This document shows positions 1 through 64,000 of a stretch of 64,000 nucleotides of DNA, piece after piece. Origin of the DNA: Zeaxanthinibacter enoshimensis (GTDB lineage: Bacteria; Bacteroidota; Bacteroidia; Flavobacteriales; Flavobacteriaceae); assembly GCF_004362865.1 (NCBI RefSeq), contig NZ_SNYI01000001.1, forward strand, positions 558,001-622,000. Direction: 5' to 3'. The translations under genes and the position numbers were made by a program. Position 1 is the stretch's first letter. Each line of letters starts with the position of its first letter. Below the pieces are notes generated by a model. The model was given only the letters and a program-made list of their open reading frames with translations. It did not search any database and was not told the DNA's origin.

Positions 1-1168
1 CCCCAATCAGCTGAATCGCGATCACGGGCGTTGCGGCGAATACCCATCGCATGGCAGCGGGGATATGTTCTAAAACAAAAGCATTGGTCGCCAGGTCTGC
101 GGCACTCATCCCCGGCTGATCTCCCAGGAATAATCCGGCGATCTCTGCCGGGAACACCATCAGTAAAATAAAGACCACTGTTGCCAGGGCTGATGCATAT
201 TTGATAGCTGTACTGATACTTAATCGAACCCTCCCCCATTTCTCAGCCCCGTAATTAAAACTTGCTATAGGCAGGAAACCCTGGGTTACCCCGAAGACGG
301 GAAAAAGGGCAAACATCAGCATTCGCCCAATAATTGCATAGACCGCCACCATGGCTTCCCCGCCCAGGCCAAAGAGGATGTTGTTCATCAGGAGGTAAAC
401 CACGCTGGTGACTGCCTGTCGTGCAAGGGTCACAAATCCCAGGGAAGATATCTCGCGTAAAATGGGCAAATTGAGTCCAAAATCCCTGAAACGGAGCTTT
501 AATTCAGAGTTCTGGGACAAAAAGAACCATAAAACGTAGGAAAAACACAAAAAATAGCTGCCCGTACTGGCCCAGGCTGCCCCGTGCATTCCCCAGTCAA
601 ATACATAAATAAAAAGGTAATCCATAAAAAGATTACCTACGGAGGGTATGATCATGGCAACCATGGCAAATTTTGGCTTCCCTTCGGCCCGGATCACCGT
701 ATTACCCATCATACAGAGAGCAAGGAAGGGCACCCCGTATAGCACGATAGTATAGTAGATCTTGGCCGGGGCAAATATTTCACCTTTCCCACCAAAAGCA
801 GGGATCAGGGTGTCAATAAAATATAACCCCAGGATCACCATAACAATGGTTACCAAAAGAGTCAGGGTGATCTGGTTTCCAAAGGTCTTTAGCGCTTTTT
901 CCCTTCGGTCGGCTCCCAGGGCACGGGAGAGAATACTGCTCCCCCCTATCCCGATAGACATCCCGAGGGCAGCGATAAAAAATGAAACCGGTAATACCAC
1001 GTTGATGGCGGCAATGGCAATTGAGCCGATCCAGTTTCCCACAAAGATACTGTCAACCAGTACATTGAGGCTCATCACCAGGATCCCGATAGAGGCCGGG
1101 ACGGCCTGTCTCACCAACAATTTGCTGATGGGTTCTGTGCCCAGCTGTTCAGCAGACACCCTTGCCAT
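1..1168 (-). CDS. MATE-family multidrug/Na+ exporter (3' end outside window)
   Basis: This is an inner-membrane antiporter that would export drugs or metabolites using an ion gradient. The gene starts with ATG at 1168 on the minus strand and runs off the left edge, so only the N-terminal ~389 residues are visible. The translation is a run of hydrophobic segments with typical MATE features: an N-terminal RQAVPASIGILVMSLN helix, the VDSIFVGNWIG loop, GIGGSSILSRALG after the second helix, and a second repeat beginning near GFVTLARQAVTS. The ATG shares its A with the TGA of hemH (TGATG), so it is probably co-transcribed downstream of ferrochelatase. Nothing in the sequence identifies the substrate. 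Confidence 0.9.
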   Translation of the reverse strand, partial: MARVSAEQLGTEPISKLLVRQAVPASIGILVMSLNVLVDSIFVGNWIGSIAIAAINVVLPVSFFIAALGMSIGIGGSSILSRALGADRREKALKTFGNQITLTLLVTIVMVILGLYFIDTLIPAFGGKGEIFAPAKIYYTIVLYGVPFLALCMMGNTVIRAEGKPKFAMVAMIIPSVGNLFMDYLFIYVFDWGMHGAAWASTGSYFLCFSYVLWFFLSQNSELKLRFRDFGLNLPILREISSLGFVTLARQAVTSVVYLLMNNILFGLGGEAMVAVYAIIGRMLMFALFPVFGVTQGFLPIASFNYGAEKWGRVRLSISTAIKYASALATVVFILLMVFPAEIAGLFLGDQPGMSAADLATNAFVLEHIPAAMRWVFAATPVIAIQLIG

Positions 1169-2199
1169 CAGGCAGGAAGCATATTATGAACTTCCCAGTC
1201 CTCTATCCATTGCGACATCACCTGCACCCAGTCGTCCCGGTCGTTAAGGCAGGCAATATGTTTATATGATTTTCCGCCTGCTTCCAGGAATTCTTCTTTC
1301 CCTTCCATGGCAATCTCTTCCAGGGTTTCCAGGCAGTCTGAAACAAAAGCCGGGGTGATCACCGCAAGTTTGGTCTTCCCCATTTTAGGGAATCTTTCAA
1401 ATTCGTAATCGGTATAGGGTTTAAGCCAGGGATCACCAGCCAACCTGCTCTGGAACGAGGTACTCACCTGGTCTTCGGAAAGCCCGAGGATATTCCTGAC
1501 CGCTTCTGTCGTGAAATAACACTGGTGGCGATAGCAGGTATGATGTGCGATGGAATTGATACTGCAGCAGCTGCCATCAATTTTACAATGGTACTTGGTG
1601 GGGTCAGACTTCCTGATATGTCTTTCAGGAATCCCGTGGTAAGAGAACAGCACGTGGTCGTAATCAAAGCCGGCTAGTCCCTCTGCAATACTTTTAGATA
1701 ATACCTTCAGGTAATTGACATTCTTATAAAAAGGAGGTAAGGTGGTTATTTTCATGTCCGGGAAGTACTTTTCCCTGTCCTCCATAGCCTTTACCACTAC
1801 GGTCTCATAAGAAGACATGGCATAATGCGGGTATAACGGCACCAGCAGAACCTCATCCACGCCCTTAGATCGCAATTCTTCGAATCCTTTTTTAATACTC
1901 ATTTTCCCATAGCGCATGCCCAGGGCCACAGGCATCTTGGTCTTCTTCTGCACCTTATCTTTAAATCGCTCGGAGATCACGATCAGGGGAGAACCTTCAT
2001 CCCACCATATCTTACTGTAAGCCTTGGCAGATTTTTTAGGCCTGGACTGCAGAATGATCCCCCTTACAATTATGTTTCGAAGCACCTTGGGAACATCTAT
2101 CACACGTTCATCCATCAAAAATTCGTCCAGGTAAGGTTTTACATCTTTAGGGGTGGGACTTTCCGGTGACCCTAGGTTCACGAGTAATACTCCTTTCAC
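1168..2199 (-). CDS. hemH: Ferrochelatase
   Basis: Inserts Fe2+ into protoporphyrin IX, the last step of protohaem synthesis. The 343-residue length is normal for the family. The N-terminus VLLVNLGSP, the catalytic-His motif SYHGIPERH (residues 186-194) and the acidic-face segment PAFVSDCLETLEEI near residue 290 are all present. Unusually, residues 205-227 contain five cysteines (C205, C211, C212, C222, C227) right after the active-site His. Internal cysteine clusters binding [2Fe-2S] are known in some bacterial ferrochelatases, so a cluster is possible here, but that is inference. The gene overlaps the MATE gene by one base and is divergent from the MscS gene. The rest of the haem genes start 9 kb away at 11.2 kb. 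Confidence 0.97.
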   Translation of the reverse strand: MKGVLLVNLGSPESPTPKDVKPYLDEFLMDERVIDVPKVLRNIIVRGIILQSRPKKSAKAYSKIWWDEGSPLIVISERFKDKVQKKTKMPVALGMRYGKMSIKKGFEELRSKGVDEVLLVPLYPHYAMSSYETVVVKAMEDREKYFPDMKITTLPPFYKNVNYLKVLSKSIAEGLAGFDYDHVLFSYHGIPERHIRKSDPTKYHCKIDGSCCSINSIAHHTCYRHQCYFTTEAVRNILGLSEDQVSTSFQSRLAGDPWLKPYTDYEFERFPKMGKTKLAVITPAFVSDCLETLEEIAMEGKEEFLEAGGKSYKHIACLNDRDDWVQVMSQWIEDWEVHNMLPA

Positions 2200-2345
2200 A
2201 ACTTTTCTTTTTTGAACATCAAAAATACCAATTAAGAGGCAACTATCCCGCAGACCCCTCTAAATACTTTAAATGCAGTTATCGAGAAAACTAATTTTAC
2301 GGATACAGCACGGTTAGACCGTTCCTATTGTTAATTTATAGTGCT

Positions 2346-3416
2346 ATGCTAGAAGATTTTATGCAACGGGATGCGCTGATGTATTTACTGGGGACCTTTA
2401 TAGGGTTAGTAATCCTGTATTTCGTAGTGATCGGTATTCTGAGAAAACTGGGGAAGAATCCTGAAAATCTAATCCCCACGGATACCGTAAGAAAAACAGC
2501 AAAACCCATATTCCTGATCTTTCTTTCGTTCCTGCTCCGCATGGAAGCACTCCGGGAACTCCTGGGCCTTGAGGATTACGCATATTACTTCCGGAAGGGA
2601 AGCACCATACTACTGATCTTTGCCGTTACCTGGTTGATCATACAGGTGATCACGCTGGCGAAAGACCTGGTGGTTCAGCAGTATGACATGAATACCGAGA
2701 ACAATCTAAGGGCTCGGAAAGTATATACCCAGTTCAATATTTTGGAACGCATTGTTATCTTTCTCCTGGTGATCCTCGCCCTCGGCATCGCCCTGATGAG
2801 TTTTGAAAGTATCCGGGAGATCGGGGTCAGTATTTTTGCTTCTGCAGGGGTAGCAGGAATTATCATCGGGTTCTCTGCACAGAAAATGATAGGCACTATC
2901 CTTGCCGGAATACAGATCGCCATCACCCAACCTATAAAAATTGATGATGTGGTCATCGTAGAAGGAGAGTGGGGACGCATAGAGGAGATTCGGCTCACCT
3001 ATGTGGTGATCGCCATCTGGGACAAAAGAAGACTGGTGGTCCCTACCACTTATTTTATCGATACACCCTTCCAGAACTGGACCAAAACTTCGGCCGATAT
3101 CCTGGGAACCGTATACCTTTACCTGGACTACACTGTCCCATTTGACCAGCTGCGTGATGAGCTTACACGCATCCTGGAAAATACAGGACTATGGGATAAA
3201 AAGGTGAATAACATCCAAGTGACCGATTCCAAGCCACACCACGTGGAGGTCCGGGCCCTGATGAGCGCCAAGGACTCTCCTACCGCATGGGACCTCAGGG
3301 TCCACGTACGCGAACAACTTATAACCTTTCTACAATCTAATTATCCAGACAGCCTCGCCAAAACCCGTGTTTTCCTGAAAAATCCTGAAGGACAGGGAAA
3401 TACGCAAGAGAAATAG
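2346..3416 (+). CDS. MscS-family mechanosensitive ion channel
   Basis: A membrane channel likely to open on membrane tension and release solutes during hypo-osmotic shock. The product is 356 residues if the ATG at 2346 is used. A TTG at 2328 would add six residues but looks less natural. Several hydrophobic helices lie in the first half. The pore-lining helix and beta domain are clear: ASAGVAGIIIGFSAQKMIG, then the linker IAITQPIKIDDVVIVEGEWG, then RRLVVPTTYFIDTPFQNWT. A soluble C-terminal domain follows. A TAATTTTA box lies about 40 bp upstream. The gene is divergent from hemH and 31 bp before the large TraB/GumN gene. Confidence 0.93.
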   Translation: MLEDFMQRDALMYLLGTFIGLVILYFVVIGILRKLGKNPENLIPTDTVRKTAKPIFLIFLSFLLRMEALRELLGLEDYAYYFRKGSTILLIFAVTWLIIQVITLAKDLVVQQYDMNTENNLRARKVYTQFNILERIVIFLLVILALGIALMSFESIREIGVSIFASAGVAGIIIGFSAQKMIGTILAGIQIAITQPIKIDDVVIVEGEWGRIEEIRLTYVVIAIWDKRRLVVPTTYFIDTPFQNWTKTSADILGTVYLYLDYTVPFDQLRDELTRILENTGLWDKKVNNIQVTDSKPHHVEVRALMSAKDSPTAWDLRVHVREQLITFLQSNYPDSLAKTRVFLKNPEGQGNTQEK

Positions 3417-3447
3417 ACGTTAATATTAATATGTAAACCTATTTACT

Positions 3448-6400
3448 ATGCGCTGGCTACTCCCCCTATTGTGGACCTGCTTTATTATTCCCTCCTGGTC
3501 GCAAGATGACAACAGCTTGCTTTGGGAAATATCAGGCAATGGTCTGGAAAAGACATCATACCTCTACGGCACCATGCACGTGAGTAAGAAAATTGCCTTT
3601 CACCTCGATGATGTTTTTTACGATGCCCTTGACCAGAGCGAGGTCATTGCACTGGAATCTGATCCGGCTACCTGGCTGGAGAACGACACCGAAACAGGCA
3701 CCCTGAGCAGGGCTGGGAAAGTGGGCTTTAACCCCAAAGGATTTTATACCGATGCTTTCGCCATGAGGGCGCCGGACAAAAAGGATATTGCAAATTTTAT
3801 TGCCTCTGAAGACGGGCTGGTGAACAGCATTCTATATCGTACAGACCAGTATGCACAGGATTTTGAAGAAGACACTTACCTGGACATGTTTATTTACCGG
3901 GCAGGAAGCAAATTTCATAAACCTGTATTGGCCCTGGAAGACCTGGAGGAATCCAGTACCCTGGTGGCCCTGGCAAGCATGAATGCGATGAAAAAGAAAC
4001 CAGATGCCTGGTTACAGGAGCGCATCCAACAGGGCAACCTGATGTCCCTGATGCAAGACGCCTACCGGGAAAGGAACATCGCCCTGCTCGATTCGATCGA
4101 CAAAGCCATGTATACCGATCATTACCTGGAGAATATGCTGTATATCCGTAACCGAAATATGGTGCATAAACTGGATTCGGCCATCCGTCACCAGAAGGTA
4201 TTTGCCGGAATCGGGGCTGCTCATCTCCCGGGTAAAGAAGGAGTTCTCGCACTTCTGCGCGAAAGAGGATATACCGTGAAACCATTAGTCTCAGAAAGCA
4301 GTGTAAAGGGACAGGAACTGAAACACAAATTTGTACAGACTTTCCGGGAACCCCTGGGAAGTACACAGACCACTGACGACAAATTCTTCAGTCTTGACCT
4401 GCCGGCCCCGTTATACCCGGTAGTAGAAAAATCACACACTACTTATATCTCACCGGATCTTCCCAATGGCGCCTACCTGATGGTACATCGAATTCCGACA
4501 TATCGCTTCCTTAACCCGGAAAGCGATATAGAATTACATGACCTGGAGGATATGCTGTTTGAGAATATACCAGGAACCATCCTTGAAAAATCAATTATCG
4601 AAAAACAAGGCTTTAAAGGGCTGGATCTGAAGAACCGTTTAAAGAACGGTGACTACCAGCATTACCAGATCTACCAGACGCCGCTGGAGATCCTGGTTTT
4701 TAAGCTGGCCGGAGAAAGCGATTATTCCGCCCGTTTTGGTCCAGCCCTTTTTAAGAGCCTGCAGTTTCACATCCCAGGACAAAAGGAAATAGAGTTGAGT
4801 TCCGGTTTCAATAGTTTTCAGGTGACGATGCCCGCCTTGTACCGCTTCACGAACCGTTACCGTCACGGGAACCGACAGTTGGAAGGATATGATCCCGGGA
4901 ATGGAAATTATTATTTCCTGCATAAGGTTACCCTGAATGATTTTGATTACATCGAATCAGACGAATTTGAATTAAAGCAGATCCAGTTAAGGCTCTACCA
5001 GGCGTATGGTTTGGAAGGGACATACCAGGATGAACAACCCAACAGCCTGGTTTCCTCGGCTATCTTCGATAAATTAAAAGGGCTAGAATTGCGGCTCAAA
5101 ACCATAAAGCGTGGGAATGATTATTACCTGCTTGGATGTCTTGGCAAAGACCAGGCGTCTTCACAACAGTACTTTGATTCTTTCAAATTTGGTGCTCCCC
5201 GATATGTTGAAAATTTTGAAATGATCAGGGATACGGCTATGCTTTTTACCACGGTCTCCCCGGTGGCTCCGAAGAAATTCGTGGAGATTAGCGGGCAGGG
5301 TTATGATCGAAAGAAACAGAAAGATTATATGCCTTATTCCAAGAAAACGGTTTACCAGTATAAGAATAACGAAGCTATCACAGTATTGGTAAACAAGAGT
5401 CACGAATACATGACCCTGGCTTCTGTGGATTCGGCATGGGCAGGCAGGAAAAGGCGTTATACAAAAAAGACCTTTAAGATCAGTGAAGCTATTACCAGGT
5501 CCTCTCCTGACGGCTTTCATGAATTACAGATGACCCTCACCGATACGGCCAGCAGTCGTTTTATTTTGGTCAAGAATGTGATCAAAGGAAGCCTTTTATA
5601 TGAACTTAAGGCCGGGGGAGACACCCTGCAACCTCTTAGCCCATTCGTCAAAGAGTTCTTTGAAAACTTCAGACCGATGGATACCCTTATAGGCCGGGAA
5701 CTGACGGAGGATAAGACCAATGACTTTTTCGCGGCGCTCAGGGCCAATGACAGCATTGTGCTGGATGGCTATCGCTACCTGCGGTTCACAGAGAAACATG
5801 CAGACAGCCTGATGCAGTTAGTAGGAACATTTGATTTCCCGGAAGACAAAGGGCATATCCGGACCCATTTACTGAGACAATTGGGAAGAATGGAGCTACC
5901 GGAAGTTGAGAAGTTCCTGTTACAGTATTACGAAGAGGCTTATACGGATGCTATGGCCCAATCCAAAATACTGCAGGCTATCACCCAGAAGAATAACAAT
6001 AGTGCCGCCAGGCAGTTGCTGAACTTATTATCCAAAGACTTGCCCCTGGCATCTAACGTCTACGAGATCAACAAGATCTTTGAGCCGTTCAGGGACAGTT
6101 TACCCATGGCCAGGGAATTATTCCCCGAACTCCTGGCGTACCATCCTATTGAGGAATACAAGGAGCCGGTACTGGAATTATTATCGGGCCTCCTCTCCGA
6201 AAATCTGATACGCCCAAAACATTTCAAAAAATATAAAATGGCCCTGCTCAATGACGCCAGGATGCAGTTAAAGCGTCAACTGGCCCTGGAGGCAGAACCC
6301 GGACAGAAGGTGAGCCGAAAGCAGAAACAGTACAGGAAATTATTGCATGATTACGCGGTAGTGCTCTTCCCATTCCGTTCGGATAAGAATGTAGCTGCTT

Positions 6401-6960
6401 TTTTTCACAAGCTGGACTGGGTTCAGGACGCTAGGATACAGGTACGCCTCATTGCCCTGAAGGCAAAGGCTGACAGCCATATACCTAATGGTATTATCGC
6501 AGACCTGGCAAGGGATAAAAACAGTCGAATCTTACTATTTGATGTATTGAGTGTAGCAGGGCACCTGGGGTTGATCCCGGAGGAATTCCGCCGGCCCGAA
6601 GCCCTCGCCGAAGCTGCATTATTCGAGGATTCAACTTTCCAGCCTGATTTTGATACCGTTGAGTATATTGATTCGAGAACTCTGGAAAATGAGGGGCGGG
6701 AGTACACTGCTTTTTACTTCAAAAAGAAGAACAAACTGGATTACTATAAAGACTACAAGATGCATGTGGTAATCTATAAGGCCGGTGAACTGCCCTCTAC
6801 CACCCCGGCCTATGCCAATGACGGGCTGCGGATCGCCGATATCGAGACCGATGCTGAAGTGATGGAGCGGGTGACTGAAGCCTTCCTGATAAGGGATCGT
6901 CCAAGGGCTGTGGTTTTTGATCCTGATGCCTACCAGGGGTATGCACAATTCGGATATTAA
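3448..6960 (+). CDS. Very large secreted TraB/GumN-family protein
   Basis: This 1170-residue protein starts with a signal peptide (about residues 1-18, ending PSWSQ). Residues ~25-290 resemble the TraB/GumN (PrgY-like) superfamily: SYLYGTMHVSKK near the start, IALESDP about 45 residues on, and GIGAAHLPGKEGVLALLRERG near residue 265. TraB/GumN proteins are usually about 300 residues, so some 870 residues follow with no domain I recognise. These begin with beta-rich sequence and end with a helical, HEAT-like-looking stretch around residues 780-1060. No further membrane segments or sorting tail are evident. Function is unknown; a periplasmic or surface hydrolase-like role is only a guess. The DUF1460 gene starts 28 bp downstream. 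Confidence 0.8.
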   Translation: MRWLLPLLWTCFIIPSWSQDDNSLLWEISGNGLEKTSYLYGTMHVSKKIAFHLDDVFYDALDQSEVIALESDPATWLENDTETGTLSRAGKVGFNPKGFYTDAFAMRAPDKKDIANFIASEDGLVNSILYRTDQYAQDFEEDTYLDMFIYRAGSKFHKPVLALEDLEESSTLVALASMNAMKKKPDAWLQERIQQGNLMSLMQDAYRERNIALLDSIDKAMYTDHYLENMLYIRNRNMVHKLDSAIRHQKVFAGIGAAHLPGKEGVLALLRERGYTVKPLVSESSVKGQELKHKFVQTFREPLGSTQTTDDKFFSLDLPAPLYPVVEKSHTTYISPDLPNGAYLMVHRIPTYRFLNPESDIELHDLEDMLFENIPGTILEKSIIEKQGFKGLDLKNRLKNGDYQHYQIYQTPLEILVFKLAGESDYSARFGPALFKSLQFHIPGQKEIELSSGFNSFQVTMPALYRFTNRYRHGNRQLEGYDPGNGNYYFLHKVTLNDFDYIESDEFELKQIQLRLYQAYGLEGTYQDEQPNSLVSSAIFDKLKGLELRLKTIKRGNDYYLLGCLGKDQASSQQYFDSFKFGAPRYVENFEMIRDTAMLFTTVSPVAPKKFVEISGQGYDRKKQKDYMPYSKKTVYQYKNNEAITVLVNKSHEYMTLASVDSAWAGRKRRYTKKTFKISEAITRSSPDGFHELQMTLTDTASSRFILVKNVIKGSLLYELKAGGDTLQPLSPFVKEFFENFRPMDTLIGRELTEDKTNDFFAALRANDSIVLDGYRYLRFTEKHADSLMQLVGTFDFPEDKGHIRTHLLRQLGRMELPEVEKFLLQYYEEAYTDAMAQSKILQAITQKNNNSAARQLLNLLSKDLPLASNVYEINKIFEPFRDSLPMARELFPELLAYHPIEEYKEPVLELLSGLLSENLIRPKHFKKYKMALLNDARMQLKRQLALEAEPGQKVSRKQKQYRKLLHDYAVVLFPFRSDKNVAAFFHKLDWVQDARIQVRLIALKAKADSHIPNGIIADLARDKNSRILLFDVLSVAGHLGLIPEEFRRPEALAEAALFEDSTFQPDFDTVEYIDSRTLENEGREYTAFYFKKKNKLDYYKDYKMHVVIYKAGELPSTTPAYANDGLRIADIETDAEVMERVTEAFLIRDRPRAVVFDPDAYQGYAQFGY

Positions 6961-6988
6961 AATGTATTTTTAGGGTCAAATCAGGCCC

Positions 6989-7846
6989 ATGAAAAAACTC
7001 TTTGTATTCTTTATATTTCTCCTCGGGTATAGCAGTACCAGTGCACAGGCTATTGTATGTTCTGATGCGGATCGTCAAAAATTCCAAGATAAGGTCAGGC
7101 AGCTGGATGACATGGATATTAAAGACTTCGGAGAGACACTAGTCGCCATCGGCAAAACCTTTATCGGTGTCCCTTACGTTGCTCAAACCCTGGAAGTCGG
7201 AGATAAAGAGTCATTGGTAGTCAACCTGCATGGCCTGGACTGTACTACATTTGTTGAGAATGTACTGGCCTTTGCCCGGCTCCTGGAACAAGATAGATAT
7301 GATTTTGACAGTTATACCGATGCCCTTGAGCAAATAAGGTATCGCAATGGTCAGCTGGATGGGTACGGCTCGCGACTTCATTATTTCACGGACTGGATCG
7401 CTGATAATGAGAAAAAGGGATTGGTAAAAGATATTACCGCCGAGATCGGGGGGAGTATAGTTAACAAACCCATTAATTTTATGAGTTCCCATCGCGAACT
7501 CTATCCTTTCCTGGCAGATGACGCTAATTACGAGCAGGTGAAGTCGGCCGAAAACCGTCTCAACAGTAAAGAACTCTGTGTTCTGCCACGGGAGGACATC
7601 GCTGCCCATGAAAACAGAATCCAGTCAGGGGATATTATTGCCCTGGCAACCTCTATTGAAGGTCTAGACGTTACCCATACCGGGATCGCCACCCGGGAGG
7701 CCGATGGCCGCATCCACCTGCTGCATGCCTCTACTGGCTCCATGCAGGTCGAAGTATCCGAACTACCGCTGGCAGATTACCTGAAGCAGATCAGTAAGAA
7801 TACCGGCATTATAGTCGTAAGGCCCTTGCCTCAGAAGCCGGAATAG
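6989..7846 (+). CDS. DUF1460 amidase-like (NlpC/P60-fold) secreted protein
   Basis: A 285-residue exported protein with a signal peptide ending STSAQA. The nucleophile motif HGLDCTTFVENVLAF (Cys near residue 82) and the downstream His motif DVTHTGIA (near 228) match the DUF1460 family, which has an N-acetylmuramoyl-L-alanine-amidase-like papain fold. It probably acts on peptidoglycan or a related amide bond in the periplasm; the exact substrate cannot be read from sequence. A TATTTTTA box sits about 20 bp before the ATG, and the gene follows the TraB/GumN gene by 28 bp, so it could be co-transcribed or use its own promoter. No terminator hairpin is obvious before the repeat island. Confidence 0.85.
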   Translation: MKKLFVFFIFLLGYSSTSAQAIVCSDADRQKFQDKVRQLDDMDIKDFGETLVAIGKTFIGVPYVAQTLEVGDKESLVVNLHGLDCTTFVENVLAFARLLEQDRYDFDSYTDALEQIRYRNGQLDGYGSRLHYFTDWIADNEKKGLVKDITAEIGGSIVNKPINFMSSHRELYPFLADDANYEQVKSAENRLNSKELCVLPREDIAAHENRIQSGDIIALATSIEGLDVTHTGIATREADGRIHLLHASTGSMQVEVSELPLADYLKQISKNTGIIVVRPLPQKPE

Positions 7847-8005
7847 TCTCTGTTCAGCATTAGATCTTACAGGTCTCCTAATCAAACCGTAAGCACACTA
7901 CTGTGAAATATAGCTCCCAGTTTGCAGCCTGCCAGAGGCCCGTCCGACCGGCACCTGCCCGTACTGCGTATATGCTGGCGGGCGGGCGGGCAAGTAAATG
8001 TGTGG

Positions 8006-8057
<52 letters not shown>

Positions 8058-8114
8058 AAGAAATCACCCTAAACACTGCAAGATTTATGCATTGAAATCT
8101 GTTAACTTGAAATC

Positions 8115-8632
8115 GGGGCGGGGTTAAGAACCCCGGTTTGTTAGTTTGAGGTTCGAGGTTTGAGGTTCGAGGTTTGCAGTTCACTGTTGGTGGTTTTCTG
8201 GGTAAACTTTTTTCCGCATCACCGTATCACCGTATCACCCGCCCGAACGTGCCGTTCGGTACGGGCGGGCCGCATCACTGATTTTACGATTATCCGGTTT
8301 GACGGCGTGACAATAGTCGCTTCCCCTGCAAGTTTTTTGCAGCATAACGTCTTAACTTATGACCGGGGCGGGGTTAAGAACCCCGGTTTGTTAGTTTGAG
8401 GTTTGAGGTTCGAGGTTTGCAGTTCACTGTTGGTGGTTTTCTGGGTAAACTTTTTTCCGCATCACCGTATCACCGTATCACCCGCCCGAACGTGCCGTTC
8501 GGTACGGGCGGGCCGCATCACTGATTTTACGATTATCCGGTTTGACGGCGTGACAATAGTCGCTTCCCCTGCAAGTTTTTTGCAGCATAACGTCTTAACT
8601 TATGACCGGGGCGGGGCTAAGAACCCCGGTTT
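8115..8632. repeat. 243-250 bp tandem duplication plus partial third copy
   Basis: Unit 1 spans 8115-8364 (250 bp), unit 2 spans 8365-8607 (243 bp), and a 25-bp fragment of a third unit follows. The units look identical over long stretches. The 7-bp length difference is exactly one TTYGAGG heptamer (four in unit 1, three in unit 2). Each unit starts with the hairpin CGGGGTT-AAG-AACCCCG (8119-8135, 8369-8385; one mismatch in the partial copy at 8612-8628) and carries a GC-rich palindrome in the middle. Confidence 0.92.
8238..8269. repeat. GC-rich REP-like palindrome (second copy at 8481-8512)
   Basis: An imperfect inverted repeat of 32 bp: outer arms CCCGCCCG and CGGGCGGG, inner arms AACG and CGTT around TGC, with CGGTA as an asymmetric bulge. 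The copy 243 bp further on looks identical. It is preceded by three units of ATCACCGT/ATCACCCG. The shape resembles REP-type extragenic palindromes. Confidence 0.8.
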
Positions 8633-8685
8633 TCAGTTGGCAGTTTCCAGTTAGCAGTAGGCAGTGGGCAGTGGTCAGTTTGCAG
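8630..8685. repeat. Degenerate heptamer array TNNNCAG
   Basis: Eight consecutive 7-bp units that keep T at position 1 and CAG at positions 5-7 while the middle three bases vary (TTTTCAG, TTGGCAG, TTTCCAG, TTAGCAG, TAGGCAG, TGGGCAG, TGGTCAG, TTTGCAG). The unit differs from the other heptamer arrays, but the period is the same. Confidence 0.85.
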
Positions 8686-8733
8686 TACGGTTATGGATGA
8701 CTAATTAGTTCCGAGGTTCGTCATACTAGTAGA

Positions 8734-8943
8734 GCTTCCTATCCCCCTTGTCCCTTCTGTCACCTTTGTCACCTCTTTGTACCTATGTTCTCGTGTTCGC
8801 GGTTCACGGTTCACGGTTTACGGTTTACGGTTTACGGTTTACGGTTAAGAATAATTAAAGTTTCAAGGTTCATCATTCAAGTAAAGCTTCCTGTCCCCTT
8901 GTCCCCTCTGTGCCCTTTGTCACCTCTTTGTACCTTTGTACCT
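8734..8943. repeat. Pair of C-rich ~9-bp degenerate repeats
   Basis: Two related segments of about 55-60 bp, at 8734-8788 and 8886-8943, both start AGCTTCCT and continue as degenerate ~9-bp units of the type CCTTTGTCA, ending CACCTCTTTGTACCT. They flank the GTTYACG heptamer array, so this looks like a duplicated segment. Confidence 0.75.
8795..8843. repeat. Heptamer tandem array GTTYACG
   Basis: Seven consecutive 7-bp units: GTTCGCG, GTTCACG twice, and GTTTACG four times, followed by GTTAAGA. This is another heptamer family in the same intergenic stretch. Confidence 0.92.
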
Positions 8944-8961
8944 AACCTTCCGCATGAGCAA

Positions 8962-9774
8962 CTAATTCTTACCTGACGTTCTTCCGAGACAATATTGTAT
9001 TCCGCCCAGCAGGTGCTGTTGAAATACCGGGTCGTCATAAGCTTCCTCCGTATGCCCTAAACCGGTGTAGAAAGAGCGCCCCCCGTCAAACTGGTGGTAC
9101 CACGCAATCGGGTGTTCTCCCCCGTTTTCACCACCACTATAGGTACTCTCATCCAACCTCAACAGCACGTTGATCTGGGGGTTCAGGTCCTTAAAATTGT
9201 ACCATTCATCTATGTGAGTCCAGCTATCACCTAAGTGGGCTGTCGCAGGATGGTTCTTGTCGGCTACGATCAGGGTAGCCTCCTGTACCTCCGGGTGACT
9301 CTTAAAATAGCCCCCGACCAGTTTACCATACCAGCCCCAGTCGTATTCGGTATCCGTGGCGGCGTGGATTCCCATAAAATTCCCTCCATTCTTGATGTAA
9401 TCCTGGAATTCTTCCTGTTGGGCCGAGTTAAGAACATCCTGGGTGGTACTCAGGAAGATTACCATCGCGTATTTGGTCAACTCTGTCGACGTAAACATTC
9501 CCGAATCTTCCGTTTGTGTGATTGTAAAATCATTAGCGGTTCCCAGGGCTTTCAGGGTTTCCACTCCTTTTTCAATAGAACTGTGTCGGTATCCTGCAGT
9601 CTTGGTGAATACAAGGATTTTTGCAGCTGCTGTAGTGCTGTCAGTTTCTTCAACATCGGGGATAGTATCATTCATCCCGGTATCTCCCAGGACTGTATTA
9701 GGCTCTTCAACACATCCGGCCAGGCCTAACGTGAACAGGATGGTGATAAACAGATGTAAATATGTAGTTTTCAT
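8962..9774 (-). CDS. ThuA-like lipoprotein
   Basis: The 270-residue product starts at 9774, where a lipoprotein signal begins (hydrophobic helix ending LGLAGC, with the lipidated Cys). An upstream in-frame ATG would bury the signal. An acidic linker follows, then a ThuA domain (class I glutamine-amidotransferase-like fold): FTKTAGYRHSSI at its start, GIHAATDTEYDWGWYGKL in the middle and GRSFYTGLGHTEEAYDD near the end. ThuA proteins are linked to sugar utilisation, often with an appended oxidoreductase or cytochrome domain. Here the domain stands alone and the substrate is unknown. It is a solitary minus-strand gene between the repeat island and araC. Confidence 0.88.
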   Translation of the reverse strand: MKTTYLHLFITILFTLGLAGCVEEPNTVLGDTGMNDTIPDVEETDSTTAAAKILVFTKTAGYRHSSIEKGVETLKALGTANDFTITQTEDSGMFTSTELTKYAMVIFLSTTQDVLNSAQQEEFQDYIKNGGNFMGIHAATDTEYDWGWYGKLVGGYFKSHPEVQEATLIVADKNHPATAHLGDSWTHIDEWYNFKDLNPQINVLLRLDESTYSGGENGGEHPIAWYHQFDGGRSFYTGLGHTEEAYDDPVFQQHLLGGIQYCLGRTSGKN

Positions 9775-10090
9775 AATGCAAAAGATTTGAGGCTGATTGC
9801 GTAGGTGCAATCGCACATAAATTTCCGACACTCAGGACACTAAAGTTGAGCCTATCCGTAAAATTTAGTGCGCGGAAAATGTATCAATAGCATTATTTAT
9901 TGGCACTCCTGACTACTCCCAGGCAGAAGGTTGTTAAATTGATCTGGCTTGCCGGTTAGGGTGATATGTTAAAAAGACATTCCTGTGATATCCCACTATA
10001 TTTTAAAGTGTTTTTACCGCATTCCAGGGAAGTGCTTTTCTGGAGAGCACGATCTTATTAGCAGACAATCCCCGGGTATTTTTCATTTAA
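9775..10090. other. Intergenic region between thuA-like and araC genes
   Basis: The 316 bp hold the promoter region of the ThuA gene and the 3' flank of the araC gene. I see no open frame of note and only a weak hairpin with arms GTGCT/AGCAC around 10033-10050, without a T-run. No repeat from the island extends into it. Confidence 0.6.
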
Positions 10091-10990
10091 TTATCCCCCC
10101 AGGGACATGATATACTTCTTCGGGGTAGTACCGTACTTTTTCTTAAAGGAAGCTATAAAATGGCTGGAAGTGCTGTACCCCACTTTGAGTCCGACTTCAT
10201 TGACATTGTATTGTCCGGTTTCCAGCATTTTCCTTGCGTATTCCATTTTGTAATCGAACAGGAAACTGTACACCGTATCCCCGTATATCTGCTTGAACCC
10301 CTCTTTGAGTTTCTTCAGGCTGAGCCCAATCTCATCTGATAATTCCTGCAAACCCGGTGGTTCAGCCATGCGGGAAATGACAATTTCCTTGGCTCTCCGG
10401 ATACGCTTCACATTGTCTTCATCTACCAGGAACGGACATTGCTCCCGGTCAAAATCTTCATTCTTATTAAAGTAAAGCGCCATTAATTCGTACACCTTTG
10501 CCTTTAGGTAAAGATCCTTGATAGAAGGGTGCAGGTGGTAATTCATGATCTGGCTCAGCACAACGGCTATGGCCGGGCTCACAACCTCCTGGGCATAATA
10601 CTTCTTATCCTTGTTCTCTGATGTCAGGAAGTGAATGTAATCGGCCTCCTTGGAGAATAGCGAGTGGAATTTACGGAGTGTCATCACCACGGAGATCATC
10701 CAGCTTTTGGGGCTGAGATCCACGTTCATGGGCAGGTCTAACTGGGTGTTATATAACAAAAGTGAGTTCTCATCAGAGATATCCAGGGCATAACGTCCGT
10801 CGTTAAAAATAAACTTGGCGTGACCTTTTAAACAAAAGTGAAATTGTATGTGGGAGCTGTCTATCTGCCTTTTTACCTTCTGCTGCGTATCGCTTTCGTT
10901 CTGCAATTTAAGCACGAAAAAACCGTCATCTACGATAACTTCATCGGCTGACCCTGAAGCGACATTTTTTGTGGTATCCATCGATTCCAT
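10091..10990 (-). CDS. AraC-family transcriptional regulator
   Basis: A 299-residue regulator. The N-terminal ~190 residues have cupin-like character (SHIQFHFCLKGHAKFIFNDG). The C-terminal ~100 residues hold the double helix-turn-helix: first helix pair LQELSDEIGLSLKKLKEGFK, second VGLKVGYSTSSHFIASFKKK, ending YGTTPKKYI. The general layout resembles iron/siderophore regulators of the PchR type, but ligand identity is inference. It is divergent from hemA with a 171-bp shared control region, so it may regulate the haem operon, itself, or both. A perfect 19-bp palindrome lies 13 bp upstream of its ATG, in the probable leader. Confidence 0.92.
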   Translation of the reverse strand: MESMDTTKNVASGSADEVIVDDGFFVLKLQNESDTQQKVKRQIDSSHIQFHFCLKGHAKFIFNDGRYALDISDENSLLLYNTQLDLPMNVDLSPKSWMISVVMTLRKFHSLFSKEADYIHFLTSENKDKKYYAQEVVSPAIAVVLSQIMNYHLHPSIKDLYLKAKVYELMALYFNKNEDFDREQCPFLVDEDNVKRIRRAKEIVISRMAEPPGLQELSDEIGLSLKKLKEGFKQIYGDTVYSFLFDYKMEYARKMLETGQYNVNEVGLKVGYSTSSHFIASFKKKYGTTPKKYIMSLGG

Positions 10991-11002
10991 CTGTCCTTTT
11001 TT

Positions 11003-11021
11003 ATTTAGAATTATTCTAAAT
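11003..11021. promoter_or_regulatory. Perfect 9-1-9 palindrome, candidate PerR/Fur/DtxR-type operator
   Basis: ATTTAGAAT, one base, ATTCTAAAT: a perfect inverted repeat 13-31 bp upstream of the araC start, downstream of a possible minus-strand TACTTTTA -7 box. Its core TTAGAAT-N-ATTCTAA matches the known PerR-box layout (7-1-7) with one change per arm from the B. subtilis consensus. Iron-type regulators bind similar sites. The cognate protein is not in this window. Confidence 0.6.
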
Positions 11022-11109
11022 AGAAGAGCTGAGAGCCCTAATATTTACTGTAAAAGTAGCTAATTCTCTACGACTTAGCGGCTTTCGATATAAAAAGTTC
11101 TTCCAGCGT

Positions 11110-11140
11110 TATTTTTGCACCCCATGCGATTATAATTTTG
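11110..11140 (+). promoter_or_regulatory. Candidate hemA promoter boxes
   Basis: Two Bacteroidota -7 boxes lie in tandem before hemA: TATTTTTG (11110-11117) and TAATTTTG (11133-11140), both fitting TAnnTTTG. The second would give a leader of roughly 15 nt before the ATG at 11162. The -33 match is poor for each (TTTC at 11083 for the first). Confidence 0.5.
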
Positions 11141-11161
11141 TGCCCGACCGATTGGTGACGT

Positions 11162-12418
11162 ATGACTAATTACAACATTTCTAAACACAGCTCTTTTTAT
11201 ACTGTAGGCCTCAGTTACCTGAAGGCCGATGCCGAGGTAAGGGGGATGTTCAGCCTGGACGCCGCTGCCAAAGACGCCTTGCTACAACAGGCACAGAGCG
11301 ATGGTATCGAGGGGCTGCTGCTTATTTCTACCTGTAACCGTACAGAATTACACGGTTTTGCACAGCATCCGTACCAGCTGATCAAACTGTTGTGTGATCA
11401 TACCAATGGAAATGTTGAAGCATTCCAGAAGGTCGCCTATATCTACAAAAACAACGAAGCTATCACTCACCTCTTCAGGGTGGGCACCGGCCTGGACAGC
11501 CAGATCCTGGGCGATTTTGAGATCATCAGCCAGATCAAACAGGGATTTTACCATTCAAAACAATACGGCTTGACCAACCATTTCCTGGAACGCCTTTGCA
11601 ACGCGGTGATACAGGCAAGCAAACGGATCAAGAATGAAACTGACATCAGCAGTGGCGCTACTTCTGTCGCTTTTGCGTCCGTACAATACATTTTGAAGAA
11701 TGTTCCGGATATCTCTGAAAAGAACATTTTACTGTTCGGCACGGGGAAGATAGGTCGCAATACTTGTGAAAACCTGGTTAAACATACCGATAATAAACAC
11801 ATCACCCTGATCAACCGCACCCGTGATAAAGCGGAAAAGATCGCCGGGAAATTCAACCTGGTAGTAAAAGATTACGGGGAGTTGCAGACAGAGATCCGTA
11901 AAACTGATGTCCTGGTAGTCGCAACCGGTGCGCAGTCTCCTACCATCAATAAATCTTTGTTATACTGCCGTAAACCCCTGCTCATCCTGGATCTTTCTAT
12001 TCCTAAGAATGTTGCAAATGATGTGGCCGAATTGGAAGGCGTGAAGGTATTACACCTGGATGCCCTTTCCCAAATGACTGATGAGACCCTGGAGAAACGC
12101 AGAAAGCATGTCCCAAAGGCAGAAGAGATCATTGCCGAAGTACAACGCGATTTCACAAACTGGCTGGAGACACGAAAATTTGCACCTGTCATCAAAGCAC
12201 TGAAAAAGAAATTAAAGACGATGAAGGACGAAGAACTCGACTTCCAGTCTAAAAAATTAGGGGATTTTAACGCGGAACAGGTAGACCTGGTATCTAACCG
12301 TATTATTCATAAGATCACCCGTCACTTCGCCAACCACCTGAAACATGCAGATATAGATTCTGACGAGAGCCTCCAGCTGATCAAAGAAGTTTTCCAATTA
12401 GAAGAGGGATTGCAATGA
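11162..12418 (+). CDS. hemA: Glutamyl-tRNA reductase
   Basis: Reduces glutamyl-tRNA to glutamate-1-semialdehyde with NADPH, the committed step of the C5 pathway to 5-aminolevulinate. The 418-residue protein has the catalytic-Cys motif STCNRTE (Cys58), the substrate segment FRVGTGLDSQILGD, the Rossmann NADPH loop LLFGTGKIGRNT near residue 195, and a C-terminal dimerisation helix region. It is the first gene of the haem operon and overlaps hemC by four bases (ATGA), indicating translational coupling. The next enzyme, HemL, is not encoded nearby. Confidence 0.98.
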   Translation: MTNYNISKHSSFYTVGLSYLKADAEVRGMFSLDAAAKDALLQQAQSDGIEGLLLISTCNRTELHGFAQHPYQLIKLLCDHTNGNVEAFQKVAYIYKNNEAITHLFRVGTGLDSQILGDFEIISQIKQGFYHSKQYGLTNHFLERLCNAVIQASKRIKNETDISSGATSVAFASVQYILKNVPDISEKNILLFGTGKIGRNTCENLVKHTDNKHITLINRTRDKAEKIAGKFNLVVKDYGELQTEIRKTDVLVVATGAQSPTINKSLLYCRKPLLILDLSIPKNVANDVAELEGVKVLHLDALSQMTDETLEKRRKHVPKAEEIIAEVQRDFTNWLETRKFAPVIKALKKKLKTMKDEELDFQSKKLGDFNAEQVDLVSNRIIHKITRHFANHLKHADIDSDESLQLIKEVFQLEEGLQ

Positions 12419-13389
12419 AGAAAGTGATCCGGATGGGCACACGCGACAGCGAACTTGCGCTGTGGCAGGCAAATACCGTAAAAGACAGGCTTGAAGCGCT
12501 GGGGTACCAGTGCGAATTAGTGCCGGTAAAATCTACCGGCGACCTGCAACTGGACCAACCATTATACGAACTGGGAATCACCGGCATCTTTACTAAAACA
12601 CTTGATGTCGCCATGATCAGAGGAACGATCGATATCGCGGTACATTCCATGAAAGATGTACCCACTGCCCTCCCCAAAGGGATCGTACAGGCGGCTGTAC
12701 TCCCAAGAGCTAATCCACGTGACATCCTTGTTCATAAAGGAACAGATTTCCTGAACAGCGAGGGAAAGGTGGCTACCGGCAGCCTCAGGCGAAAGGCACA
12801 ATGGCTGCACAGGTATCCCCTGCATGAAATGATGCCCCTGCGCGGAAACGTGAATACCCGTCTACAGAAATTACAGGACAACGACTGGAATGCCGCCATC
12901 TTTGCAGCAGCCGGACTGGAACGAATAGACAAATTACCAGAGAACTACACCGAGCTACAATGGATGATTCCCGCACCTGCCCAGGGAGCCATGATGGTGG
13001 TCGCCATGGAAAATGACCGGGAGTGCCGCGAGATACTCGCTCAATTGAACGACCAAGACACCGAAATTTGTACCCGGGTAGAGCGCGATTTCCTTCGTGA
13101 ACTGGAAGGTGGATGTACGGCTCCTATCGGAGCTCTCGCTACCATTGAACAGAATAAACTCTTTTTTGAAGGTGTCCTACTGTCACTGGACGGGGAGCAG
13201 CGCCTTACAGTAAAAGAAGAATGTCCCCTGGACCAGCTTCAAGGTTTCGGGAACCGTTGTGCGCAACAGCTACTTATGCGAGGAGGCACAGAATTGATGC
13301 GGCAGATCAGGCAGGAAATGAATTCCACCCAACCCTCCCCGGAAGGAAATGAAACAGGAGAACGGAATGATCTACCCAAAACTTCCTAA
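12415..13389 (+). CDS. hemC: Porphobilinogen deaminase (hydroxymethylbilane synthase)
   Basis: Polymerises four porphobilinogens into hydroxymethylbilane on a covalently bound dipyrromethane cofactor. The visible residues are the N-terminal GTRDSELALWQ, catalytic Asp81 in HSMKDVPT, the arginine-rich TGSLRRKAQ, and the cofactor-attachment Cys234 in LEGGCTAPIGA. The 324 residues are slightly more than usual because the C-terminus ends in a polar, low-complexity tail of ~20 residues (rich in N, S, P, E, G). The tail-coding region overlaps or abuts the start of hemD. The start overlaps the hemA stop by four bases. Confidence 0.98.
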   Translation: MKKVIRMGTRDSELALWQANTVKDRLEALGYQCELVPVKSTGDLQLDQPLYELGITGIFTKTLDVAMIRGTIDIAVHSMKDVPTALPKGIVQAAVLPRANPRDILVHKGTDFLNSEGKVATGSLRRKAQWLHRYPLHEMMPLRGNVNTRLQKLQDNDWNAAIFAAAGLERIDKLPENYTELQWMIPAPAQGAMMVVAMENDRECREILAQLNDQDTEICTRVERDFLRELEGGCTAPIGALATIEQNKLFFEGVLLSLDGEQRLTVKEECPLDQLQGFGNRCAQQLLMRGGTELMRQIRQEMNSTQPSPEGNETGERNDLPKTS

Positions 13390-13393
13390 GGCC

Positions 13394-14170
13394 ATGACCG
13401 CAAAGACAGGATCTGAAACAGAATTGTCAAGGCAGGAAACCACTGCAGGGGGTGACCCCTTACAGAAACCACTTTCCGCAGCCGACTCCCAGGGTAAAAA
13501 AAGCAGCATCCTCTCAACGAAGAAATTAAGTACCCCAAAGAAAACTCCGCTCTTGGCAGCGGGTTACAGGGTGGAGGATTACGACGCCATCACGACCATA
13601 GCTGTTGCCTTTGAAACTGACGGCAAGGCAGATCATTATATTTTTACGAGCCAGAACGGTGTTGAACATTTCTTGAAAGGAAGAACTGCACCAAGGGAAG
13701 TATCGGGAATAAGTACGTTCTGTGTCGGCGATAAAACTAGGATTCTGCTTGAACAGCATGGGTTTAAGGTGCAGAAATCTGCAGAAAATGCGTCAGAACT
13801 GGCGAAATTCCTTGTAAAAAACCATAAAAACGACTCCTTTCTGTTTTTTTGCGGGATGAGGCGCATGCCAACCCTACGACAAATTTTTGATGAGAACAGG
13901 ATGGATCTCAGGGAAGTTGAGGTGTACGATACTGTCCTCCAAAGCAAATCATTCCCTCAGTCGTTTGGGGCTGTATTATTCTTCAGTCCTTCAGGAGTGG
14001 AGAGTTTTAGCAGGGAGAACGATCTGCACAATACCTTCGCGTATTGCATAGGGCCCACCACTGCCCGTGCAGCACGCCTTTATACGAACCATATTTGTAT
14101 TGCCGAAGAACCTACCGTAGAATCAACGGTACAGGCAGTACTCGATAATCCACCGGCCTTTACAGAATAA
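13394..14170 (+). CDS. hemD: Uroporphyrinogen-III synthase with unusual N-terminal extension
   Basis: Cyclises hydroxymethylbilane with inversion of ring D. HemD sequences are poorly conserved. The call rests on ILSTKKL near the start of the core, FTSQNGVEHFLKG, the C-terminal half with FFSPSGVESF and YCIGPTTARAARLY, and its place between hemC and hemE. The start is uncertain: ATG at 13394 (258 residues) lies 4 bp after the hemC stop, while ATG at 13349 would overlap hemC by 41 bp. Either way, ~32 or more low-complexity residues precede ILSTKKL, where flavobacterial HemD proteins normally begin, and no start codon exists at that point. Function 0.9, start about 0.6. Confidence 0.88.
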   Translation: MTAKTGSETELSRQETTAGGDPLQKPLSAADSQGKKSSILSTKKLSTPKKTPLLAAGYRVEDYDAITTIAVAFETDGKADHYIFTSQNGVEHFLKGRTAPREVSGISTFCVGDKTRILLEQHGFKVQKSAENASELAKFLVKNHKNDSFLFFCGMRRMPTLRQIFDENRMDLREVEVYDTVLQSKSFPQSFGAVLFFSPSGVESFSRENDLHNTFAYCIGPTTARAARLYTNHICIAEEPTVESTVQAVLDNPPAFTE

Positions 14171-14188
14171 GGCAGGAAACAAGAAACT

Positions 14189-15217
14189 ATGATTAAGAAC
14201 GATCTATTTTTACGCGCTTTAAAAGGGGAAACAGTAGAACGCCCCCCTGTATGGATGATGCGACAGGCAGGAAGGTACTTGCCCGAATTCATGGCCATCA
14301 AAAAAGAATATGATTTCTTTACCCGTTGCCAGACCCCGGATCTCGCTTCGGAGATCACCGTTCAGCCTATCCGAAGGTATGGGATGGATGCCGCGATACT
14401 TTTCAGTGATATCCTTGTCATTCCGCAGGCGATGAATATCGAAGTAGAGATGAAACCCAATTTTGGACCCTATCTTCCTAACCCTATCCGGACAGCTAAA
14501 GATGTGGAGCAAGTCATTATACCGGATACCGAGGAAAGTCTTGGCTACGTAATGGAAGCCATTAAATTGACCAAGGAGAAACTGGATAACGAGATTCCCC
14601 TGATCGGTTTTGCCGGCTCCCCCTGGACCATCCTTTGCTATTGTGTACAGGGACAGGGCAGTAAGAACTTTGACAAAGCTAAAGCCTTTTGCTTTACCCA
14701 GCCTGTTGCCGCTCACCAGTTACTCCAAAAGATCACCGATACCACGATCGACTATCTTAAAGCCAAGGTGCGGGCAGGTGTCGATGCCGTTCAGGTATTC
14801 GATTCCTGGGGAGGTATGTTGTCCCCGGAAGATTACACCGAATTCTCCTGGAAATATATCCAGCAGATCATAGATGCCCTGAAGGATGAGGCCCCGGTCA
14901 TCGTCTTTGGAAAAGGTTGCTGGTTTGCTTTAGGGGATATGGCCAAATCCGGCGCCTCTGCCTTAGGAGTAGACTGGACCTGCTCTGCCAGGAATGCACG
15001 GTACCTCAGTGGCGGACAGATTACCCTGCAGGGGAACTTTGACCCGGCGAGACTGCTTTCCCCACCAAAAGAGATCAAAAGAATGGTCACTGAAATGATC
15101 GACGCTTTTGGTAAAGACAGGTATATTGCCAACCTCGGCCACGGTATACTTCCCAATATCCCTATTGAGAATGCCGGTGCGTTTGTAGAAGCGGTAAAAG
15201 AATACAGGCAAAAATGA
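14189..15217 (+). CDS. hemE: Uroporphyrinogen decarboxylase
   Basis: Removes the four acetate carboxyls of uroporphyrinogen III to give coproporphyrinogen III. It is 342 residues, standard length. The N-terminal signature [17 protein letters not shown] carries the conserved arginines, the Asp-containing [12 protein letters not shown] follows, and GNFDPARL with [14 protein letters not shown] lies near the C-terminus. It starts 18 bp after hemD, and its last bases overlap the hemF start by four (ATGA). Confidence 0.98.
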
Positions 15218-16116
15218 AAGAAACCTTCTTCCAATACATACAGGAATTACAGGACCGCATCTGCGAAAGACTGGAACAAGTAGACGGGAAGGCAAAATTC
15301 CGTGAAGATCCCTGGGAGAGACCTGAAGGAGGCGGTGGCAGAACCCGGGTGATGGAAAATGGGGCGGTACTTGAAAAAGCGGGTGTTAATATATCCGGGG
15401 TTCACGGACCCTTACCTGCCAGCATGCAGGCTTACTTTGGTGTAGGCGATGTGGATTTTTTCGCATGCGGACTAAGCCTGGTCATTCATCCCGGGAATCC
15501 CATGGCTCCTACTGTACACGCAAACTGGCGTTATTTTGAAATGTATGATAAAGAAGGACAGATCGTCGATCAATGGTTTGGTGGAGGGCAGGACCTGACC
15601 CCCTATTATCTATTTGAGGAAGACGCTAAGCATTTTCACCAGGTTTGTAAAGACGCCTGCGATGCACATGGTCCCGAATTGTATGCGAAATATAAAGAGG
15701 CCTGCGATAAGTATTTCTGGAACAGTCACAGGGATGAAGCCCGGGGTATAGGCGGATTGTTCTTTGACCATTTAAAAAAGGACGAAGGACGAAGCATGCG
15801 GGATTGGTATAATTTCGTGACAGCAGTAGGAAATAGTTTCCTCGATGCATATATCCCGATCCTTGAAAGACGAAAAGACCTGCCTTACTCCCAGGCAGAA
15901 CGCAATTGGCAGGAGATCAGGCGTGGGCGATATGTTGAATTTAACCTCGTTCACGACAAGGGCACATTATTTGGCCTGAAGACCAATGGGCGCATAGAAA
16001 GTATATTAATGAGTCTCCCCCCGGCCGTGCAGTGGAAATATGACCATCATCCTGAACCGGGGAGTGAAGAAGATAGATTAGTGAAAATTCTGGAACACCC
16101 TAAAGACTGGGTATAA
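15214..16116 (+). CDS. hemF: Oxygen-dependent coproporphyrinogen-III oxidase
   Basis: Converts coproporphyrinogen III to protoporphyrinogen IX with O2, implying aerobic haem synthesis. The 300-residue length and the family blocks are intact: [55 protein letters not shown]. It is translationally coupled to hemE by the ATGA overlap and followed 10 bp later by a PhzF-family gene. Confidence 0.98.
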
Positions 16117-16126
16117 GATGTAGATC

Positions 16127-16918
16127 ATGAAACAGAAAATATACCAGGTAGATGCTTTTACGGACACTTTATTTAAAGGGAACCCGGCCGCAGTATGTAT
16201 CCTGGAGAACTGGATTCCCGACGAACTCATGCAACAAATTGCCGCTGAGAACAACCTCGCAGAAACCGCCTTCGCGGTTCCCGGTGATAAGGCCTACGAA
16301 CTGAGGTGGTTCACCCCCAAACTAGAGGTCGACCTGTGCGGTCATGCGACCTTGGCTACGGCCTATGTCCTTTTTAACCACTACGGGGCAGAAGGGGATA
16401 TTATCAGGTTCAGCTCTCCCCGGAGTGGCGACCTCTCCGTAAAACGATCAGAAGACGGGTGGTTGACGCTCGACTTCCCAAAAGACACTATTCAGCCGGA
16501 CTATCCTTCCGACGAGATTATACAGGCCCTCGGGAAAAGACCATTCGGTTGTTATAAAGGGAAGACAGACTACCTCTACATTTATGAAGAGCAGGAGGAT
16601 ATTGAGGAACTGGACCCGGATTTCTTTCGGATGAGCAAGCTGGATGGCCGAGGAGTCATTGTCTCCGCCCCGGGCAGGGAAACCGATTTTGTCTCACGTT
16701 TTTTTGCTCCCCAGGCCGGAATCAATGAGGACCCGGTAACCGGTTCGGCGCATACTACCCTCGCCCCGTACTGGGCAGAACAATTAATAAAAACTAGAAT
16801 GACTGCAAGGCAGCTCTCGGAAAGAGGAGGATACCTTAAATGCGAAATAGCCGGGAACAGGGTCTATATTTCCGGGCAGGCTGTCCTCTATCTCACCGGC
16901 GAAATTGAATTGCCCTGA
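16127..16918 (+). CDS. PhzF-family isomerase/epimerase-like protein
   Basis: A 263-residue member of the PhzF (diaminopimelate-epimerase fold) family. Visible features are the N-terminal GNPAAVCIL, the acid residue in NLAETAFAV, CGHATLATAYV, and the second-half DPVTGSAHTTLAPYW. Members isomerise small carboxylic acids, but the substrate of most is unknown. It lies 10 bp after hemF and before hemB in the same orientation, so it is probably expressed with haem genes. I see no direct reason for a role in the pathway. Confidence 0.9.
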   Translation: MKQKIYQVDAFTDTLFKGNPAAVCILENWIPDELMQQIAAENNLAETAFAVPGDKAYELRWFTPKLEVDLCGHATLATAYVLFNHYGAEGDIIRFSSPRSGDLSVKRSEDGWLTLDFPKDTIQPDYPSDEIIQALGKRPFGCYKGKTDYLYIYEEQEDIEELDPDFFRMSKLDGRGVIVSAPGRETDFVSRFFAPQAGINEDPVTGSAHTTLAPYWAEQLIKTRMTARQLSERGGYLKCEIAGNRVYISGQAVLYLTGEIELP

Positions 16919-17041
16919 GACCAGGGTAGTTATCATATTTTTCAGGTTTCTCATGACCTAAGTTCTTAAAAACTGAGAAGGAATTATAGCGGCGTATCAG
17001 TGAATTCATTACTTTAAGACGCCTTTATTAAAGCAACGGAT

Positions 17042-18031
17042 ATGTATCCATTACGAAGAAACAGGAGATTAAGAAAAAGCGAATCAGTTCGGAGCCTGGT
17101 ACGGGAAACCCGGCTAAGTCCAAGCGACTTCCTCGTACCCCTCTTCATTGTTGAAGGAAAAAGTGTGCGGGAGGCTATCCCTTCTATGCCGGGGTATTAC
17201 CGGCTCAGCCTGGATCAACTGGCCAAAGAGGTCCGGGAACTCTGGAGTCTCGGTCTTTCGTCCGTGCTTTTGTTTGTAAAAGTTCCTGACGACCTGAAGG
17301 ATAATATGGGGAAGGAAGCGATCAATCCCAACGGCCTGATGCAAATGGCAGTAAAGACCGTTAAAGATACCTGCCCGGACATGGTGGTGATGACCGATGT
17401 AGCCCTGGATCCTTATTCGATCAACGGGCATGACGGGATCGTGGAAAAAGGTCGCATCCTTAACGACGAAACCGTGAATGTCCTGGCAGAGATGAGCATA
17501 ACCCATGCGGAAGCCGGTGCTGATTTTGTAGCACCCAGTGATATGATGGATGGCCGTGTCCTTACCATCAGGGAAGCCCTGGAAGAAGAGGGATTCTATA
17601 ACACGGGCATCATGAGTTACAGCGCCAAATATGCCAGCGCCTTCTACGGACCGTTCCGGGATGCACTGGATTCAGCCCCGGTGGATAAGGGAGATGTCCC
17701 AAAGCACAAGAAATCATACCAGATGGACCCGGCAAACAGGCTGGAAGCCCTCCGGGAAGTTACCATGGATATAGATGAAGGTGCCGATATCGTAATGGTG
17801 AAACCCGGGCTTTGTTACCTGGACATCGTCCGGGAAATAAGAGATACTGTAAACGTACCCCTTGCCGTATACCAGGTCTCAGGCGAATACGCGATGTTGA
17901 AGGCTGCAGTGGAAAAAGGGTGGCTGGACCATGACCCGGTTATGCTGGAACAATTGGTCTCCATCAAAAGAGCAGGTGCGGACATCATAGCCAGTTATTT
18001 CGCCAAAGAAGCAGCCCAATTTCTTCAATAA
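17042..18031 (+). CDS. hemB: Delta-aminolevulinic acid dehydratase (Mg-type metal site)
   Basis: Condenses two 5-aminolevulinates into porphobilinogen. The 329 residues include both Schiff-base lysines (SAKYASAFYGPFRDA; MVKPGLCYLD) and APSDMMDGRV. The metal-binding loop reads DVALDPYSINGHDG, with Ala, Asp and Asp where zinc enzymes have three Cys (DxCxCxYTxxGHCG in E. coli), so it belongs to the Asp-rich, Mg-dependent class. A gap of 123 bp separates it from phzF and contains a possible TACTTTA -7-like element, so it may have an extra promoter. Its stop shares a base with the next ATG (TAATG). Confidence 0.98.
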   Translation: MYPLRRNRRLRKSESVRSLVRETRLSPSDFLVPLFIVEGKSVREAIPSMPGYYRLSLDQLAKEVRELWSLGLSSVLLFVKVPDDLKDNMGKEAINPNGLMQMAVKTVKDTCPDMVVMTDVALDPYSINGHDGIVEKGRILNDETVNVLAEMSITHAEAGADFVAPSDMMDGRVLTIREALEEEGFYNTGIMSYSAKYASAFYGPFRDALDSAPVDKGDVPKHKKSYQMDPANRLEALREVTMDIDEGADIVMVKPGLCYLDIVREIRDTVNVPLAVYQVSGEYAMLKAAVEKGWLDHDPVMLEQLVSIKRAGADIIASYFAKEAAQFLQ

Positions 18032-19350
18032 TGACAAAACCAAACAGTATTTTTTGGAATTATATACTTTCCAGTATACTCATATTCCTCTTATTTTTTA
18101 AAGGTTCCGCTCAAGAAGGATTAGCATATTCAACGCCCCAAAAGGAGGGCTTGGACAGGGAGCTGTTACATGCCAAAGCCGACAGTATTATAACAAATGG
18201 TATAAAAAAAGAAGCCTTTCCAGGGGCCCAGGTACTGGTGGCTAAAAGCGGGAAGATCATTTTTCACGAAGTCTACGGATACCATACCTATGACAGTATT
18301 CAGAAGGTGGATAAAACGGATCTCTACGACCTGGCTTCTGTAACCAAAATAATGGGGCCTTTACCGGCCCTGATGAAACTGGTGGAAGAAGGAAAACTGG
18401 ATCTTGATGCTCCCTTTTCCCAGTATTGGAAACCCTGGAAACGACGAAAGGATAAACGCGATATTACCCTGAGAGAACTCCTCGCGCACCAGGCTGGTAT
18501 GCAACCTTATATTGTGTTCCTCAACGAGGTGCTTGATGACGGGAAACCGAAGCGGCGCTTTGTCCGCTCTGTCCCCTCTGACCGTTTTTCGGCCCAGGCA
18601 TATGACTCAATCTTTATAAAGAACAGTTTTTCCCGTAAAATGTTCCGGAAGATCAACCGTTCCCCGGTGAAGGCGGAAAAGGAATACCTCTATTCCGGGC
18701 TCGCCTCACTTATCTACCCCCAACTCATTGAAGACCTGACAGGTGATTCCTATGAATACTACCTGAAGAAACATTTCTATTTGCCGCTGGGATGCCCTTC
18801 CCTCGTATATACGCCTGAGCGTATAGGCTTTCCGAATGCCATCGTACCCACAGAATTTGACACCCTATTCCGTCACGACCTGACCAGGGGTTGGGTACAC
18901 GATGAAAACGCCTCTCTTATGGGAGGGGTTTCAGGAAATGCCGGGCTGTTTGGTACAGCGATGGACCTGGGAAGGATGATGCAGTTCTACCAAAACTTTG
19001 GCTGGCTGGGTAACGAGCAAATTCTGCAGAAAGAAACAGTAAAAGAATTTATCCGGGTTCAATACCCCGATAATGATAACCGGAGGGGACTGGGCTTTGA
19101 CAAACCGCTGCTGAATAATTCCGAATTGCCATTAGAAGAAGCCTACCCGGCTCCGGCCGCCAGTAAGGCTAGCTTCGGGCATAGCGGATTTACAGGGACT
19201 TTTGTATGGGCCGATCCTGAGAAGGAATTGGTCTTTATTTTCTTATCCAACCGGGTCTACCCGGACAGAAGCCACCGTATGCTCTATGAACTCAATATCA
19301 GGACTGCACTTCACCAACTCTTCTATGAGAGTCAACTTTCATCGTATTAG
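18031..19350 (+). CDS. Secreted serine hydrolase (beta-lactamase/PBP-like)
   Basis: A 439-residue class-C-like serine hydrolase with an N-terminal signal or anchor segment (hydrophobic residues ~10-26, ending KGSAQ). The catalytic motif SVTK (S-x-x-K) is in DLASVTKIMGP, the Tyr motif is in EYLYSGLASL, and the third box is GHSGFTGTF. Such proteins hydrolyse esters or peptides, sometimes of the cell wall; resistance to beta-lactams should not be assumed. The ATG overlaps the hemB stop by one base (TAATG), so it is coupled to the haem operon. A second, unrelated-looking serine hydrolase sits at 48-49 kb. Confidence 0.88.
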   Translation: MTKPNSIFWNYILSSILIFLLFFKGSAQEGLAYSTPQKEGLDRELLHAKADSIITNGIKKEAFPGAQVLVAKSGKIIFHEVYGYHTYDSIQKVDKTDLYDLASVTKIMGPLPALMKLVEEGKLDLDAPFSQYWKPWKRRKDKRDITLRELLAHQAGMQPYIVFLNEVLDDGKPKRRFVRSVPSDRFSAQAYDSIFIKNSFSRKMFRKINRSPVKAEKEYLYSGLASLIYPQLIEDLTGDSYEYYLKKHFYLPLGCPSLVYTPERIGFPNAIVPTEFDTLFRHDLTRGWVHDENASLMGGVSGNAGLFGTAMDLGRMMQFYQNFGWLGNEQILQKETVKEFIRVQYPDNDNRRGLGFDKPLLNNSELPLEEAYPAPAASKASFGHSGFTGTFVWADPEKELVFIFLSNRVYPDRSHRMLYELNIRTALHQLFYESQLSSY

Positions 19351-19401
19351 CAGAAAAAGTCTGCTCATATTATTACTATCTTGCCCCTTAAATACTATCC
19401 A

Positions 19402-20505
19402 ATGGGGTTATTGATCTTTTATGCTTTTATCTCGATCTTCTTTTCCTTTCTCTGCTCTATCCTTGAAGCGGTACTGCTGAGTATTACGCCCACCTTCATA
19501 AATGTGAAAAAGAAAGAAGGAAAATCCTACGCAGTGGTGTTGGAGACCTTAAAAAAAGACGTCGACAAGCCTCTGATAGCTATACTAACGCTGAATACTA
19601 TTGCTCACACCGTGGGAGCCATCCTGGTAGGGGTTCAGGCCAAGGCGGTTTATGCCGATCGCTTCGGAAGCAGTACAACAGAGATATGGGGTATTACGTT
19701 TTCCGAGGAATTAATGGTGGGTGTGGTCTCCACCATCATGACACTACTGATCCTTATCGCCTCTGAGATCATTCCGAAAACCATCGGTGCTACATTCTGG
19801 AAACAACTGGCCAATTTTGCAGCCCGCACCCTGAACATTATGGTATGGATCCTGAAATGGACCGGTATTTTATGGGTTCTCCAGCTATTTACCCGACTCA
19901 TCGGGGATAAGAGCGCACATGGCAGCGTACTCAGTCGCGAGGATTTTTCTGCTATGACAGAAATTGCCGAGGAGGAAGGCGTATTTGAAAAGAACGAAAG
20001 TGCTGTAATTCAGAACCTGCTTCGTTTTAACGAAGTATGGGTAAAGGATATCATGACTCCCAGGGCTGTGATGAAAATTGCCAAGGAATCCATGACGATC
20101 CGGGAATTCTACGAAAAGAATCCTAAGATGAGGTTTTCACGTATCCCTGTGTACGGTGAACGGGTAGATGTGATCACCGGGTTTGTCCTAAAGGATAACA
20201 TACTGGAAGAGATGATCAATGGGAATGGTGACACCCCGTTGGCTGACATACGCAGGGAACTCCTGGTCACTAAAAGAAATACCCCCATCCCGCAGTTATT
20301 TGATACCCTGATCAATCAACGGGAACACATTGCCCTGGTAGTGGACGAGTACGGATCGGTTAGCGGATTGGTAACCATGGAAGATGTGATAGAGACCCTG
20401 TTAGGCCTGGAGATCATGGACGAGAGCGACAATGTAGCAGATCTTCAACTCCTGGCACGTAAAAACTGGGAAGACCGCGCAAAGCGCAGCGGCATTATCG
20501 AATAG
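19402..20505 (+). CDS. CNNM/CBS-domain membrane protein (hemolysin-C/CorC-like)
   Basis: A 367-residue protein from the ATG at 19402; an upstream TTG would add seven residues. The first ~180 residues form a CNNM (DUF21) membrane domain, including LEAVLLSITPTFI and SEIIPKTIGATFW. A CBS pair follows: FNEVWVKDIMTPRAVM with FSRIPVYG, then HIALVVDEYGSVSGLVTMED with VIETLLGLEIMDE. The usual C-terminal CorC_HlyC domain is absent. Relatives export Mg2+ or other divalent cations; the hemolysin name is historical. It is 51 bp downstream of the serine hydrolase and ends the haem gene cluster, one base before the convergent lipoprotein gene. Confidence 0.92.
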   Translation: MGLLIFYAFISIFFSFLCSILEAVLLSITPTFINVKKKEGKSYAVVLETLKKDVDKPLIAILTLNTIAHTVGAILVGVQAKAVYADRFGSSTTEIWGITFSEELMVGVVSTIMTLLILIASEIIPKTIGATFWKQLANFAARTLNIMVWILKWTGILWVLQLFTRLIGDKSAHGSVLSREDFSAMTEIAEEEGVFEKNESAVIQNLLRFNEVWVKDIMTPRAVMKIAKESMTIREFYEKNPKMRFSRIPVYGERVDVITGFVLKDNILEEMINGNGDTPLADIRRELLVTKRNTPIPQLFDTLINQREHIALVVDEYGSVSGLVTMEDVIETLLGLEIMDESDNVADLQLLARKNWEDRAKRSGIIE

Positions 20506-20506
20506 T

Positions 20507-21625
20507 TCAGTTTCGCTCCATAATAAATGAAGGTGCAAAAGGAAAGGTGATCCGCTCCAGCAGCTCTCCTGCTTCACTGATAAGTAAGATCCCTCCCCTT
20601 ACCTCCGGCTCCTGCCGGTCTTCGTAATACCCCACGGCAAACATCTTGCTCCCCGGTAAATAATTGACGAAAGTCAGCCTGAGATCCTGCATAAGTTCAG
20701 CGGATACGGCGTTCTCAATAGATGGCATATCAAGGATGGTATTACCACCCCCGGTAAAATCATAGATGGCCGGGGCAAATGGAACTGCGGCGGGCTGGGC
20801 ATAAAAATGAGTATAGAACATTCGCCCTGCGACCATGGAAGCCTGCAGTGGCCCCGGTTCAAAGAACCGGTTCACATTAAAACTGTATTCCTCCAGCAGC
20901 TGTATACTATTAAAATCATAAACCTCCAGGTTGTAATCATTTTCCAGCGTCCTGCGGACCAACGCTATATTTCCAGATTCTTCCAGGAATATGCTGGGAA
21001 CTCCTGTTCCAAGATCTAACTGCTGCAGCAGTATCCCCTGCCGGGTATCTATAACAGCCAACTTATATATCCCGTCTGTGCCCAGGTATGGCACCAGTAA
21101 TCGGTTCTCCCGGTATATAGGATCATATGCCTCCCGGATATTAAAAGCAATACTGAGATCAGCTTGTACCTCCGCAGCAAGGTCCAGTATCTGCACGAAG
21201 AGGTTCTTACTACCCCGGGGACTATAGTAGGCCATGAATACCTGGCTGGCCGATGCAGTCCCCCAGGTTACCGAACGTTCCCCGGTAATTGGGTAAAAAT
21301 TCTGCAGGTACCTGGGCGAATTACCTCCTACCTCCAGCTGCAGCGCTGAAAAATAACCGTTGCCAACACTGAAGAAGGTCAGCAATTCTCCATCCTGTCT
21401 CAAGGTTAAAAAATTAGGAGGGAGCTGGTATTCCTCGCTTAAATTGAGCAGAACGCCGGTCCCTGTTTCAGCCCGGTAATTATAGCGATACACATTCCCG
21501 AGATCTTCCCCAATCACGGTCAGGTCAGTTAATTGGGGCTCAGTTCTGCCGGATTGTTCTAGGTCATCAGAGTTGCACCCAACCAGTATTAGAACCAGTA
21601 AAAGAGCAAGATATGAGAGTTTCAT
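20507..21625 (-). CDS. Lipoprotein of unknown function, propeller-like
   Basis: 372 residues from the ATG at 21625, which starts a clean lipoprotein signal (MKLSYLALLLVLILVGC). An ATG 39 bp upstream would spoil it. The mature part is beta-rich with repeated short segments ending in aromatic and acidic residues, suggesting a beta-propeller, but I recognise no family. It is convergent with the CNNM gene (one-base gap) and has a TATCTTTA box about 20 bp upstream on its strand. It is monocistronic. Confidence 0.75.
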   Translation of the reverse strand: MKLSYLALLLVLILVGCNSDDLEQSGRTEPQLTDLTVIGEDLGNVYRYNYRAETGTGVLLNLSEEYQLPPNFLTLRQDGELLTFFSVGNGYFSALQLEVGGNSPRYLQNFYPITGERSVTWGTASASQVFMAYYSPRGSKNLFVQILDLAAEVQADLSIAFNIREAYDPIYRENRLLVPYLGTDGIYKLAVIDTRQGILLQQLDLGTGVPSIFLEESGNIALVRRTLENDYNLEVYDFNSIQLLEEYSFNVNRFFEPGPLQASMVAGRMFYTHFYAQPAAVPFAPAIYDFTGGGNTILDMPSIENAVSAELMQDLRLTFVNYLPGSKMFAVGYYEDRQEPEVRGGILLISEAGELLERITFPFAPSFIMERN

Positions 21626-21774
21626 AGCTTTTTTTATTAAAGATAACCAATATATGTACTGCACATTTACAGGAAATTAAATGCTTCCCGGGCCTGCAGG
21701 TTCTTTACATTAAATCATTGTACATTTAGTATCGATCAAGATTAAAACACCCCCTCTTAAGACAACTAAAAACC

Positions 21775-22488
21775 ATGTTAAAGAAAATATTACTGGACAA
21801 AATTCTGTTCCTGGATATTGAAACCGTGCCGGAATTCAGGGATTACGAGGAAATGGACGAAGAGAAAAAGGAACTTTGGGCACACAAGTCCCGCTACCAA
21901 AGAAAGGACGATCTGAGCCCCGAAGAATTTTATGAAAGTGCAGGGATCTGGGCCGAATTCGGACGTATCATCTGTATCTCTGTGGGTTATTTCGTCCTCA
22001 AGGGAGATACGAGGAATTTCCGGGTAACCACTTTTCACGGAACAGAGGTTAAGATCCTCAAAAAATTCAAGCAATTGCTCGCACAGCATTTCAGCGGACC
22101 TCAGCATCTTCTCTGTGCACATAACGGGAAGGAATTTGATTTCCCGTATATAGCACGCCGGATGATCATCCATAATATTCCGCTCCCCTACAAACTGGAT
22201 CTCTTTGGTAAGAAGCCCTGGGAAGTTCCTCACCTCGATACAATGGAGCTCTGGAAGTTTGGGGATTACAAGCACTATACTTCGCTAAAACTCCTGGCAA
22301 ATATTTTTGGTATTCCTTCTCCCAAAGAAGATATTGACGGCAGTATGGTGCGCGATGTATTCTACGAGGATGGGGACCTGGAACGGATTATCACCTACTG
22401 TGAACTGGATGTAGTCACCCTTGCCCAGGTTTTCCTCAGGTTACGTAATGATGAGCTCCTGGATGATGAGGAGATCAGGCGGGTTTAA
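21775..22488 (+). CDS. DEDDy 3'-5' exonuclease (RNase H-like superfamily)
   Basis: A 237-residue predicted 3'-5' exonuclease. The first motif FLDIETVPEF gives Asp14 and Glu16. The second, CAHNGKEFDFPYIARRM, supplies an Asp near residue 120. The third, YCELDVVTLAQVFLRL, supplies the last Asp plus a Tyr, the DEDDy arrangement. Such stand-alone domains in Bacteroidota are often annotated as polysaccharide-biosynthesis exonucleases without good evidence. The substrate (RNA or DNA) is unknown. hflX lies 139 bp downstream on the same strand with its own promoter box. Confidence 0.88.
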   Translation: MLKKILLDKILFLDIETVPEFRDYEEMDEEKKELWAHKSRYQRKDDLSPEEFYESAGIWAEFGRIICISVGYFVLKGDTRNFRVTTFHGTEVKILKKFKQLLAQHFSGPQHLLCAHNGKEFDFPYIARRMIIHNIPLPYKLDLFGKKPWEVPHLDTMELWKFGDYKHYTSLKLLANIFGIPSPKEDIDGSMVRDVFYEDGDLERIITYCELDVVTLAQVFLRLRNDELLDDEEIRRV

Positions 22489-22603
22489 GTTCACTGGTAG
22501 CCAACTTTTATAGGATAATTTAACCTACTGATTCCAGTCCCAGGGGACGATCAGAACACGATTGAGTTCCTAAAATAACAAAAAACGATACTCCAAGAAT
22601 GCT

Positions 22604-22611
22604 TAGATTTG
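22604..22611 (+). promoter_or_regulatory. Candidate hflX -7 box
   Basis: TAGATTTG fits the Bacteroidota TAnnTTTG box, 16 bp before the hflX ATG. No convincing TTTG lies at the matching upstream spacing. Confidence 0.4.
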
Positions 22612-22627
22612 TACTTTACCGAGGACT

Positions 22628-23854
22628 ATGTTAGAAAAGAAAACCACAGATTTAGAGAGTGCCGTCCTGGTTGGCGTTATTACGCAGCAACAGAAGGAGG
22701 ATAAAGTCCAGGAATACCTGGATGAATTAGAATTTCTCACTTATACTGCCGGGGGAGAGGTAAAGAATCGGTTCGTACAGCGAATAGACCTGCCAAACCC
22801 AAAAACGTATATAGGGAGTGGGAAAATGGAAGAGATTGCCGCCTATGTAAAGGAACACGAAGTAGGGGCCATAATTTTTGATGATGAACTGAGCCCGGCA
22901 CAGCAGAACAATATTGAAAAACTTCTCAAGATAAAGGTGCTGGACCGTACCGGCCTGATCCTGGATATTTTTGCACAGCGGGCCCAGACCAGTTATGCCC
23001 GCACACAAGTAGAACTTGCCCAATACGAATACTTGCTGCCACGCCTGACCGGGATGTGGACTCACCTTGAGCGCCAGCGAGGAGGTATCGGGATGCGCGG
23101 ACCCGGTGAAACGGAGATAGAAACTGACCGTAGGATCGTCAGGGATCGGATTTCTTTACTGAAGAAAAAATTAAAGAAAATAGACCGTCAAATGGAGACC
23201 CAAAGGGGCAACCGGGGAGCCCTGGTTCGTGTCGCCCTGGTCGGGTATACCAACGTAGGGAAGTCGACCCTTATGAATGTGATCAGTAAGAGTGAAGTTT
23301 TTGCGGAGAACAAACTGTTTGCTACCCTCGATACCACGGTGCGTAAAGTAGTGATCGGGAATCTCCCCTTCTTATTGAGTGATACTGTAGGATTTATCAG
23401 GAAACTGCCCACCCAGCTTGTAGAAAGCTTTAAAAGTACGTTGGACGAGGTTCGGGAAGCAGACCTGCTGCTGCATGTAGTAGATATCTCCCATCCCAAT
23501 TTTGAAGAGCATATCGCTTCAGTCAATGAAACCCTCAAGGATATCGACAGTGTTCAAAAACGTACCATAATGGTATTTAACAAGATTGACCAGTACGAGC
23601 ATGAACTGATCGAGGAAGATGATCTGGTTACCATTAAAACCGGTAAACATTTTACAATAGCTGACTGGAAGCGTACCTGGATGGAAAGGCTTGGAGACAA
23701 CGCAATATTTATTTCCGCCTTGAACAGGGAGAATATGGAAGAGTTCAGGAAGAGGGTCTATAACGAAGTGAGAGACATACATGTAAGCAGGTTTCCTTAC
23801 AATAATTTCCTCTACCCGGAAAACCTTGATGCCTATTCGGAAGACTCCAATTAA
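22628..23854 (+). CDS. hflX: GTPase HflX
   Basis: A ribosome-associated GTPase that splits stalled or hibernating ribosomes under stress. The 408 residues comprise the N-terminal HflX domain (KTYIGSGKMEEI; FDDELSPAQQNNIEK), a basic helical linker with GGIGMRGPGETEIETDRR, and the G domain: G1 GYTNVGKSTL, G3 DTVGFIRKLP, G4 NKID. The C-terminus is the usual short extension. It is followed by 228 bp without a gene and a strong bidirectional terminator. Confidence 0.97.
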   Translation: MLEKKTTDLESAVLVGVITQQQKEDKVQEYLDELEFLTYTAGGEVKNRFVQRIDLPNPKTYIGSGKMEEIAAYVKEHEVGAIIFDDELSPAQQNNIEKLLKIKVLDRTGLILDIFAQRAQTSYARTQVELAQYEYLLPRLTGMWTHLERQRGGIGMRGPGETEIETDRRIVRDRISLLKKKLKKIDRQMETQRGNRGALVRVALVGYTNVGKSTLMNVISKSEVFAENKLFATLDTTVRKVVIGNLPFLLSDTVGFIRKLPTQLVESFKSTLDEVREADLLLHVVDISHPNFEEHIASVNETLKDIDSVQKRTIMVFNKIDQYEHELIEEDDLVTIKTGKHFTIADWKRTWMERLGDNAIFISALNRENMEEFRKRVYNEVRDIHVSRFPYNNFLYPENLDAYSEDSN

Positions 23855-23961
23855 CGTCATTCATCGAGAAAATTTACCTTTCATATTTTTCACAACAACC
23901 AGCCGCAGGTTCACAACATAATTTGAACAAAAACGGGAAAGGGATCGTATATTTACTCCAG

Positions 23962-24112
23962 TGATTAAGTGATAGTGTTTATCCCCAAATCAGACTCTGA
24001 AACTTAAATTAACACGCTAGGACCCCAAATCGATATTAGCGTACAAGTACAAAGCCAATCCAAAGGCAAACAACCTACTATTAAAAAACCCGCTCAGTGA
24101 GCGGGTTTTTTT
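23962..24112 (+). ncRNA. Candidate small RNA downstream of hflX
   Basis: TTTG (23922-23925), 22 bp, TATATTTA (23948-23955) resembles a promoter and would start a transcript near 23962. It would run ~150 nt to the strong terminator at 24087-24107. No open frame of note lies inside. It contains CCCCAAATC twice with a 40-bp period (23983, 24023) and small hairpins (TCAGA/TCTGA; CGCTA/TAGCG). It could equally be the 3' untranslated region of hflX. Confidence 0.3.
24083..24112. terminator. Bidirectional intrinsic terminator
   Basis: A perfect hairpin, AACCCGCTCA/GTGAGCGGGTT, flanked by A-run and T-run on either side. It lies between hflX (plus) and the DUF3078 gene (minus) and can serve both. Confidence 0.92.
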
Positions 24113-24128
24113 ATGATGGGTAATAAGT

Positions 24129-25055
24129 TCAGAACGCATAACTGAGTCCCAGCCTCCAGTAAGACTGTAGTTCATTATCTACTGTATCAAAGGTAGCGTC
24201 GGTTTCACCGAGCGTATTAACGGTATAATTCAGCGCTTCCTGCTTACTGTTCCTCAACCCGAAATCAAAACCAACCCCTATCATTTTCCACAGGGTATAG
24301 GCGAAAGAGTTAGTCCAGGTCCAGTTAGACAGATCGCCGCTTTCGTAGCTTTGGAAAAGAGAGAGGTTACTTTTAAAATTAATGGCGCCGAGCTGCCGGG
24401 TATAATCTGCCACAATTTTAGCTCCCAGGGAAGAATTAAAGATATTATCACCACTGCTGAATACGAAGTTGTAGTTCAGTGGGTGGATCACCACCACCAG
24501 GTTATCCAAAGGCGTCCAGGTACCCCCGACACCCAAATCAAGGTAGCCCGGGTCATTGAAATTGCTCAGGATTGTAGTCCGGTACTCCCCTAATGCCGAT
24601 GCGGCGAAGGTCTTACTGAGATTCCGACCATAAAGGGACGAGATATTAAAAACATCCGTGGCCTGCCGGAATTCGTCAGAATCTGTCGGATCGTCTTCGT
24701 TATCAAGTTTGACCCATTGCAGGTTTATATTTGCAGAATTACGCCAGAAATAGTTGTCCTGTTTCAGGTTGGCGTAGGCATTGACGGAAACCCCGATATT
24801 CCCGGAAGAGTTATTAGGCACCCCCTGGGCATACCAGTTATTAAAGTTTGCAATATTAACGCCAATAGTTCCAAAGGCGCCCTTACGCCAGCCCGGCATG
24901 GCATCCAGCTTGGCCTGTATGGCATTTACCCTGCCTTGTATAGCTGCAATTGAATCTTTCTTAGCTGCCTTCGCCGTTCGTAGCTCTTCTGCAGTCTGGC
25001 CCATAGCGATTACGGTACCGGCTATAAAAGCCAATACGAGCATAAAATTTTTCAT
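24129..25055 (-). CDS. DUF3078 outer-membrane-like protein
   Basis: 308 residues with a signal peptide (ending VIAMGQ), a short Ala/Lys-rich coiled segment (residues ~22-52) and a beta-rich remainder with alternating aromatic residues ending YWRLGLSYAF. The terminal Phe is typical of outer-membrane barrels. It matches my recollection of DUF3078, a Bacteroidota family of unknown function. It is the last gene of the SUF-associated minus-strand series, 71 bp after the DUF2480 gene, and is followed by the bidirectional terminator. Confidence 0.8.
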   Translation of the reverse strand: MKNFMLVLAFIAGTVIAMGQTAEELRTAKAAKKDSIAAIQGRVNAIQAKLDAMPGWRKGAFGTIGVNIANFNNWYAQGVPNNSSGNIGVSVNAYANLKQDNYFWRNSANINLQWVKLDNEDDPTDSDEFRQATDVFNISSLYGRNLSKTFAASALGEYRTTILSNFNDPGYLDLGVGGTWTPLDNLVVVIHPLNYNFVFSSGDNIFNSSLGAKIVADYTRQLGAINFKSNLSLFQSYESGDLSNWTWTNSFAYTLWKMIGVGFDFGLRNSKQEALNYTVNTLGETDATFDTVDNELQSYWRLGLSYAF

Positions 25056-25126
25056 AATGATCAGTGTTAAGAGTTGTGTGTTGCTTAAAGATAAGGAATA
25101 TGCGGGGACAGCTTTGAGCTGTATTC

Positions 25127-25633
25127 CTATTTTCTCTTAACCAGGGGGACAGAAGAGCAGGCTTCACCGTACATCACACTCTTGGCGACCTGCTGGATTT
25201 TATTTGTTGCCCAGATATAGGCATTGGGCGGCACCGGCTTATTACTACATCCCTTGATGATAACCGGCTTACCTTCCAGGTGGCTCACATCCAGGGATTC
25301 TATTACTCCCTGGTACAGGCTGGTTTCCAGGTCCTCTAAACTCCCGACTACTATTTTCCTGGCAAAAGGTTGCAGACGAGTACTGACCAGCATATAAGCC
25401 CAACCGGGGATGATGGCATCTGAAGAACAATACAATGCTACGTATGCATCCTGGTAATCCGGCCAGTGATGGGCCTCAACCTGTGTCCGGAAATCTTTCT
25501 CCTTCAGGATGATCCCCTCGTAAAGCCAGTCGGCAATATCCAGCGCAACCCTCCTGCCCGGGAGGTAATGATCCTCCAGGTCAAATGTGACCAGCTTACT
25601 CTGGGAAACCCTGTTGATGATCTCTTCAGCCAT
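25127..25633 (-). CDS. DUF2480 family protein
   Basis: A 168-residue cytoplasmic protein, recognised as DUF2480 from its compact, well-conserved form (VTFDLEDHYLPGRRVALDI near the start, KGCSNKPVPPNAY near the end). The family is confined to Bacteroidota and typically sits beside sufE and the DUF59 gene. Function is unknown. The three cysteines (in YCSSDA, KGCSN and EACSS) are compatible with, but do not prove, a role in Fe-S or sulphur handling. It is 23 bp downstream of sufT. Confidence 0.85.
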   Translation of the reverse strand: MAEEIINRVSQSKLVTFDLEDHYLPGRRVALDIADWLYEGIILKEKDFRTQVEAHHWPDYQDAYVALYCSSDAIIPGWAYMLVSTRLQPFARKIVVGSLEDLETSLYQGVIESLDVSHLEGKPVIIKGCSNKPVPPNAYIWATNKIQQVAKSVMYGEACSSVPLVKRK

Positions 25634-25656
25634 ATCTATTGTAGTTGTGTTCTGGA

Positions 25657-25983
25657 TTATAACAGGCCCAGTTCTAATTTAGCCTCTTCACTCATCAGTT
25701 CCTGTGTCCAGGGCGGATCAAAGGTTATTTCCACTTCAGCATCGGAAACTGCATCCAGGGATTTTACCTTTTCCTCGACTTCTACCGGGAGTGTCTCTGC
25801 CACGGGGCAGTTAGGCGAGGTCAGGGTCATCAGTATCTTCACTTCCCTGTCCTCGTTGACAAAAACGTCGTAAATCAGACCTAACTCGTAGATATCCACC
25901 GGGATCTCGGGGTCGTAAATGGTCTTCAGAACTTTTACTATTTTTTCACCCAGCTCCTGGGTGTCTATGGTGGTCTCACTCAT
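25657..25983 (-). CDS. sufT: SufT-type DUF59 (MIP18) Fe-S assembly factor
   Basis: A 108-residue DUF59 protein: VLKTIYDPEIPVDIYELGLI at the start of the domain, LTSPNCPVAETLP with the conserved Cys, and ITFDPPWTQELMSEEA at the end. DUF59/SufT proteins support maturation of Fe-S proteins. It lies between sufE (6 bp upstream) and the DUF2480 gene, which strongly supports the role. Confidence 0.93.
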   Translation of the reverse strand: MSETTIDTQELGEKIVKVLKTIYDPEIPVDIYELGLIYDVFVNEDREVKILMTLTSPNCPVAETLPVEVEEKVKSLDAVSDAEVEITFDPPWTQELMSEEAKLELGLL

Positions 25984-25989
25984 GATTTC

Positions 25990-26412
25990 TTAATTTAATT
26001 GTGTCTGGTAAGCAACCGCGTATAATTTTAATTGTTTGATCATACTGACCAAACCATTTGCCCGGGTTGGCGACAGGTGTTCTTTCAACCCGATCTCATC
26101 AATGTACGCAGTATCGGCTTCTATGATATCCTTTGGCTTCTGGTGGCTGAAAGCACGGATCAGGATCGCTATTATTCCCTTGGTAATGATAGCATCACTA
26201 TCTGCAGTAAAAACCAGCTTATCCCCATCCAGTTCTGCGTGTACCCACACCTTGCTCTGGCAGCCTTTTATAAGGTTGTCATCGGTCTTGTAGGCCTCGT
26301 CTATCAGGGGAAGGGATTTACCCAGTTCTATCATGTATTCGTAGCGCTGCATCCAGTCATCGAACATGGAAAATTCGTCTACGATCTCCTCTTGTATCTC
26401 TTGTATGCTCAT
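25990..26412 (-). CDS. sufE: SufE-family sulphur acceptor
   Basis: Accepts persulphide sulphur from SufS and passes it to the SufBCD scaffold. 140 residues from the Met at 26412; an ATG nine bases earlier gives MHV plus the same frame. The domain has FSMFDDWMQRYEYMIELGK at its start and the acceptor Cys in LIKGCQSKVWV (near residue 51). It follows the small exported-protein gene by 20 bp and precedes sufT by 6 bp, so these genes are probably co-transcribed. It is separated from the main suf operon by the metalloprotease gene. Confidence 0.96.
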   Translation of the reverse strand: MSIQEIQEEIVDEFSMFDDWMQRYEYMIELGKSLPLIDEAYKTDDNLIKGCQSKVWVHAELDGDKLVFTADSDAIITKGIIAILIRAFSHQKPKDIIEADTAYIDEIGLKEHLSPTRANGLVSMIKQLKLYAVAYQTQLN

Positions 26413-26432
26413 TACATGCAAAAGTACGACAT

Positions 26433-26876
26433 CTATTCCTCGGATTCAACTATAACTGCAAGGGACTGCATTTTATTAATCAGCGACTTAAGATCTTTCG
26501 GGACCTTGTTCTGATCAAATTCCGGGGTCTGATAGGATTTGCCTCCATGACAGACACGCAGCTGCGCGATCGCTGATTTATCCCTAGCAGAATCATCGAT
26601 GTAGGTATTGATATCAGGCAGGTCCTTTAATTCTATACCGGATAGTATATTTCGTATTTCCATCCAGGTGTCTTGCGGCAGGGTGCCCTCTGCTGCCACC
26701 TGCCTGTCCCTGCTGTGAAATACCTTGATCACAGGTTCCTGCAGGGCAATTTCATAATAATATCCCCTGGAACTAGCCGTGTAATAGACCCGAAGCGGGG
26801 TGTCCTGCTCCTGGGCCGATGCGTGGAACTCTTTACTGAATCCAAAAAAGAGCGTAAAAATGATCAGATATTTCAT
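26433..26876 (-). CDS. Small exported protein of unknown function before sufE
   Basis: 147 residues with an N-terminal signal sequence (hydrophobic residues ~3-13, probable cleavage after HASAQ). The mature part has no family I recognise and contains one cysteine (RVCHGG). It is the first gene of the sufE-sufT-DUF2480 series. An intrinsic terminator ends only 27 bp upstream of its ATG, so its expression may depend on read-through or on a weak promoter (TATTTTAA) inside that gap. Confidence 0.7.
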   Translation of the reverse strand: MKYLIIFTLFFGFSKEFHASAQEQDTPLRVYYTASSRGYYYEIALQEPVIKVFHSRDRQVAAEGTLPQDTWMEIRNILSGIELKDLPDINTYIDDSARDKSAIAQLRVCHGGKSYQTPEFDQNKVPKDLKSLINKMQSLAVIVESEE

Positions 26877-26903
26877 GGGGATACTGTTGTTTCTTAAAAT
26901 ACG

Positions 26904-26929
26904 AAAAAAAGGCGCCCAACGGACGCCTT
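26904..26929 (-). terminator. Intrinsic terminator just upstream of a coding start
   Basis: Minus-strand hairpin AAGGCGTCC/GGGCGCCTT with a GTT loop (one internal mismatch), followed by seven Ts. It ends 27 bp before the ATG of the 147-residue exported protein. Confidence 0.85.
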
Positions 26930-27077
26930 AAGCTCAACGGATAATCCAAAACCTGTAGAGCAATTAAATATGATTTGTTTACAGGATGTAAAAAACGGCT
27001 TTTATACGGAGATTCAGATCCTGTAATGTATTGATTCACTGAACTATCGAAAAGTAAGATATAAAATTCTTAACAAA
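26904..27077 (-). promoter_or_regulatory. Candidate attenuator leader or small RNA upstream of the sufE unit
   Basis: On the minus strand, TTTG (27077-27074), 17 bp, TACTTTTC (27056-27049) gives a possible promoter with a start near 27042. The ~140-nt transcript would hold a 9-bp perfect stem ATTACAGGAT-type arm (27026-27018) with ATCCTGTAA (26987-26979), then a TACAGG at ~26957-26952 that could pair instead with the second arm, then an intrinsic terminator (26929-26904). Competing pairings followed by a terminator 27 bp before a coding start are typical of an attenuator. An independent small RNA is the alternative. Confidence 0.4.
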
Positions 27078-27147
27078 AAATTAAGAATTTCATCAAAAAT
27101 TTACTTCTTAATGTACATTATTGCGATTTTCAGACTGGATCGAATAC

Positions 27148-27172
27148 AAAGGGCACTACAGGAGCGCCCTTT
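27148..27172. terminator. Hairpin after the metalloprotease gene
   Basis: AAAGGGC/GCCCTTT with an inner CT/AG pair, about 10 bp past the metalloprotease stop on the minus strand. The T-run is poor on the minus strand, so its strength is uncertain. A 12-bp palindrome, TAATGTACATTA, lies nearby at 27109-27120. Confidence 0.5.
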
Positions 27173-27181
27173 ACTATTATT

Positions 27182-28264
27182 TTATAAGGATATAAATCCA
27201 TTCCGGGGACCTCCGGAAGCAAAGATGGATCGCATCCTGCTCTTTTGTCCTTCAGAGAACATATACATACAGCCATCATCCGTATAATCCATATAGTTCA
27301 TGGTCATATCATTGGATCGGCAGTTTACAGTCGGGTAACTGGGACATCCGTAGTTAGGCCCGTCAGAGCTGGGAGTATCGGCTACAAAGTCGTCCTGTTT
27401 GCATCGACCGTCTCCCCAGATATGCCTAAGGTTTACCCAGTGACCTACTTCATGAGTAGTGGTTCTTCCCTTGTCAAAAGGAGCTTGTACATAACCTTCA
27501 TCCCCAAAGAACTGAGGCCCTACGACCACTCCGTCCGTATCCGGACTACCGCCCGGGAATTGTGCATAGCCGAGGATTCCTCCCCCGATATTACACACCC
27601 AGATATTTAATTTATTTTCTGGGTCCACCGGATCTGAGCCACCGCTGGAAGAGCGCTTCATAGCATCATTTGTTCCCCAGGACGTTTTCGTGGAAGACTT
27701 CCTGATAGTCTGCACCAGGCTGAAGCTGAAATCTGAATCTGCTACCAGATCTGCAAATTCTGCAGGTACTCCACTAACGTCATTGTTCTGCGCGTTAAAG
27801 TCGTCATTCAGGATTCGGATCTGCGAAGCGATCTGGGCATCCGATATATTTTCCTGGGGCTTGTTTACGTTATAGATCACATGGACAACCACCGGGATAT
27901 TGATCACTCCCAGTCCATCATCTTCTGGTGGTGGTGGCGGTGTTCCACCTCCTCCTCCGTTACCATTTCCTGGTTTCTCAGGCTTTTTGGCGGCCATCCA
28001 CTTCCGTGAATTCTTCTCTATGTCGTACATGCGTTTTTCGAGTCCCGGGTTCTTCCGAAGTTTCTCATTCAACACCTTCATAGAGGCACAGTATTTACTC
28101 GCGTCCTTAGAGGCAAACGGATCTACCTCATCGGTATATAAATAAAAGTCGCTCATATCAACCTCAACCTGCTGAGCGGCCTGTTCTAATTCCTTATTAG
28201 TCTCCTTCTGACAGGAAACTACCAATACGGCCATTGCTAAAACAGCCAATAAGCATCTTCTCAT
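27182..28264 (-). CDS. M43-type zinc metalloprotease lipoprotein
   Basis: 360 residues beginning with a lipoprotein signal (MRRCLLAVLAMAVLVVSC). A Gly/Pro-rich linker (run of five Pro near residue 115) precedes the catalytic domain. The metzincin zinc motif HEVGHWVNLRH (HExxHxxxxxH) and the Met-turn region MNYMDYTDD are intact, matching the pappalysin (M43) family. It is probably an envelope or surface protease. It lies inside the SUF gene series, after sufS and before the sufE unit, with 194 bp of AT-rich DNA on its 5' side, so it likely has its own control. Confidence 0.92.
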   Translation of the reverse strand: MRRCLLAVLAMAVLVVSCQKETNKELEQAAQQVEVDMSDFYLYTDEVDPFASKDASKYCASMKVLNEKLRKNPGLEKRMYDIEKNSRKWMAAKKPEKPGNGNGGGGGTPPPPPEDDGLGVINIPVVVHVIYNVNKPQENISDAQIASQIRILNDDFNAQNNDVSGVPAEFADLVADSDFSFSLVQTIRKSSTKTSWGTNDAMKRSSSGGSDPVDPENKLNIWVCNIGGGILGYAQFPGGSPDTDGVVVGPQFFGDEGYVQAPFDKGRTTTHEVGHWVNLRHIWGDGRCKQDDFVADTPSSDGPNYGCPSYPTVNCRSNDMTMNYMDYTDDGCMYMFSEGQKSRMRSIFASGGPRNGFISL

Positions 28265-28285
28265 ATTTTTAGATTTATTTTATTA

Positions 28286-28299
28286 ATTCAGGCCTGAAT
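28286..28299. promoter_or_regulatory. 14-bp perfect palindrome before the metalloprotease (and a 7-5-7 palindrome at 28405-28423)
   Basis: ATTCAGGCCTGAAT is perfectly self-complementary and lies 22-35 bp upstream of the metalloprotease ATG, where a repressor could act. A second inverted repeat, TATACTG-CAAGA-CAGTATA (28405-28423), lies about 35-55 bp past the sufS stop. It has no T-run and is not a clear terminator. Confidence 0.35.
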
Positions 28300-28458
28300 A
28301 TATAATTAAAATCACAATTTCATAAAAAACTGTTAAATAAATCGTTTAAATGCAAAAATGAGGATTGTCCCTGTGGCGCAGAAATATACCGGGGATAGCC
28401 TATATATACTGCAAGACAGTATAAAATGAAAATTAAAACTAGCAGAGATTGAAATAAG

Positions 28459-29685
28459 TTAGAGCAGCATATCTTTTGCCTTCTTTACTCCCTCGACCAG
28501 GCGGTCTATTTCTTCTATGGAGTTATAAAAGCAGAAGCTGGCACGTACAGTGCCCGGGATTTGGTAGAAATCCATAATGGGTTGTGCGCAGTGATGTCCC
28601 GTGCGGACAGCTATTCCCATTTTATCCAGCAATGTACCTATATCATAGGGGTGAATTCCGTCAATGTTGAAAGAGATCACAGAAGTCTTATCGGCAGCGG
28701 TCCCGTAGATCCTGAGGCCTTCTATCTCCTGAAGTTTTTGGGTCGCGTAAGCGAGCAGTTCCTGCTCATACCGGGCGATAGCTTCCATCCCGATGGCGTT
28801 CAGGTAATCCAGGGCAGCACCAAAAGCTATACCCCCAGCAATATTAGGGGTACCTGCTTCAAACTTATGGGGCAGGTCTGCGTAAGTAGTTTTTTCAAAA
28901 GTCACTTCGGCAATCATTTCACCTCCGCCTTTGTATGGTGGAAGTTTTCTTAGCCATTCCTCTTTGCCATACAACATCCCAACACCTGTTGGCCCGCAGA
29001 GTTTGTGTGCCGATACGGTGTAAAAATCCACATCCAGCTGCTGCATGTCCGCCTTGAGGTGAGGCGCTGCCTGTGCCCCATCGATCAGAACTGCAGCTCC
29101 AGAATCGTGTGCCAGACGGATGATCTCCTCTACCGGGTTTATGGTACCAAGCGCATTGGATATGTGGTTACAGAAAACAAGCTTTGTCTTCCCGGAAAGC
29201 ATTTCCCGGTAGGTGTCCATTTCCAGTTCTCCCTGTTGATTCATAGGGATCACCCTCAATTTTGCCCCATTTCGCTCGCATAACATCTGCCAGGGCACTA
29301 TATTGGAATGATGCTCCATGGCAGAGACCAGTATTTCATCACCTTCTGCAAGCAAGGAGGAAAACCCGTTAGCCACCAGGTTGATCGCTTCTGTTGTGCC
29401 CGAGGTAAAGATAATCTCGTGGGAATGTGCCGCGTTGAAGTGGCTGCGTATTTTTTCCCGGGCCTGTTCATACGCATCCGTAGCCTCCTGGGAGAGGGCA
29501 TGTACCCCCCGGTGGATATTCGCGTTATACCTGCTGTAATAATCTACGATCACATCGATCACCTGCCTGGGGGTCTGCGACGTAGCTGCGTTATCAAGAT
29601 ACACCAAGGGGTAACCATTCACTTTCCTTTGCAGGATAGGGAAATCTTTTCTGATGGCTGTTACATCCAGGGTAGTAGCTTGCAT
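28459..29685 (-). CDS. sufS: Cysteine desulfurase SufS
   Basis: PLP enzyme that removes sulphur from cysteine as a persulphide for Fe-S assembly. The 408-residue protein has the PLP-Lys motif TVSAHKLCGPTG and the catalytic Cys in RTGHHCAQP near residue 360, within the SufS (group II) layout. It is last of the sufABCDS block and 18 bp downstream of sufD. Confidence 0.98.
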   Translation of the reverse strand: MQATTLDVTAIRKDFPILQRKVNGYPLVYLDNAATSQTPRQVIDVIVDYYSRYNANIHRGVHALSQEATDAYEQAREKIRSHFNAAHSHEIIFTSGTTEAINLVANGFSSLLAEGDEILVSAMEHHSNIVPWQMLCERNGAKLRVIPMNQQGELEMDTYREMLSGKTKLVFCNHISNALGTINPVEEIIRLAHDSGAAVLIDGAQAAPHLKADMQQLDVDFYTVSAHKLCGPTGVGMLYGKEEWLRKLPPYKGGGEMIAEVTFEKTTYADLPHKFEAGTPNIAGGIAFGAALDYLNAIGMEAIARYEQELLAYATQKLQEIEGLRIYGTAADKTSVISFNIDGIHPYDIGTLLDKMGIAVRTGHHCAQPIMDFYQIPGTVRASFCFYNSIEEIDRLVEGVKKAKDMLL

Positions 29686-29703
29686 GCGAAATATTTTACA
29701 CGA

Positions 29704-31020
29704 TTACAATTCAAAACCTAGGCGGACCCCCAGTTTCATAGCGATAAGTTTATTGATCCGTTTTTTAAGTTCCGGGATACGCACACTCTGAAGTACATTA
29801 TTGGCAAAAGCATACATCAGCAAAGCGCGGGCCTCCTTCTTGGGAATACCCCTTGTCTGAAGGTAGAACAGGGCATCTTCGTCCAGCTGACCAATCGTAC
29901 AACCGTGAGAGCATTTCACATCGTCTGCGAAGATCTCTAATTGTGGTTTGGTATTGATAGTCGCCTTATCGCTTATCAGCACATTGTTATTCTGTTGGAA
30001 AGCATTGGTCTTCTGGGCTATCTTATCCACGATGATCTTCCCGTTGAAGACCCCGGTGGAGTTTTCCCCGTAGATTCCTTTGTAATCCTGGTGGCTCTCG
30101 CAATTTGGCTGCTTATGATGAACCAGGGTGTGGTGATCTACATGCTGTTTATCCCCGAGAATGGTAACTCCTTTCATGGTAGAGTTGATATGCTCCCCGT
30201 TCTGGTAGAAATTCAGGTTGTTACGGGTCAGTTTTCCACCAAAAGAAAAGGTATGCACGCTTACATTACTGGTGTCTTTCTGAGAGATATACGTATTGTC
30301 TATCATGGATGCAGCAGCATTGTTGTTCTGCACCTTATAATAATCTACGATGGCATTCTTATCCGCAAAGATCTCGGTGACCGAATTGGTAAAAACCTCG
30401 TTCTGGGTAAGGCTCTGGTGCCGCTCAATGACCTGTAATTCGGCGTTTTCTTCCACCACGATCAGGTTCCTGGGCTGCAGTAATAATGAAGCCTCGTTCC
30501 CTGTGGCAAAATGAATGATCTCTACAGGTTTTTTAGGCATCTTACTCTTCGGGATGTATATATAAGCCCCTTCCCTGCTGAAGGCCGTATTTAACGTAGT
30601 GAGCGATTCTTCTTTAGAGGCTACCTTATTAAAATAGGTATCCATCACCTCCTGGTACATAGGCTTCGTAAGGGCAGAACTCATTAAGCAGATATCAACC
30701 CCGTCATGGGTGGTCTCAGAGAGGTATGAGCTGTAGATCCCGTCTATAAAGACGATCTTATAAGTATCTATCTCGTGCAGGAAATATTTCTTCACCTGGC
30801 TGTATTCCAGTGTATTCTCCTCTTTCGGGAAGATGCTGAAATCTACCTTTAGCAAACTGTTGAGCGAAGTATATTTCCAGGCTTCGTCCTTCTTACTCGG
30901 GAAACCTTTACTTTCAAAGTTCTTAATGGCTTCTGAGCGGATATCGTGAATCGGGTGTTCCACGTCTATCGTATTCTCAAAGGCCATAAAAGATGAAACC
31001 AATTTATCTTTCAAATCCAT
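29704..31020 (-). CDS. sufD: Fe-S assembly scaffold protein SufD
   Basis: SufD forms the SufBC2D scaffold complex with SufB and SufC. 438 residues from the Met at 31020; an ATG six bases earlier is also possible. The SufB/SufD core is recognisable by HTLVHHKQPNCESHQDYKGI and the C-terminal DVKCSHGCTIGQLDEDALF. It follows sufC by 71 bp. Confidence 0.96.
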   Translation of the reverse strand: MDLKDKLVSSFMAFENTIDVEHPIHDIRSEAIKNFESKGFPSKKDEAWKYTSLNSLLKVDFSIFPKEENTLEYSQVKKYFLHEIDTYKIVFIDGIYSSYLSETTHDGVDICLMSSALTKPMYQEVMDTYFNKVASKEESLTTLNTAFSREGAYIYIPKSKMPKKPVEIIHFATGNEASLLLQPRNLIVVEENAELQVIERHQSLTQNEVFTNSVTEIFADKNAIVDYYKVQNNNAAASMIDNTYISQKDTSNVSVHTFSFGGKLTRNNLNFYQNGEHINSTMKGVTILGDKQHVDHHTLVHHKQPNCESHQDYKGIYGENSTGVFNGKIIVDKIAQKTNAFQQNNNVLISDKATINTKPQLEIFADDVKCSHGCTIGQLDEDALFYLQTRGIPKKEARALLMYAFANNVLQSVRIPELKKRINKLIAMKLGVRLGFEL

Positions 31021-31091
31021 AATCAATCTTTGTCTTCCACCGCAGGTATAAAATGCAGCTCCTTAGCTAAGGGCCGGTACCTGCAATTCAT

Positions 31092-31844
31092 TTATACTGC
31101 TGATTCCTGCTTTAGCCAATCGTACCCTTTTTCTTCCAATTCAAGGGCCAGGGCTTTATCCCCGGATTTTACGATCTTACCGTCGTGCAGTACGTGTACA
31201 AAATCCGGAACAATATATTCCAGAAGGCGCTGGTAGTGCGTGATCACCAGGACCGCGTTATCCTTGCTACTTAGTTTATTCACCCCGTTCGCCACGATTC
31301 TCAGCGCATCGATATCGAGACCGGAATCTGTTTCATCGAGGATCGCCAGTTTAGGCTCCAGCATGGCCATCTGGAAGATCTCGTTTCTCTTCTTCTCTCC
31401 CCCGGAGAATCCTTCATTCAGGGAGCGAGAAAGGAACTTCCGGTCAATATCCAGCATTTCGGATTTTTCGCGAATCAGTTTCAGCATTTCATTGGCTGGC
31501 ATTTCCTCCATTCCCCTGGCTTTCCGTGATTCGTTGATCGCCGTCTTCATGAAATTGGTTACGGATACCCCCGGGATCTCTACCGGGTACTGGAATGATA
31601 AAAAGATGCCTTTATGCGCGCGTTCTTCCGGCGCGGTATCTTCAAGGTCTTCATTCTCGAAGAAGACCCCGCCTTTGGTGATCTCAAATTCTTCTTTACC
31701 CGCAATAACGGAGGCGAGGGTACTCTTCCCGGAACCATTTGGTCCCATGATAGCATGTACTTCTCCTGCTTTCAATTCCAGGTTGATCCCTTTCAGGATT
31801 TCCTTATCCTCTACCTTGGCGTGTAAGTCTTTAATTTTCAGCAT
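31092..31844 (-). CDS. sufC: Fe-S assembly ATPase SufC
   Basis: ABC-type ATPase subunit of the SufBCD scaffold. All motifs are present in its 250 residues: Walker A GPNGSGKST, signature GFSGGEKKRNEIFQM, Walker B LAILDETDSGLD, and the switch His in VLVITHYQRLLEY. It lies between sufB (23 bp) and sufD. Confidence 0.98.
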   Translation of the reverse strand: MLKIKDLHAKVEDKEILKGINLELKAGEVHAIMGPNGSGKSTLASVIAGKEEFEITKGGVFFENEDLEDTAPEERAHKGIFLSFQYPVEIPGVSVTNFMKTAINESRKARGMEEMPANEMLKLIREKSEMLDIDRKFLSRSLNEGFSGGEKKRNEIFQMAMLEPKLAILDETDSGLDIDALRIVANGVNKLSSKDNAVLVITHYQRLLEYIVPDFVHVLHDGKIVKSGDKALALELEEKGYDWLKQESAV

Positions 31845-31867
31845 TACTCTGTTCTGTTTATTTGTGT

Positions 31868-33313
31868 TTAGCCTACTGATCCCTCAAGGCTGATTTCTAA
31901 TAATTTCTGTGCCTCTACTGCAAATTCCATCGGAAGCTTATTCAGCACTTCCTTACTGAAACCGTTCACGATAAGGGCAATGGCTTTTTCTGTATCTATC
32001 CCACGCTGGTTACAGTAAAATATCTGGTCCTCACCAATCTTACTGGTAGTCGCTTCGTGCTCTATCTGGGCGGTTTTATTCTTCGCCTCGATGTAGGGGA
32101 AGGTATGGGCTCCGCATTCGTTGCCCATCAGCAGCGAATCACACTGGGAAAAATTTCTGGCATTTTCAGCACGGCTGTTCACCTGCACCAATCCGCGGTA
32201 GCTGTTCTGCGATTTCCCCGCAGAGATTCCTTTGGAAATAATGGTACTCTTGGTGTTCTTCCCGAGGTGGATCATCTTGGTTCCCGTATCGGCCTGCTGG
32301 TGATTGTTGGTAACCGCAATAGAATAGAATTCTCCAATTGAGTTATCCCCTTTAAGGATACAGGAAGGATATTTCCACGTAACCGCAGACCCGGTTTCTA
32401 CCTGGGTCCAGCTGATCTTCGCGTTCTTCTCGCAAATACCTCTTTTGGTCACAAAATTGTAAACTCCGCCTTTCCCGCTTTTATCACCGGGGAACCAGTT
32501 CTGTACGGTCGAATATTTTATTTCCGCATCATCCAGTGCGATAAGTTCCACCACCGCAGCATGCAGCTGGTTCTCATCTCTCGAGGGGGCAGTACACCCT
32601 TCCAGGTAACTCACGTAACTACCTTCATCTGCAATTACCAGGGTACGCTCAAACTGACCTGTACCGGCCTGGTTGATCCGGAAGTATGTGGAGAGCTCCA
32701 TGGGGCAATGAACCCCTTTTGGAATATAGCAGAACGAACCATCAGAAAATACGGCCGAATTTAGTGCGGCATAAAAGTTGTCTTTCTGCGGCACTACAGT
32801 CCCGATATATTTTTTTACCAGTTCCGGGTGCTCTTTTATGGCTTCGGAAATGGAACAGAAAATGATCCCTTTCTCTGCCAGTGTCTTTTTAAAAGTAGTG
32901 GCAACCGAAACGGAGTCCATCACGATGTCCATCGCAACTCCCGCCAGCTTCTTTTGTTCGTCCAGGGAAATCCCGAGGCGCTCAAAAGTGGATAGCAATT
33001 CCGGGTCTACCTCGTCTAGGCTGTTGTATTTAGGTTTCTTATTAGGAGCCGAATAATAGGATATCGCCTGGAAATCAGGTTTCGTATAATGTACGTTTGC
33101 CCATTCCGGCTCTACCATTTGCTTCCAGTAACGGAAAGATTCCAATCGCCATTCCGTCATCCAGTCCGGCTCTTCTTTCTTTTTGGAAATGGCCACGACG
33201 ATCTCCTCGTTAAGCCCTTTGGGAAAGGTCTCCGATTCGATCTCCGTATAGAAACCGTATTCGTACTCTTTGGTCTCTAATTCCTTCTTTAATTCTTCTT
33301 CAGTGTATGCCAT
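31868..33313 (-). CDS. sufB: Fe-S assembly scaffold protein SufB
   Basis: The scaffold subunit on which the cluster is built. 481 residues from the Met at 33313 ([13 protein letters not shown]), the usual start; an ATG 21 bases earlier is less likely. Conserved segments include [37 protein letters not shown] with the conserved cysteines, and [18 protein letters not shown]. It follows sufA by about 60 bp. Confidence 0.98.
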
Positions 33314-33376
33314 TTGCTTTTCGTTTACTCTCACGGCAGCCGGATGCTAAAGATCCGCTGCAACGAGGGTCATTAA

Positions 33377-33706
33377 TTACAGGGAGAAACTTTCACCACA
33401 TCCGCAGGTTCGCTGGGCGTTCGGGTTGTTAAATACAAACCCCTTACCATTGAGACCCCCTGAATATTCCAGTACCGTTCCTACCAGGTACAGGAAACTT
33501 TTTTTATCCACTAAAATCTTTACCGCGTTATCTTCAAATAACTTATCGGTTTCAGCAACTGTATTGTCAAATTTCAATTCGTAAGAGAGGCCGCTGCAGC
33601 CCCCACTCTTTACACCAACACGGACATAGTCCTTGGAGGCATCAAAGCCCTCTTCGCTCATAAGTGCCATCACTTTGTTTTTGGCTGTATCAGAAACTTT
33701 GATCAT
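33377..33706 (-). CDS. sufA: A-type Fe-S carrier (HesB/IscA/SufA family)
   Basis: Carries newly made Fe-S clusters to target proteins. 109 residues from the Met at 33706, the family's usual start (MIKVSDTAKNKV). Longer frames upstream run through the promoter. The three ligand cysteines are in KSGGCSGLSYEL and RTCGCGESF near the C-terminus. It is the first gene of the suf operon. Confidence 0.95.
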   Translation of the reverse strand: MIKVSDTAKNKVMALMSEEGFDASKDYVRVGVKSGGCSGLSYELKFDNTVAETDKLFEDNAVKILVDKKSFLYLVGTVLEYSGGLNGKGFVFNNPNAQRTCGCGESFSL

Positions 33707-33720
33707 AATTAAATGGATTA

Positions 33721-33743
33721 ATTCTAAATAGGCCACAAAGATA
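33721..33743 (-). promoter_or_regulatory. Candidate suf operon promoter with iron-box-like half-site
   Basis: On the minus strand TATCTTTG (33743-33736) fits TAnnTTTG and would start transcription near 33729. Immediately downstream is CTATTTAGAAT, the same 11 bases as one strand of the palindrome before araC (11003-11021). The second arm is degenerate here (5 of 9 matches). Confidence 0.5.
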
Positions 33744-33888
33744 GTGTAAATACAGGGTTTAACCATACGCACTAACATTAATATAACGTATAAAGGGATA
33801 AAGTTTACTTATGTAAGAAAGCTTAGGTTCCGGAGGTGAATAATTCAGAATTTGTCAATAAAAACGGACCTGTAATGGGAAGTAAAAA

Positions 33889-33930
33889 AAAATCGACAGC
33901 CGTTGCGGAAAGCAGTGTGCTGTCGATTTT
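33889..33930 (-). terminator. Intrinsic terminator of the 79-residue lipoprotein gene
   Basis: A 12-bp perfect stem, AAAATCGACAGC/GCTGTCGATTTT with an 18-nt loop, continues into a run of Ts on the minus strand. It isolates the small lipoprotein gene from the suf operon. Confidence 0.9.
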
Positions 33931-33950
33931 ACTATATAGAATAAGCCTGA

Positions 33951-34190
33951 TTAATCGTCGGTCATGTCTTCTATGTTATCCTCGATCTCTTCTTTAGCTT
34001 CCTTCATCTCCTCCCTTGCTTCTTCTCCGGCTTCCCGGGCCTCATCGATTTCCTCGCCCATATCCTCGAATGCATCGTCATCTTCTATCTTGCTTTCTAC
34101 CTCAATTTCTTTTTCTTTCGTCTCCCGGCAAGAACTGATTGTGCCCAGCATAAAAACGCCCAGGGCCAGGGTAAGTATTAATTTTTTCAT
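33951..34190 (-). CDS. 79-residue highly acidic lipoprotein
   Basis: A lipoprotein signal (MKKLILTLALGVFMLGTISSC) is followed by ~58 residues made almost entirely of Glu, Asp, Lys, Ala and Met in heptad-like order (EEIDEAREAGEEAREEMKEA), predicting one long charged helix. No family is recognised. Its own terminator and a position between sufA and the propeller lipoproteins suggest an independent gene. A plus-strand frame over the same bases is a low-complexity shadow. Confidence 0.75.
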   Translation of the reverse strand: MKKLILTLALGVFMLGTISSCRETKEKEIEVESKIEDDDAFEDMGEEIDEAREAGEEAREEMKEAKEEIEDNIEDMTDD

Positions 34191-34247
34191 TTTGTTTTGT
34201 TTATAGTTGAAGAAAGTAATATACGAATATTCAGGCGCTTAGCCAAA

Positions 34248-35651
34248 CTAGTCCCTGGATCGCGCCCCGTAACCCAAGCGCATTACAAAGGCATCTGTCG
34301 CACCTTTAAAATCGGCTCCCTCCCAGTCCGGGCTGGCCGTTTCCCCGGCGAGGAGAATATCTTTATTGGCAGCCTCCACGGCACTGAACCCAAGGTCCAT
34401 CCCGGAGCCCCCAAATGAATCTTTCCAGATCAGGTTACCGGAAGCGTCGGTTTTCATTACCCAGGCATCGTTCTCGCCCTGGTTATTATCCAGGTAACCG
34501 TCATCGCTGTTAGAATACCCGCTGATGATCAGGTCCCCACTCTTTCCGACAGTTATACTCCGTGCCGTATCAAAGCCCGACCCGCCTATGCTCTTCTGCC
34601 ACAGCATATTGCCGTTCCCATCTATTTTTAGTATCCATGCATCGGATTCTCCGTAAACTTCAGCCACATCGCCATCGCCATTAATAGAATTACCGACGAT
34701 CACAAATCCACCGTCATCAGTGGCTGCAATATCATAGGATATTTCTATCCCGCTACCGCCATAAGACCGCTCCCAGATCAGTTCGCCCAGCTCACTGACC
34801 TTTATAACCCAGAAGTCATAGCTGCCTTTACTGCCCGAAATATCGAAATCATCACTTTCTGAAAAACCCGAGATCACAAAGCCCCCGTCCCGAGCCCTCG
34901 CTACCGCATGGGCCCGATCATTGTTAGTACCACCATAATATCTGCGCCATTCCAACTGCCCGTCCCTTCCTATTTTCGTAGCCCAGAACTCTCCCACCCC
35001 GTGACGGGTAAGATATGCTCCTTTGCCATCATTACCCTGCCCGTTGGCAGCAGTTACATCCAGGAATCCCACGAAGAAAAATCCGCCGTCATCTGTCTGA
35101 ACCAGGTCGTAGGCATGATCGTGGCCCGAAAAACCAAAACTACTTTCCCACTCGATGTTTCCTGTCTCGTCCAATTTAAGGATCCAGTTATCGTGAAAAC
35201 CCTGGTTCTGACTTGCATCCCCATCAGCACTCATTGCATACCCTATAATGGCATACCCGCCGTCGGCTGTTTGAATAAGCGATTGCCCCAGGTCTTCCCC
35301 ACTACCTCCGTAAGAGCGGCTCCAGCTTACTTCCCCATCAGCATCCGCCTTCATAAGCCAGTAATCTGTTGCTGCTGTTGCTTTACCTGTTAATTCCCCG
35401 TCCGTACTCCTGGAATAACCAAGGGCTGCAACCCCCCCATCTGCGGTGGTAATAATAGCGTGGAACCCATCTTCTGCAGTGCCGCCGTAGGATCGCATCC
35501 ACTCGGTATCACCGCTGAACACCGATATTTCCCTATCCGGTCCGTCAGAAAATTCCGGCAAGGGATCCGTACTGCAGCTATATAAAATGATAGACATTAA
35601 GACAGAATACCAAATTTTATTCACTGGAACAGGAAAAGAAAGGGAATACAT
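34248..35651 (-). CDS. Lipoprotein with seven WxxSYGGSG-type repeats (beta-propeller)
   Basis: 467 residues with an N-terminal hydrophobic segment ending in a lipobox-like SIILYSC. The mature part consists of seven repeats of about 55-60 residues, each of the form (W/E)xxSYGGSGxDxxxxIxxTxDGGxxIxGxSxSxDG... DxWxxKxDxxGxxxW, which fits a seven-bladed propeller. No enzymatic motif or secretion tail is visible. It starts 3 bp after the stop of the LVIVD lipoprotein gene, so the two are co-transcribed and may act together on the cell surface. Function is unknown. Confidence 0.82.
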   Translation of the reverse strand: MYSLSFPVPVNKIWYSVLMSIILYSCSTDPLPEFSDGPDREISVFSGDTEWMRSYGGTAEDGFHAIITTADGGVAALGYSRSTDGELTGKATAATDYWLMKADADGEVSWSRSYGGSGEDLGQSLIQTADGGYAIIGYAMSADGDASQNQGFHDNWILKLDETGNIEWESSFGFSGHDHAYDLVQTDDGGFFFVGFLDVTAANGQGNDGKGAYLTRHGVGEFWATKIGRDGQLEWRRYYGGTNNDRAHAVARARDGGFVISGFSESDDFDISGSKGSYDFWVIKVSELGELIWERSYGGSGIEISYDIAATDDGGFVIVGNSINGDGDVAEVYGESDAWILKIDGNGNMLWQKSIGGSGFDTARSITVGKSGDLIISGYSNSDDGYLDNNQGENDAWVMKTDASGNLIWKDSFGGSGMDLGFSAVEAANKDILLAGETASPDWEGADFKGATDAFVMRLGYGARSRD

Positions 35652-35654
35652 AAC

Positions 35655-36902
35655 TCAGGGGGATTTTTGCACAACGAATAAACCGGAATCAATATCGCCC
35701 AAAACCAACTTTCCACTCTCAAAATAAGGGTATACACTCCACAAACCGTTGAAAACCGTAGTGTTATTGGCAGGATAGGTGTCAAAGAAACCCACTTCAG
35801 ATACCTCCGTATTTTCTATCCCGGAAATATCCAGTACACGGAGACCCGCCGTATAATTGGCTAGAAAATACAGATCCCCCAGTACGTAACCGTTATGATC
35901 TATTGCAGTGCTTGGCCCGGTATAGGTCATATGTAATGAAGGTTGATCGAGGTCTGAAAAATCAAATACCAGGGTCCGGGAGTTGAACCCGAAATTAATT
36001 TCGTCCAGTTCATCGCCCAATATAAAGAACTTCTGATCCTCGGAAAACCACCCCTGGTGAGTATAAGCGATACTGGGATAGCCCAGAGTGGAAATGGTTA
36101 CAGGGCTGTCTTTATCGGTAACATCCGCGATCACTAACCGGTCCTCGTTAGCACCGATCAATATCTCCCGTCCCTGGTAATCGGGGTCTGGCCCGGTGTA
36201 GTTGACCACCTGCACATCGTGCATATACCCCTGCTCCCCGTAACCGCCGGCTGATACCGGGTTAAGTGGGTCAGAAATATTGACAAAATGAACCCCGCCG
36301 TTATATAGATCATTCCTGGCAGTTCCAACTGCATATACCATGGCATTGCCCGGGATGATCGCAATATTATGCGCGTTCCCGAATCCCGTGTATCGGGCAT
36401 CTGCCGTGAAATTTACAGGAGGGTTATCCACATTCCTTAACCTGTTGAGATCAAACACCTGGATTCCGTGGTTTTCTGCCTCGGATACGATAAATACATA
36501 ATTCTCATAGACCTTGAGATCCCTCCAGGTACTTGCCTCCGTAGCTGTCGGCAATTTCCCCAGGTAGACCAGCTGCTCTTCGTCCGTGATATCAACGAAG
36601 GCAGTTCCGTTATCCACACCCACCAGAGCGTATTCCCGTGCGGTCAGGGGGTCTGTCCATCCCCAGATATCGTTCCCTGCGATAGCCCCCATATCCTGCA
36701 GCGTAATCCTCCCGATAAGATCGTACCCATTGCAGGGATAGGTTCCAGCGAAACCGTCTTCACACGGAGTAAAAGTAATGGGATCTTCTGTCACCCCATT
36801 TCCATCCTCACCCGGATCGGGCACAGGATCAACCAATGGGTCCGATTTGGAACATGCCAGTATAAATAAAAATAGAAGTAGTAACCCGGTAGTATATTTC
36901 AT
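35655..36902 (-). CDS. Choice-of-anchor-B / LVIVD-repeat lipoprotein
   Basis: 415 residues from the Met at 36902, which begins a lipoprotein signal (KYTTGLLLLFLFILAC). Repeats of the LVIVD type are clear: GTAFVDITDEEQLVYLGKLP, GVHFVNISDPLNPV, DRLVIADVTDKDSPV, GLRVLDISGIEN, giving a beta-propeller. This matches the choice-of-anchor B family, found on the surface of many Bacteroidota and also in other bacteria. The role is unknown. It is the promoter-proximal gene of the lipoprotein pair and is divergent from thiL with 76 bp between. Confidence 0.88.
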   Translation of the reverse strand: MKYTTGLLLLFLFILACSKSDPLVDPVPDPGEDGNGVTEDPITFTPCEDGFAGTYPCNGYDLIGRITLQDMGAIAGNDIWGWTDPLTAREYALVGVDNGTAFVDITDEEQLVYLGKLPTATEASTWRDLKVYENYVFIVSEAENHGIQVFDLNRLRNVDNPPVNFTADARYTGFGNAHNIAIIPGNAMVYAVGTARNDLYNGGVHFVNISDPLNPVSAGGYGEQGYMHDVQVVNYTGPDPDYQGREILIGANEDRLVIADVTDKDSPVTISTLGYPSIAYTHQGWFSEDQKFFILGDELDEINFGFNSRTLVFDFSDLDQPSLHMTYTGPSTAIDHNGYVLGDLYFLANYTAGLRVLDISGIENTEVSEVGFFDTYPANNTTVFNGLWSVYPYFESGKLVLGDIDSGLFVVQKSP

Positions 36903-36966
36903 AGCAGGAATCCCAATTGGAACAGGGATTATCACAATAAAGATAAGATATATATGATATCCTCCT

Positions 36967-36974
36967 TATTTTTG
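36967..36974 (+). promoter_or_regulatory. -7 box almost touching the thiL start
   Basis: TATTTTTG fits TAnnTTTG but ends only 4 bp before the ATG, so a transcript would begin at or just inside the start codon (leaderless). No clear TTTG at -33. Confidence 0.4.
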
Positions 36975-36978
36975 CGGC

Positions 36979-38028
36979 ATGCTAGAAGACAAGAACAAAG
37001 AAAGAACGCCACTGGAATCAATGGGCGAATTTGGCCTTATCGATCACCTGACGAAAGGATTTAAGCCAGTACAGGAATCCACCGTAAAAGGAATCGGCGA
37101 CGACGCGGCAGTACTGGATTTCAAGGATCACAAAACGGTTGTAAGCACGGACCTGCTGGTTGAAGGTGTACATTTTAACCTCGCATACATGCCGCTAAAA
37201 CACCTCGGGTATAAGAGCATCATGGTCAATCTTTCGGATATCTACGCCATGAATGCCGAGGCTACACAGGTAACAGTTTCTATCGCGGTCTCTAACCGTT
37301 TCCCGCTGGAAGCGCTGGAAGAATTTTACGAGGGAGTTGCAATGGCAGCCAAAATTTACGGGGTAGACGTTGTAGGCGGTGATACCACCTCTTCTACCAA
37401 AGGTATGCTGATCAGCGTAACCGCTATCGGCAAGGCCAGGGAGGAAGATGTAGTATATCGCAGCGGTGCCAAGGAGCACGATCTTCTTGTGGTCACCGGG
37501 GATCTTGGGGGTGCCTACCTCGGGCTACAGGTGCTGGAACGGGAGAATGAAGTCTTTAAAGTAAACCCCAACCACCAGCCCGATCTTGAACCCTATAGCT
37601 ATATCGTGGAAAGGCAATTAAAACCTGAAGCACGGAAAGATATTATTGCTCTTTTAAAAGAACTGGAGGTAAAGCCTACGTCGATGATCGATGTCAGTGA
37701 TGGTCTCTCCTCGGAGATCCTTCATCTCTGTAAAGAAAGCGGAGTTGGTTGTCATCTATACGAAGATAAAATTCCACTGGATCCCATGGTGATTTCTACC
37801 TGCGAGGAATTTGGTTTAGACAGTACGCTGGTCGCGATGAGTGGGGGAGAGGACTATGAATTGTTATTCACTATAGATCAAAAAGAATTCCCGAAAATCA
37901 AGGGCAATCCTAACCTGACTGTCGTGGGGCATATGACGGCCGATAAGGAAGCTGCTTACTTGATCTCCAGGAATGATGCTCAGATTCCAATCACCGCTCA
38001 GGGATGGAACTCGTTTGCCAAAACATAA
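36979..38028 (+). CDS. thiL: Thiamine-monophosphate kinase
   Basis: Phosphorylates thiamine monophosphate to the active diphosphate. The 349-residue protein has the AIR-synthase-like fold signatures: GIGDDAAVL, VVSTDLLVEGVHF, MVNLSDIYAM, GGDTTSS, and IDVSDGLSSEILHLC near residue 238. No other thiamine genes lie nearby. It is divergent from the LVIVD lipoprotein and convergent with the miniprotein gene. Confidence 0.96.
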   Translation: MLEDKNKERTPLESMGEFGLIDHLTKGFKPVQESTVKGIGDDAAVLDFKDHKTVVSTDLLVEGVHFNLAYMPLKHLGYKSIMVNLSDIYAMNAEATQVTVSIAVSNRFPLEALEEFYEGVAMAAKIYGVDVVGGDTTSSTKGMLISVTAIGKAREEDVVYRSGAKEHDLLVVTGDLGGAYLGLQVLERENEVFKVNPNHQPDLEPYSYIVERQLKPEARKDIIALLKELEVKPTSMIDVSDGLSSEILHLCKESGVGCHLYEDKIPLDPMVISTCEEFGLDSTLVAMSGGEDYELLFTIDQKEFPKIKGNPNLTVVGHMTADKEAAYLISRNDAQIPITAQGWNSFAKT

Positions 38029-38040
38029 GCAGGACCGCTG

Positions 38041-38247
38041 TTAAGCGATCCGGTGTCTTTTCTGGTACAGGTTCTCTAAAGTTCTGTTGATATCCTGTAA
38101 TTCTGGTGTCAGTATGGACAGGTTGCCACTGACATCCGTGGTTACCTCTTTGTTACAATGAACGCATTTGTACTCTTTAATGTGGGAAGTTACCTTCTTG
38201 GATACCGTGTAGTGGTGCCCGAAGATGTTGCAGAATACTTTTTTCAT
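38041..38247 (-). CDS. 68-residue zinc-ribbon-like miniprotein
   Basis: A small basic protein with Cys6, His11/His12, Cys28 and Cys31 (FCNIFGHH ... YKCVHC), a spacing suitable for one zinc ion. A helical tail follows (LQDINRTLENLYQKRHR). I do not know the family name, but similar short proteins are common in Flavobacteriaceae. It is convergent with thiL (12-bp gap). The 261 bp upstream to brnQ hold no other gene. Confidence 0.7.
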   Translation of the reverse strand: MKKVFCNIFGHHYTVSKKVTSHIKEYKCVHCNKEVTTDVSGNLSILTPELQDINRTLENLYQKRHRIA

Positions 38248-38508
38248 AAGGAAGGTTTTTAGGTATGCAATGGAAGATTTGGGGACTGCCGATTACAATA
38301 GTTGTACATAAAAATTTTGTCGAATAAAATTAAGTTTTAGTCTTCTTATATTTTAACGAAGAGAATTGCAGGATTATTGAGTCAGTAGGCTGATTTTTAG
38401 ATTTTTTCGATGAACCGCATTTCAAAGGAAAGAAATTTGACCATCCGTGGGACCAGGCTACCCATTCTAATACTTCTTTTTTACTAACTTCCCCCCTTAT
38501 TTATTCTC

Positions 38509-39801
38509 ATGAGATTCACAAAGGAAACCTTTGTCACTGCATTTGCACTTTTCTCTTTGTTCTTTGGTGCGGGAAACCTTATCCTTCCTCCCCAGTTAGG
38601 ATTCTTATCCGGCCCTGATTGGTGGCTTGTTGCCCTCGGGTTCGCGCTTTCAGCAGTATGCATCCCTGTCCTGGGAATTCTTGCCCACGCTCGTATACAG
38701 GGTGGATTATTTGAATTTGCAAGCAAGGTATCACCCCTTTTCAGCCTGGTCTACTGCATCCTTATTTACGCTATTTCTGTGGCATTGCCCTCCCCGAGAA
38801 CTGCAGCGGTAACCCATGAAATGGCAATAGAGCCGTTGTTCAACAGCCCCCCTTTGCTTACCAGCCTCGTCTATTTTTCCCTGGTTTTTATTTTCGTGAT
38901 CAATCGTTCCAAATTATTAGACCTGATCGGAAAGTGGTTAACACCGGCGATCCTGGTCATCCTGGTCATGGTCATCGGGATAAGTCTGTATGATTTCCCA
39001 TTTCATTTTGGGGGCAACGGCTTCCAAAGTCCTTTTTCTCACGGGGTGCTGGAGGGCTACCAGACCTTTGATGCGATAGGGGCAGTAGTGGTGGGAGGTG
39101 TGATCATCGTATCGATCAACCTGCAGAAAAAAGAAAGGACCTACGAGCTTAAAAAACAGCTGATCGGAAGTTCCGGGTTTCTCGCCGGCCTTGCCCTGCT
39201 CAGTATCTATACCGGGCTTATACTCAGCGGGGCGCTTTTGCACGAATCCTTCCCGGCCGATATCAGCAGAACAGAACTACTGACAGGCATCAGCCGGTTA
39301 ACTTTAGGGAAGACTGCAAATGTATTCCTGAGCTTACTGGTAAGCCTGGCCTGTTTTACAACCGCGGTAGGGATAGTTACCGGGGCTTCTGATTTTGTGC
39401 GGTCCCGATTTCCGGGGCACCCCAGGTCTTACCTCTATACCGCGATCGCCGGAAGTTTACTTGGAATTATTGTTGGGCAACTGAATGTTGGTATCATCAT
39501 AGACCTGGCATTGCCGGCACTCATGTTTATCTACCCGGTAACCATAGTACTCATCCTGCTCAATGTTGCACCCGAACGGTACAGTTCGACCCTGGTCTTC
39601 AGGACGGTTATCATTACTACCATCCTTTTCAGCATCCCCGACTTTATCAACAGCCTGGGAATTAGTGAAATTTCTGAAAGGTCTGCGAGCTGGATCCCCC
39701 TGAGTGACTACAGCCTCGGGTGGGTCATACCCGCGCTCGTGGTTTTTATGGGAACTAACATGATTTATTCCCGCAAGGGTCGTAATCAGAGTGGGGGATA
39801 A
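38509..39801 (+). CDS. brnQ: Branched-chain amino acid carrier BrnQ
   Basis: A Na+-coupled importer of Leu, Ile and Val in the inner membrane. The 430 residues form about 12 hydrophobic helices. The N-terminal signature ALFSLFFGAGNLILPPQLG and the segment TFDAIGAVVVGGVIIVSIN are typical of the LIVCS family. It is monocistronic, with a bidirectional terminator downstream. Confidence 0.96.
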   Translation: MRFTKETFVTAFALFSLFFGAGNLILPPQLGFLSGPDWWLVALGFALSAVCIPVLGILAHARIQGGLFEFASKVSPLFSLVYCILIYAISVALPSPRTAAVTHEMAIEPLFNSPPLLTSLVYFSLVFIFVINRSKLLDLIGKWLTPAILVILVMVIGISLYDFPFHFGGNGFQSPFSHGVLEGYQTFDAIGAVVVGGVIIVSINLQKKERTYELKKQLIGSSGFLAGLALLSIYTGLILSGALLHESFPADISRTELLTGISRLTLGKTANVFLSLLVSLACFTTAVGIVTGASDFVRSRFPGHPRSYLYTAIAGSLLGIIVGQLNVGIIIDLALPALMFIYPVTIVLILLNVAPERYSSTLVFRTVIITTILFSIPDFINSLGISEISERSASWIPLSDYSLGWVIPALVVFMGTNMIYSRKGRNQSGG

Positions 39802-39915
39802 ATACCCCCCTCCCCTTGGTTACAAGACACCTGCATGTACTGCAGAAATCATGCAGAAAGCAGCTTGTAACCATTCCCGGCCAACTCTATACGGCTCATT
39901 TTTAAAAAGAAGAAA

Positions 39916-39944
39916 GAGCAGGTCCGTCATCGCCGGTCCTGCTC
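39916..39944. terminator. Bidirectional terminator between brnQ and pepP
   Basis: Hairpin GAGCAGG(T)CCG / CGG(T)CCTGCTC with a short loop; A/T-rich flanks on both sides. It separates two convergent genes. Confidence 0.75.
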
Positions 39945-39979
39945 CTTTATAAAAATGATTCTTCAAGATCAGGAAAACA

Positions 39980-41275
39980 CTAGTTCTTATTCATGATCTC
40001 TTCAATCTCTTCTGCCTCTATCGGAATATCCCTCATCAGGTTAAAGGGCTCACCTTTTTCCTGTACTACAACATCATCTTCAAGACGTATCCCGAATCCT
40101 TCCTCGGGGATGTAGATTCCAGGTTCAACAGTAAACACCATATTGGCATTCATAGGAGTTTTAAGGGGACCATAGTCATGGGTGTCTAACCCGATATGAT
40201 GGCTGGTACCATGCATGAAATACTTTTTATAGGCAGGCCAGTTCTTGTCTTCATTTTGTACATCTGCCTTATCGAGCAGCTTAAGCCCCAATAGCTCCGA
40301 TGTCATCAGTTTTCCTACTTCCTTGTGGTATTCTGCCCACAGGGTGCCGGGGACCAGTAATTTGGTGGCATCATTCTTTACCCTCAGAACCGCGTCGTAC
40401 ACCTCGCGCTGCCTTTTGGTGAACCTTCCATTGACTGGGAAGGTCCTGGACAGATCGCTGGCATAATTTGCATAAGAAGCCCCGACATCCATAAGGATCA
40501 GGTCGCCGTCCTGGCACTGGTTCTTATTCTCAACGTAATGAAGAACATTGGCGTTATTTCCTGAAGCGATGATAGGGGTATAGGCAAACCCACGGGACCT
40601 GTTAGACAGGAATTCGTGCATAAGTTCTGCCTCAATCTCGTACTCCCATACTCCCGGCTTAAGGAAATTCAGCACCCGCCGTATACCTTTTTCGGTAATA
40701 TTACACGCCTGCTGCATGATCTCCAGTTCTTCGGGCTCCTTCGTTCCGCGGATCTCCTGGAGAATAGGGTTACTTCTCGCCCAGGAATGAGCGGGGAAAT
40801 CTTCTTTCACTTTTGCAATAAAACGGTCTTCCCTGGTCTGGGTCTCGACAGACTGCCGGTAGTGTTCGTTGGTATTGAAATAGATCAGTTCTGCCTCTGT
40901 CATCAGGTCAAAGAAGACCTTATCAAATTCCTTTAACCAATATATTGTCTCAATACCGGACACTTCGGTCGCTTTTTCCTTGGTGAGTTTTTCTCCTTCC
41001 CACACGGCAATGTGATCATTGGTCTCCCTTACAAACAAGATCTCGCGGTGCTTCTCTTCTATGGCATCCGGGAATAACAAAAGCTTGGTCTCTTCCTGAT
41101 CTGCCCCGCTGAGGTAAAAGATATCTCGTTGTTGCTGGAAAGGCATAGTGCTGTCTGCCCCTATGGGATAAATGTCATTGGAGTTAAAGACAGCAAGGCT
41201 CTTGGGCCGCATACGGTCCATGAATTTTTTCCTATTCTTGATAAATAGGGAATTGGGTATCTGTGCGTATCTCAT
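39980..41275 (-). CDS. pepP: Xaa-Pro aminopeptidase P (M24B)
   Basis: Removes N-terminal residues from peptides with Pro at position 2. 431 residues from the Met at 41275 (MRYAQIPNSLF); a frame open 60 bases further is not credible. The N-terminal AMP_N domain is followed by the pita-bread domain with metal ligands in LILMDVGASYANYASDLSRT (two Asp), HGTSHHIGLDTHDYG (His), FTVEPGIYIPEEGFG (Glu) and IRLEDDVVV (Glu). It is probably cytoplasmic. The RimK-like gene lies 87 bp upstream of its start on the same strand. Confidence 0.95.
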   Translation of the reverse strand: MRYAQIPNSLFIKNRKKFMDRMRPKSLAVFNSNDIYPIGADSTMPFQQQRDIFYLSGADQEETKLLLFPDAIEEKHREILFVRETNDHIAVWEGEKLTKEKATEVSGIETIYWLKEFDKVFFDLMTEAELIYFNTNEHYRQSVETQTREDRFIAKVKEDFPAHSWARSNPILQEIRGTKEPEELEIMQQACNITEKGIRRVLNFLKPGVWEYEIEAELMHEFLSNRSRGFAYTPIIASGNNANVLHYVENKNQCQDGDLILMDVGASYANYASDLSRTFPVNGRFTKRQREVYDAVLRVKNDATKLLVPGTLWAEYHKEVGKLMTSELLGLKLLDKADVQNEDKNWPAYKKYFMHGTSHHIGLDTHDYGPLKTPMNANMVFTVEPGIYIPEEGFGIRLEDDVVVQEKGEPFNLMRDIPIEAEEIEEIMNKN

Positions 41276-41362
41276 GTACTTAAGTGGATTTTGCCAAAAA
41301 TAGCCATTCGGACTAAGTCCGCAAAACCAAAACAATGAATTGACTGAAAGCAGGACTGGTCC

Positions 41363-42256
41363 CTAAAAAGACCTTTTGATCTTTACATTCCTCTCCATGT
41401 AAGACACGATTTCCCCTGCAATATTCTTTCCTGTAGCCGCCTCTAATGCCTCCAGGCCAGGAGAAGCATTCACTTCTAAAAGTAAAGGACCATTATGGGA
41501 ACGGACCAGGTCTACCCCGGCGATTCCCAGGCCAAGATGCTTCACAGCCTTAACGGCCATGTGGATTTCCTGTGCTGTCGGGACAAGAGCTTCTGCAGAG
41601 CCTCCCCTGTGCATGTTAGAGCGGAAGTCTCCTGTTGCACTGCTGCGTTTCATACTGCCCACGACCTGTTGCCCGACCACGAACAACCGTAAGTCCTCTC
41701 CTCCTGACTCCTCGATGTATTTCTGCACCAAGATATCGCTGTCAAGATGGAGAAGCGTATCGACCACAGACCTGGCAGAACGGGTGCTCTCAGCAAGCAT
41801 AACCCCAAGCCCCTGTGTGCCTTCCTGCAGTTTGATGATGACCGGGGGGCCACCGAGCAGTTCTATTTGCTTTTCCAGGGTTGCAGGATTAACGGTAATA
41901 AGAGTGGGCACGACCGGGATCTTTTTCCGGGACAACAACTGCAGGGTTTTTACCTTGTTCCTGGCCCGGGTAATCCCGCGGGAGCTGGCAGAAGAAAAGA
42001 CCCCGTTTAATTCGAACTGCCTCACCACCATGGCACCATGAGCGGTCACTCTTGTTCCGATCCTGGGGATGATGGCATCAAAGGAATGGGTTATCTCTTC
42101 ATTATCCAGGTAGATCGCGGGTGCAGTACCGCCAAGCTGTACCGAGCACCGCATATGATCTATCAACTCTATGTAATGATCCCGGCGCTGCGCTTCTTCT
42201 GCGATGCGATGGGTGGAATACACGTTGAGACTGACCGATAATAGCCCTATATCCAT
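41363..42256 (-). CDS. rimK: RimK-family ATP-grasp ligase
   Basis: Ligates glutamate to a protein or small-molecule carboxylate; the E. coli enzyme modifies ribosomal protein S6. The 297-residue length is standard. The N-terminal RIGTRVTAHGAMVVRQFEL, the ATP-grasp loop PPVIIKLQEGTQGLGVMLAE, the grip segment DLRLFVVGQQVVGSMKR and the metal-binding GPLLLEVNASPGLEALE are all clear. Whether S6 is the target here is not shown by sequence. It is divergent from sdhC across 243 bp. Confidence 0.9.
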   Translation of the reverse strand: MDIGLLSVSLNVYSTHRIAEEAQRRDHYIELIDHMRCSVQLGGTAPAIYLDNEEITHSFDAIIPRIGTRVTAHGAMVVRQFELNGVFSSASSRGITRARNKVKTLQLLSRKKIPVVPTLITVNPATLEKQIELLGGPPVIIKLQEGTQGLGVMLAESTRSARSVVDTLLHLDSDILVQKYIEESGGEDLRLFVVGQQVVGSMKRSSATGDFRSNMHRGGSAEALVPTAQEIHMAVKAVKHLGLGIAGVDLVRSHNGPLLLEVNASPGLEALEAATGKNIAGEIVSYMERNVKIKRSF

Positions 42257-42369
42257 AAGAAATCCCGTCTGGGTTTGTCTCCCTAATATCCGATAAAAAA
42301 TTAGGTAAACCGTATATAGCCAGGCATTTCCGTATTCTGCGAGCTATTAAATAAGCGCCGTGTTTAGTT

Positions 42370-42401
42370 TTTGATAATTTTCCTTAAACATTATATCTTT
42401 G
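42370..42401 (+). promoter_or_regulatory. sdh promoter P1
   Basis: TTTG (42370-42373), exactly 20 bp, TATCTTTG (42394-42401): a full match to the Bacteroidota housekeeping promoter. Confidence 0.75.
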
Positions 42402-42449
42402 TCCCGCTATATTATACTGGTTCTAAATACGGGGCAAGAACCCCCAAAG

Positions 42450-42481
42450 TTTGTTAATAATAGGCCAGTGACGTATTTTTG
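42450..42481 (+). promoter_or_regulatory. sdh promoter P2
   Basis: TTTG (42450-42453), exactly 20 bp, TATTTTTG (42474-42481): a second full match 80 bp after P1, ending 18 bp before the sdhC ATG. A GGGG/CCCC hairpin lies between P1 and P2 at about 42431-42446. Confidence 0.78.
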
Positions 42482-42499
42482 TAAAAACTATCTAAACGA

Positions 42500-43168
42500 A
42501 TGAGTGCATTAATCTCCTCTTCCATTGCCAGAAAAGTGGTAATGGCACTTTCCGGTCTTTTTTTAGTCCTCTTCTTAGCACAGCACTTTACCATTAACCT
42601 GACTTCTGTAATTGCACCCGACACATTTAATGAATGGTCGCATTTTATGGGGTATAATCCATTGGTACAGTACCTGCTGCAACCCATCCTCATCGCGGGG
42701 ATCATTGTGCATTTTGTAATGGGTATAGCCCTGGAGATCCAGAATAACCGGGCCCGGAAGATCGGCTATGTAAAATATAACGGCAGTGCCAATGCACCAT
42801 GGACGTCAAGGAACATGATCATCACCGGTTTGGTGGTACTTGCCTTCCTGGGACTTCATATGTATGATTTCTGGGTGCATGAAATGGCCTATAAATATGT
42901 AGAAGCCAGCCCGGAAGACCCCACCCGTTACTATGCAGAGACCGTAGAGAAGTTTGAACCGATCTGGAGAACTGTGATCTATGTAATCGCCTTCATCCTG
43001 CTGGCAATGCACCTCTGGCATGGCTTTTCTTCTTCCTTCCAGTCTATGGGATGGAACAATAAGTACAGTGCCGGTCTTCAGACATTTACTAAGATATACG
43101 CAATAGCGATCCCAGCCGGGTTCATTTTCATTGCACTCTATCATCATTTTAACCCTATAACTCACTAA
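42500..43168 (+). CDS. sdhC: Succinate dehydrogenase cytochrome b subunit
   Basis: Membrane anchor of complex II. 222 residues with five hydrophobic helices and several membrane His that can bind haem ([47 protein letters not shown]). This is the single-subunit B type common in Bacteroidota, where no separate sdhD exists. It is the first gene of sdhCAB, 2 bp before sdhA. Confidence 0.96.
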
Positions 43169-43170
43169 GT

Positions 43171-45174
43171 ATGGGCATCCTGGATTCTAAAGTTCCATCA
43201 GGGCCACTGGCCGACAAATGGACCAAACATAAGAACGAAATCAACCTGGTAAACCCTGCCAACAAACGTAATATTGACATCATCGTGGTAGGTACCGGTC
43301 TGGCCGGCGGATCAGCCGCAGCTACCCTTGCAGAACTGGGTTACAATGTAAAGACCTTCTGCTACCAGGATTCACCAAGGCGAGCACACTCGATTGCCGC
43401 CCAGGGGGGAATCAATGCAGCAAAGAACTACCAGGGAGATGGTGACTCTAATTACAGGTTATTCTACGATACAATAAAAGGGGGGGATTACCGCTCCCGC
43501 GAAGGAAACGTATACCGCCTGGCGGAAGTTTCCTCTAATATCATCGACCAGTGCGTGGCACAAGGTGTTCCTTTTGCCCGGGAGTACGGTGGACTACTGG
43601 ACAACCGTTCCTTTGGAGGGGTTCTAGTATCCCGTACTTTCTACGCCAAAGGTCAGACCGGCCAGCAATTATTACTTGGCGCCTACTCCGCGATGAACCG
43701 CCAGATCAACCGCGGGAAAATCAAGGCTTATAACAGGCATGAAATGCTGGACCTCGTCCTTGTTGACGGGAAAGCAAGGGGAATTATTGCCCGTGACCTG
43801 GTAACCGGTGAAATTGAAAGACATTCGGCTCATGCCGTAGTATTAGCCAGCGGAGGATACGGAAACGTCTTCTTTCTCTCCACTAACGCCATGGGAAGTA
43901 ATGTAATGGCTGCATGGCGGGCGCACCGCAGGGGTGCCTTCTTTGCCAACCCATGTTTTACACAGATCCACCCAACCTGTATCCCGGTTTCCGGGGAACA
44001 CCAGTCCAAGCTTACCCTGATGTCAGAATCATTAAGGAACGATGGTCGTATTTGGGTGCCGGCTAAACTGGAGGATGCAAAGGCTATCCGCGAAGGGAAG
44101 TTAAAACCTACCCAGATCGCAGAAGAAGACAGGGATTATTACCTGGAACGCCGTTACCCGGCTTTCGGTAACCTGGTGCCAAGGGATGTTGCCTCGAGGG
44201 CAGCCAAAGAACGATGTGATGCCGGGTTCGGTGTCAATAAGACCGGTGAAGCGGTCTACCTTGATTTTTCTGCCGCCATCATGAGGTATGGAAAAGAAAA
44301 GGCGCTTACTTCCGGTATAAAAGACCCATCAGATGAGACCGTCAGGAAGCTCGGAGAAGAAGTGGTCGAGGCCAAGTACGGGAACCTTTTCCAGATGTAC
44401 GAGAAGATCGTGGACGAGAACCCATATAAAACACCTATGATGATCTACCCGGCAGTACACTATACCATGGGAGGTCTGTGGGTTGATTACAACCTGCAAA
44501 CCACTATCCCCGGCTGTTACGCCGCAGGGGAAGCCAATTTTAGTGACCACGGAGCGAACAGGCTTGGAGCTTCTGCCCTGATGCAGGGACTGGCGGATGG
44601 ATATTTCGTTTTACCATATACCATTGGGGATTATCTTTCTGATGATATCCGCACAGGACCTATCCCTACAGACAGTCCAGAATTTGATCATGCCGAAAAG
44701 GAAGTCAGGGAACGCATAGAAAAACTGATGTCGGGCAGTGGGAAACACTCCGTTGATTACTACCACAAGAAACTTGGCAAGATCATGTGGAATAAGTGTG
44801 GAATGGCCAGGAACGCCCAGGGGCTCCAGGAAGCGATCAATGAAATTTCCGAGCTGAGAAAAGATTTCTGGGAGAATGTAAAGGTACCAGGGGATATGAA
44901 TACCATGAACCAGGAGCTTGAGAAAGCCGGGCGGGTAGCAGATTTCCTTGAACTTGGAGAACTCTTTGCAAAAGACGCCCTTCACAGGAACGAATCCTGT
45001 GGCGGTCACTTCCGCGAAGAATACCAGACCCCTGAGGGTGAAGCCCTGCGGGATGACGAGAACTTCAAATATGTTGCTGCCTGGGAATACAAAGGAGAAC
45101 CCAAGGATGCAGAGCTGCACAAGGAAGAGCTTATCTATGAGAACATAGAGCTTAAGACCAGAAGTTATAAATAA
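43171..45174 (+). CDS. sdhA: Succinate dehydrogenase flavoprotein subunit
   Basis: The catalytic subunit that oxidises succinate to fumarate with covalently bound FAD. 667 residues of the long Bacteroidota/epsilon-type form. FAD-binding [20 protein letters not shown] lies near residue 35, the FAD-linking His is in [14 protein letters not shown] near residue 72, and [11 protein letters not shown] and the C-terminal [13 protein letters not shown] are present. sdhB follows after 63 bp that contain only a weak TCCCG/CGGGA hairpin. Confidence 0.97.
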
Positions 45175-45237
45175 AAGATACCCGGTCCCGCAACAAATTC
45201 TCGGGATCGTAATAATAGCAGTACTAAAGAAAATAGT

Positions 45238-45984
45238 ATGAATCTCAAATTAAAAGTTTGGCGTCAGAACGATGCCCACGCAAAAGGGAAGATGGTAGAT
45301 TACTCTATCAGCGGTATTGAAGGAGATATGTCTTTCCTTGAAATGCTGGACATCCTGAATGAGAACCTCATCAACGAAGGAAAGGAGCCGGTCGAGTTTG
45401 ATCACGACTGCCGGGAAGGGATCTGCGGTAGCTGCTCCCTGCAGATCAACGGGGAACCCCATGGGCCCGACAGGTTTATAACAACATGCCAGCTTCATAT
45501 GCGGAAATTCAAGGACGGGGACACCATCGTCATTGAACCTTTCCGCGCCACAGCCTTCCCAGTTATAAAAGACCTAGTGGTAGATCGTACTGCCTTTGAC
45601 CGCATTCAGCAGGCAGGAGGCTATATCTCCGTCAATACTTCCGGAAATACGGTTGATGCTAATGCCATCCCCGTACAGAAGGAAGCTGCCGACGAGGCAA
45701 TGGATTCTGCCACCTGTATTGGATGTGGTGCTTGTGTGGCAGCTTGTAAGAACGCCAGTGCTATGCTGTTTACTTCGGCCAAAGTTTCCCAGTTTGCCCT
45801 GCTTCCCCAAGGACAGGTTGAAGCAACGGAACGAGTCAAGAACATGGTACGACAAATGGATCTTGAAGGATTTGGTAACTGTACCAACACCGGGGCCTGT
45901 GAAGTAGAATGTCCTAAAGGTATCTCTTTGGAGAATATCGCGAGGATGAACCGGGAATATCTTAAAGCCCAGGCGAAAGGCTGA
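45238..45984 (+). CDS. sdhB: Succinate dehydrogenase iron-sulphur subunit
   Basis: Transfers electrons from FAD to the quinone site through three Fe-S clusters. 248 residues. The [2Fe-2S] ligands are Cys58, Cys63, Cys66 and Cys84. The C-terminal ferredoxin domain has [11 protein letters not shown] (Cys160, 163, 166, 170) and [14 protein letters not shown] (Cys215, 221, 225), matching [4Fe-4S] and [3Fe-4S] centres. It ends the operon, with an intrinsic terminator 27 bp later. Confidence 0.97.
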
Positions 45985-46010
45985 TCCTAAAAATTTTCCA
46001 GAAATAATTC

Positions 46011-46056
46011 AAGCCATCTGCAGTCCTTAAAGGGAGCAGATGGCTTCCTTTTTTTC
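46011..46056 (+). terminator. Terminator of sdhCAB
   Basis: An 11-bp perfect stem AAGCCATCTGC/GCAGATGGCTT, then CC and a run of seven Ts. The 200 bp after it, up to the next gene, contain three TTTAAC-type repeats (46108, 46144, 46174 region) and no ORF. Confidence 0.92.
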
Positions 46057-46252
46057 TACACCCCTTAACAACCAAAAAGTTCTTTAAAGACCTATTGAAC
46101 TTTTTTGCTAAGGGATTTAACACTTGGGACAGATCTTATTAAAGATTTAACCCAATGGGTTCATTTTTTAAAAGGGGTTTAACGGTGTCTTCGCCTGCTG
46201 CTATGTATATTAAGTATGAAATAATTCACTAATCATAATAGACATAAATAAC

Positions 46253-46798
46253 ATGAAAAAGATAGCGATACTAGCAACTAACGGATTCGAAGAAATTGAG
46301 CTTACCTCTCCCTTACAAGCCATGAAGAACGAAGGCTTCGAGGTAGATATCGTAAGTGAGGAGTCTGGCCGAATAAAAGGATGGAATGATGGAGATTGGT
46401 CGAATTCCTATTCAGTCGATAAGACCTTGGACCAGGTAAAAGCTTCTGATTACAATGCCCTGATGTTACCGGGCGGAGTCATCAACCCGGATAAGTTAAG
46501 GAGAAACGAGGATGCCCTTACGTTTGTCAGGGACTTCTTTAAGCAGGAGAAGCCGGTTGCTGCCATTTGCCACGCCCCACAGGTACTGATCAGTGCAGGG
46601 GTAGTAGAAGGCCGTAAAATGACGTCTTTCCATTCTATTAAAGATGACCTGATCAACGCCGGTGCTAACTGGGTAGATGAAGAAGTGGTTGTAGACCAGG
46701 GATTCGTCACCAGCAGGAACCCGGACGACCTTCCGGCATTTAATGCCAAATTGGTCGAAGAGATCAAAGAAGGTAAGCACGAAGAACAACACGCCTAA
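46253..46798 (+). CDS. DJ-1/PfpI family protein
   Basis: A 181-residue cytoplasmic protein of the PfpI/YhbO branch of the DJ-1 superfamily. The nucleophile elbow AICHAPQVLISAGVV contains Cys and His, and an early Glu in NGFEEIEL is in the expected place. Members have been described as proteases, glyoxalases or deglycases. The activity in this organism cannot be told from sequence, and stress protection is the usual context. It is monocistronic, with a terminator 23 bp after the stop. Confidence 0.92.
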   Translation: MKKIAILATNGFEEIELTSPLQAMKNEGFEVDIVSEESGRIKGWNDGDWSNSYSVDKTLDQVKASDYNALMLPGGVINPDKLRRNEDALTFVRDFFKQEKPVAAICHAPQVLISAGVVEGRKMTSFHSIKDDLINAGANWVDEEVVVDQGFVTSRNPDDLPAFNAKLVEEIKEGKHEEQHA

Positions 46799-46820
46799 TT
46801 TCAGGCACTATAAGTAATAT

Positions 46821-46848
46821 AACCCGTTGCCCCGCAGCGGGTTTTTTT
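46821..46848 (+). terminator. Terminator after the PfpI-like gene
   Basis: AACCCG/CGGGTT stem with an 11-nt GC-rich loop, followed by seven Ts. Confidence 0.88.
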
Positions 46849-46891
46849 ATATGCAATTCCCTACATTTAGCTAAGCTCAAAAATATGCATC

Positions 46892-48040
46892 ATGACCTAC
46901 AATATATCTTCCAAATTACCCGGACTGGAGCCTTCAATTTTTACGGTAATGGGCCAAATGGCACGTAAGCATAATGCGGTAAATCTCTCACAGGGTTTCC
47001 CTGATTTTGAACCGGATCCACAGCTGCTGTCACTGGTCGAAAACGCCATGCGCTCCGGTTACAACCAGTATGCGCCGATGGCCGGGATCTTCCCGCTTCG
47101 CGAGGGTATTTCCGGTAAAATAAAAAACCTGTATGGTCACTCTTTTGATCCCGATACGGAGATCACCGTAACCAGCGGGGCTACACAAGCTATTTTTACT
47201 GCGATAACAGCCTTCATCAACCCCGGTGACGAGGTGATTCTGATCAGGCCGGCTTATGATTGCTACGAGCCCGCTATTGTCCTGAACGGGGGCAGAGTAG
47301 TTTCTGTACAGATGAAAGGCAAAGACCATACTATTGATTGGGATGAATTCCGTGCCGCGATAAGCTCACGCACCCGTATGGTCGTCATCAACACCCCTCA
47401 TAACCCCAGTGGCACCATCTTTTCACAAAGCGATATGCAGGCCCTGGAGAAAGCTTTAGATCAAACAGATATACTTCTACTCAGTGATGAGGTGTATGAA
47501 CACCTGGTCTTTGACGGGAACCAGCACGAAAGTGTGGCCCGGTATCCCGGCTTGGTATCGCGAAGCCTTATCTGTGCTTCCTTTGGAAAAACATTCCATA
47601 CCACCGGGTGGAAAATGGGATACTGTGCCGCCCCTGCAAACCTGATGTCAGAGTTCCGCAAGGTGCACGAATTTAATGTGTACTGTGTCAATCACCCCAT
47701 CCAGCATGCATTGGCCACCTACCTGCAGGACCCGGAAACTTACCTCGGCCTGGGGCCCTTATTCCAGGAAAAAAGGGATTTTTTCCTCGATTCAATAGCG
47801 GGGTCCCGGTTCCGTTTTACTCCCTGCAATGGCACCTATTTCCAGTTGTTGGATTACAGCGCTATCTCCGAAGAAAAAGATACAGACTTTGCAAGGAGAC
47901 TGATTACTGAATTCGGTATCGCAAGTATTCCTATTTCTGTCTTTAACGAACAGCAGGAAGATCACCAGCAACTCCGGTTTTGCTTTGCAAAAAAAGAAGA
48001 GACCTTGTCACGTGCTGCAGACATCCTTAAGAAGATCTAA
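46892..48040 (+). CDS. PLP aminotransferase, methionine/kynurenine type
   Basis: A class I aminotransferase of 382 residues. AVNLSQGFPDFEPD opens the domain, TSGATQAIF and TPHNPSGTIF follow, and the PLP-binding Lys lies in ICASFGKTFHTTGWKMGY near residue 234. The overall pattern resembles E. coli YbdL (methionine aminotransferase) and kynurenine aminotransferases, so methionine salvage or aromatic transamination is likely. It is convergent with the serine hydrolase gene and overlaps it by four bases. Confidence 0.92.
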   Translation: MTYNISSKLPGLEPSIFTVMGQMARKHNAVNLSQGFPDFEPDPQLLSLVENAMRSGYNQYAPMAGIFPLREGISGKIKNLYGHSFDPDTEITVTSGATQAIFTAITAFINPGDEVILIRPAYDCYEPAIVLNGGRVVSVQMKGKDHTIDWDEFRAAISSRTRMVVINTPHNPSGTIFSQSDMQALEKALDQTDILLLSDEVYEHLVFDGNQHESVARYPGLVSRSLICASFGKTFHTTGWKMGYCAAPANLMSEFRKVHEFNVYCVNHPIQHALATYLQDPETYLGLGPLFQEKRDFFLDSIAGSRFRFTPCNGTYFQLLDYSAISEEKDTDFARRLITEFGIASIPISVFNEQQEDHQQLRFCFAKKEETLSRAADILKKI

Positions 48041-49188
48041 TCCAGGGAAGCATAGACCCGCTTCATGAATTCGCCGATCTTTGATGGTTCCAGCCAACGC
48101 GTGATCACCACCAGTTTCTGTTCCTGGTCGATAACAATGAAGTTCCCCCCGAAGCCTGCAGCATAAAATATATGCTCCGGGATACCCTCCCATTGCCTGT
48201 CACCGGGTTTGTTGAGCCACCACATATGACCGTAATTTGGTTCAGGAGCAGAAGGAGTTACCGCTTCCTGTATCCATTCCTCGCTGATAAGGCGTTCCCC
48301 GTTCCATTCCCCGTTATTCATGAACAATAGTCCGAAACGGGCCATATCCTTAGTGCTGATAAATATTCCCGCTCCTGAGTGCCCCCCTCCGGTAACGGAT
48401 TTCATCTTGTAACCGTCTATCTCTGTCCAGGCATGGTCATAACCAAACCACCTCCAGGAGGAGGATGCGCCTATGGGATCCATTATTTCTTCTTTAAGAA
48501 CTGCAGGGAGCGGTTGCCGCCAGACATGGGTAAGGGCATATGCCAGCACATTAACGCGTACATCATTGTATTCCATTACGGTGCCGGGTTCATTCAGTGA
48601 CCTGTTCTTCCATTCATCTATACCTCCCTCCATGGGAGGCCTGTCAGCCCAGTCATACAAACCCCATAACTGGCCGGACCAGTCCGAATTTTGTTGTAAC
48701 AGCTGATTCCACTGTATCTTACTATTATGCTCCCCTTCAAAAGTGCCATCCCAGATGTACCTGGATACCTTGTCCGAGGTTTTAGCGATGAGTCCCTGGT
48801 CAACGGCCAGGCCAGCTATTGTCGATAAAAAACTTTTGGTTACACTGAAGGTCATATCCACACGTTCTGTATCTCCCCATTGCTTTACCAAGTAGCCGTT
48901 TTTAAGTATCATGCCCGCAGGACCTCCTCTTTTCTTGGTTGGACCCAGAATTTCGTGGAAAGGTTCCCTTTCAAATCCTTTTAATATCGCTATCCGCAGG
49001 TCCCTGGATCCACCGTATTCATTTGCTGTTGCAAAAGAAACGGCGTCTTCCAGGGCAGCAGGTTTCATGCCCGCTTCCTTTACATCTTTCTGCTCCCAGT
49101 CTCCCCTCCCGGGAAAATAATTCTGGGCACTTAATATGCCCGTAAGTCCCAGGCATAACATGAGTACTGATCGCTGAATTGTTTTCAT
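48037..49188 (-). CDS. Exported serine hydrolase (class C beta-lactamase-like)
   Basis: 383 residues from the Met at 49188 with a signal peptide ending GILSAQ. The S-x-x-K box is TFSVTKSFLSTIAG, the Tyr box is MEYNDVRVNVLAYAL (Y-x-N-like), and the third box is GGGHSGAGIF. It probably hydrolyses esters or peptides in the envelope; antibiotic resistance is not implied. It overlaps the aminotransferase gene by four bases at its 3' end and follows the GNAT gene on the same strand, whose stop lies inside the longer frame. Confidence 0.88.
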   Translation of the reverse strand: MKTIQRSVLMLCLGLTGILSAQNYFPGRGDWEQKDVKEAGMKPAALEDAVSFATANEYGGSRDLRIAILKGFEREPFHEILGPTKKRGGPAGMILKNGYLVKQWGDTERVDMTFSVTKSFLSTIAGLAVDQGLIAKTSDKVSRYIWDGTFEGEHNSKIQWNQLLQQNSDWSGQLWGLYDWADRPPMEGGIDEWKNRSLNEPGTVMEYNDVRVNVLAYALTHVWRQPLPAVLKEEIMDPIGASSSWRWFGYDHAWTEIDGYKMKSVTGGGHSGAGIFISTKDMARFGLLFMNNGEWNGERLISEEWIQEAVTPSAPEPNYGHMWWLNKPGDRQWEGIPEHIFYAAGFGGNFIVIDQEQKLVVITRWLEPSKIGEFMKRVYASLD

Positions 49189-49193
49189 ATGGT

Positions 49194-49733
49194 TCATCGG
49201 AATTTTATATTACTTAAATCTGCCTTCATCACCCAGTCCATCTGTTTATCGTTGCCAATGTAATAGGGGTGCATTCCACTTTTTACAAACCCTTGCTTTT
49301 CGTAAAAGCGGATGGCATCCCTGTTCTCTTCCCAGACCCCTAACCACAGGTATTGTTTATCCTCCGCGATGGCCATCTTTTTGACCCGGGACAGGATTTC
49401 TGCCCCGATCCCCAGGCCCTGGAACTCTTTTAAGACATAGATCCGCTCCAGTTCCATCCCGCTGTCTTCCAACAGATCTGTTTGTGCATTGCCCGTGTTA
49501 AGTTTAATATAAGCTACTAATACTGTATCACGGTAAACAAAGTAAAAACGACTTCCGGGACGCTGTAATTCCCGGGCTAAAGTCTCAGGAGAGAAAGCAG
49601 TATCGAGGTAAGTTTTAAAATCATCGGGGTTGTTCTGATCTTCAAAAGCTACCGCAAAGGTCTCCCTGGAGATGCGGGTGAGCAATTCCAGTTCGCCTTT
49701 TTTGCACTCCTTGAAAATAAGATCTTTTGCCAT
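49194..49733 (-). CDS. GNAT-family N-acetyltransferase
   Basis: 179 residues with a GNAT fold. The acetyl-CoA loop is FQGLGIGAEILSRVKKMA (Q-x-x-G-I-G), preceded by LERIYVLKEF and followed by LWLGVWEENRDAIRFYEKQG. The substrate is unknown. A strong terminator hairpin ends only 18 bp upstream of its ATG, so transcription must start inside or read through that hairpin. Confidence 0.92.
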   Translation of the reverse strand: MAKDLIFKECKKGELELLTRISRETFAVAFEDQNNPDDFKTYLDTAFSPETLARELQRPGSRFYFVYRDTVLVAYIKLNTGNAQTDLLEDSGMELERIYVLKEFQGLGIGAEILSRVKKMAIAEDKQYLWLGVWEENRDAIRFYEKQGFVKSGMHPYYIGNDKQMDWVMKADLSNIKFR

Positions 49734-49750
49734 TACCGGAGCTCTAAAAT

Positions 49751-49789
49751 AAAAAAAGGAGCAATACGCGTGGTATTACTCCTTTTTTT
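49751..49789. terminator. Strong bidirectional terminator
   Basis: Stem AAAAAAAGGAG(C)AATAC / GTATT(A)CTCCTTTTTTT with loop GCGTG. It lies 19-57 bp past the 33-codon ORF stop and 18 bp before the GNAT start on the minus strand. Confidence 0.88.
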
Positions 49790-49807
49790 AATCATTCATT
49801 TTCCTGT

Positions 49808-49909
49808 TCAGAACATGAATAATTTCTTTGCCAGCATCAGCAGTCCACTCAGAAAGTTGCTGCGATACACTTGAATTTCTTCTTCGGCATGATGGTTTTG
49901 TTGTTCCAT
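49808..49909 (-). CDS. 33-codon small ORF with its own terminator
   Basis: ATG at 49909, TGA at 49810-49808. The peptide has a polar, acidic N-terminal half (MEQQNHHAEEEIQVYRSN) and a hydrophobic, Lys-containing C-terminal half (FLSGLLMLAKKLFMF), which would form an amphipathic or membrane-binding helix. A terminator follows 19 bp downstream. No family is recognised and there is no convincing TAnnTTTG box. It is too short to be confident from one sequence. Confidence 0.4.
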   Translation of the reverse strand: MEQQNHHAEEEIQVYRSNFLSGLLMLAKKLFMF

Positions 49910-50045
49910 AGGCAATAGGTTTGGGTTAAGATCTGGGGTTTTCAGGTATTAAATTAAACTATAAGGTCTTCTAATTATTGTGGACGTAGGCTGCCCGCTG
50001 ATGTTAAAATTATAGATTTTGGCAATAATTTCGATGAACTGTATC

Positions 50046-50699
50046 TCAGAACTGCATTTCCGGAATATCTCCTTCAACAATCAACGCCCCTTCGGTAGCT
50101 TCCCGGATAGTTTCCACACTTACCCCTGGTGCTCTTTCCAGAAGCCTGAATCCTTCCGATGTCACTTCGAGCACCGCCAGGTTAGTCACTATCTTCTTAA
50201 CGCACTGCACACCTGTCAGGGGTAATGTACAACGCTTGAGTAATTTGGATTCTCCAGCCCTGTTGGTATGCATCATGGCCACGATGATATTCTCTGCCGA
50301 GGCCACCAAGTCCATGGCGCCGCCCATTCCTTTTACCATTTTTCCGGGAATCTTCCAGTTGGCAATATCCCCGTTTTCTGCAACCTCCATGGCACCGAGG
50401 ATGGTAAGGTCCACATGTTGGCCCCTGATCATCCCGAAACTTGTGGCGGAGTCAAAGAAGGAAGCTCCCGGGAGCGTGGTTATGGTTTGCTTGCCCGCAT
50501 TGATAATATCTGCATCTTCCTCTCCTTCAAATGGAAAAGGGCCCATTCCCAGGACACCGTTCTCACTCTGGAATTCAACACTGATATCGTCTCGGACAAA
50601 ATTGGCGACAAGGGTTGGTATCCCGATCCCCAAATTGACATAATAGCCATCTTTGACTTCCCTGGCAATTCTCTTTGCTATTCCGTTCTTATCCAGCAT
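50046..50699 (-). CDS. scoB: 3-oxoacid CoA-transferase subunit B
   Basis: Transfers CoA between succinyl-CoA and acetoacetate or a similar 3-oxo acid. 217 residues with GIGIPTLVANFV near the start and the catalytic Glu motif SENGVLGMGPFP. The ATG overlaps the scoA stop by one base. Confidence 0.95.
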   Translation of the reverse strand: MLDKNGIAKRIAREVKDGYYVNLGIGIPTLVANFVRDDISVEFQSENGVLGMGPFPFEGEEDADIINAGKQTITTLPGASFFDSATSFGMIRGQHVDLTILGAMEVAENGDIANWKIPGKMVKGMGGAMDLVASAENIIVAMMHTNRAGESKLLKRCTLPLTGVQCVKKIVTNLAVLEVTSEGFRLLERAPGVSVETIREATEGALIVEGDIPEMQF

Positions 50700-51400
50700 T
50701 AGTTCCTTTTTCTTACTGTGCGTTGTTCTATTCTCTTTTCATAATTCTTGCCCTGGAATATCCGGGTGACAAAGATCCCGGGAATATGGATTTCGTTCGG
50801 GTCCAGTTCCCCGGCAGGTACTAATTCCTCCACCTCGGCCACCGTGATCTTTGCTGCCCCGCACATACAGGGGTTAAAATTCCGGGCCGTCCCTTTAAAG
50901 ATCAGGTTCCCGGCTTCATCTCCTTTCCAGGCCTTGACCAAGGAGAAGTCGGCTTTGAAAGCTTCTTCCAACACGTACATCTTCCCGTTGAATTCCCGGG
51001 TTTCCTTTCCCAAAGAAACCTCTGTCCCGTATCCTGCAGGAGTATAGAATGCGGGAAATCCTGCCTGTGCAGCCCGGCATTTCTCGGCCAGCGTCCCCTG
51101 GGGCGTAAGTTCTACCTCAAGTTCCCCGCTGAGCATCTGCCTTTCGAATTCTTCGTTTTCTCCCACATAAGACGAGATCATCTTCCTGATCTGCCGCTTC
51201 TGCAAGAGCAATCCCAGGCCAAAATCATCCACCCCGGCATTATTGCTGATGCACGTCAGGTCTTTTACTCCCAGCCTGACCAGTTCGGAGATCGCATTTT
51301 CCGGGATACCGCACAGGCCAAACCCCCCGAGCATGATGGTCATACCATCCTTTACCCCTTCAAGGGCCGTGTCTACGTCAGCTACTGTTTTTTTAATCAT
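50699..51400 (-). CDS. scoA: 3-oxoacid CoA-transferase subunit A
   Basis: The partner subunit of scoB. 233 residues with the CoA-loop motif [13 protein letters not shown] and [20 protein letters not shown]. The pair probably serves ketone-body or branched-chain catabolism. The 146 bp between this gene and pbp1A hold nothing I recognise. Confidence 0.95.
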
Positions 51401-51546
51401 ATCTGTTAATCTAGTCTGAATGCACCCATGTTAAACCGGGCGTTCTTAGGTTACTAAAATAAGGTTTTATGGTGTAATAGCCTTGGATCAGTTTCACCTA
51501 AATACATGGATACTGTTCCGGGAATAAGCGTTAGGTAAGTGGTGAT

Positions 51547-53889
51547 CTAAAAATCCAGGTCGTCCATATCATCTTCAAGATCGGCCTCTTTTTCGGTCTC
51601 CTCCGGTAACTTATTACAGTCTACTATAATGGACAGGTCCTCCGGTTCTGCGAACTCTTCCTTGGAGATTCCCAATTCCGGTTCATTGTAATTCTTCTTC
51701 ATATACAATGCCCAGATAGGCAGGGCCATAGAAGCTCCCTGGCCATAGGTAATGCTTTTAAAGTGAACCGAGCGTTCCTCTCCACCAACCCACACCCCTG
51801 TAACCAGGTTGGGTACCATGCCGATAAACCAGCCATCACTATTGTTCTGTGTGGTCCCGGTCTTCCCGGCTATAGGGTTGGTAAATCCATAGGGGTAACC
51901 AGTAATGATCTCTTTATAAACGGTAACATCCTTACTGGAAGAGGTACGAAGCCTGGTTCCAGACCCGCCTTCGGTCACACCTTCCATGAGTTTGACCATG
52001 GCATAGGCCACATCTTTACTGAGTACATCCTTGGTTTCGGGAACGTATTCGTAGAGTACTGTACCGTTCTTATCCTCAATACGGGTTACCATAACCGGTT
52101 TTACGTATACCCCCTGGTTGGCAAAGGTCCCGTAAGCTCCCACCATTTCGTATACATTAAAATCGGTCGTTCCCAGTGCGATCGAAGGCACGGGGAGTAT
52201 TTCCCTGCTTAAACCAAGGTTTTTGACAATGGACACTACGGGCTTTGGCCCTACCCTGTCTATCAGTTGTGCCGTAACGGTATTCACGGAATTGGCCAGG
52301 GCTTTCTTCAGGGTGTACATCTTACCCGAGTATTTCCCGTCAGAATTTTTAGGACACCAGGCCTCTATGTTTCCATGCTTCCCGGCTTCTATACAGTACT
52401 GGCTGTCCGGGAGCGAATCGCAGGGTGATAACCTCAACTGGTCTATGGCTGCTGCGTATATAAAAGGTTTAAAGGTAGAACCTGCCTGCCTTGCCCCCTG
52501 GATCACGTTATCGTACTGGAAATGCTTATAATTGACTCCCCCCACCCATGCTTTTACATGGCCGGTCTGAGGCTCCATAGACATCATGGAAGTTCGCAGG
52601 AACGACTTGTAGTACCTTATGGAATCCAGTGGCGTCATCACCGTATCCTTTTCCTTGGTCTCGGCATTCCAGTCAAAAACAGTCATCTCGGTTTCTTTCT
52701 GAAAGGACTCCCGGATCTCCTTTTCGGATTTCCCCGCTGCTTTCATTCCGCGCCACCTGCTCGAGTTCTTCATGGCGCGTTCCATTATGTCATCAATTTC
52801 CGAGTCTTCCAGGTCGAGGAACGGAGTAGTAGGGTTACGGGCCGGTGTATTCTGTACAAAGAATTCGGCCTGCAGTCTTTTCATGTGTTCAGAGACGCTT
52901 TCTTCTGCATGGGTCTGCATGCGCGAATCGATAGTGGTATAGATCTTTAATCCGTCCAGGTACAAGTTCCATTTATCTCTTTCTCCTTCTAGGGCGGGTT
53001 TTGGGTTGTCGGCGATCCAACGGTTCATAAAGCCCTGGAGGTACATCCTGAAGTAGGTAGCAAGTCCTTCCCGGTGAGATTCCGGGCTGAAATTGATATT
53101 CATTTCCAGGGCCTGCAAGGAGTCTTTGGCCTCCTCGGTGATGTAGTCGTACTTGGCCATCTGGGAAAGCACCGTATTCCTGCGGTTCAATACTAATTCT
53201 TCCCTTCTTATAGGGTTGTACAGGGATGAGTTTTTAAGCATTCCTACAAGCACGGCAGATTCCTCTGTTTTCAGGTCTTTAGGTTCCTTCCCGAAGTAGA
53301 TCCTCGCTGCGGAACGTATCCCGTCTGCATTGTAATTAAAGTCGTAGATGTTCATATACATCGCGATGATCTCCGACTTGGTATATTGTCTCTCCAGCCG
53401 GGTAGCGATCACCCATTCCTTTACTTTCTGTATGGCCCGGCTTAAAACATCCCCTGAAGCTCTCTTGGTGAAGAGCAGTTTAGACAACTGCTGCGAGATG
53501 GTACTGGCTCCTCCTCTTTGTCCCAGGAAGACTATAGCGCGTAATGTTCCCCAGGCATCAATACCCGAATGACTGTAATAACGTACATCTTCCGTAGCGA
53601 TCAATGCATCTACGAGGTTTTGGGGAAGATCGTCATACCCTACAGGAGTACGGTTATCGTCCAAGTAGAATTTCCCAAGGGTCTGCCCATCAGCAGAGAT
53701 GATCTCGGTGGCCAGGTTGGTCTGTGGATTTTCAAGTCGTTCAAAAGTTGGCATTTCTCCGAAGGCTCCCCAGGAGGCGAGCAGGAATATCAGTACTATG
53801 GAGAAAATTCCTGCGGCAAACAGGATCCAGAACCATTTTACAAAAGTTCTGAAAGACCTTTTCGGCTTTTTTTTCTTTGCTTTAGCCAT
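51547..53889 (-). CDS. Bifunctional penicillin-binding protein 1A
   Basis: Polymerises and cross-links peptidoglycan. 780 residues from the Met at 53889, four bases after the gldH stop. A Met 21 bases earlier would overlap gldH. A basic cytoplasmic tail and one membrane helix (~residues 18-40) precede the GT51 domain (ATEDVRYYSHSGIDAWG, GGASTISQQLSKLL). The transpeptidase domain has S-x-x-K in AGSTFKPFIYAA (~471), S-x-N in SVNTVTAQ and KTGTTQNNSDGWF. The C-terminus is an acidic tail. Confidence 0.96.
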   Translation of the reverse strand: MAKAKKKKPKRSFRTFVKWFWILFAAGIFSIVLIFLLASWGAFGEMPTFERLENPQTNLATEIISADGQTLGKFYLDDNRTPVGYDDLPQNLVDALIATEDVRYYSHSGIDAWGTLRAIVFLGQRGGASTISQQLSKLLFTKRASGDVLSRAIQKVKEWVIATRLERQYTKSEIIAMYMNIYDFNYNADGIRSAARIYFGKEPKDLKTEESAVLVGMLKNSSLYNPIRREELVLNRRNTVLSQMAKYDYITEEAKDSLQALEMNINFSPESHREGLATYFRMYLQGFMNRWIADNPKPALEGERDKWNLYLDGLKIYTTIDSRMQTHAEESVSEHMKRLQAEFFVQNTPARNPTTPFLDLEDSEIDDIMERAMKNSSRWRGMKAAGKSEKEIRESFQKETEMTVFDWNAETKEKDTVMTPLDSIRYYKSFLRTSMMSMEPQTGHVKAWVGGVNYKHFQYDNVIQGARQAGSTFKPFIYAAAIDQLRLSPCDSLPDSQYCIEAGKHGNIEAWCPKNSDGKYSGKMYTLKKALANSVNTVTAQLIDRVGPKPVVSIVKNLGLSREILPVPSIALGTTDFNVYEMVGAYGTFANQGVYVKPVMVTRIEDKNGTVLYEYVPETKDVLSKDVAYAMVKLMEGVTEGGSGTRLRTSSSKDVTVYKEIITGYPYGFTNPIAGKTGTTQNNSDGWFIGMVPNLVTGVWVGGEERSVHFKSITYGQGASMALPIWALYMKKNYNEPELGISKEEFAEPEDLSIIVDCNKLPEETEKEADLEDDMDDLDF

Positions 53890-53893
53890 CGAT

Positions 53894-54376
53894 TTACTCT
53901 TGCTTTTCAATTTCTAATCCAACATCCGTGATCCCGGGCAGTTCCACAACGCCTTCCACATCCCCGTTCTTCCTCATCGCATGTTGTAAGGTAACCGTAT
54001 ATTCCCCGGTATCCGGGAATACCATGGCCTCCTTAAACCACAGCTTATTCTCTTTGATACTCCCCTGCCCTTTTCCCATCCAAGTCCCGTCAGGGCGGGC
54101 CATTTCATATTCAAGGGTATCTATGGAAGTCTCCCCTCCCGGAGTATTGAACGCAGCAATTACGAACAAATTGCTGTAAGGGAAGCGATCATCGTTACGG
54201 ATATTAAAATACAGGTTATGAGATTGTATGGTATCCGGGGCTTTAAAGGTGAAAGTCATCACTTCGTCCCGGTCCCAGCTGCCCCCGGTGGTAGATTCAC
54301 TCCGGGTATATACCAGGTTATCATTACATGAGAGCAGGGCTAAAGCACATACCAGGCCCAACAGGAGATTACGCAT
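53894..54376 (-). CDS. gldH: Gliding-motility lipoprotein GldH
   Basis: 160 residues from the Met at 54376. The longer frame starts inside the upstream gene. Lipoprotein signal MRNLLLGLVCALALLSC, then a beta-rich domain (ESTTGGSWDRDEVMTFTF; SHNLYFNIRNDDRFPYSNLF) typical of GldH, which Flavobacterium needs for gliding and is tied to the type IX secretion machinery. It overlaps the RicT/PSP1 gene by 8 bp and precedes pbp1A by 4 bp. I believe this gene order is common in flavobacteria. Confidence 0.93.
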   Translation of the reverse strand: MRNLLLGLVCALALLSCNDNLVYTRSESTTGGSWDRDEVMTFTFKAPDTIQSHNLYFNIRNDDRFPYSNLFVIAAFNTPGGETSIDTLEYEMARPDGTWMGKGQGSIKENKLWFKEAMVFPDTGEYTVTLQHAMRKNGDVEGVVELPGITDVGLEIEKQE

Positions 54377-55535
54377 TTTTAGAAGCCTTATTTCTGTTAT
54401 TTCTTCCTTTTTTCTTGTTGTTCCGCCTCTTACTCTTTCGTTTAGGACGATCAAAGCGGGTAAGGCTGTCCTGGCCCACCACATTTTCAAACGCGGTTTC
54501 GGCCGGGCTTTCATTTTCTGAAGCATATTCTTCCAGGCTTGCCACCTTTTCCTTCTTCTTGTTCTTTTCAGCGATCTCGCGGACCTGCTCTTTGGTCAGC
54601 GCATGCCAGTTGGCCGGTTCATCCTTATAGGAGAACCAGAGAGTACCTTTAAAAATGTCGGTCTTCTGGCAGAATGCCAATCCTTTCTCAGTAAACAGTT
54701 TGGTATCCTGGGCCGGGAAATCTTTAAGCGCATCCATGTATACATCCAACTCGTAGTTCAGGCAGCATTTTAACTTCCCACACTGCCCTGCGAGTTTTAA
54801 AGGATTCAGGGACAACTGTTGGTACCGTGCAGCTGCTGTACTCACCGAACGGAAGTCGGTCAGCCAGGTAGAACAGCACAGTTCCCTGCCGCAGGATCCG
54901 ATTCCACCGAGGCGTTGCGCCTCCTGGCGGTACCCGATCTGCCGCATTTCTATACGGATGCCAAAAGCCTTGGCCATATCCTTGATCAGTTGCCGGAAAT
55001 CTACCCGTTCTTCTGCGGTGTAATAAAAAGTTGCTTTAGAGCCATCGCCCTGGAATTCGACATCAGAGATCTTCATCTGCAGGTTAAGAATAATGGCGAT
55101 CTCGCGGGAACGTTTTTTGATCTCCTCTTCCTTATCCCTACATCGCTGCCACTTGTCGATATCTTTCTGGGTAGCCTTACGATAAATTTTTGGGAGGTTG
55201 GGATCTGTATGATCCTCTTTCTTCTTTTTCATCTGCACCTTTACCAGGGGCCCGGTAAGGGTAACCATACCAATATCATGGCCGGCTTTGGCCTGGGTCG
55301 CCACCATATCTCCAATAGACAATGAGAGGTTTTCCGAATTGCGGAAAAACTCCTTCCGGCTGTTCTTGAAACGTACCTCGACACAATCAAAAGGCTGCTC
55401 CCCTGCCGGGAGCGACATATTTGAAAGCCAATCAAATACCGTTAATTTATTACAGCCATCTGATCCGCAAGTACCATTGTTCTTGCAGCCACGGGGCTGT
55501 CCTCCTGTGGCGGTCGTACAACTGCTACAACCCAT
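54369..55535 (-). CDS. PSP1 / RicT (YaaT)-family protein
   Basis: 388 residues with the PSP1 C-terminal domain: RKATQKDIDKWQR, GIRIEMRQIGYRQEAQRLGG, then the paired Cys motifs SCGRELCCSTWL and CGKLKCCLNYEL. An additional cysteine-rich N-terminus carries about six Cys in the first 30 residues. In Bacillus, YaaT/RicT works in a complex containing [4Fe-4S] clusters that affects RNA processing; the role in Bacteroidota is unclear. The C-terminal ~45 residues are Lys/Arg/Asn-rich and probably disordered. Confidence 0.88.
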   Translation of the reverse strand: MGCSSCTTATGGQPRGCKNNGTCGSDGCNKLTVFDWLSNMSLPAGEQPFDCVEVRFKNSRKEFFRNSENLSLSIGDMVATQAKAGHDIGMVTLTGPLVKVQMKKKKEDHTDPNLPKIYRKATQKDIDKWQRCRDKEEEIKKRSREIAIILNLQMKISDVEFQGDGSKATFYYTAEERVDFRQLIKDMAKAFGIRIEMRQIGYRQEAQRLGGIGSCGRELCCSTWLTDFRSVSTAAARYQQLSLNPLKLAGQCGKLKCCLNYELDVYMDALKDFPAQDTKLFTEKGLAFCQKTDIFKGTLWFSYKDEPANWHALTKEQVREIAEKNKKKEKVASLEEYASENESPAETAFENVVGQDSLTRFDRPKRKSKRRNNKKKGRNNRNKASKNA

Positions 55536-55732
55536 ATAGTATATCTTGAATCAGGTAAAGCCAAGCGGCCTTTCCCGACGTAGGTTCATAAATAATTCAC
55601 TCGTAAAGATACGATAAAATGCTTCGCATCTAAAAAGTACTGTGGCATATTACGACATGGATACGCATGGCCTGATATTACCCGGCGCCGGAGATGAAAA
55701 AAGAGCAGAAGTCGATCCTGGCAGCGGCCCTG

Positions 55733-56764
55733 TTATCGTTTGAACTTCAGAACCTCTGAGCGACCTTTTTTAAAGATCTTATTACTCGCTTCTTTTCCTT
55801 TCCGCAATTTTTTCTGCTCTTCATAAGGAAGGGCATTGATCTCTTTACAGTTATCGGAACAGCATTGATCCATTTTTTCCGCACAGGATTCGCACTGGAT
55901 GAACAGCAGGTGGCAGGCTTCGTTAGCACAGTTCACGTGCGTGTCACAAGGCTCACCACACTGGTGGCAGTGAGAGATCACATCCTCGGAGATACGTTCA
56001 CTCCGGCGGTGATCAAAGACAAAGTTCTTCCCTTTGAACTTATTTTCCAGCTTAAGCTGTTGTACCTGCCGGGCGTACTCTATGATCCCGCCTTCTAACT
56101 GGTACACCTGCTTAAAACCCTTGTGCTTGTAATATGCACTGGCCTTTTCACAGCGAATGCCCCCGGTACAATACATTACGAGCTTCTTATCCTCCTTGTG
56201 TTCCGCCAGGTCCTTTTCAATGATGTCCAGGGAATCCCTGAAGGTATCCACATCCGGAGTGATGGCATTCTGAAAGTGCCCGATCTCACTCTCGTAATGG
56301 TTACGCATATCGACCAGGATGGTATCCGGATCATCTATGAGCTTATTGAACTCTTCCGCATTGACATGCACCCCTTTATTGGTAACATCAAAAGAGCGAT
56401 CGTTAAGACCATCGGCCACGATCTTTTTCCGAACTTTAACCTTGAGTTTCAGAAAAGATTTGTTGTCCTGCTCTATCGCAATATTCAGACGGACATTCTC
56501 CAGGAAGCTGATACTATCCAGGTGCTTTTTAAAAGCTTCGAAATTAGGAGCGGGGACCGAAAGCTGGGCATTGATGCCTTCATGGGCAACATAAATCCGC
56601 CCAAGCACATCCAATTCGTTCCAATGGATAAAGAGGTGGTTCCTGAAGATCTGGGGATTCCCGATGTGTGCGTATTTGTAGAACGAGATGGTCAGCCGTT
56701 CCTGGTTGGCCTGCTCTATCAGCTCTTCGCGTTCCTTCGCACTTAAAGTATTGTACAGTTGCAT
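55733..56764 (-). CDS. trhO: tRNA uridine-34 hydroxylase TrhO (rhodanese family)
   Basis: Forms 5-hydroxyuridine at tRNA position 34 using O2. 343 residues: an N-terminal UPF0176 domain with GRIYVAHEGINAQLS, a rhodanese domain with catalytic Cys in VMYCTGGIRCEKA (~residue 202), and a Cys-rich zinc-binding tail (CHQCGEPC, CANEAC, CESCAEK, CCSDNC). It has its own promoter box at 56801-56808. Confidence 0.95.
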   Translation of the reverse strand: MQLYNTLSAKEREELIEQANQERLTISFYKYAHIGNPQIFRNHLFIHWNELDVLGRIYVAHEGINAQLSVPAPNFEAFKKHLDSISFLENVRLNIAIEQDNKSFLKLKVKVRKKIVADGLNDRSFDVTNKGVHVNAEEFNKLIDDPDTILVDMRNHYESEIGHFQNAITPDVDTFRDSLDIIEKDLAEHKEDKKLVMYCTGGIRCEKASAYYKHKGFKQVYQLEGGIIEYARQVQQLKLENKFKGKNFVFDHRRSERISEDVISHCHQCGEPCDTHVNCANEACHLLFIQCESCAEKMDQCCSDNCKEINALPYEEQKKLRKGKEASNKIFKKGRSEVLKFKR

Positions 56765-56800
56765 GCTATACCAATAATTAAGTTGTCGTTAAATTTTGTG

Positions 56801-56808
56801 CAAAAATA
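56801..56808 (-). promoter_or_regulatory. trhO -7 box
   Basis: TATTTTTG on the minus strand, 37-44 bp before the trhO ATG and just downstream of a terminator, so trhO is transcribed independently. Confidence 0.5.
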
Positions 56809-56821
56809 GGGATTTTAAAAC

Positions 56822-56849
56822 AAAAAAAGCCCCGATTTCACGGGGCTTT
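56822..56849 (-). terminator. Intrinsic terminator upstream of trhO
   Basis: AAAGCCCCG/CGGGGCTTT stem followed by seven Ts on the minus strand. No recognised minus-strand gene lies directly upstream, so it must end an unannotated transcript or act on antisense transcription. Confidence 0.88.
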
Positions 56850-57080
56850 CCTGCTGCCATTTTTCAGCATCCTTTTTCATAGCGGTCAGGTCTTCTTTTT
56901 CACAGAATTCTTATGCCGGTCCATGGCTGCATCTTAGTGAACCACCCATAGCCGGGCGGTTATAAAACAAGTGACCAACTAACACTCATTGGTTAGATAC
57001 AGGCTTGGCAAAAAGGTTGCGCCGCTGGTTGTTATATGCAAAAAGAAATGGTAATTTAGCTTTCTGAATTTTACAAAAGA
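56850..57080. other. Intergenic region trhO-recA with possible small unit or gene remnant
   Basis: On the minus strand there are two short frames, a 12-codon frame from the ATG at 56923-56921 (MDRHKNSVKKKT) and a 21-codon frame from the ATG at 56880 (MKKDAEKWQQES...). Read with one frameshift they would form a single lysine-rich peptide that ends in the terminator at 56849. A strong hairpin, AACCGCCC/GGGTGGTT (56941-56962), and a CTAAC/GTTAG repeat (56979-56996) lie further upstream. A decayed gene or a structured RNA is possible. Confidence 0.3.
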
Positions 57081-58091
57081 ATGGAAACGAAGAACAGCGA
57101 AAAAGAAGCGAAATTAAAAGCCCTGAAACTGACCCTGGACAAACTGGATAAAACCTATGGCAAGGGGGCGGTCATGAAGATGGGAGATGAAAAGGTGCAG
57201 GATGTGGAGGTGATCTCTTCGGGATCGCTGGGTCTGGATATCGCCTTAGGTGTTGGAGGATACCCAAGAGGAAGGGTCATCGAGATCTACGGACCGGAAT
57301 CCTCGGGTAAGACCACGCTAACGCTACATGCCATAGCAGAAGCACAGAAAAAAGGAGGTATTGCTGCTTTTATCGATGCAGAACATGCGTTTGATCGTTT
57401 CTATGCCCAGAAACTCGGTGTGGATATAGACAACCTGATCATTTCACAACCTGACCACGGGGAGCAGGCCCTGGAAATTGCAGATAACCTTATCCGTTCC
57501 GGCGCTATTGATATCGTGATCATCGACTCGGTCGCGGCCCTGACCCCGAAGAGCGAGATCGAAGGCGAAATGGGAGATTCAAAAATGGGACTCCATGCGC
57601 GGCTGATGTCGCAAGCCCTGAGAAAGCTTACCAGCTCTATCAGTAAAACCCATTGTACTGTTATTTTCATCAACCAGCTGCGTGAAAAGATTGGAGTAAT
57701 GTTCGGGAACCCGGAAACAACAACCGGGGGGAACGCTCTTAAATTCTATGCCTCTGTTCGCCTGGATATACGCAGGTCTACCCAGATCAAGGATACCGAT
57801 GGTGGTGTCCAGGGAAATAAGACCCGTGTGAAAGTGGTGAAGAACAAAGTTGCTCCGCCTTTTAAAACTGCAGAATTTGATATTATGTATGGCGAGGGGA
57901 TCTCGAAGATCGGGGAGATCATAGATCTCGGGGTACAATACGAAATTATTAAGAAGAGTGGCTCATGGTTCAGTTATGGCGATACCAAACTGGGACAAGG
58001 TCGAGATGCTGTGAAAAACCTGCTGATCGATAATCCAGAATTGCTGGACGAACTGGAAGGCAAGATAAAAGACGCCATCAGCGCATTATAA
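57081..58091 (+). CDS. recA: Recombinase RecA
   Basis: Homologous recombination and SOS co-protease. The 336 residues have Walker A GPESSGKT (71-78), Walker [14 protein letters not shown], the L2 loop [21 protein letters not shown] and [18 protein letters not shown]. The C-terminus is shorter than in E. coli. An AT-rich promoter region precedes it, with no LexA-like palindrome that I can identify. A terminator follows. Confidence 0.98.
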
Positions 58092-58102
58092 CATTAACTT
58101 CC

Positions 58103-58134
58103 AAGGGGCCAGGTAACTGAGCCCCTTTTTTTTC
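58103..58134 (+). terminator. recA terminator
   Basis: AAGGGGC/GCCCCTT stem with an 11-nt loop and eight or more Ts. Confidence 0.9.
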
Positions 58135-58186
58135 TAAGCAACCTTTAGCCGAGGATCGCATCTAAGGTTAAACAAACATTAATAAT

Positions 58187-58624
58187 ATGAAACTGAGAAA
58201 AACTTGGTTTTGTGGGTTGCTGATCTCCCTGTTCATGGTGAGTTCGTGCGATATTAGCGATGACAGGGCTAACTTCCATTTTATAACCCTCAACATTATA
58301 GAGGCAGAACTGCCGGAATCGTTTAACCTCAATGAGACCTACGAGATAAAGGTGACCTACCTACGTCCCAATGGATGCTCTATTTTCGAGGGGTTTGATA
58401 TCCGGAAAGATGACCTGACCACCAGGACGGTGGTTGCGGTGGGCTCAGAATTTGAAGACCAGGGCTGCACCCAGGCTACGGAGGAGGTACAGACTTTCTT
58501 TAATTTCATCTGCCTGTACGACGAGACATACACCTTTAGGTTTTATGCCGGGGAAGAGGAAGATGGGACTCCCATTTTTATAGAATACGAAGTACCGGTA
58601 AATCAACAGGCAGATAATAGGTAG
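58187..58624 (+). CDS. Lipoprotein of unknown function before an ECF sigma gene
   Basis: 145 residues; lipoprotein signal ending LFMVSSC, then a beta-rich domain with three more Cys (NGCSIF, QGCTQ, FICLY). I do not recognise the family. The sigma-factor gene starts 21 bp after its stop, so it may share a transcript or function with the sigma module. Confidence 0.75.
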   Translation: MKLRKTWFCGLLISLFMVSSCDISDDRANFHFITLNIIEAELPESFNLNETYEIKVTYLRPNGCSIFEGFDIRKDDLTTRTVVAVGSEFEDQGCTQATEEVQTFFNFICLYDETYTFRFYAGEEEDGTPIFIEYEVPVNQQADNR

Positions 58625-58645
58625 ATATGAACTAAGGCGGTCAAC

Positions 58646-59176
58646 TTGGATCTGGAAGAACTGATAAACCAATGCAAAAAGGGTAGCAGACAGGCACAGG
58701 AATCTTTATATAAGAAGTATTCCCCGGTGTTGTTTGGCATCTGCCTTAAGTATTCGCGCAATAAAACGGAGGCCGAGGATAATTTGCACGACAGTTTTAT
58801 CGTCATCTTCGATAAGATAGGGCAGTTCCGCTTTAAAGGTTCTTTCGAGGGCTGGATGAAACGCATCACGGTAAATACTGTATTACAGAAATACAGGAAA
58901 GAAGTGTATATGAACGTGGTGAACGAAAATTCGGAAAGCGAAGAGGAGGAATTACCTTTTTACGACGAGATCAGCCTGCAGACCTTGCTTGGCTATATAC
59001 AGGATCTGCCCCATAAGTACAGGCTGACCTTCAATATGTATGTGCTGGATGGTTTTACCCACCAGCAGATCAGTGAAAAACTGGGAACCTCGGCCGGGAC
59101 ATCCAAATCTAACCTGGCCAGGGCGAGGGCTATTCTAAAAGAAAAGATCAAGAAAGCGAAGATGAATATCGCTTAA
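58646..59176 (+). CDS. ECF-type RNA polymerase sigma factor
   Basis: 176 residues starting with TTG at 58646 (MDLEELINQCKKGSRQAQE), the usual beginning for these Bacteroidota factors. No ATG lies closer. Region 2 includes RNKTEAEDNLHDSFIVIFDKI and FRFKGSFEGWMKRITVN; region 4 contains LPHKYRLTFNMYVLDGFTHQQISEKLGTSAGTSKSNLARAR split by the helix-turn-helix. The next gene, 12 bp on, is its likely regulator. Confidence 0.93.
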   Translation: MDLEELINQCKKGSRQAQESLYKKYSPVLFGICLKYSRNKTEAEDNLHDSFIVIFDKIGQFRFKGSFEGWMKRITVNTVLQKYRKEVYMNVVNENSESEEEELPFYDEISLQTLLGYIQDLPHKYRLTFNMYVLDGFTHQQISEKLGTSAGTSKSNLARARAILKEKIKKAKMNIA

Positions 59177-59188
59177 ACCGCATAAGCC

Positions 59189-60658
59189 ATGAAAAAGAAT
59201 AATCTGGATAATTTGTTCAAGGACAGGCTGAAAGACTTCCAGCAATCACCTCCTGACGGGATGTGGGAAAGGATCTCCGGCACCCTGGACCGAAGAAAGA
59301 AGAAAAAAAGACTGGTTGCCCTGTGGTGGCAGCTGGGCGGTGCGGCTGCAATACTGGCCTTTTTACTTTTCCTGGGGGTAATCCCCACTGGGAAGGAGAC
59401 CAATGTGATCTTAACAGACACCACGGAACAACCTATAGAACAGGACGGTCGGGAGACCACCCCCTCTACGCCGCTGAAACAGGACCCTGAAGATGCCGTG
59501 GCGGGCTCCGCGGAGGAAACACGACCATCATCCATACCTTCTTTCCCGAAGAAAACAGGCAACAGCAAAGGGGACTATAATACCATTCAAAAGGAAAAGG
59601 CACCGGGGGAAAATATACGGCACGCTGATCTCGCAGGGGTGAAAAATAAAACCCAGGATGATCACGGAGAGTTAAAGACCACTGACTATTCCGCAGAAAG
59701 CGTAACGGGTAGTTCGGAAGAAAATAGCGGTACCCGACAGCAAAATACAACTCAGCTTGCCGCGGGAGAAAAAGACAAGGATACTGAGAATAATTTAATA
59801 AACCAGTCGGTACAATCTTCTGAAGTTGCTGTAAACACTAGCAAGGAACAGGATGCTGAGCAGGAAGATAAACGTTCGATCTTCGAGGTTGTAGACGCAG
59901 AAGAGGAAGAGCTGGCCCAGCAGGAATCCAACCCGAAATGGTCTGTCGGGCCTCGTATTGCTCCTGTCTATTTTAGTTCTTTCGGCCAGGGCTCCCCTAT
60001 CCATTCCAGTTTTACGGCCAATTCCAAAAGCGGCAATGTAAATATGAGTTATGGGATCACAGTTTCTTATGACCTCAGCCCTAAACTCAGGTTACGTTCC
60101 GGCCTGCACAAAGTGGATTACGGTTACGACACTAATGATGTGTCCTTCTCTGCTTCCCCTATAGCCGGGGAACAGGCTAAACTGGATCATATAGATTACA
60201 ATATTACTTCCCGGAACCTGGTGGTCAGAAGTGAAGCTTCACCTAAAAGTGAACCCACCAACGGTTTTGCCGATGTCAGCGCTCAGAGTCCGGGGAAATC
60301 CGGGCGTATGAACCAGCAGTTCGGTTACCTGGAAGTTCCCCTGGAATTGAATTACGTACTCAGTGACCAGAAACTGGGTGTGGATCTTATCGGGGGCATA
60401 AGCACCCTGTTCCTGACCGATAACTCTCTGGTCCTGGAGGCCGAAGGCAACCAGACCCTGGTAGGGGATGCCAACAATATCAACAGCCTGAATTTCAGCA
60501 CGAATATCGGGCTGGGCTTCTATTACAGGATCACCCCCAGTATACAGCTTAATATTGACCCGGTATTCAAATACCAGCTCAACACCTTTTCAGATACAGC
60601 GGGTTCCTTTAATCCTTATTCTTTGGGGGTTTACAGCGGACTTAATATCAGGTTCTGA
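59189..60658 (+). CDS. Membrane protein with N-terminal anchor and C-terminal barrel-like domain, probable sigma partner
   Basis: 489 residues. A charged N-terminus (~40 residues, FKDRLKDFQQSPPDGMWERI) and one membrane helix (about residues 45-63) resemble the cytoplasmic and anchor part of anti-sigma-like proteins. A long polar Glu/Ser/Thr-rich linker (~65-250) leads to a beta-rich C-terminal domain ending IRF, as in outer-membrane barrels (LELNYVLSDQKLGVDLIGGI; LGFYYRITPSIQLNIDPVF). Bridging both membranes would be unusual, so the topology is uncertain. It overlaps plsC by 11 bp at the 3' end (convergent). Confidence 0.78.
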   Translation: MKKNNLDNLFKDRLKDFQQSPPDGMWERISGTLDRRKKKKRLVALWWQLGGAAAILAFLLFLGVIPTGKETNVILTDTTEQPIEQDGRETTPSTPLKQDPEDAVAGSAEETRPSSIPSFPKKTGNSKGDYNTIQKEKAPGENIRHADLAGVKNKTQDDHGELKTTDYSAESVTGSSEENSGTRQQNTTQLAAGEKDKDTENNLINQSVQSSEVAVNTSKEQDAEQEDKRSIFEVVDAEEEELAQQESNPKWSVGPRIAPVYFSSFGQGSPIHSSFTANSKSGNVNMSYGITVSYDLSPKLRLRSGLHKVDYGYDTNDVSFSASPIAGEQAKLDHIDYNITSRNLVVRSEASPKSEPTNGFADVSAQSPGKSGRMNQQFGYLEVPLELNYVLSDQKLGVDLIGGISTLFLTDNSLVLEAEGNQTLVGDANNINSLNFSTNIGLGFYYRITPSIQLNIDPVFKYQLNTFSDTAGSFNPYSLGVYSGLNIRF

Positions 60659-61418
60659 TATGTTGGGGGATTTGTGCGTGCCCGGGTTCTTCAAGGTCTT
60701 GCAGGAATATTTGCCTGACCTGCTGACTCAATATCCTCTTGTCTGATTCTTCGAGCACGGAGGTATCTATAAATGAGTGAACCTTCACCCGGAGCGGTCC
60801 GGGCCGGCCTTTTGTCCATGTAAAAGGCAGTCTTTTCTTATTATCCAGGAAGGTTATTGGAACAAGCCGGATCTGATGTGCAATAGACATCCTGAAAGCT
60901 CCTTCTTTAAAACTATCTAACACAACTGATTCATCCGGAACACCCCCTTCAGGGAAAATACAGATACTAAGTCCCTGGTTCAGTCTTTTCTGGGCCCTTC
61001 GGTATACCGCCATCCGGCTGCGACTGTCTTCCCGGTCTACCATGATGCAGACCCGTTTGTAAAAGAAACCGAATAAGGGAATGTTCACCAATTCCTTTTT
61101 CCCCACAAAAACAAAGGGGTTTTTACTCACCCGCAGCATCAGCATAATATCGAGCATACTGGTATGGTTGGCCACCAGCATGTAGCTTTCGTGCTTCAAC
61201 AGTTTCTCTTCGTAGCTTATCCGGGGCGGGCAACCCATCCCGTATAAAATGAAAGGAGCCCATATATTGCGGGCCAACCAGAAAAACTGCCTGTAGGTGC
61301 GCTCAGAAAGGGTGGTAAGGATAAGGAAGGGCAGGGCGATGAGGATTGGGACAGCGACCAGGATATAAAACCAAATGTGATACAGGATTCCCCAGAAATT
61401 GAAAAGGGCTTTGCGCAT
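60648..61418 (-). CDS. plsC: 1-acyl-sn-glycerol-3-phosphate acyltransferase
   Basis: Adds the second acyl chain to form phosphatidic acid at the inner membrane. 256 residues with N-terminal membrane helices, the H-x4-D motif NHTSMLD and the FPEGGVPDE motif. The two genes at this end converge (overlap 60648-60658). Its promoter region is shared with trpS, which is divergent 71 bp away. Confidence 0.94.
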   Translation of the reverse strand: MRKALFNFWGILYHIWFYILVAVPILIALPFLILTTLSERTYRQFFWLARNIWAPFILYGMGCPPRISYEEKLLKHESYMLVANHTSMLDIMLMLRVSKNPFVFVGKKELVNIPLFGFFYKRVCIMVDREDSRSRMAVYRRAQKRLNQGLSICIFPEGGVPDESVVLDSFKEGAFRMSIAHQIRLVPITFLDNKKRLPFTWTKGRPGPLRVKVHSFIDTSVLEESDKRILSQQVRQIFLQDLEEPGHAQIPQHIRT

Positions 61419-61461
61419 GGAATCAAAAGTAACAATTTTAGCAAGGTTTTAGATAAACCGT

Positions 61462-61469
61462 TACTTTTG
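61462..61469 (+). promoter_or_regulatory. trpS -7 box
   Basis: TACTTTTG fits TAnnTTTG, ending 20 bp before the trpS ATG. Confidence 0.5.
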
Positions 61470-61489
61470 TCTTTTCCAAAAAAACGCAG

Positions 61490-62458
61490 ATGGCAAGAAT
61501 CCTCACAGGCATACAGAGCACCGGAACTCCGCACCTCGGAAACATCCTGGGAGCAATCATTCCCGCGATCAGGATGGCAAAGGATCCCGCAAATGAATCC
61601 TTTCTTTTTATCGCAGATATGCATTCGCTTACCCAGATAAAGAACGGGGAGACCCTGCGGCAGAATACCTTTGCGACTGCCGCTACCTGGTTATCCTTTG
61701 GTCTCGATGTTAATAAAACTGTTTTCTACAGACAGAGTGATGTCCCGCAGGTGACTGAACTATCCTGGTACCTGAGTTGTTTCTTTCCCTACCAGAGACT
61801 GACCCTGGCCCACTCCTTTAAAGATAAAGCCGACAGACTGGAAGACGTTAATGCCGGGCTGTTCACCTACCCTATGCTAATGGCTGCAGACATCCTGCTT
61901 TACGACGCCAACATTGTTCCGGTCGGAAAAGACCAGTTGCAACACCTGGAAATGACCCGGGATGTAGCATCCAGGTTCCACGCCCAGCTGGGGGAAACCT
62001 TTGTTTTACCAGAGGCCCAGGTCCAGGAAGAGACCATGTATGTTCCCGGCACCGACGGCGAAAAGATGAGTAAAAGTAAAGGGAACCTAATCGATATCTT
62101 CCAGCCCGACAAAAAACTGCGCAAGCAAATCATGGGCATAAAGACCGACAGCACCCCCCTGGAAGACCCGAAGGATCCTGACACTGATAACGTGTTTGCC
62201 CTTTATAAAATTCTCGGCAATCCGGAACAGGTTGCTGCCATGCGCGACAACTATACCGGCGGAAATTATGGATACGGGCACGCAAAACAAGCCTTGTTTG
62301 AGCTGATCTGTGAACGTTTTAAAGAACCCAGGGAGAAATTCGAGTATTACAAAACACATCCCCAGGAAGTCGAGGACGCGCTTGCCTTAGGAGCAGAAAA
62401 AGCAGCGGGAGTCGCCTCGGAAGTGCTTAAAAGGGTTAGGGAAAAGCTGGGGTATTAA
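61490..62458 (+). CDS. trpS: Tryptophanyl-tRNA synthetase
   Basis: Charges tRNA-Trp. 322 residues of the bacterial class Ic form. The HIGH-like motif is TGTPHLGN (11-18) and the KMSKS motif is KMSKSKGN (~190). The stretch PMLMAADILLYDANIVPVGKDQ binds tryptophan. Downstream are 184 bp containing an imperfect inverted repeat (GTAAACAGCT/AGCTGTTTTAC) before the convergent dprA. Confidence 0.97.
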   Translation: MARILTGIQSTGTPHLGNILGAIIPAIRMAKDPANESFLFIADMHSLTQIKNGETLRQNTFATAATWLSFGLDVNKTVFYRQSDVPQVTELSWYLSCFFPYQRLTLAHSFKDKADRLEDVNAGLFTYPMLMAADILLYDANIVPVGKDQLQHLEMTRDVASRFHAQLGETFVLPEAQVQEETMYVPGTDGEKMSKSKGNLIDIFQPDKKLRKQIMGIKTDSTPLEDPKDPDTDNVFALYKILGNPEQVAAMRDNYTGGNYGYGHAKQALFELICERFKEPREKFEYYKTHPQEVEDALALGAEKAAGVASEVLKRVREKLGY

Positions 62459-62642
62459 CAATCTCCTTGCCTTGTTCCCGGAAATTAACAAACTGACTGC
62501 CCGGTCGGTTCCGGAAGGGCCGGCACTAACATAATATTACTCGTAAACCGATGTAAACAGCTGTTCTGTCGATAAAAGCAGGGATTCAACACACCAATAG
62601 CTGTTTTACCTAACCTGGCAGACCACCCGGTCTGTAGCTTCA

Positions 62643-63788
62643 TTAAGCCAATTCAAATAATTTTCCGGGTAAGGGGCAGATCACACCCTTCATTTCCAGT
62701 TCAAAAAGCAAGGCCGAACATGCCGAGACAGGGAGATCGCAGTGTATGGATATTTCATCGAGATGTTGCTTGCCCTTATCTTCCAGAAACTGCACCACCC
62801 GCTGCTCCACAGGGTTCAAATCCACGAACAGCTGCTTCTGCACTCCCCTTCCGCCGCTGGCTGTAGCCTCCCAGTTCAGCATATATACCAGATCTTCCGC
62901 AGCAGTGAGCAAATGCGCTTTCTGCGACCTGATCAGGGCATTACAGCCACGGCTGAAAACATCTGTGGTTCTCCCGGGTACAGCGAAAACTTCCCGGTTG
63001 TACTCTGCCGCAAGGTTGGCCGTAACCAGGCTGCCCCCTTTTTCACCCGATTCAATGACCACCGTGGCCTGGCTGAGGCCGGCAATGATACGGTTTCGCC
63101 TCAGGAAATTTTCCCTGACCGGCAGGCTTTTGCTCCACTGTTCCGTAAAGAAACCCCCGTTCTTCATGATCATGTCTGCGTAGATCCTATGTTCAGGAGG
63201 GTAGATCCTGTTGAGGCCATGGGCCAGGCAGCCTATGGTCTGCAAGCCGTGAGCCATGGCAGCACGCTGAACACAGATATCAACTCCATAAGCAAAACCA
63301 CTGATGATCACCGGCTCATATACCGCCAGGTCTTCGATGAATTTATGGCAGAAATCCCTGCCCCTGCCGGTCATGTTCCGGGTACCTACAACACTGATGA
63401 TCTTCTTTCCCTCTAGCTCAATATTCCCTTTGTAAAACAACAGTACGGGCCCGTCCGGGCAATGCTGCAGGTTATAGGGATAGCTATGTTGCCTGTAATA
63501 GTAGTACCCGATCCTGTGCTTCCTGATAAAATTCAATTCGCGTTCTGCTGCCCGGGCATGAACAGGGTCGTGAAGACCTGATAACATCGCAGAGCCAATT
63601 CGGTCTATTTTAAGCAACACCTGCATTTTATCGGTGAAAACCGCAGCAGGACTGCCACAATGAGCAATTAATTTTTTTGCGCTGATATCCCCCAGGTTGG
63701 GAATATGCTGTAACCGAAGAGCTGCGAACAGCTCATTTTCGGGTAATTCCGGACCATCACCTCCATTCTTCACATCCTGCCGATCCAT
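62643..63788 (-). CDS. dprA: DNA-processing protein DprA
   Basis: Protects incoming single-stranded DNA and loads RecA in natural transformation. 381 residues from the Met at 63788 (MDRQDV); a longer frame upstream is not credible because it would cross the divergent promoter. The Rossmann-like DprA fold shows SVVGTRNMTGRG, ISGFAYGVDICVQRAA and VVIESGEKGGSLVTANLAAEY. The C-terminal winged-helix domain begins after a linker. It is divergent from the HU-CCDC81 gene. Confidence 0.95.
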   Translation of the reverse strand: MDRQDVKNGGDGPELPENELFAALRLQHIPNLGDISAKKLIAHCGSPAAVFTDKMQVLLKIDRIGSAMLSGLHDPVHARAAERELNFIRKHRIGYYYYRQHSYPYNLQHCPDGPVLLFYKGNIELEGKKIISVVGTRNMTGRGRDFCHKFIEDLAVYEPVIISGFAYGVDICVQRAAMAHGLQTIGCLAHGLNRIYPPEHRIYADMIMKNGGFFTEQWSKSLPVRENFLRRNRIIAGLSQATVVIESGEKGGSLVTANLAAEYNREVFAVPGRTTDVFSRGCNALIRSQKAHLLTAAEDLVYMLNWEATASGGRGVQKQLFVDLNPVEQRVVQFLEDKGKQHLDEISIHCDLPVSACSALLFELEMKGVICPLPGKLFELA

Positions 63789-63853
63789 GTCTGTTAATAA
63801 AAAGTTATCGTTTCTGCTTTTACCCACTGCAAAAATTTTCCATCTTTGTAGAT

Positions 63854-64000
63854 ATGAGTGCAGCATTTTATATAGAAGAACTCCTTTACCGTTATAATTG
63901 TGTCATTGTACCGGGCTTTGGTGCTTTCCTGACACAAATGAAATCTGCTGTACTGCACAAAACAACCAACACTTTTGATCCGCCTTCAAAAGTGATCTCC
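63854..64000 (+). CDS. HU-CCDC81 and SPOR domain protein (N-terminal 49 codons)
   Basis: The ATG at 63854 opens a frame that runs to the window end. The sequence YIEELLYRYNCVIVPGFGAFL is the start of the bacterial CCDC81-type HU domain, which in Flavobacteriaceae sits at the N-terminus of a protein with a C-terminal SPOR (peptidoglycan-binding) domain. Only the start is visible. A CATCTTTG box lies 5 bp before the ATG. It is usually divergent from dprA, as here. Confidence 0.85.
   Translation, partial: MSAAFYIEELLYRYNCVIVPGFGAFLTQMKSAVLHKTTNTFDPPSKVIS

Follow-up and report, generated by a model that had tools for sequence, protein, structure and literature searches.

On balance we favor the view that the 305-nt gap between an M43 protease gene (27182-28264) and the gene for a 147-aa exported protein (26433-26876, minus strand) specifies a short noncoding transcript with a terminator of its own, which might act either as a small RNA or as a leader of the exported-protein gene in which most transcription ends. 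The gap lies in our window, a 64,000-nt stretch of the Zeaxanthinibacter enoshimensis genome (3.34 Mb, Flavobacteriaceae). We compared this genome with three congeners, two of which, the metagenome-assembled genome SS_bin_70 (G001) and Zeaxanthinibacter sp. PT1 (G002), carry the element in a gap at the same place, between the M43 protease and exported-protein genes. The promoter boxes, hairpins, terminator and conservation are directly visible in the sequence, and from them we infer that a stable RNA is probably made, and what it might do.

According to the preferred reading, RNA polymerase carrying the primary sigma factor would initiate near 27044 and produce a transcript of about 140-160 nt, in which an A/U-rich linker joins a variable 5' hairpin to a conserved second one (hairpin 2), and which ends at about 26904 at the terminator. 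Its functional part would be the conserved 3' half, which could operate as a small RNA through base pairing or protein binding, or could form the end of a leader from which a small and mostly fixed share of polymerases passes into the exported-protein gene. The gene sufE and those following it would be transcribed from a separate promoter. Some hallmarks of a small RNA are present at the locus, namely its own promoter box, its own terminator (invariant except for one loop base) and the lack of an open reading frame, and the free small RNA that the first-pass annotation had listed as its alternative fits at least as well as the regulatory switch that it had preferred. Between the two forms of our own reading the leader role is favored over the free small RNA because no promoter is evident for the exported-protein gene itself.

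Elements of the predicted transcript

The putative sigma-A-like promoter of the short RNA (27076-27049, minus strand) combines a TTG (27076-27074), a 17-nt spacer and the -7 box TACTTTTC (27056-27049). We place the predicted transcription start at about 27044 because the corresponding TAnnTTTG box of Flavobacterium psychrophilum sigma-A sits at -12 to -5 (PMC9723704). All three species share TAnnTTT in the -7 box; the TTG at -33 is ATG in both congeners, and CTTAATTTTnTGTTAA, just 5' of the -7 box, has this locus as its sole exact match in each of the three genomes. Further upstream, 3' of the M43 protease gene, lies the inverted repeat AAAGGGCGCTCCTGTAGTGCCCTTT (27148-27172, minus strand), which, judging from its sequence and position, is likely to be a terminator insulating the short-RNA unit from upstream transcription. 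The gap of the congeners also has an inverted repeat 3' of the protease gene, with a different sequence.

The -33 region of this promoter is overlain by an A/T-rich inverted repeat, CTTAATTTTTTGTTAAG (27067-27087, minus strand). Similar repeats precede other genes in relatives, such as an M13 peptidase gene (L006, L008), and one is found at L005; the related motif TTAATTYTnTGTTAA precedes a gene for a TonB-dependent receptor-like protein (L129, L131) and also occurs between a protease gene and surE (L123, L127, L130). This A/T-rich repeat may represent a regulator site shared among relatives.

The layout described in the first-pass annotation, with a promoter, a long-range stem, a TACAGG and a terminator, is borne out on the minus strand, each element being found where it had been placed. 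The 5' hairpin (26979-27026) is closed by a 9-bp stem with the arms TTACAGGAT (27026-27018) and ATCCTGTAA (26987-26979). It is followed by hairpin 2, GCUCUACAGGUUUUGGAUUAUCCGUUGAGC (26932-26961), which includes the segment CUACAGG (26958-26952; the TACAGG of the DNA is at 26957-26952), and by the intrinsic terminator (26904-26929), with a 9-bp stem (AAGGCGTCC-GTT-GGGCGCCTT, 26929-26909) and a T run extending to 26904. The terminator ends 27 nt 5' of the first ATG (26876), a distance of 27-30 nt in all three species, and its base pairs have predicted probabilities of at least 0.95 in each of them, the outermost A-U pair excepted. When compared with dinucleotide shuffles, the fold of the 148-nt transcript has a z-score of -2.54, with 3 of 200 shuffles folding as well, and the surrounding 1 kb contains two terminator-like sites against 0.6 expected. 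The 9-bp stem taken alone is just mildly unusual, because shuffled sequences also contain perfect 9-bp inverted repeats spanning no more than 60 nt, 19 of 1000 in the case of the transcript (~2%) and 109 of 1000 in that of the 305-nt gap (~11%). Inspection by hand of the three species recovered no conserved leader ORF; the frames entering the conserved region differ between species and share no common start, which makes a coding leader unlikely.

Conservation and phyletic distribution

Support for the noncoding, leader-like unit ending in an intrinsic terminator that was originally proposed comes from a 76-nt block (26894-26969, minus strand), which extends from hairpin 2 through the terminator to 10 nt past the T run and is identical at 75 of its 76 positions across the three species. 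The single substitution affects a base of the terminator loop; on either side of the block conservation declines. For comparison, PT1 shares 81% identity with the window where the two align, and 80% within coding sequence. None of the other intergenic regions compared has a better 76-nt stretch than the block, which shares first place (75 matches), but several score 70-73; the block is under strong constraint without being unique in this respect. Against our preferred explanation stand the presence of the element in three species only and the existence of other intergenic stretches that are nearly as conserved between two of the genomes, one of them to an equal degree. Separately, the noncoding 76-nt stretches at 38229-38304, 55569-55644 and 57005-57080 are identical to PT1 at 73-75 of 76 positions and might contain short genes or regulatory elements that have escaped annotation.

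The approximately 70 nt 5' of the block, including the 9-bp stem, align poorly to the congeners, whose predicted RNA opens with a different 5' hairpin common to both. Of the 11 pairs of this hairpin seven are unchanged between SS_bin_70 and PT1, two are broken in SS_bin_70 and two differ in both partners (A-U to G-C and U-A to G-C), a comparison that involves two species only. As regards covariation, suggested earlier as a check on the two stems of the window RNA, the 9-bp stem has no alignable counterpart between species, hairpin 2 is invariant in all three and so is incapable of showing covariation, and the compensatory pairs belong to the congeners' other 5' hairpin.

With a covariance model of the block the three species reach 111-112 bits, and no score elsewhere in the set of 149 relatives exceeds 40 bits. 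The next-best match (L093, at 40 bits) follows a peptidase gene, lacks hairpin 2 and was set aside as an ordinary terminator. BLAST searches with the leader in 60 relatives returned long matches in the two congeners only. In G003, the fourth genome of the genus, the block is lacking and sufS immediately precedes sufE. A degenerate pattern of hairpin 2, run against about 85,000 species genomes, recovered SS_bin_70, PT1 and two actinobacterial matches that are probably due to chance; it had no match in viral contigs, and the block has no second strong match in its own genome. Taken together, these searches suggest that the element is confined to one lineage among the genomes searched. The earlier statement that no riboswitch class could be recognized is in agreement with Rfam scans of the window, in which nothing reached the gathering score and no known RNA family was matched; of the candidates from a permissive scan of the region, Phe_leader (26.4 bits, threshold 55) and MicX (21 bits, threshold 75) were dropped.

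The complements of the RNA that were examined include one weak target lead, at L029, where 14 nt in the 5' UTR of a metallo-hydrolase gene of the window genome could pair with it; the congeners have no match to this gene. Complements at the end of atpG (L024, L025) and in coding stretches were judged to be chance. L029 was the sole 5'-UTR complement found, and no conserved target emerged among the leads examined, which also counts against the preferred explanation.

Downstream genes and alternative readings

The same-strand order 3' of the leader, namely the exported-protein gene, sufE, a sufT-like gene and a DUF2480 gene, is the one argument for the proposal of the first-pass annotation that sufE, sufT and DUF2480 are under the control of a riboswitch or attenuator responding to Fe-S status or a sulphur metabolite. 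We consider this proposal very improbable. The gene sufE (25990-26412, minus strand; Pfam SufE, 1.2e-47) is preceded by its own promoter, TTG-N20-TACTTTTG (26419-26449, minus strand), 6 nt before the ATG at 26412, with a box that recurs across the family: TAnnTTTG occurs just 5' of sufE at 16 of 30 loci (three of them from the genus itself), as against a mean of 1.7 and a maximum of 5 in shuffles. In most relatives with this box sufE is preceded by sufS, or by a small exported-protein gene directly behind sufS. Moreover, the block is missing from relatives with otherwise similar suf genes, including G003, and no conserved switch is apparent. The literature searched contained no sufE leader or riboswitch of this kind. 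Control of sufE by the leader is unsupported because of this family-wide promoter, and sufE is probably independent of the short RNA. The sufE reading frame had been listed from a TTG at 26421; as the -7 box ends at 26419, translation very likely begins at the ATG at 26412 instead, and the sufE mRNA would be almost leaderless. No gene other than that for the exported protein separates the leader from the sufE promoter. This protein belongs to no Pfam or NCBIfam family, and homologues are present in 79 of 200 genomes of the Flavobacteriaceae, several of them encoded between sufS and sufE; in the present lineage the M43 protease gene separates its gene from sufS.

It is possible, and we hold this tentatively, that the RNA is a cis-acting attenuator of the exported-protein gene, in which pairing of the linker with UACAGG, or a protein or ligand bound to hairpin 2, shifts read-through into 26876-26433. 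Such a device would be in keeping with the nearly constant distance between the terminator and the ATG, with the absence of a good promoter between them, and with the ability of CUACAGG to pair with the linker segment CCUGUA (26985-26980) as well as within hairpin 2. A pairing of 6-7 bp is available in all three species, whose linkers read CCUGUA, UCUGUA and UUUGUAG, and the changes on the linker side preserve G-C or G-U pairs. However, complementarity of this extent, which is equalled by 10 of 500 mononucleotide shuffles in the window genome, is equalled by 63 and 79 of 500 in the congeners (about 1 in 7), and the pairing would break hairpin 2 while leaving the terminator intact. Further, no conserved upstream segment pairs with the 5' arm of the terminator in the three species, so that a conserved anti-terminator is lacking, and the 9-bp stem is not conserved. 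Given these results and the stable pairing of the terminator, neither the competing-hairpin switch of the first-pass annotation nor a classical terminator/anti-terminator attenuator is supported by the sequences; a mechanism involving protein binding or a pseudoknot at this RNA would still be compatible with them. It is also conceivable, though doubtful, that we are dealing with a new genus-restricted regulatory RNA whose invariant CUACAGG alternates between hairpin 2 and the fast-changing linker, thereby governing whether polymerase reads through into the exported-protein gene or whether a target is accessible, with its 5' half being replaced between species. Finally, the block might function mainly in the DNA, as a promoter or operator of the exported-protein gene with only incidental hairpins. 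Its near-complete invariance, which includes loops and the 10 nt past the T run (CGTATTTTAA), exceeds the needs of a terminator, and a promoter-like match, TTG-N15-TATTTT, is found at 26919. Yet the 15-nt spacer of this match is short, TATTTTAA departs from TAnnTTTG at two positions, the block encloses a canonical terminator with a T run, and its lack of a second strong match in the genome likewise speaks against this reading, which we regard as rather unlikely.

Significance and relationship to known systems

If transcribed, the short RNA would be an undescribed noncoding RNA of the Flavobacteriaceae, for which, to our knowledge, few small RNAs have a known function. The locus also illustrates how a gene order hinting at Fe-S control can mislead, because sufE has its own promoter. 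The value of this predicted RNA is modest. Among known systems, the Flavo-1 RNA motif, widespread in the Flavobacteriaceae, is likewise structured; it is absent from the Rfam 15 matches of the region even at E-values up to 10. Terminated 5' leaders have been inferred upstream of amino-acid operons in this family (PMC9723704), and the window RNA resembles these attenuators in being a structured RNA with an intrinsic terminator shortly before a gene; it differs from them in having neither a conserved leader peptide nor an anti-terminator, and in preceding a gene of unknown function. The Rfp RNAs of F. psychrophilum are independent small RNAs of the Flavobacteriaceae (PMC9723704). Although the window RNA has no known sequence relation to them and is a prediction from the genome sequence, it shares with the Rfp RNAs a short length, an intergenic location, a structured fold, a TAnnTTTG-type promoter and a narrow phylogenetic spread.
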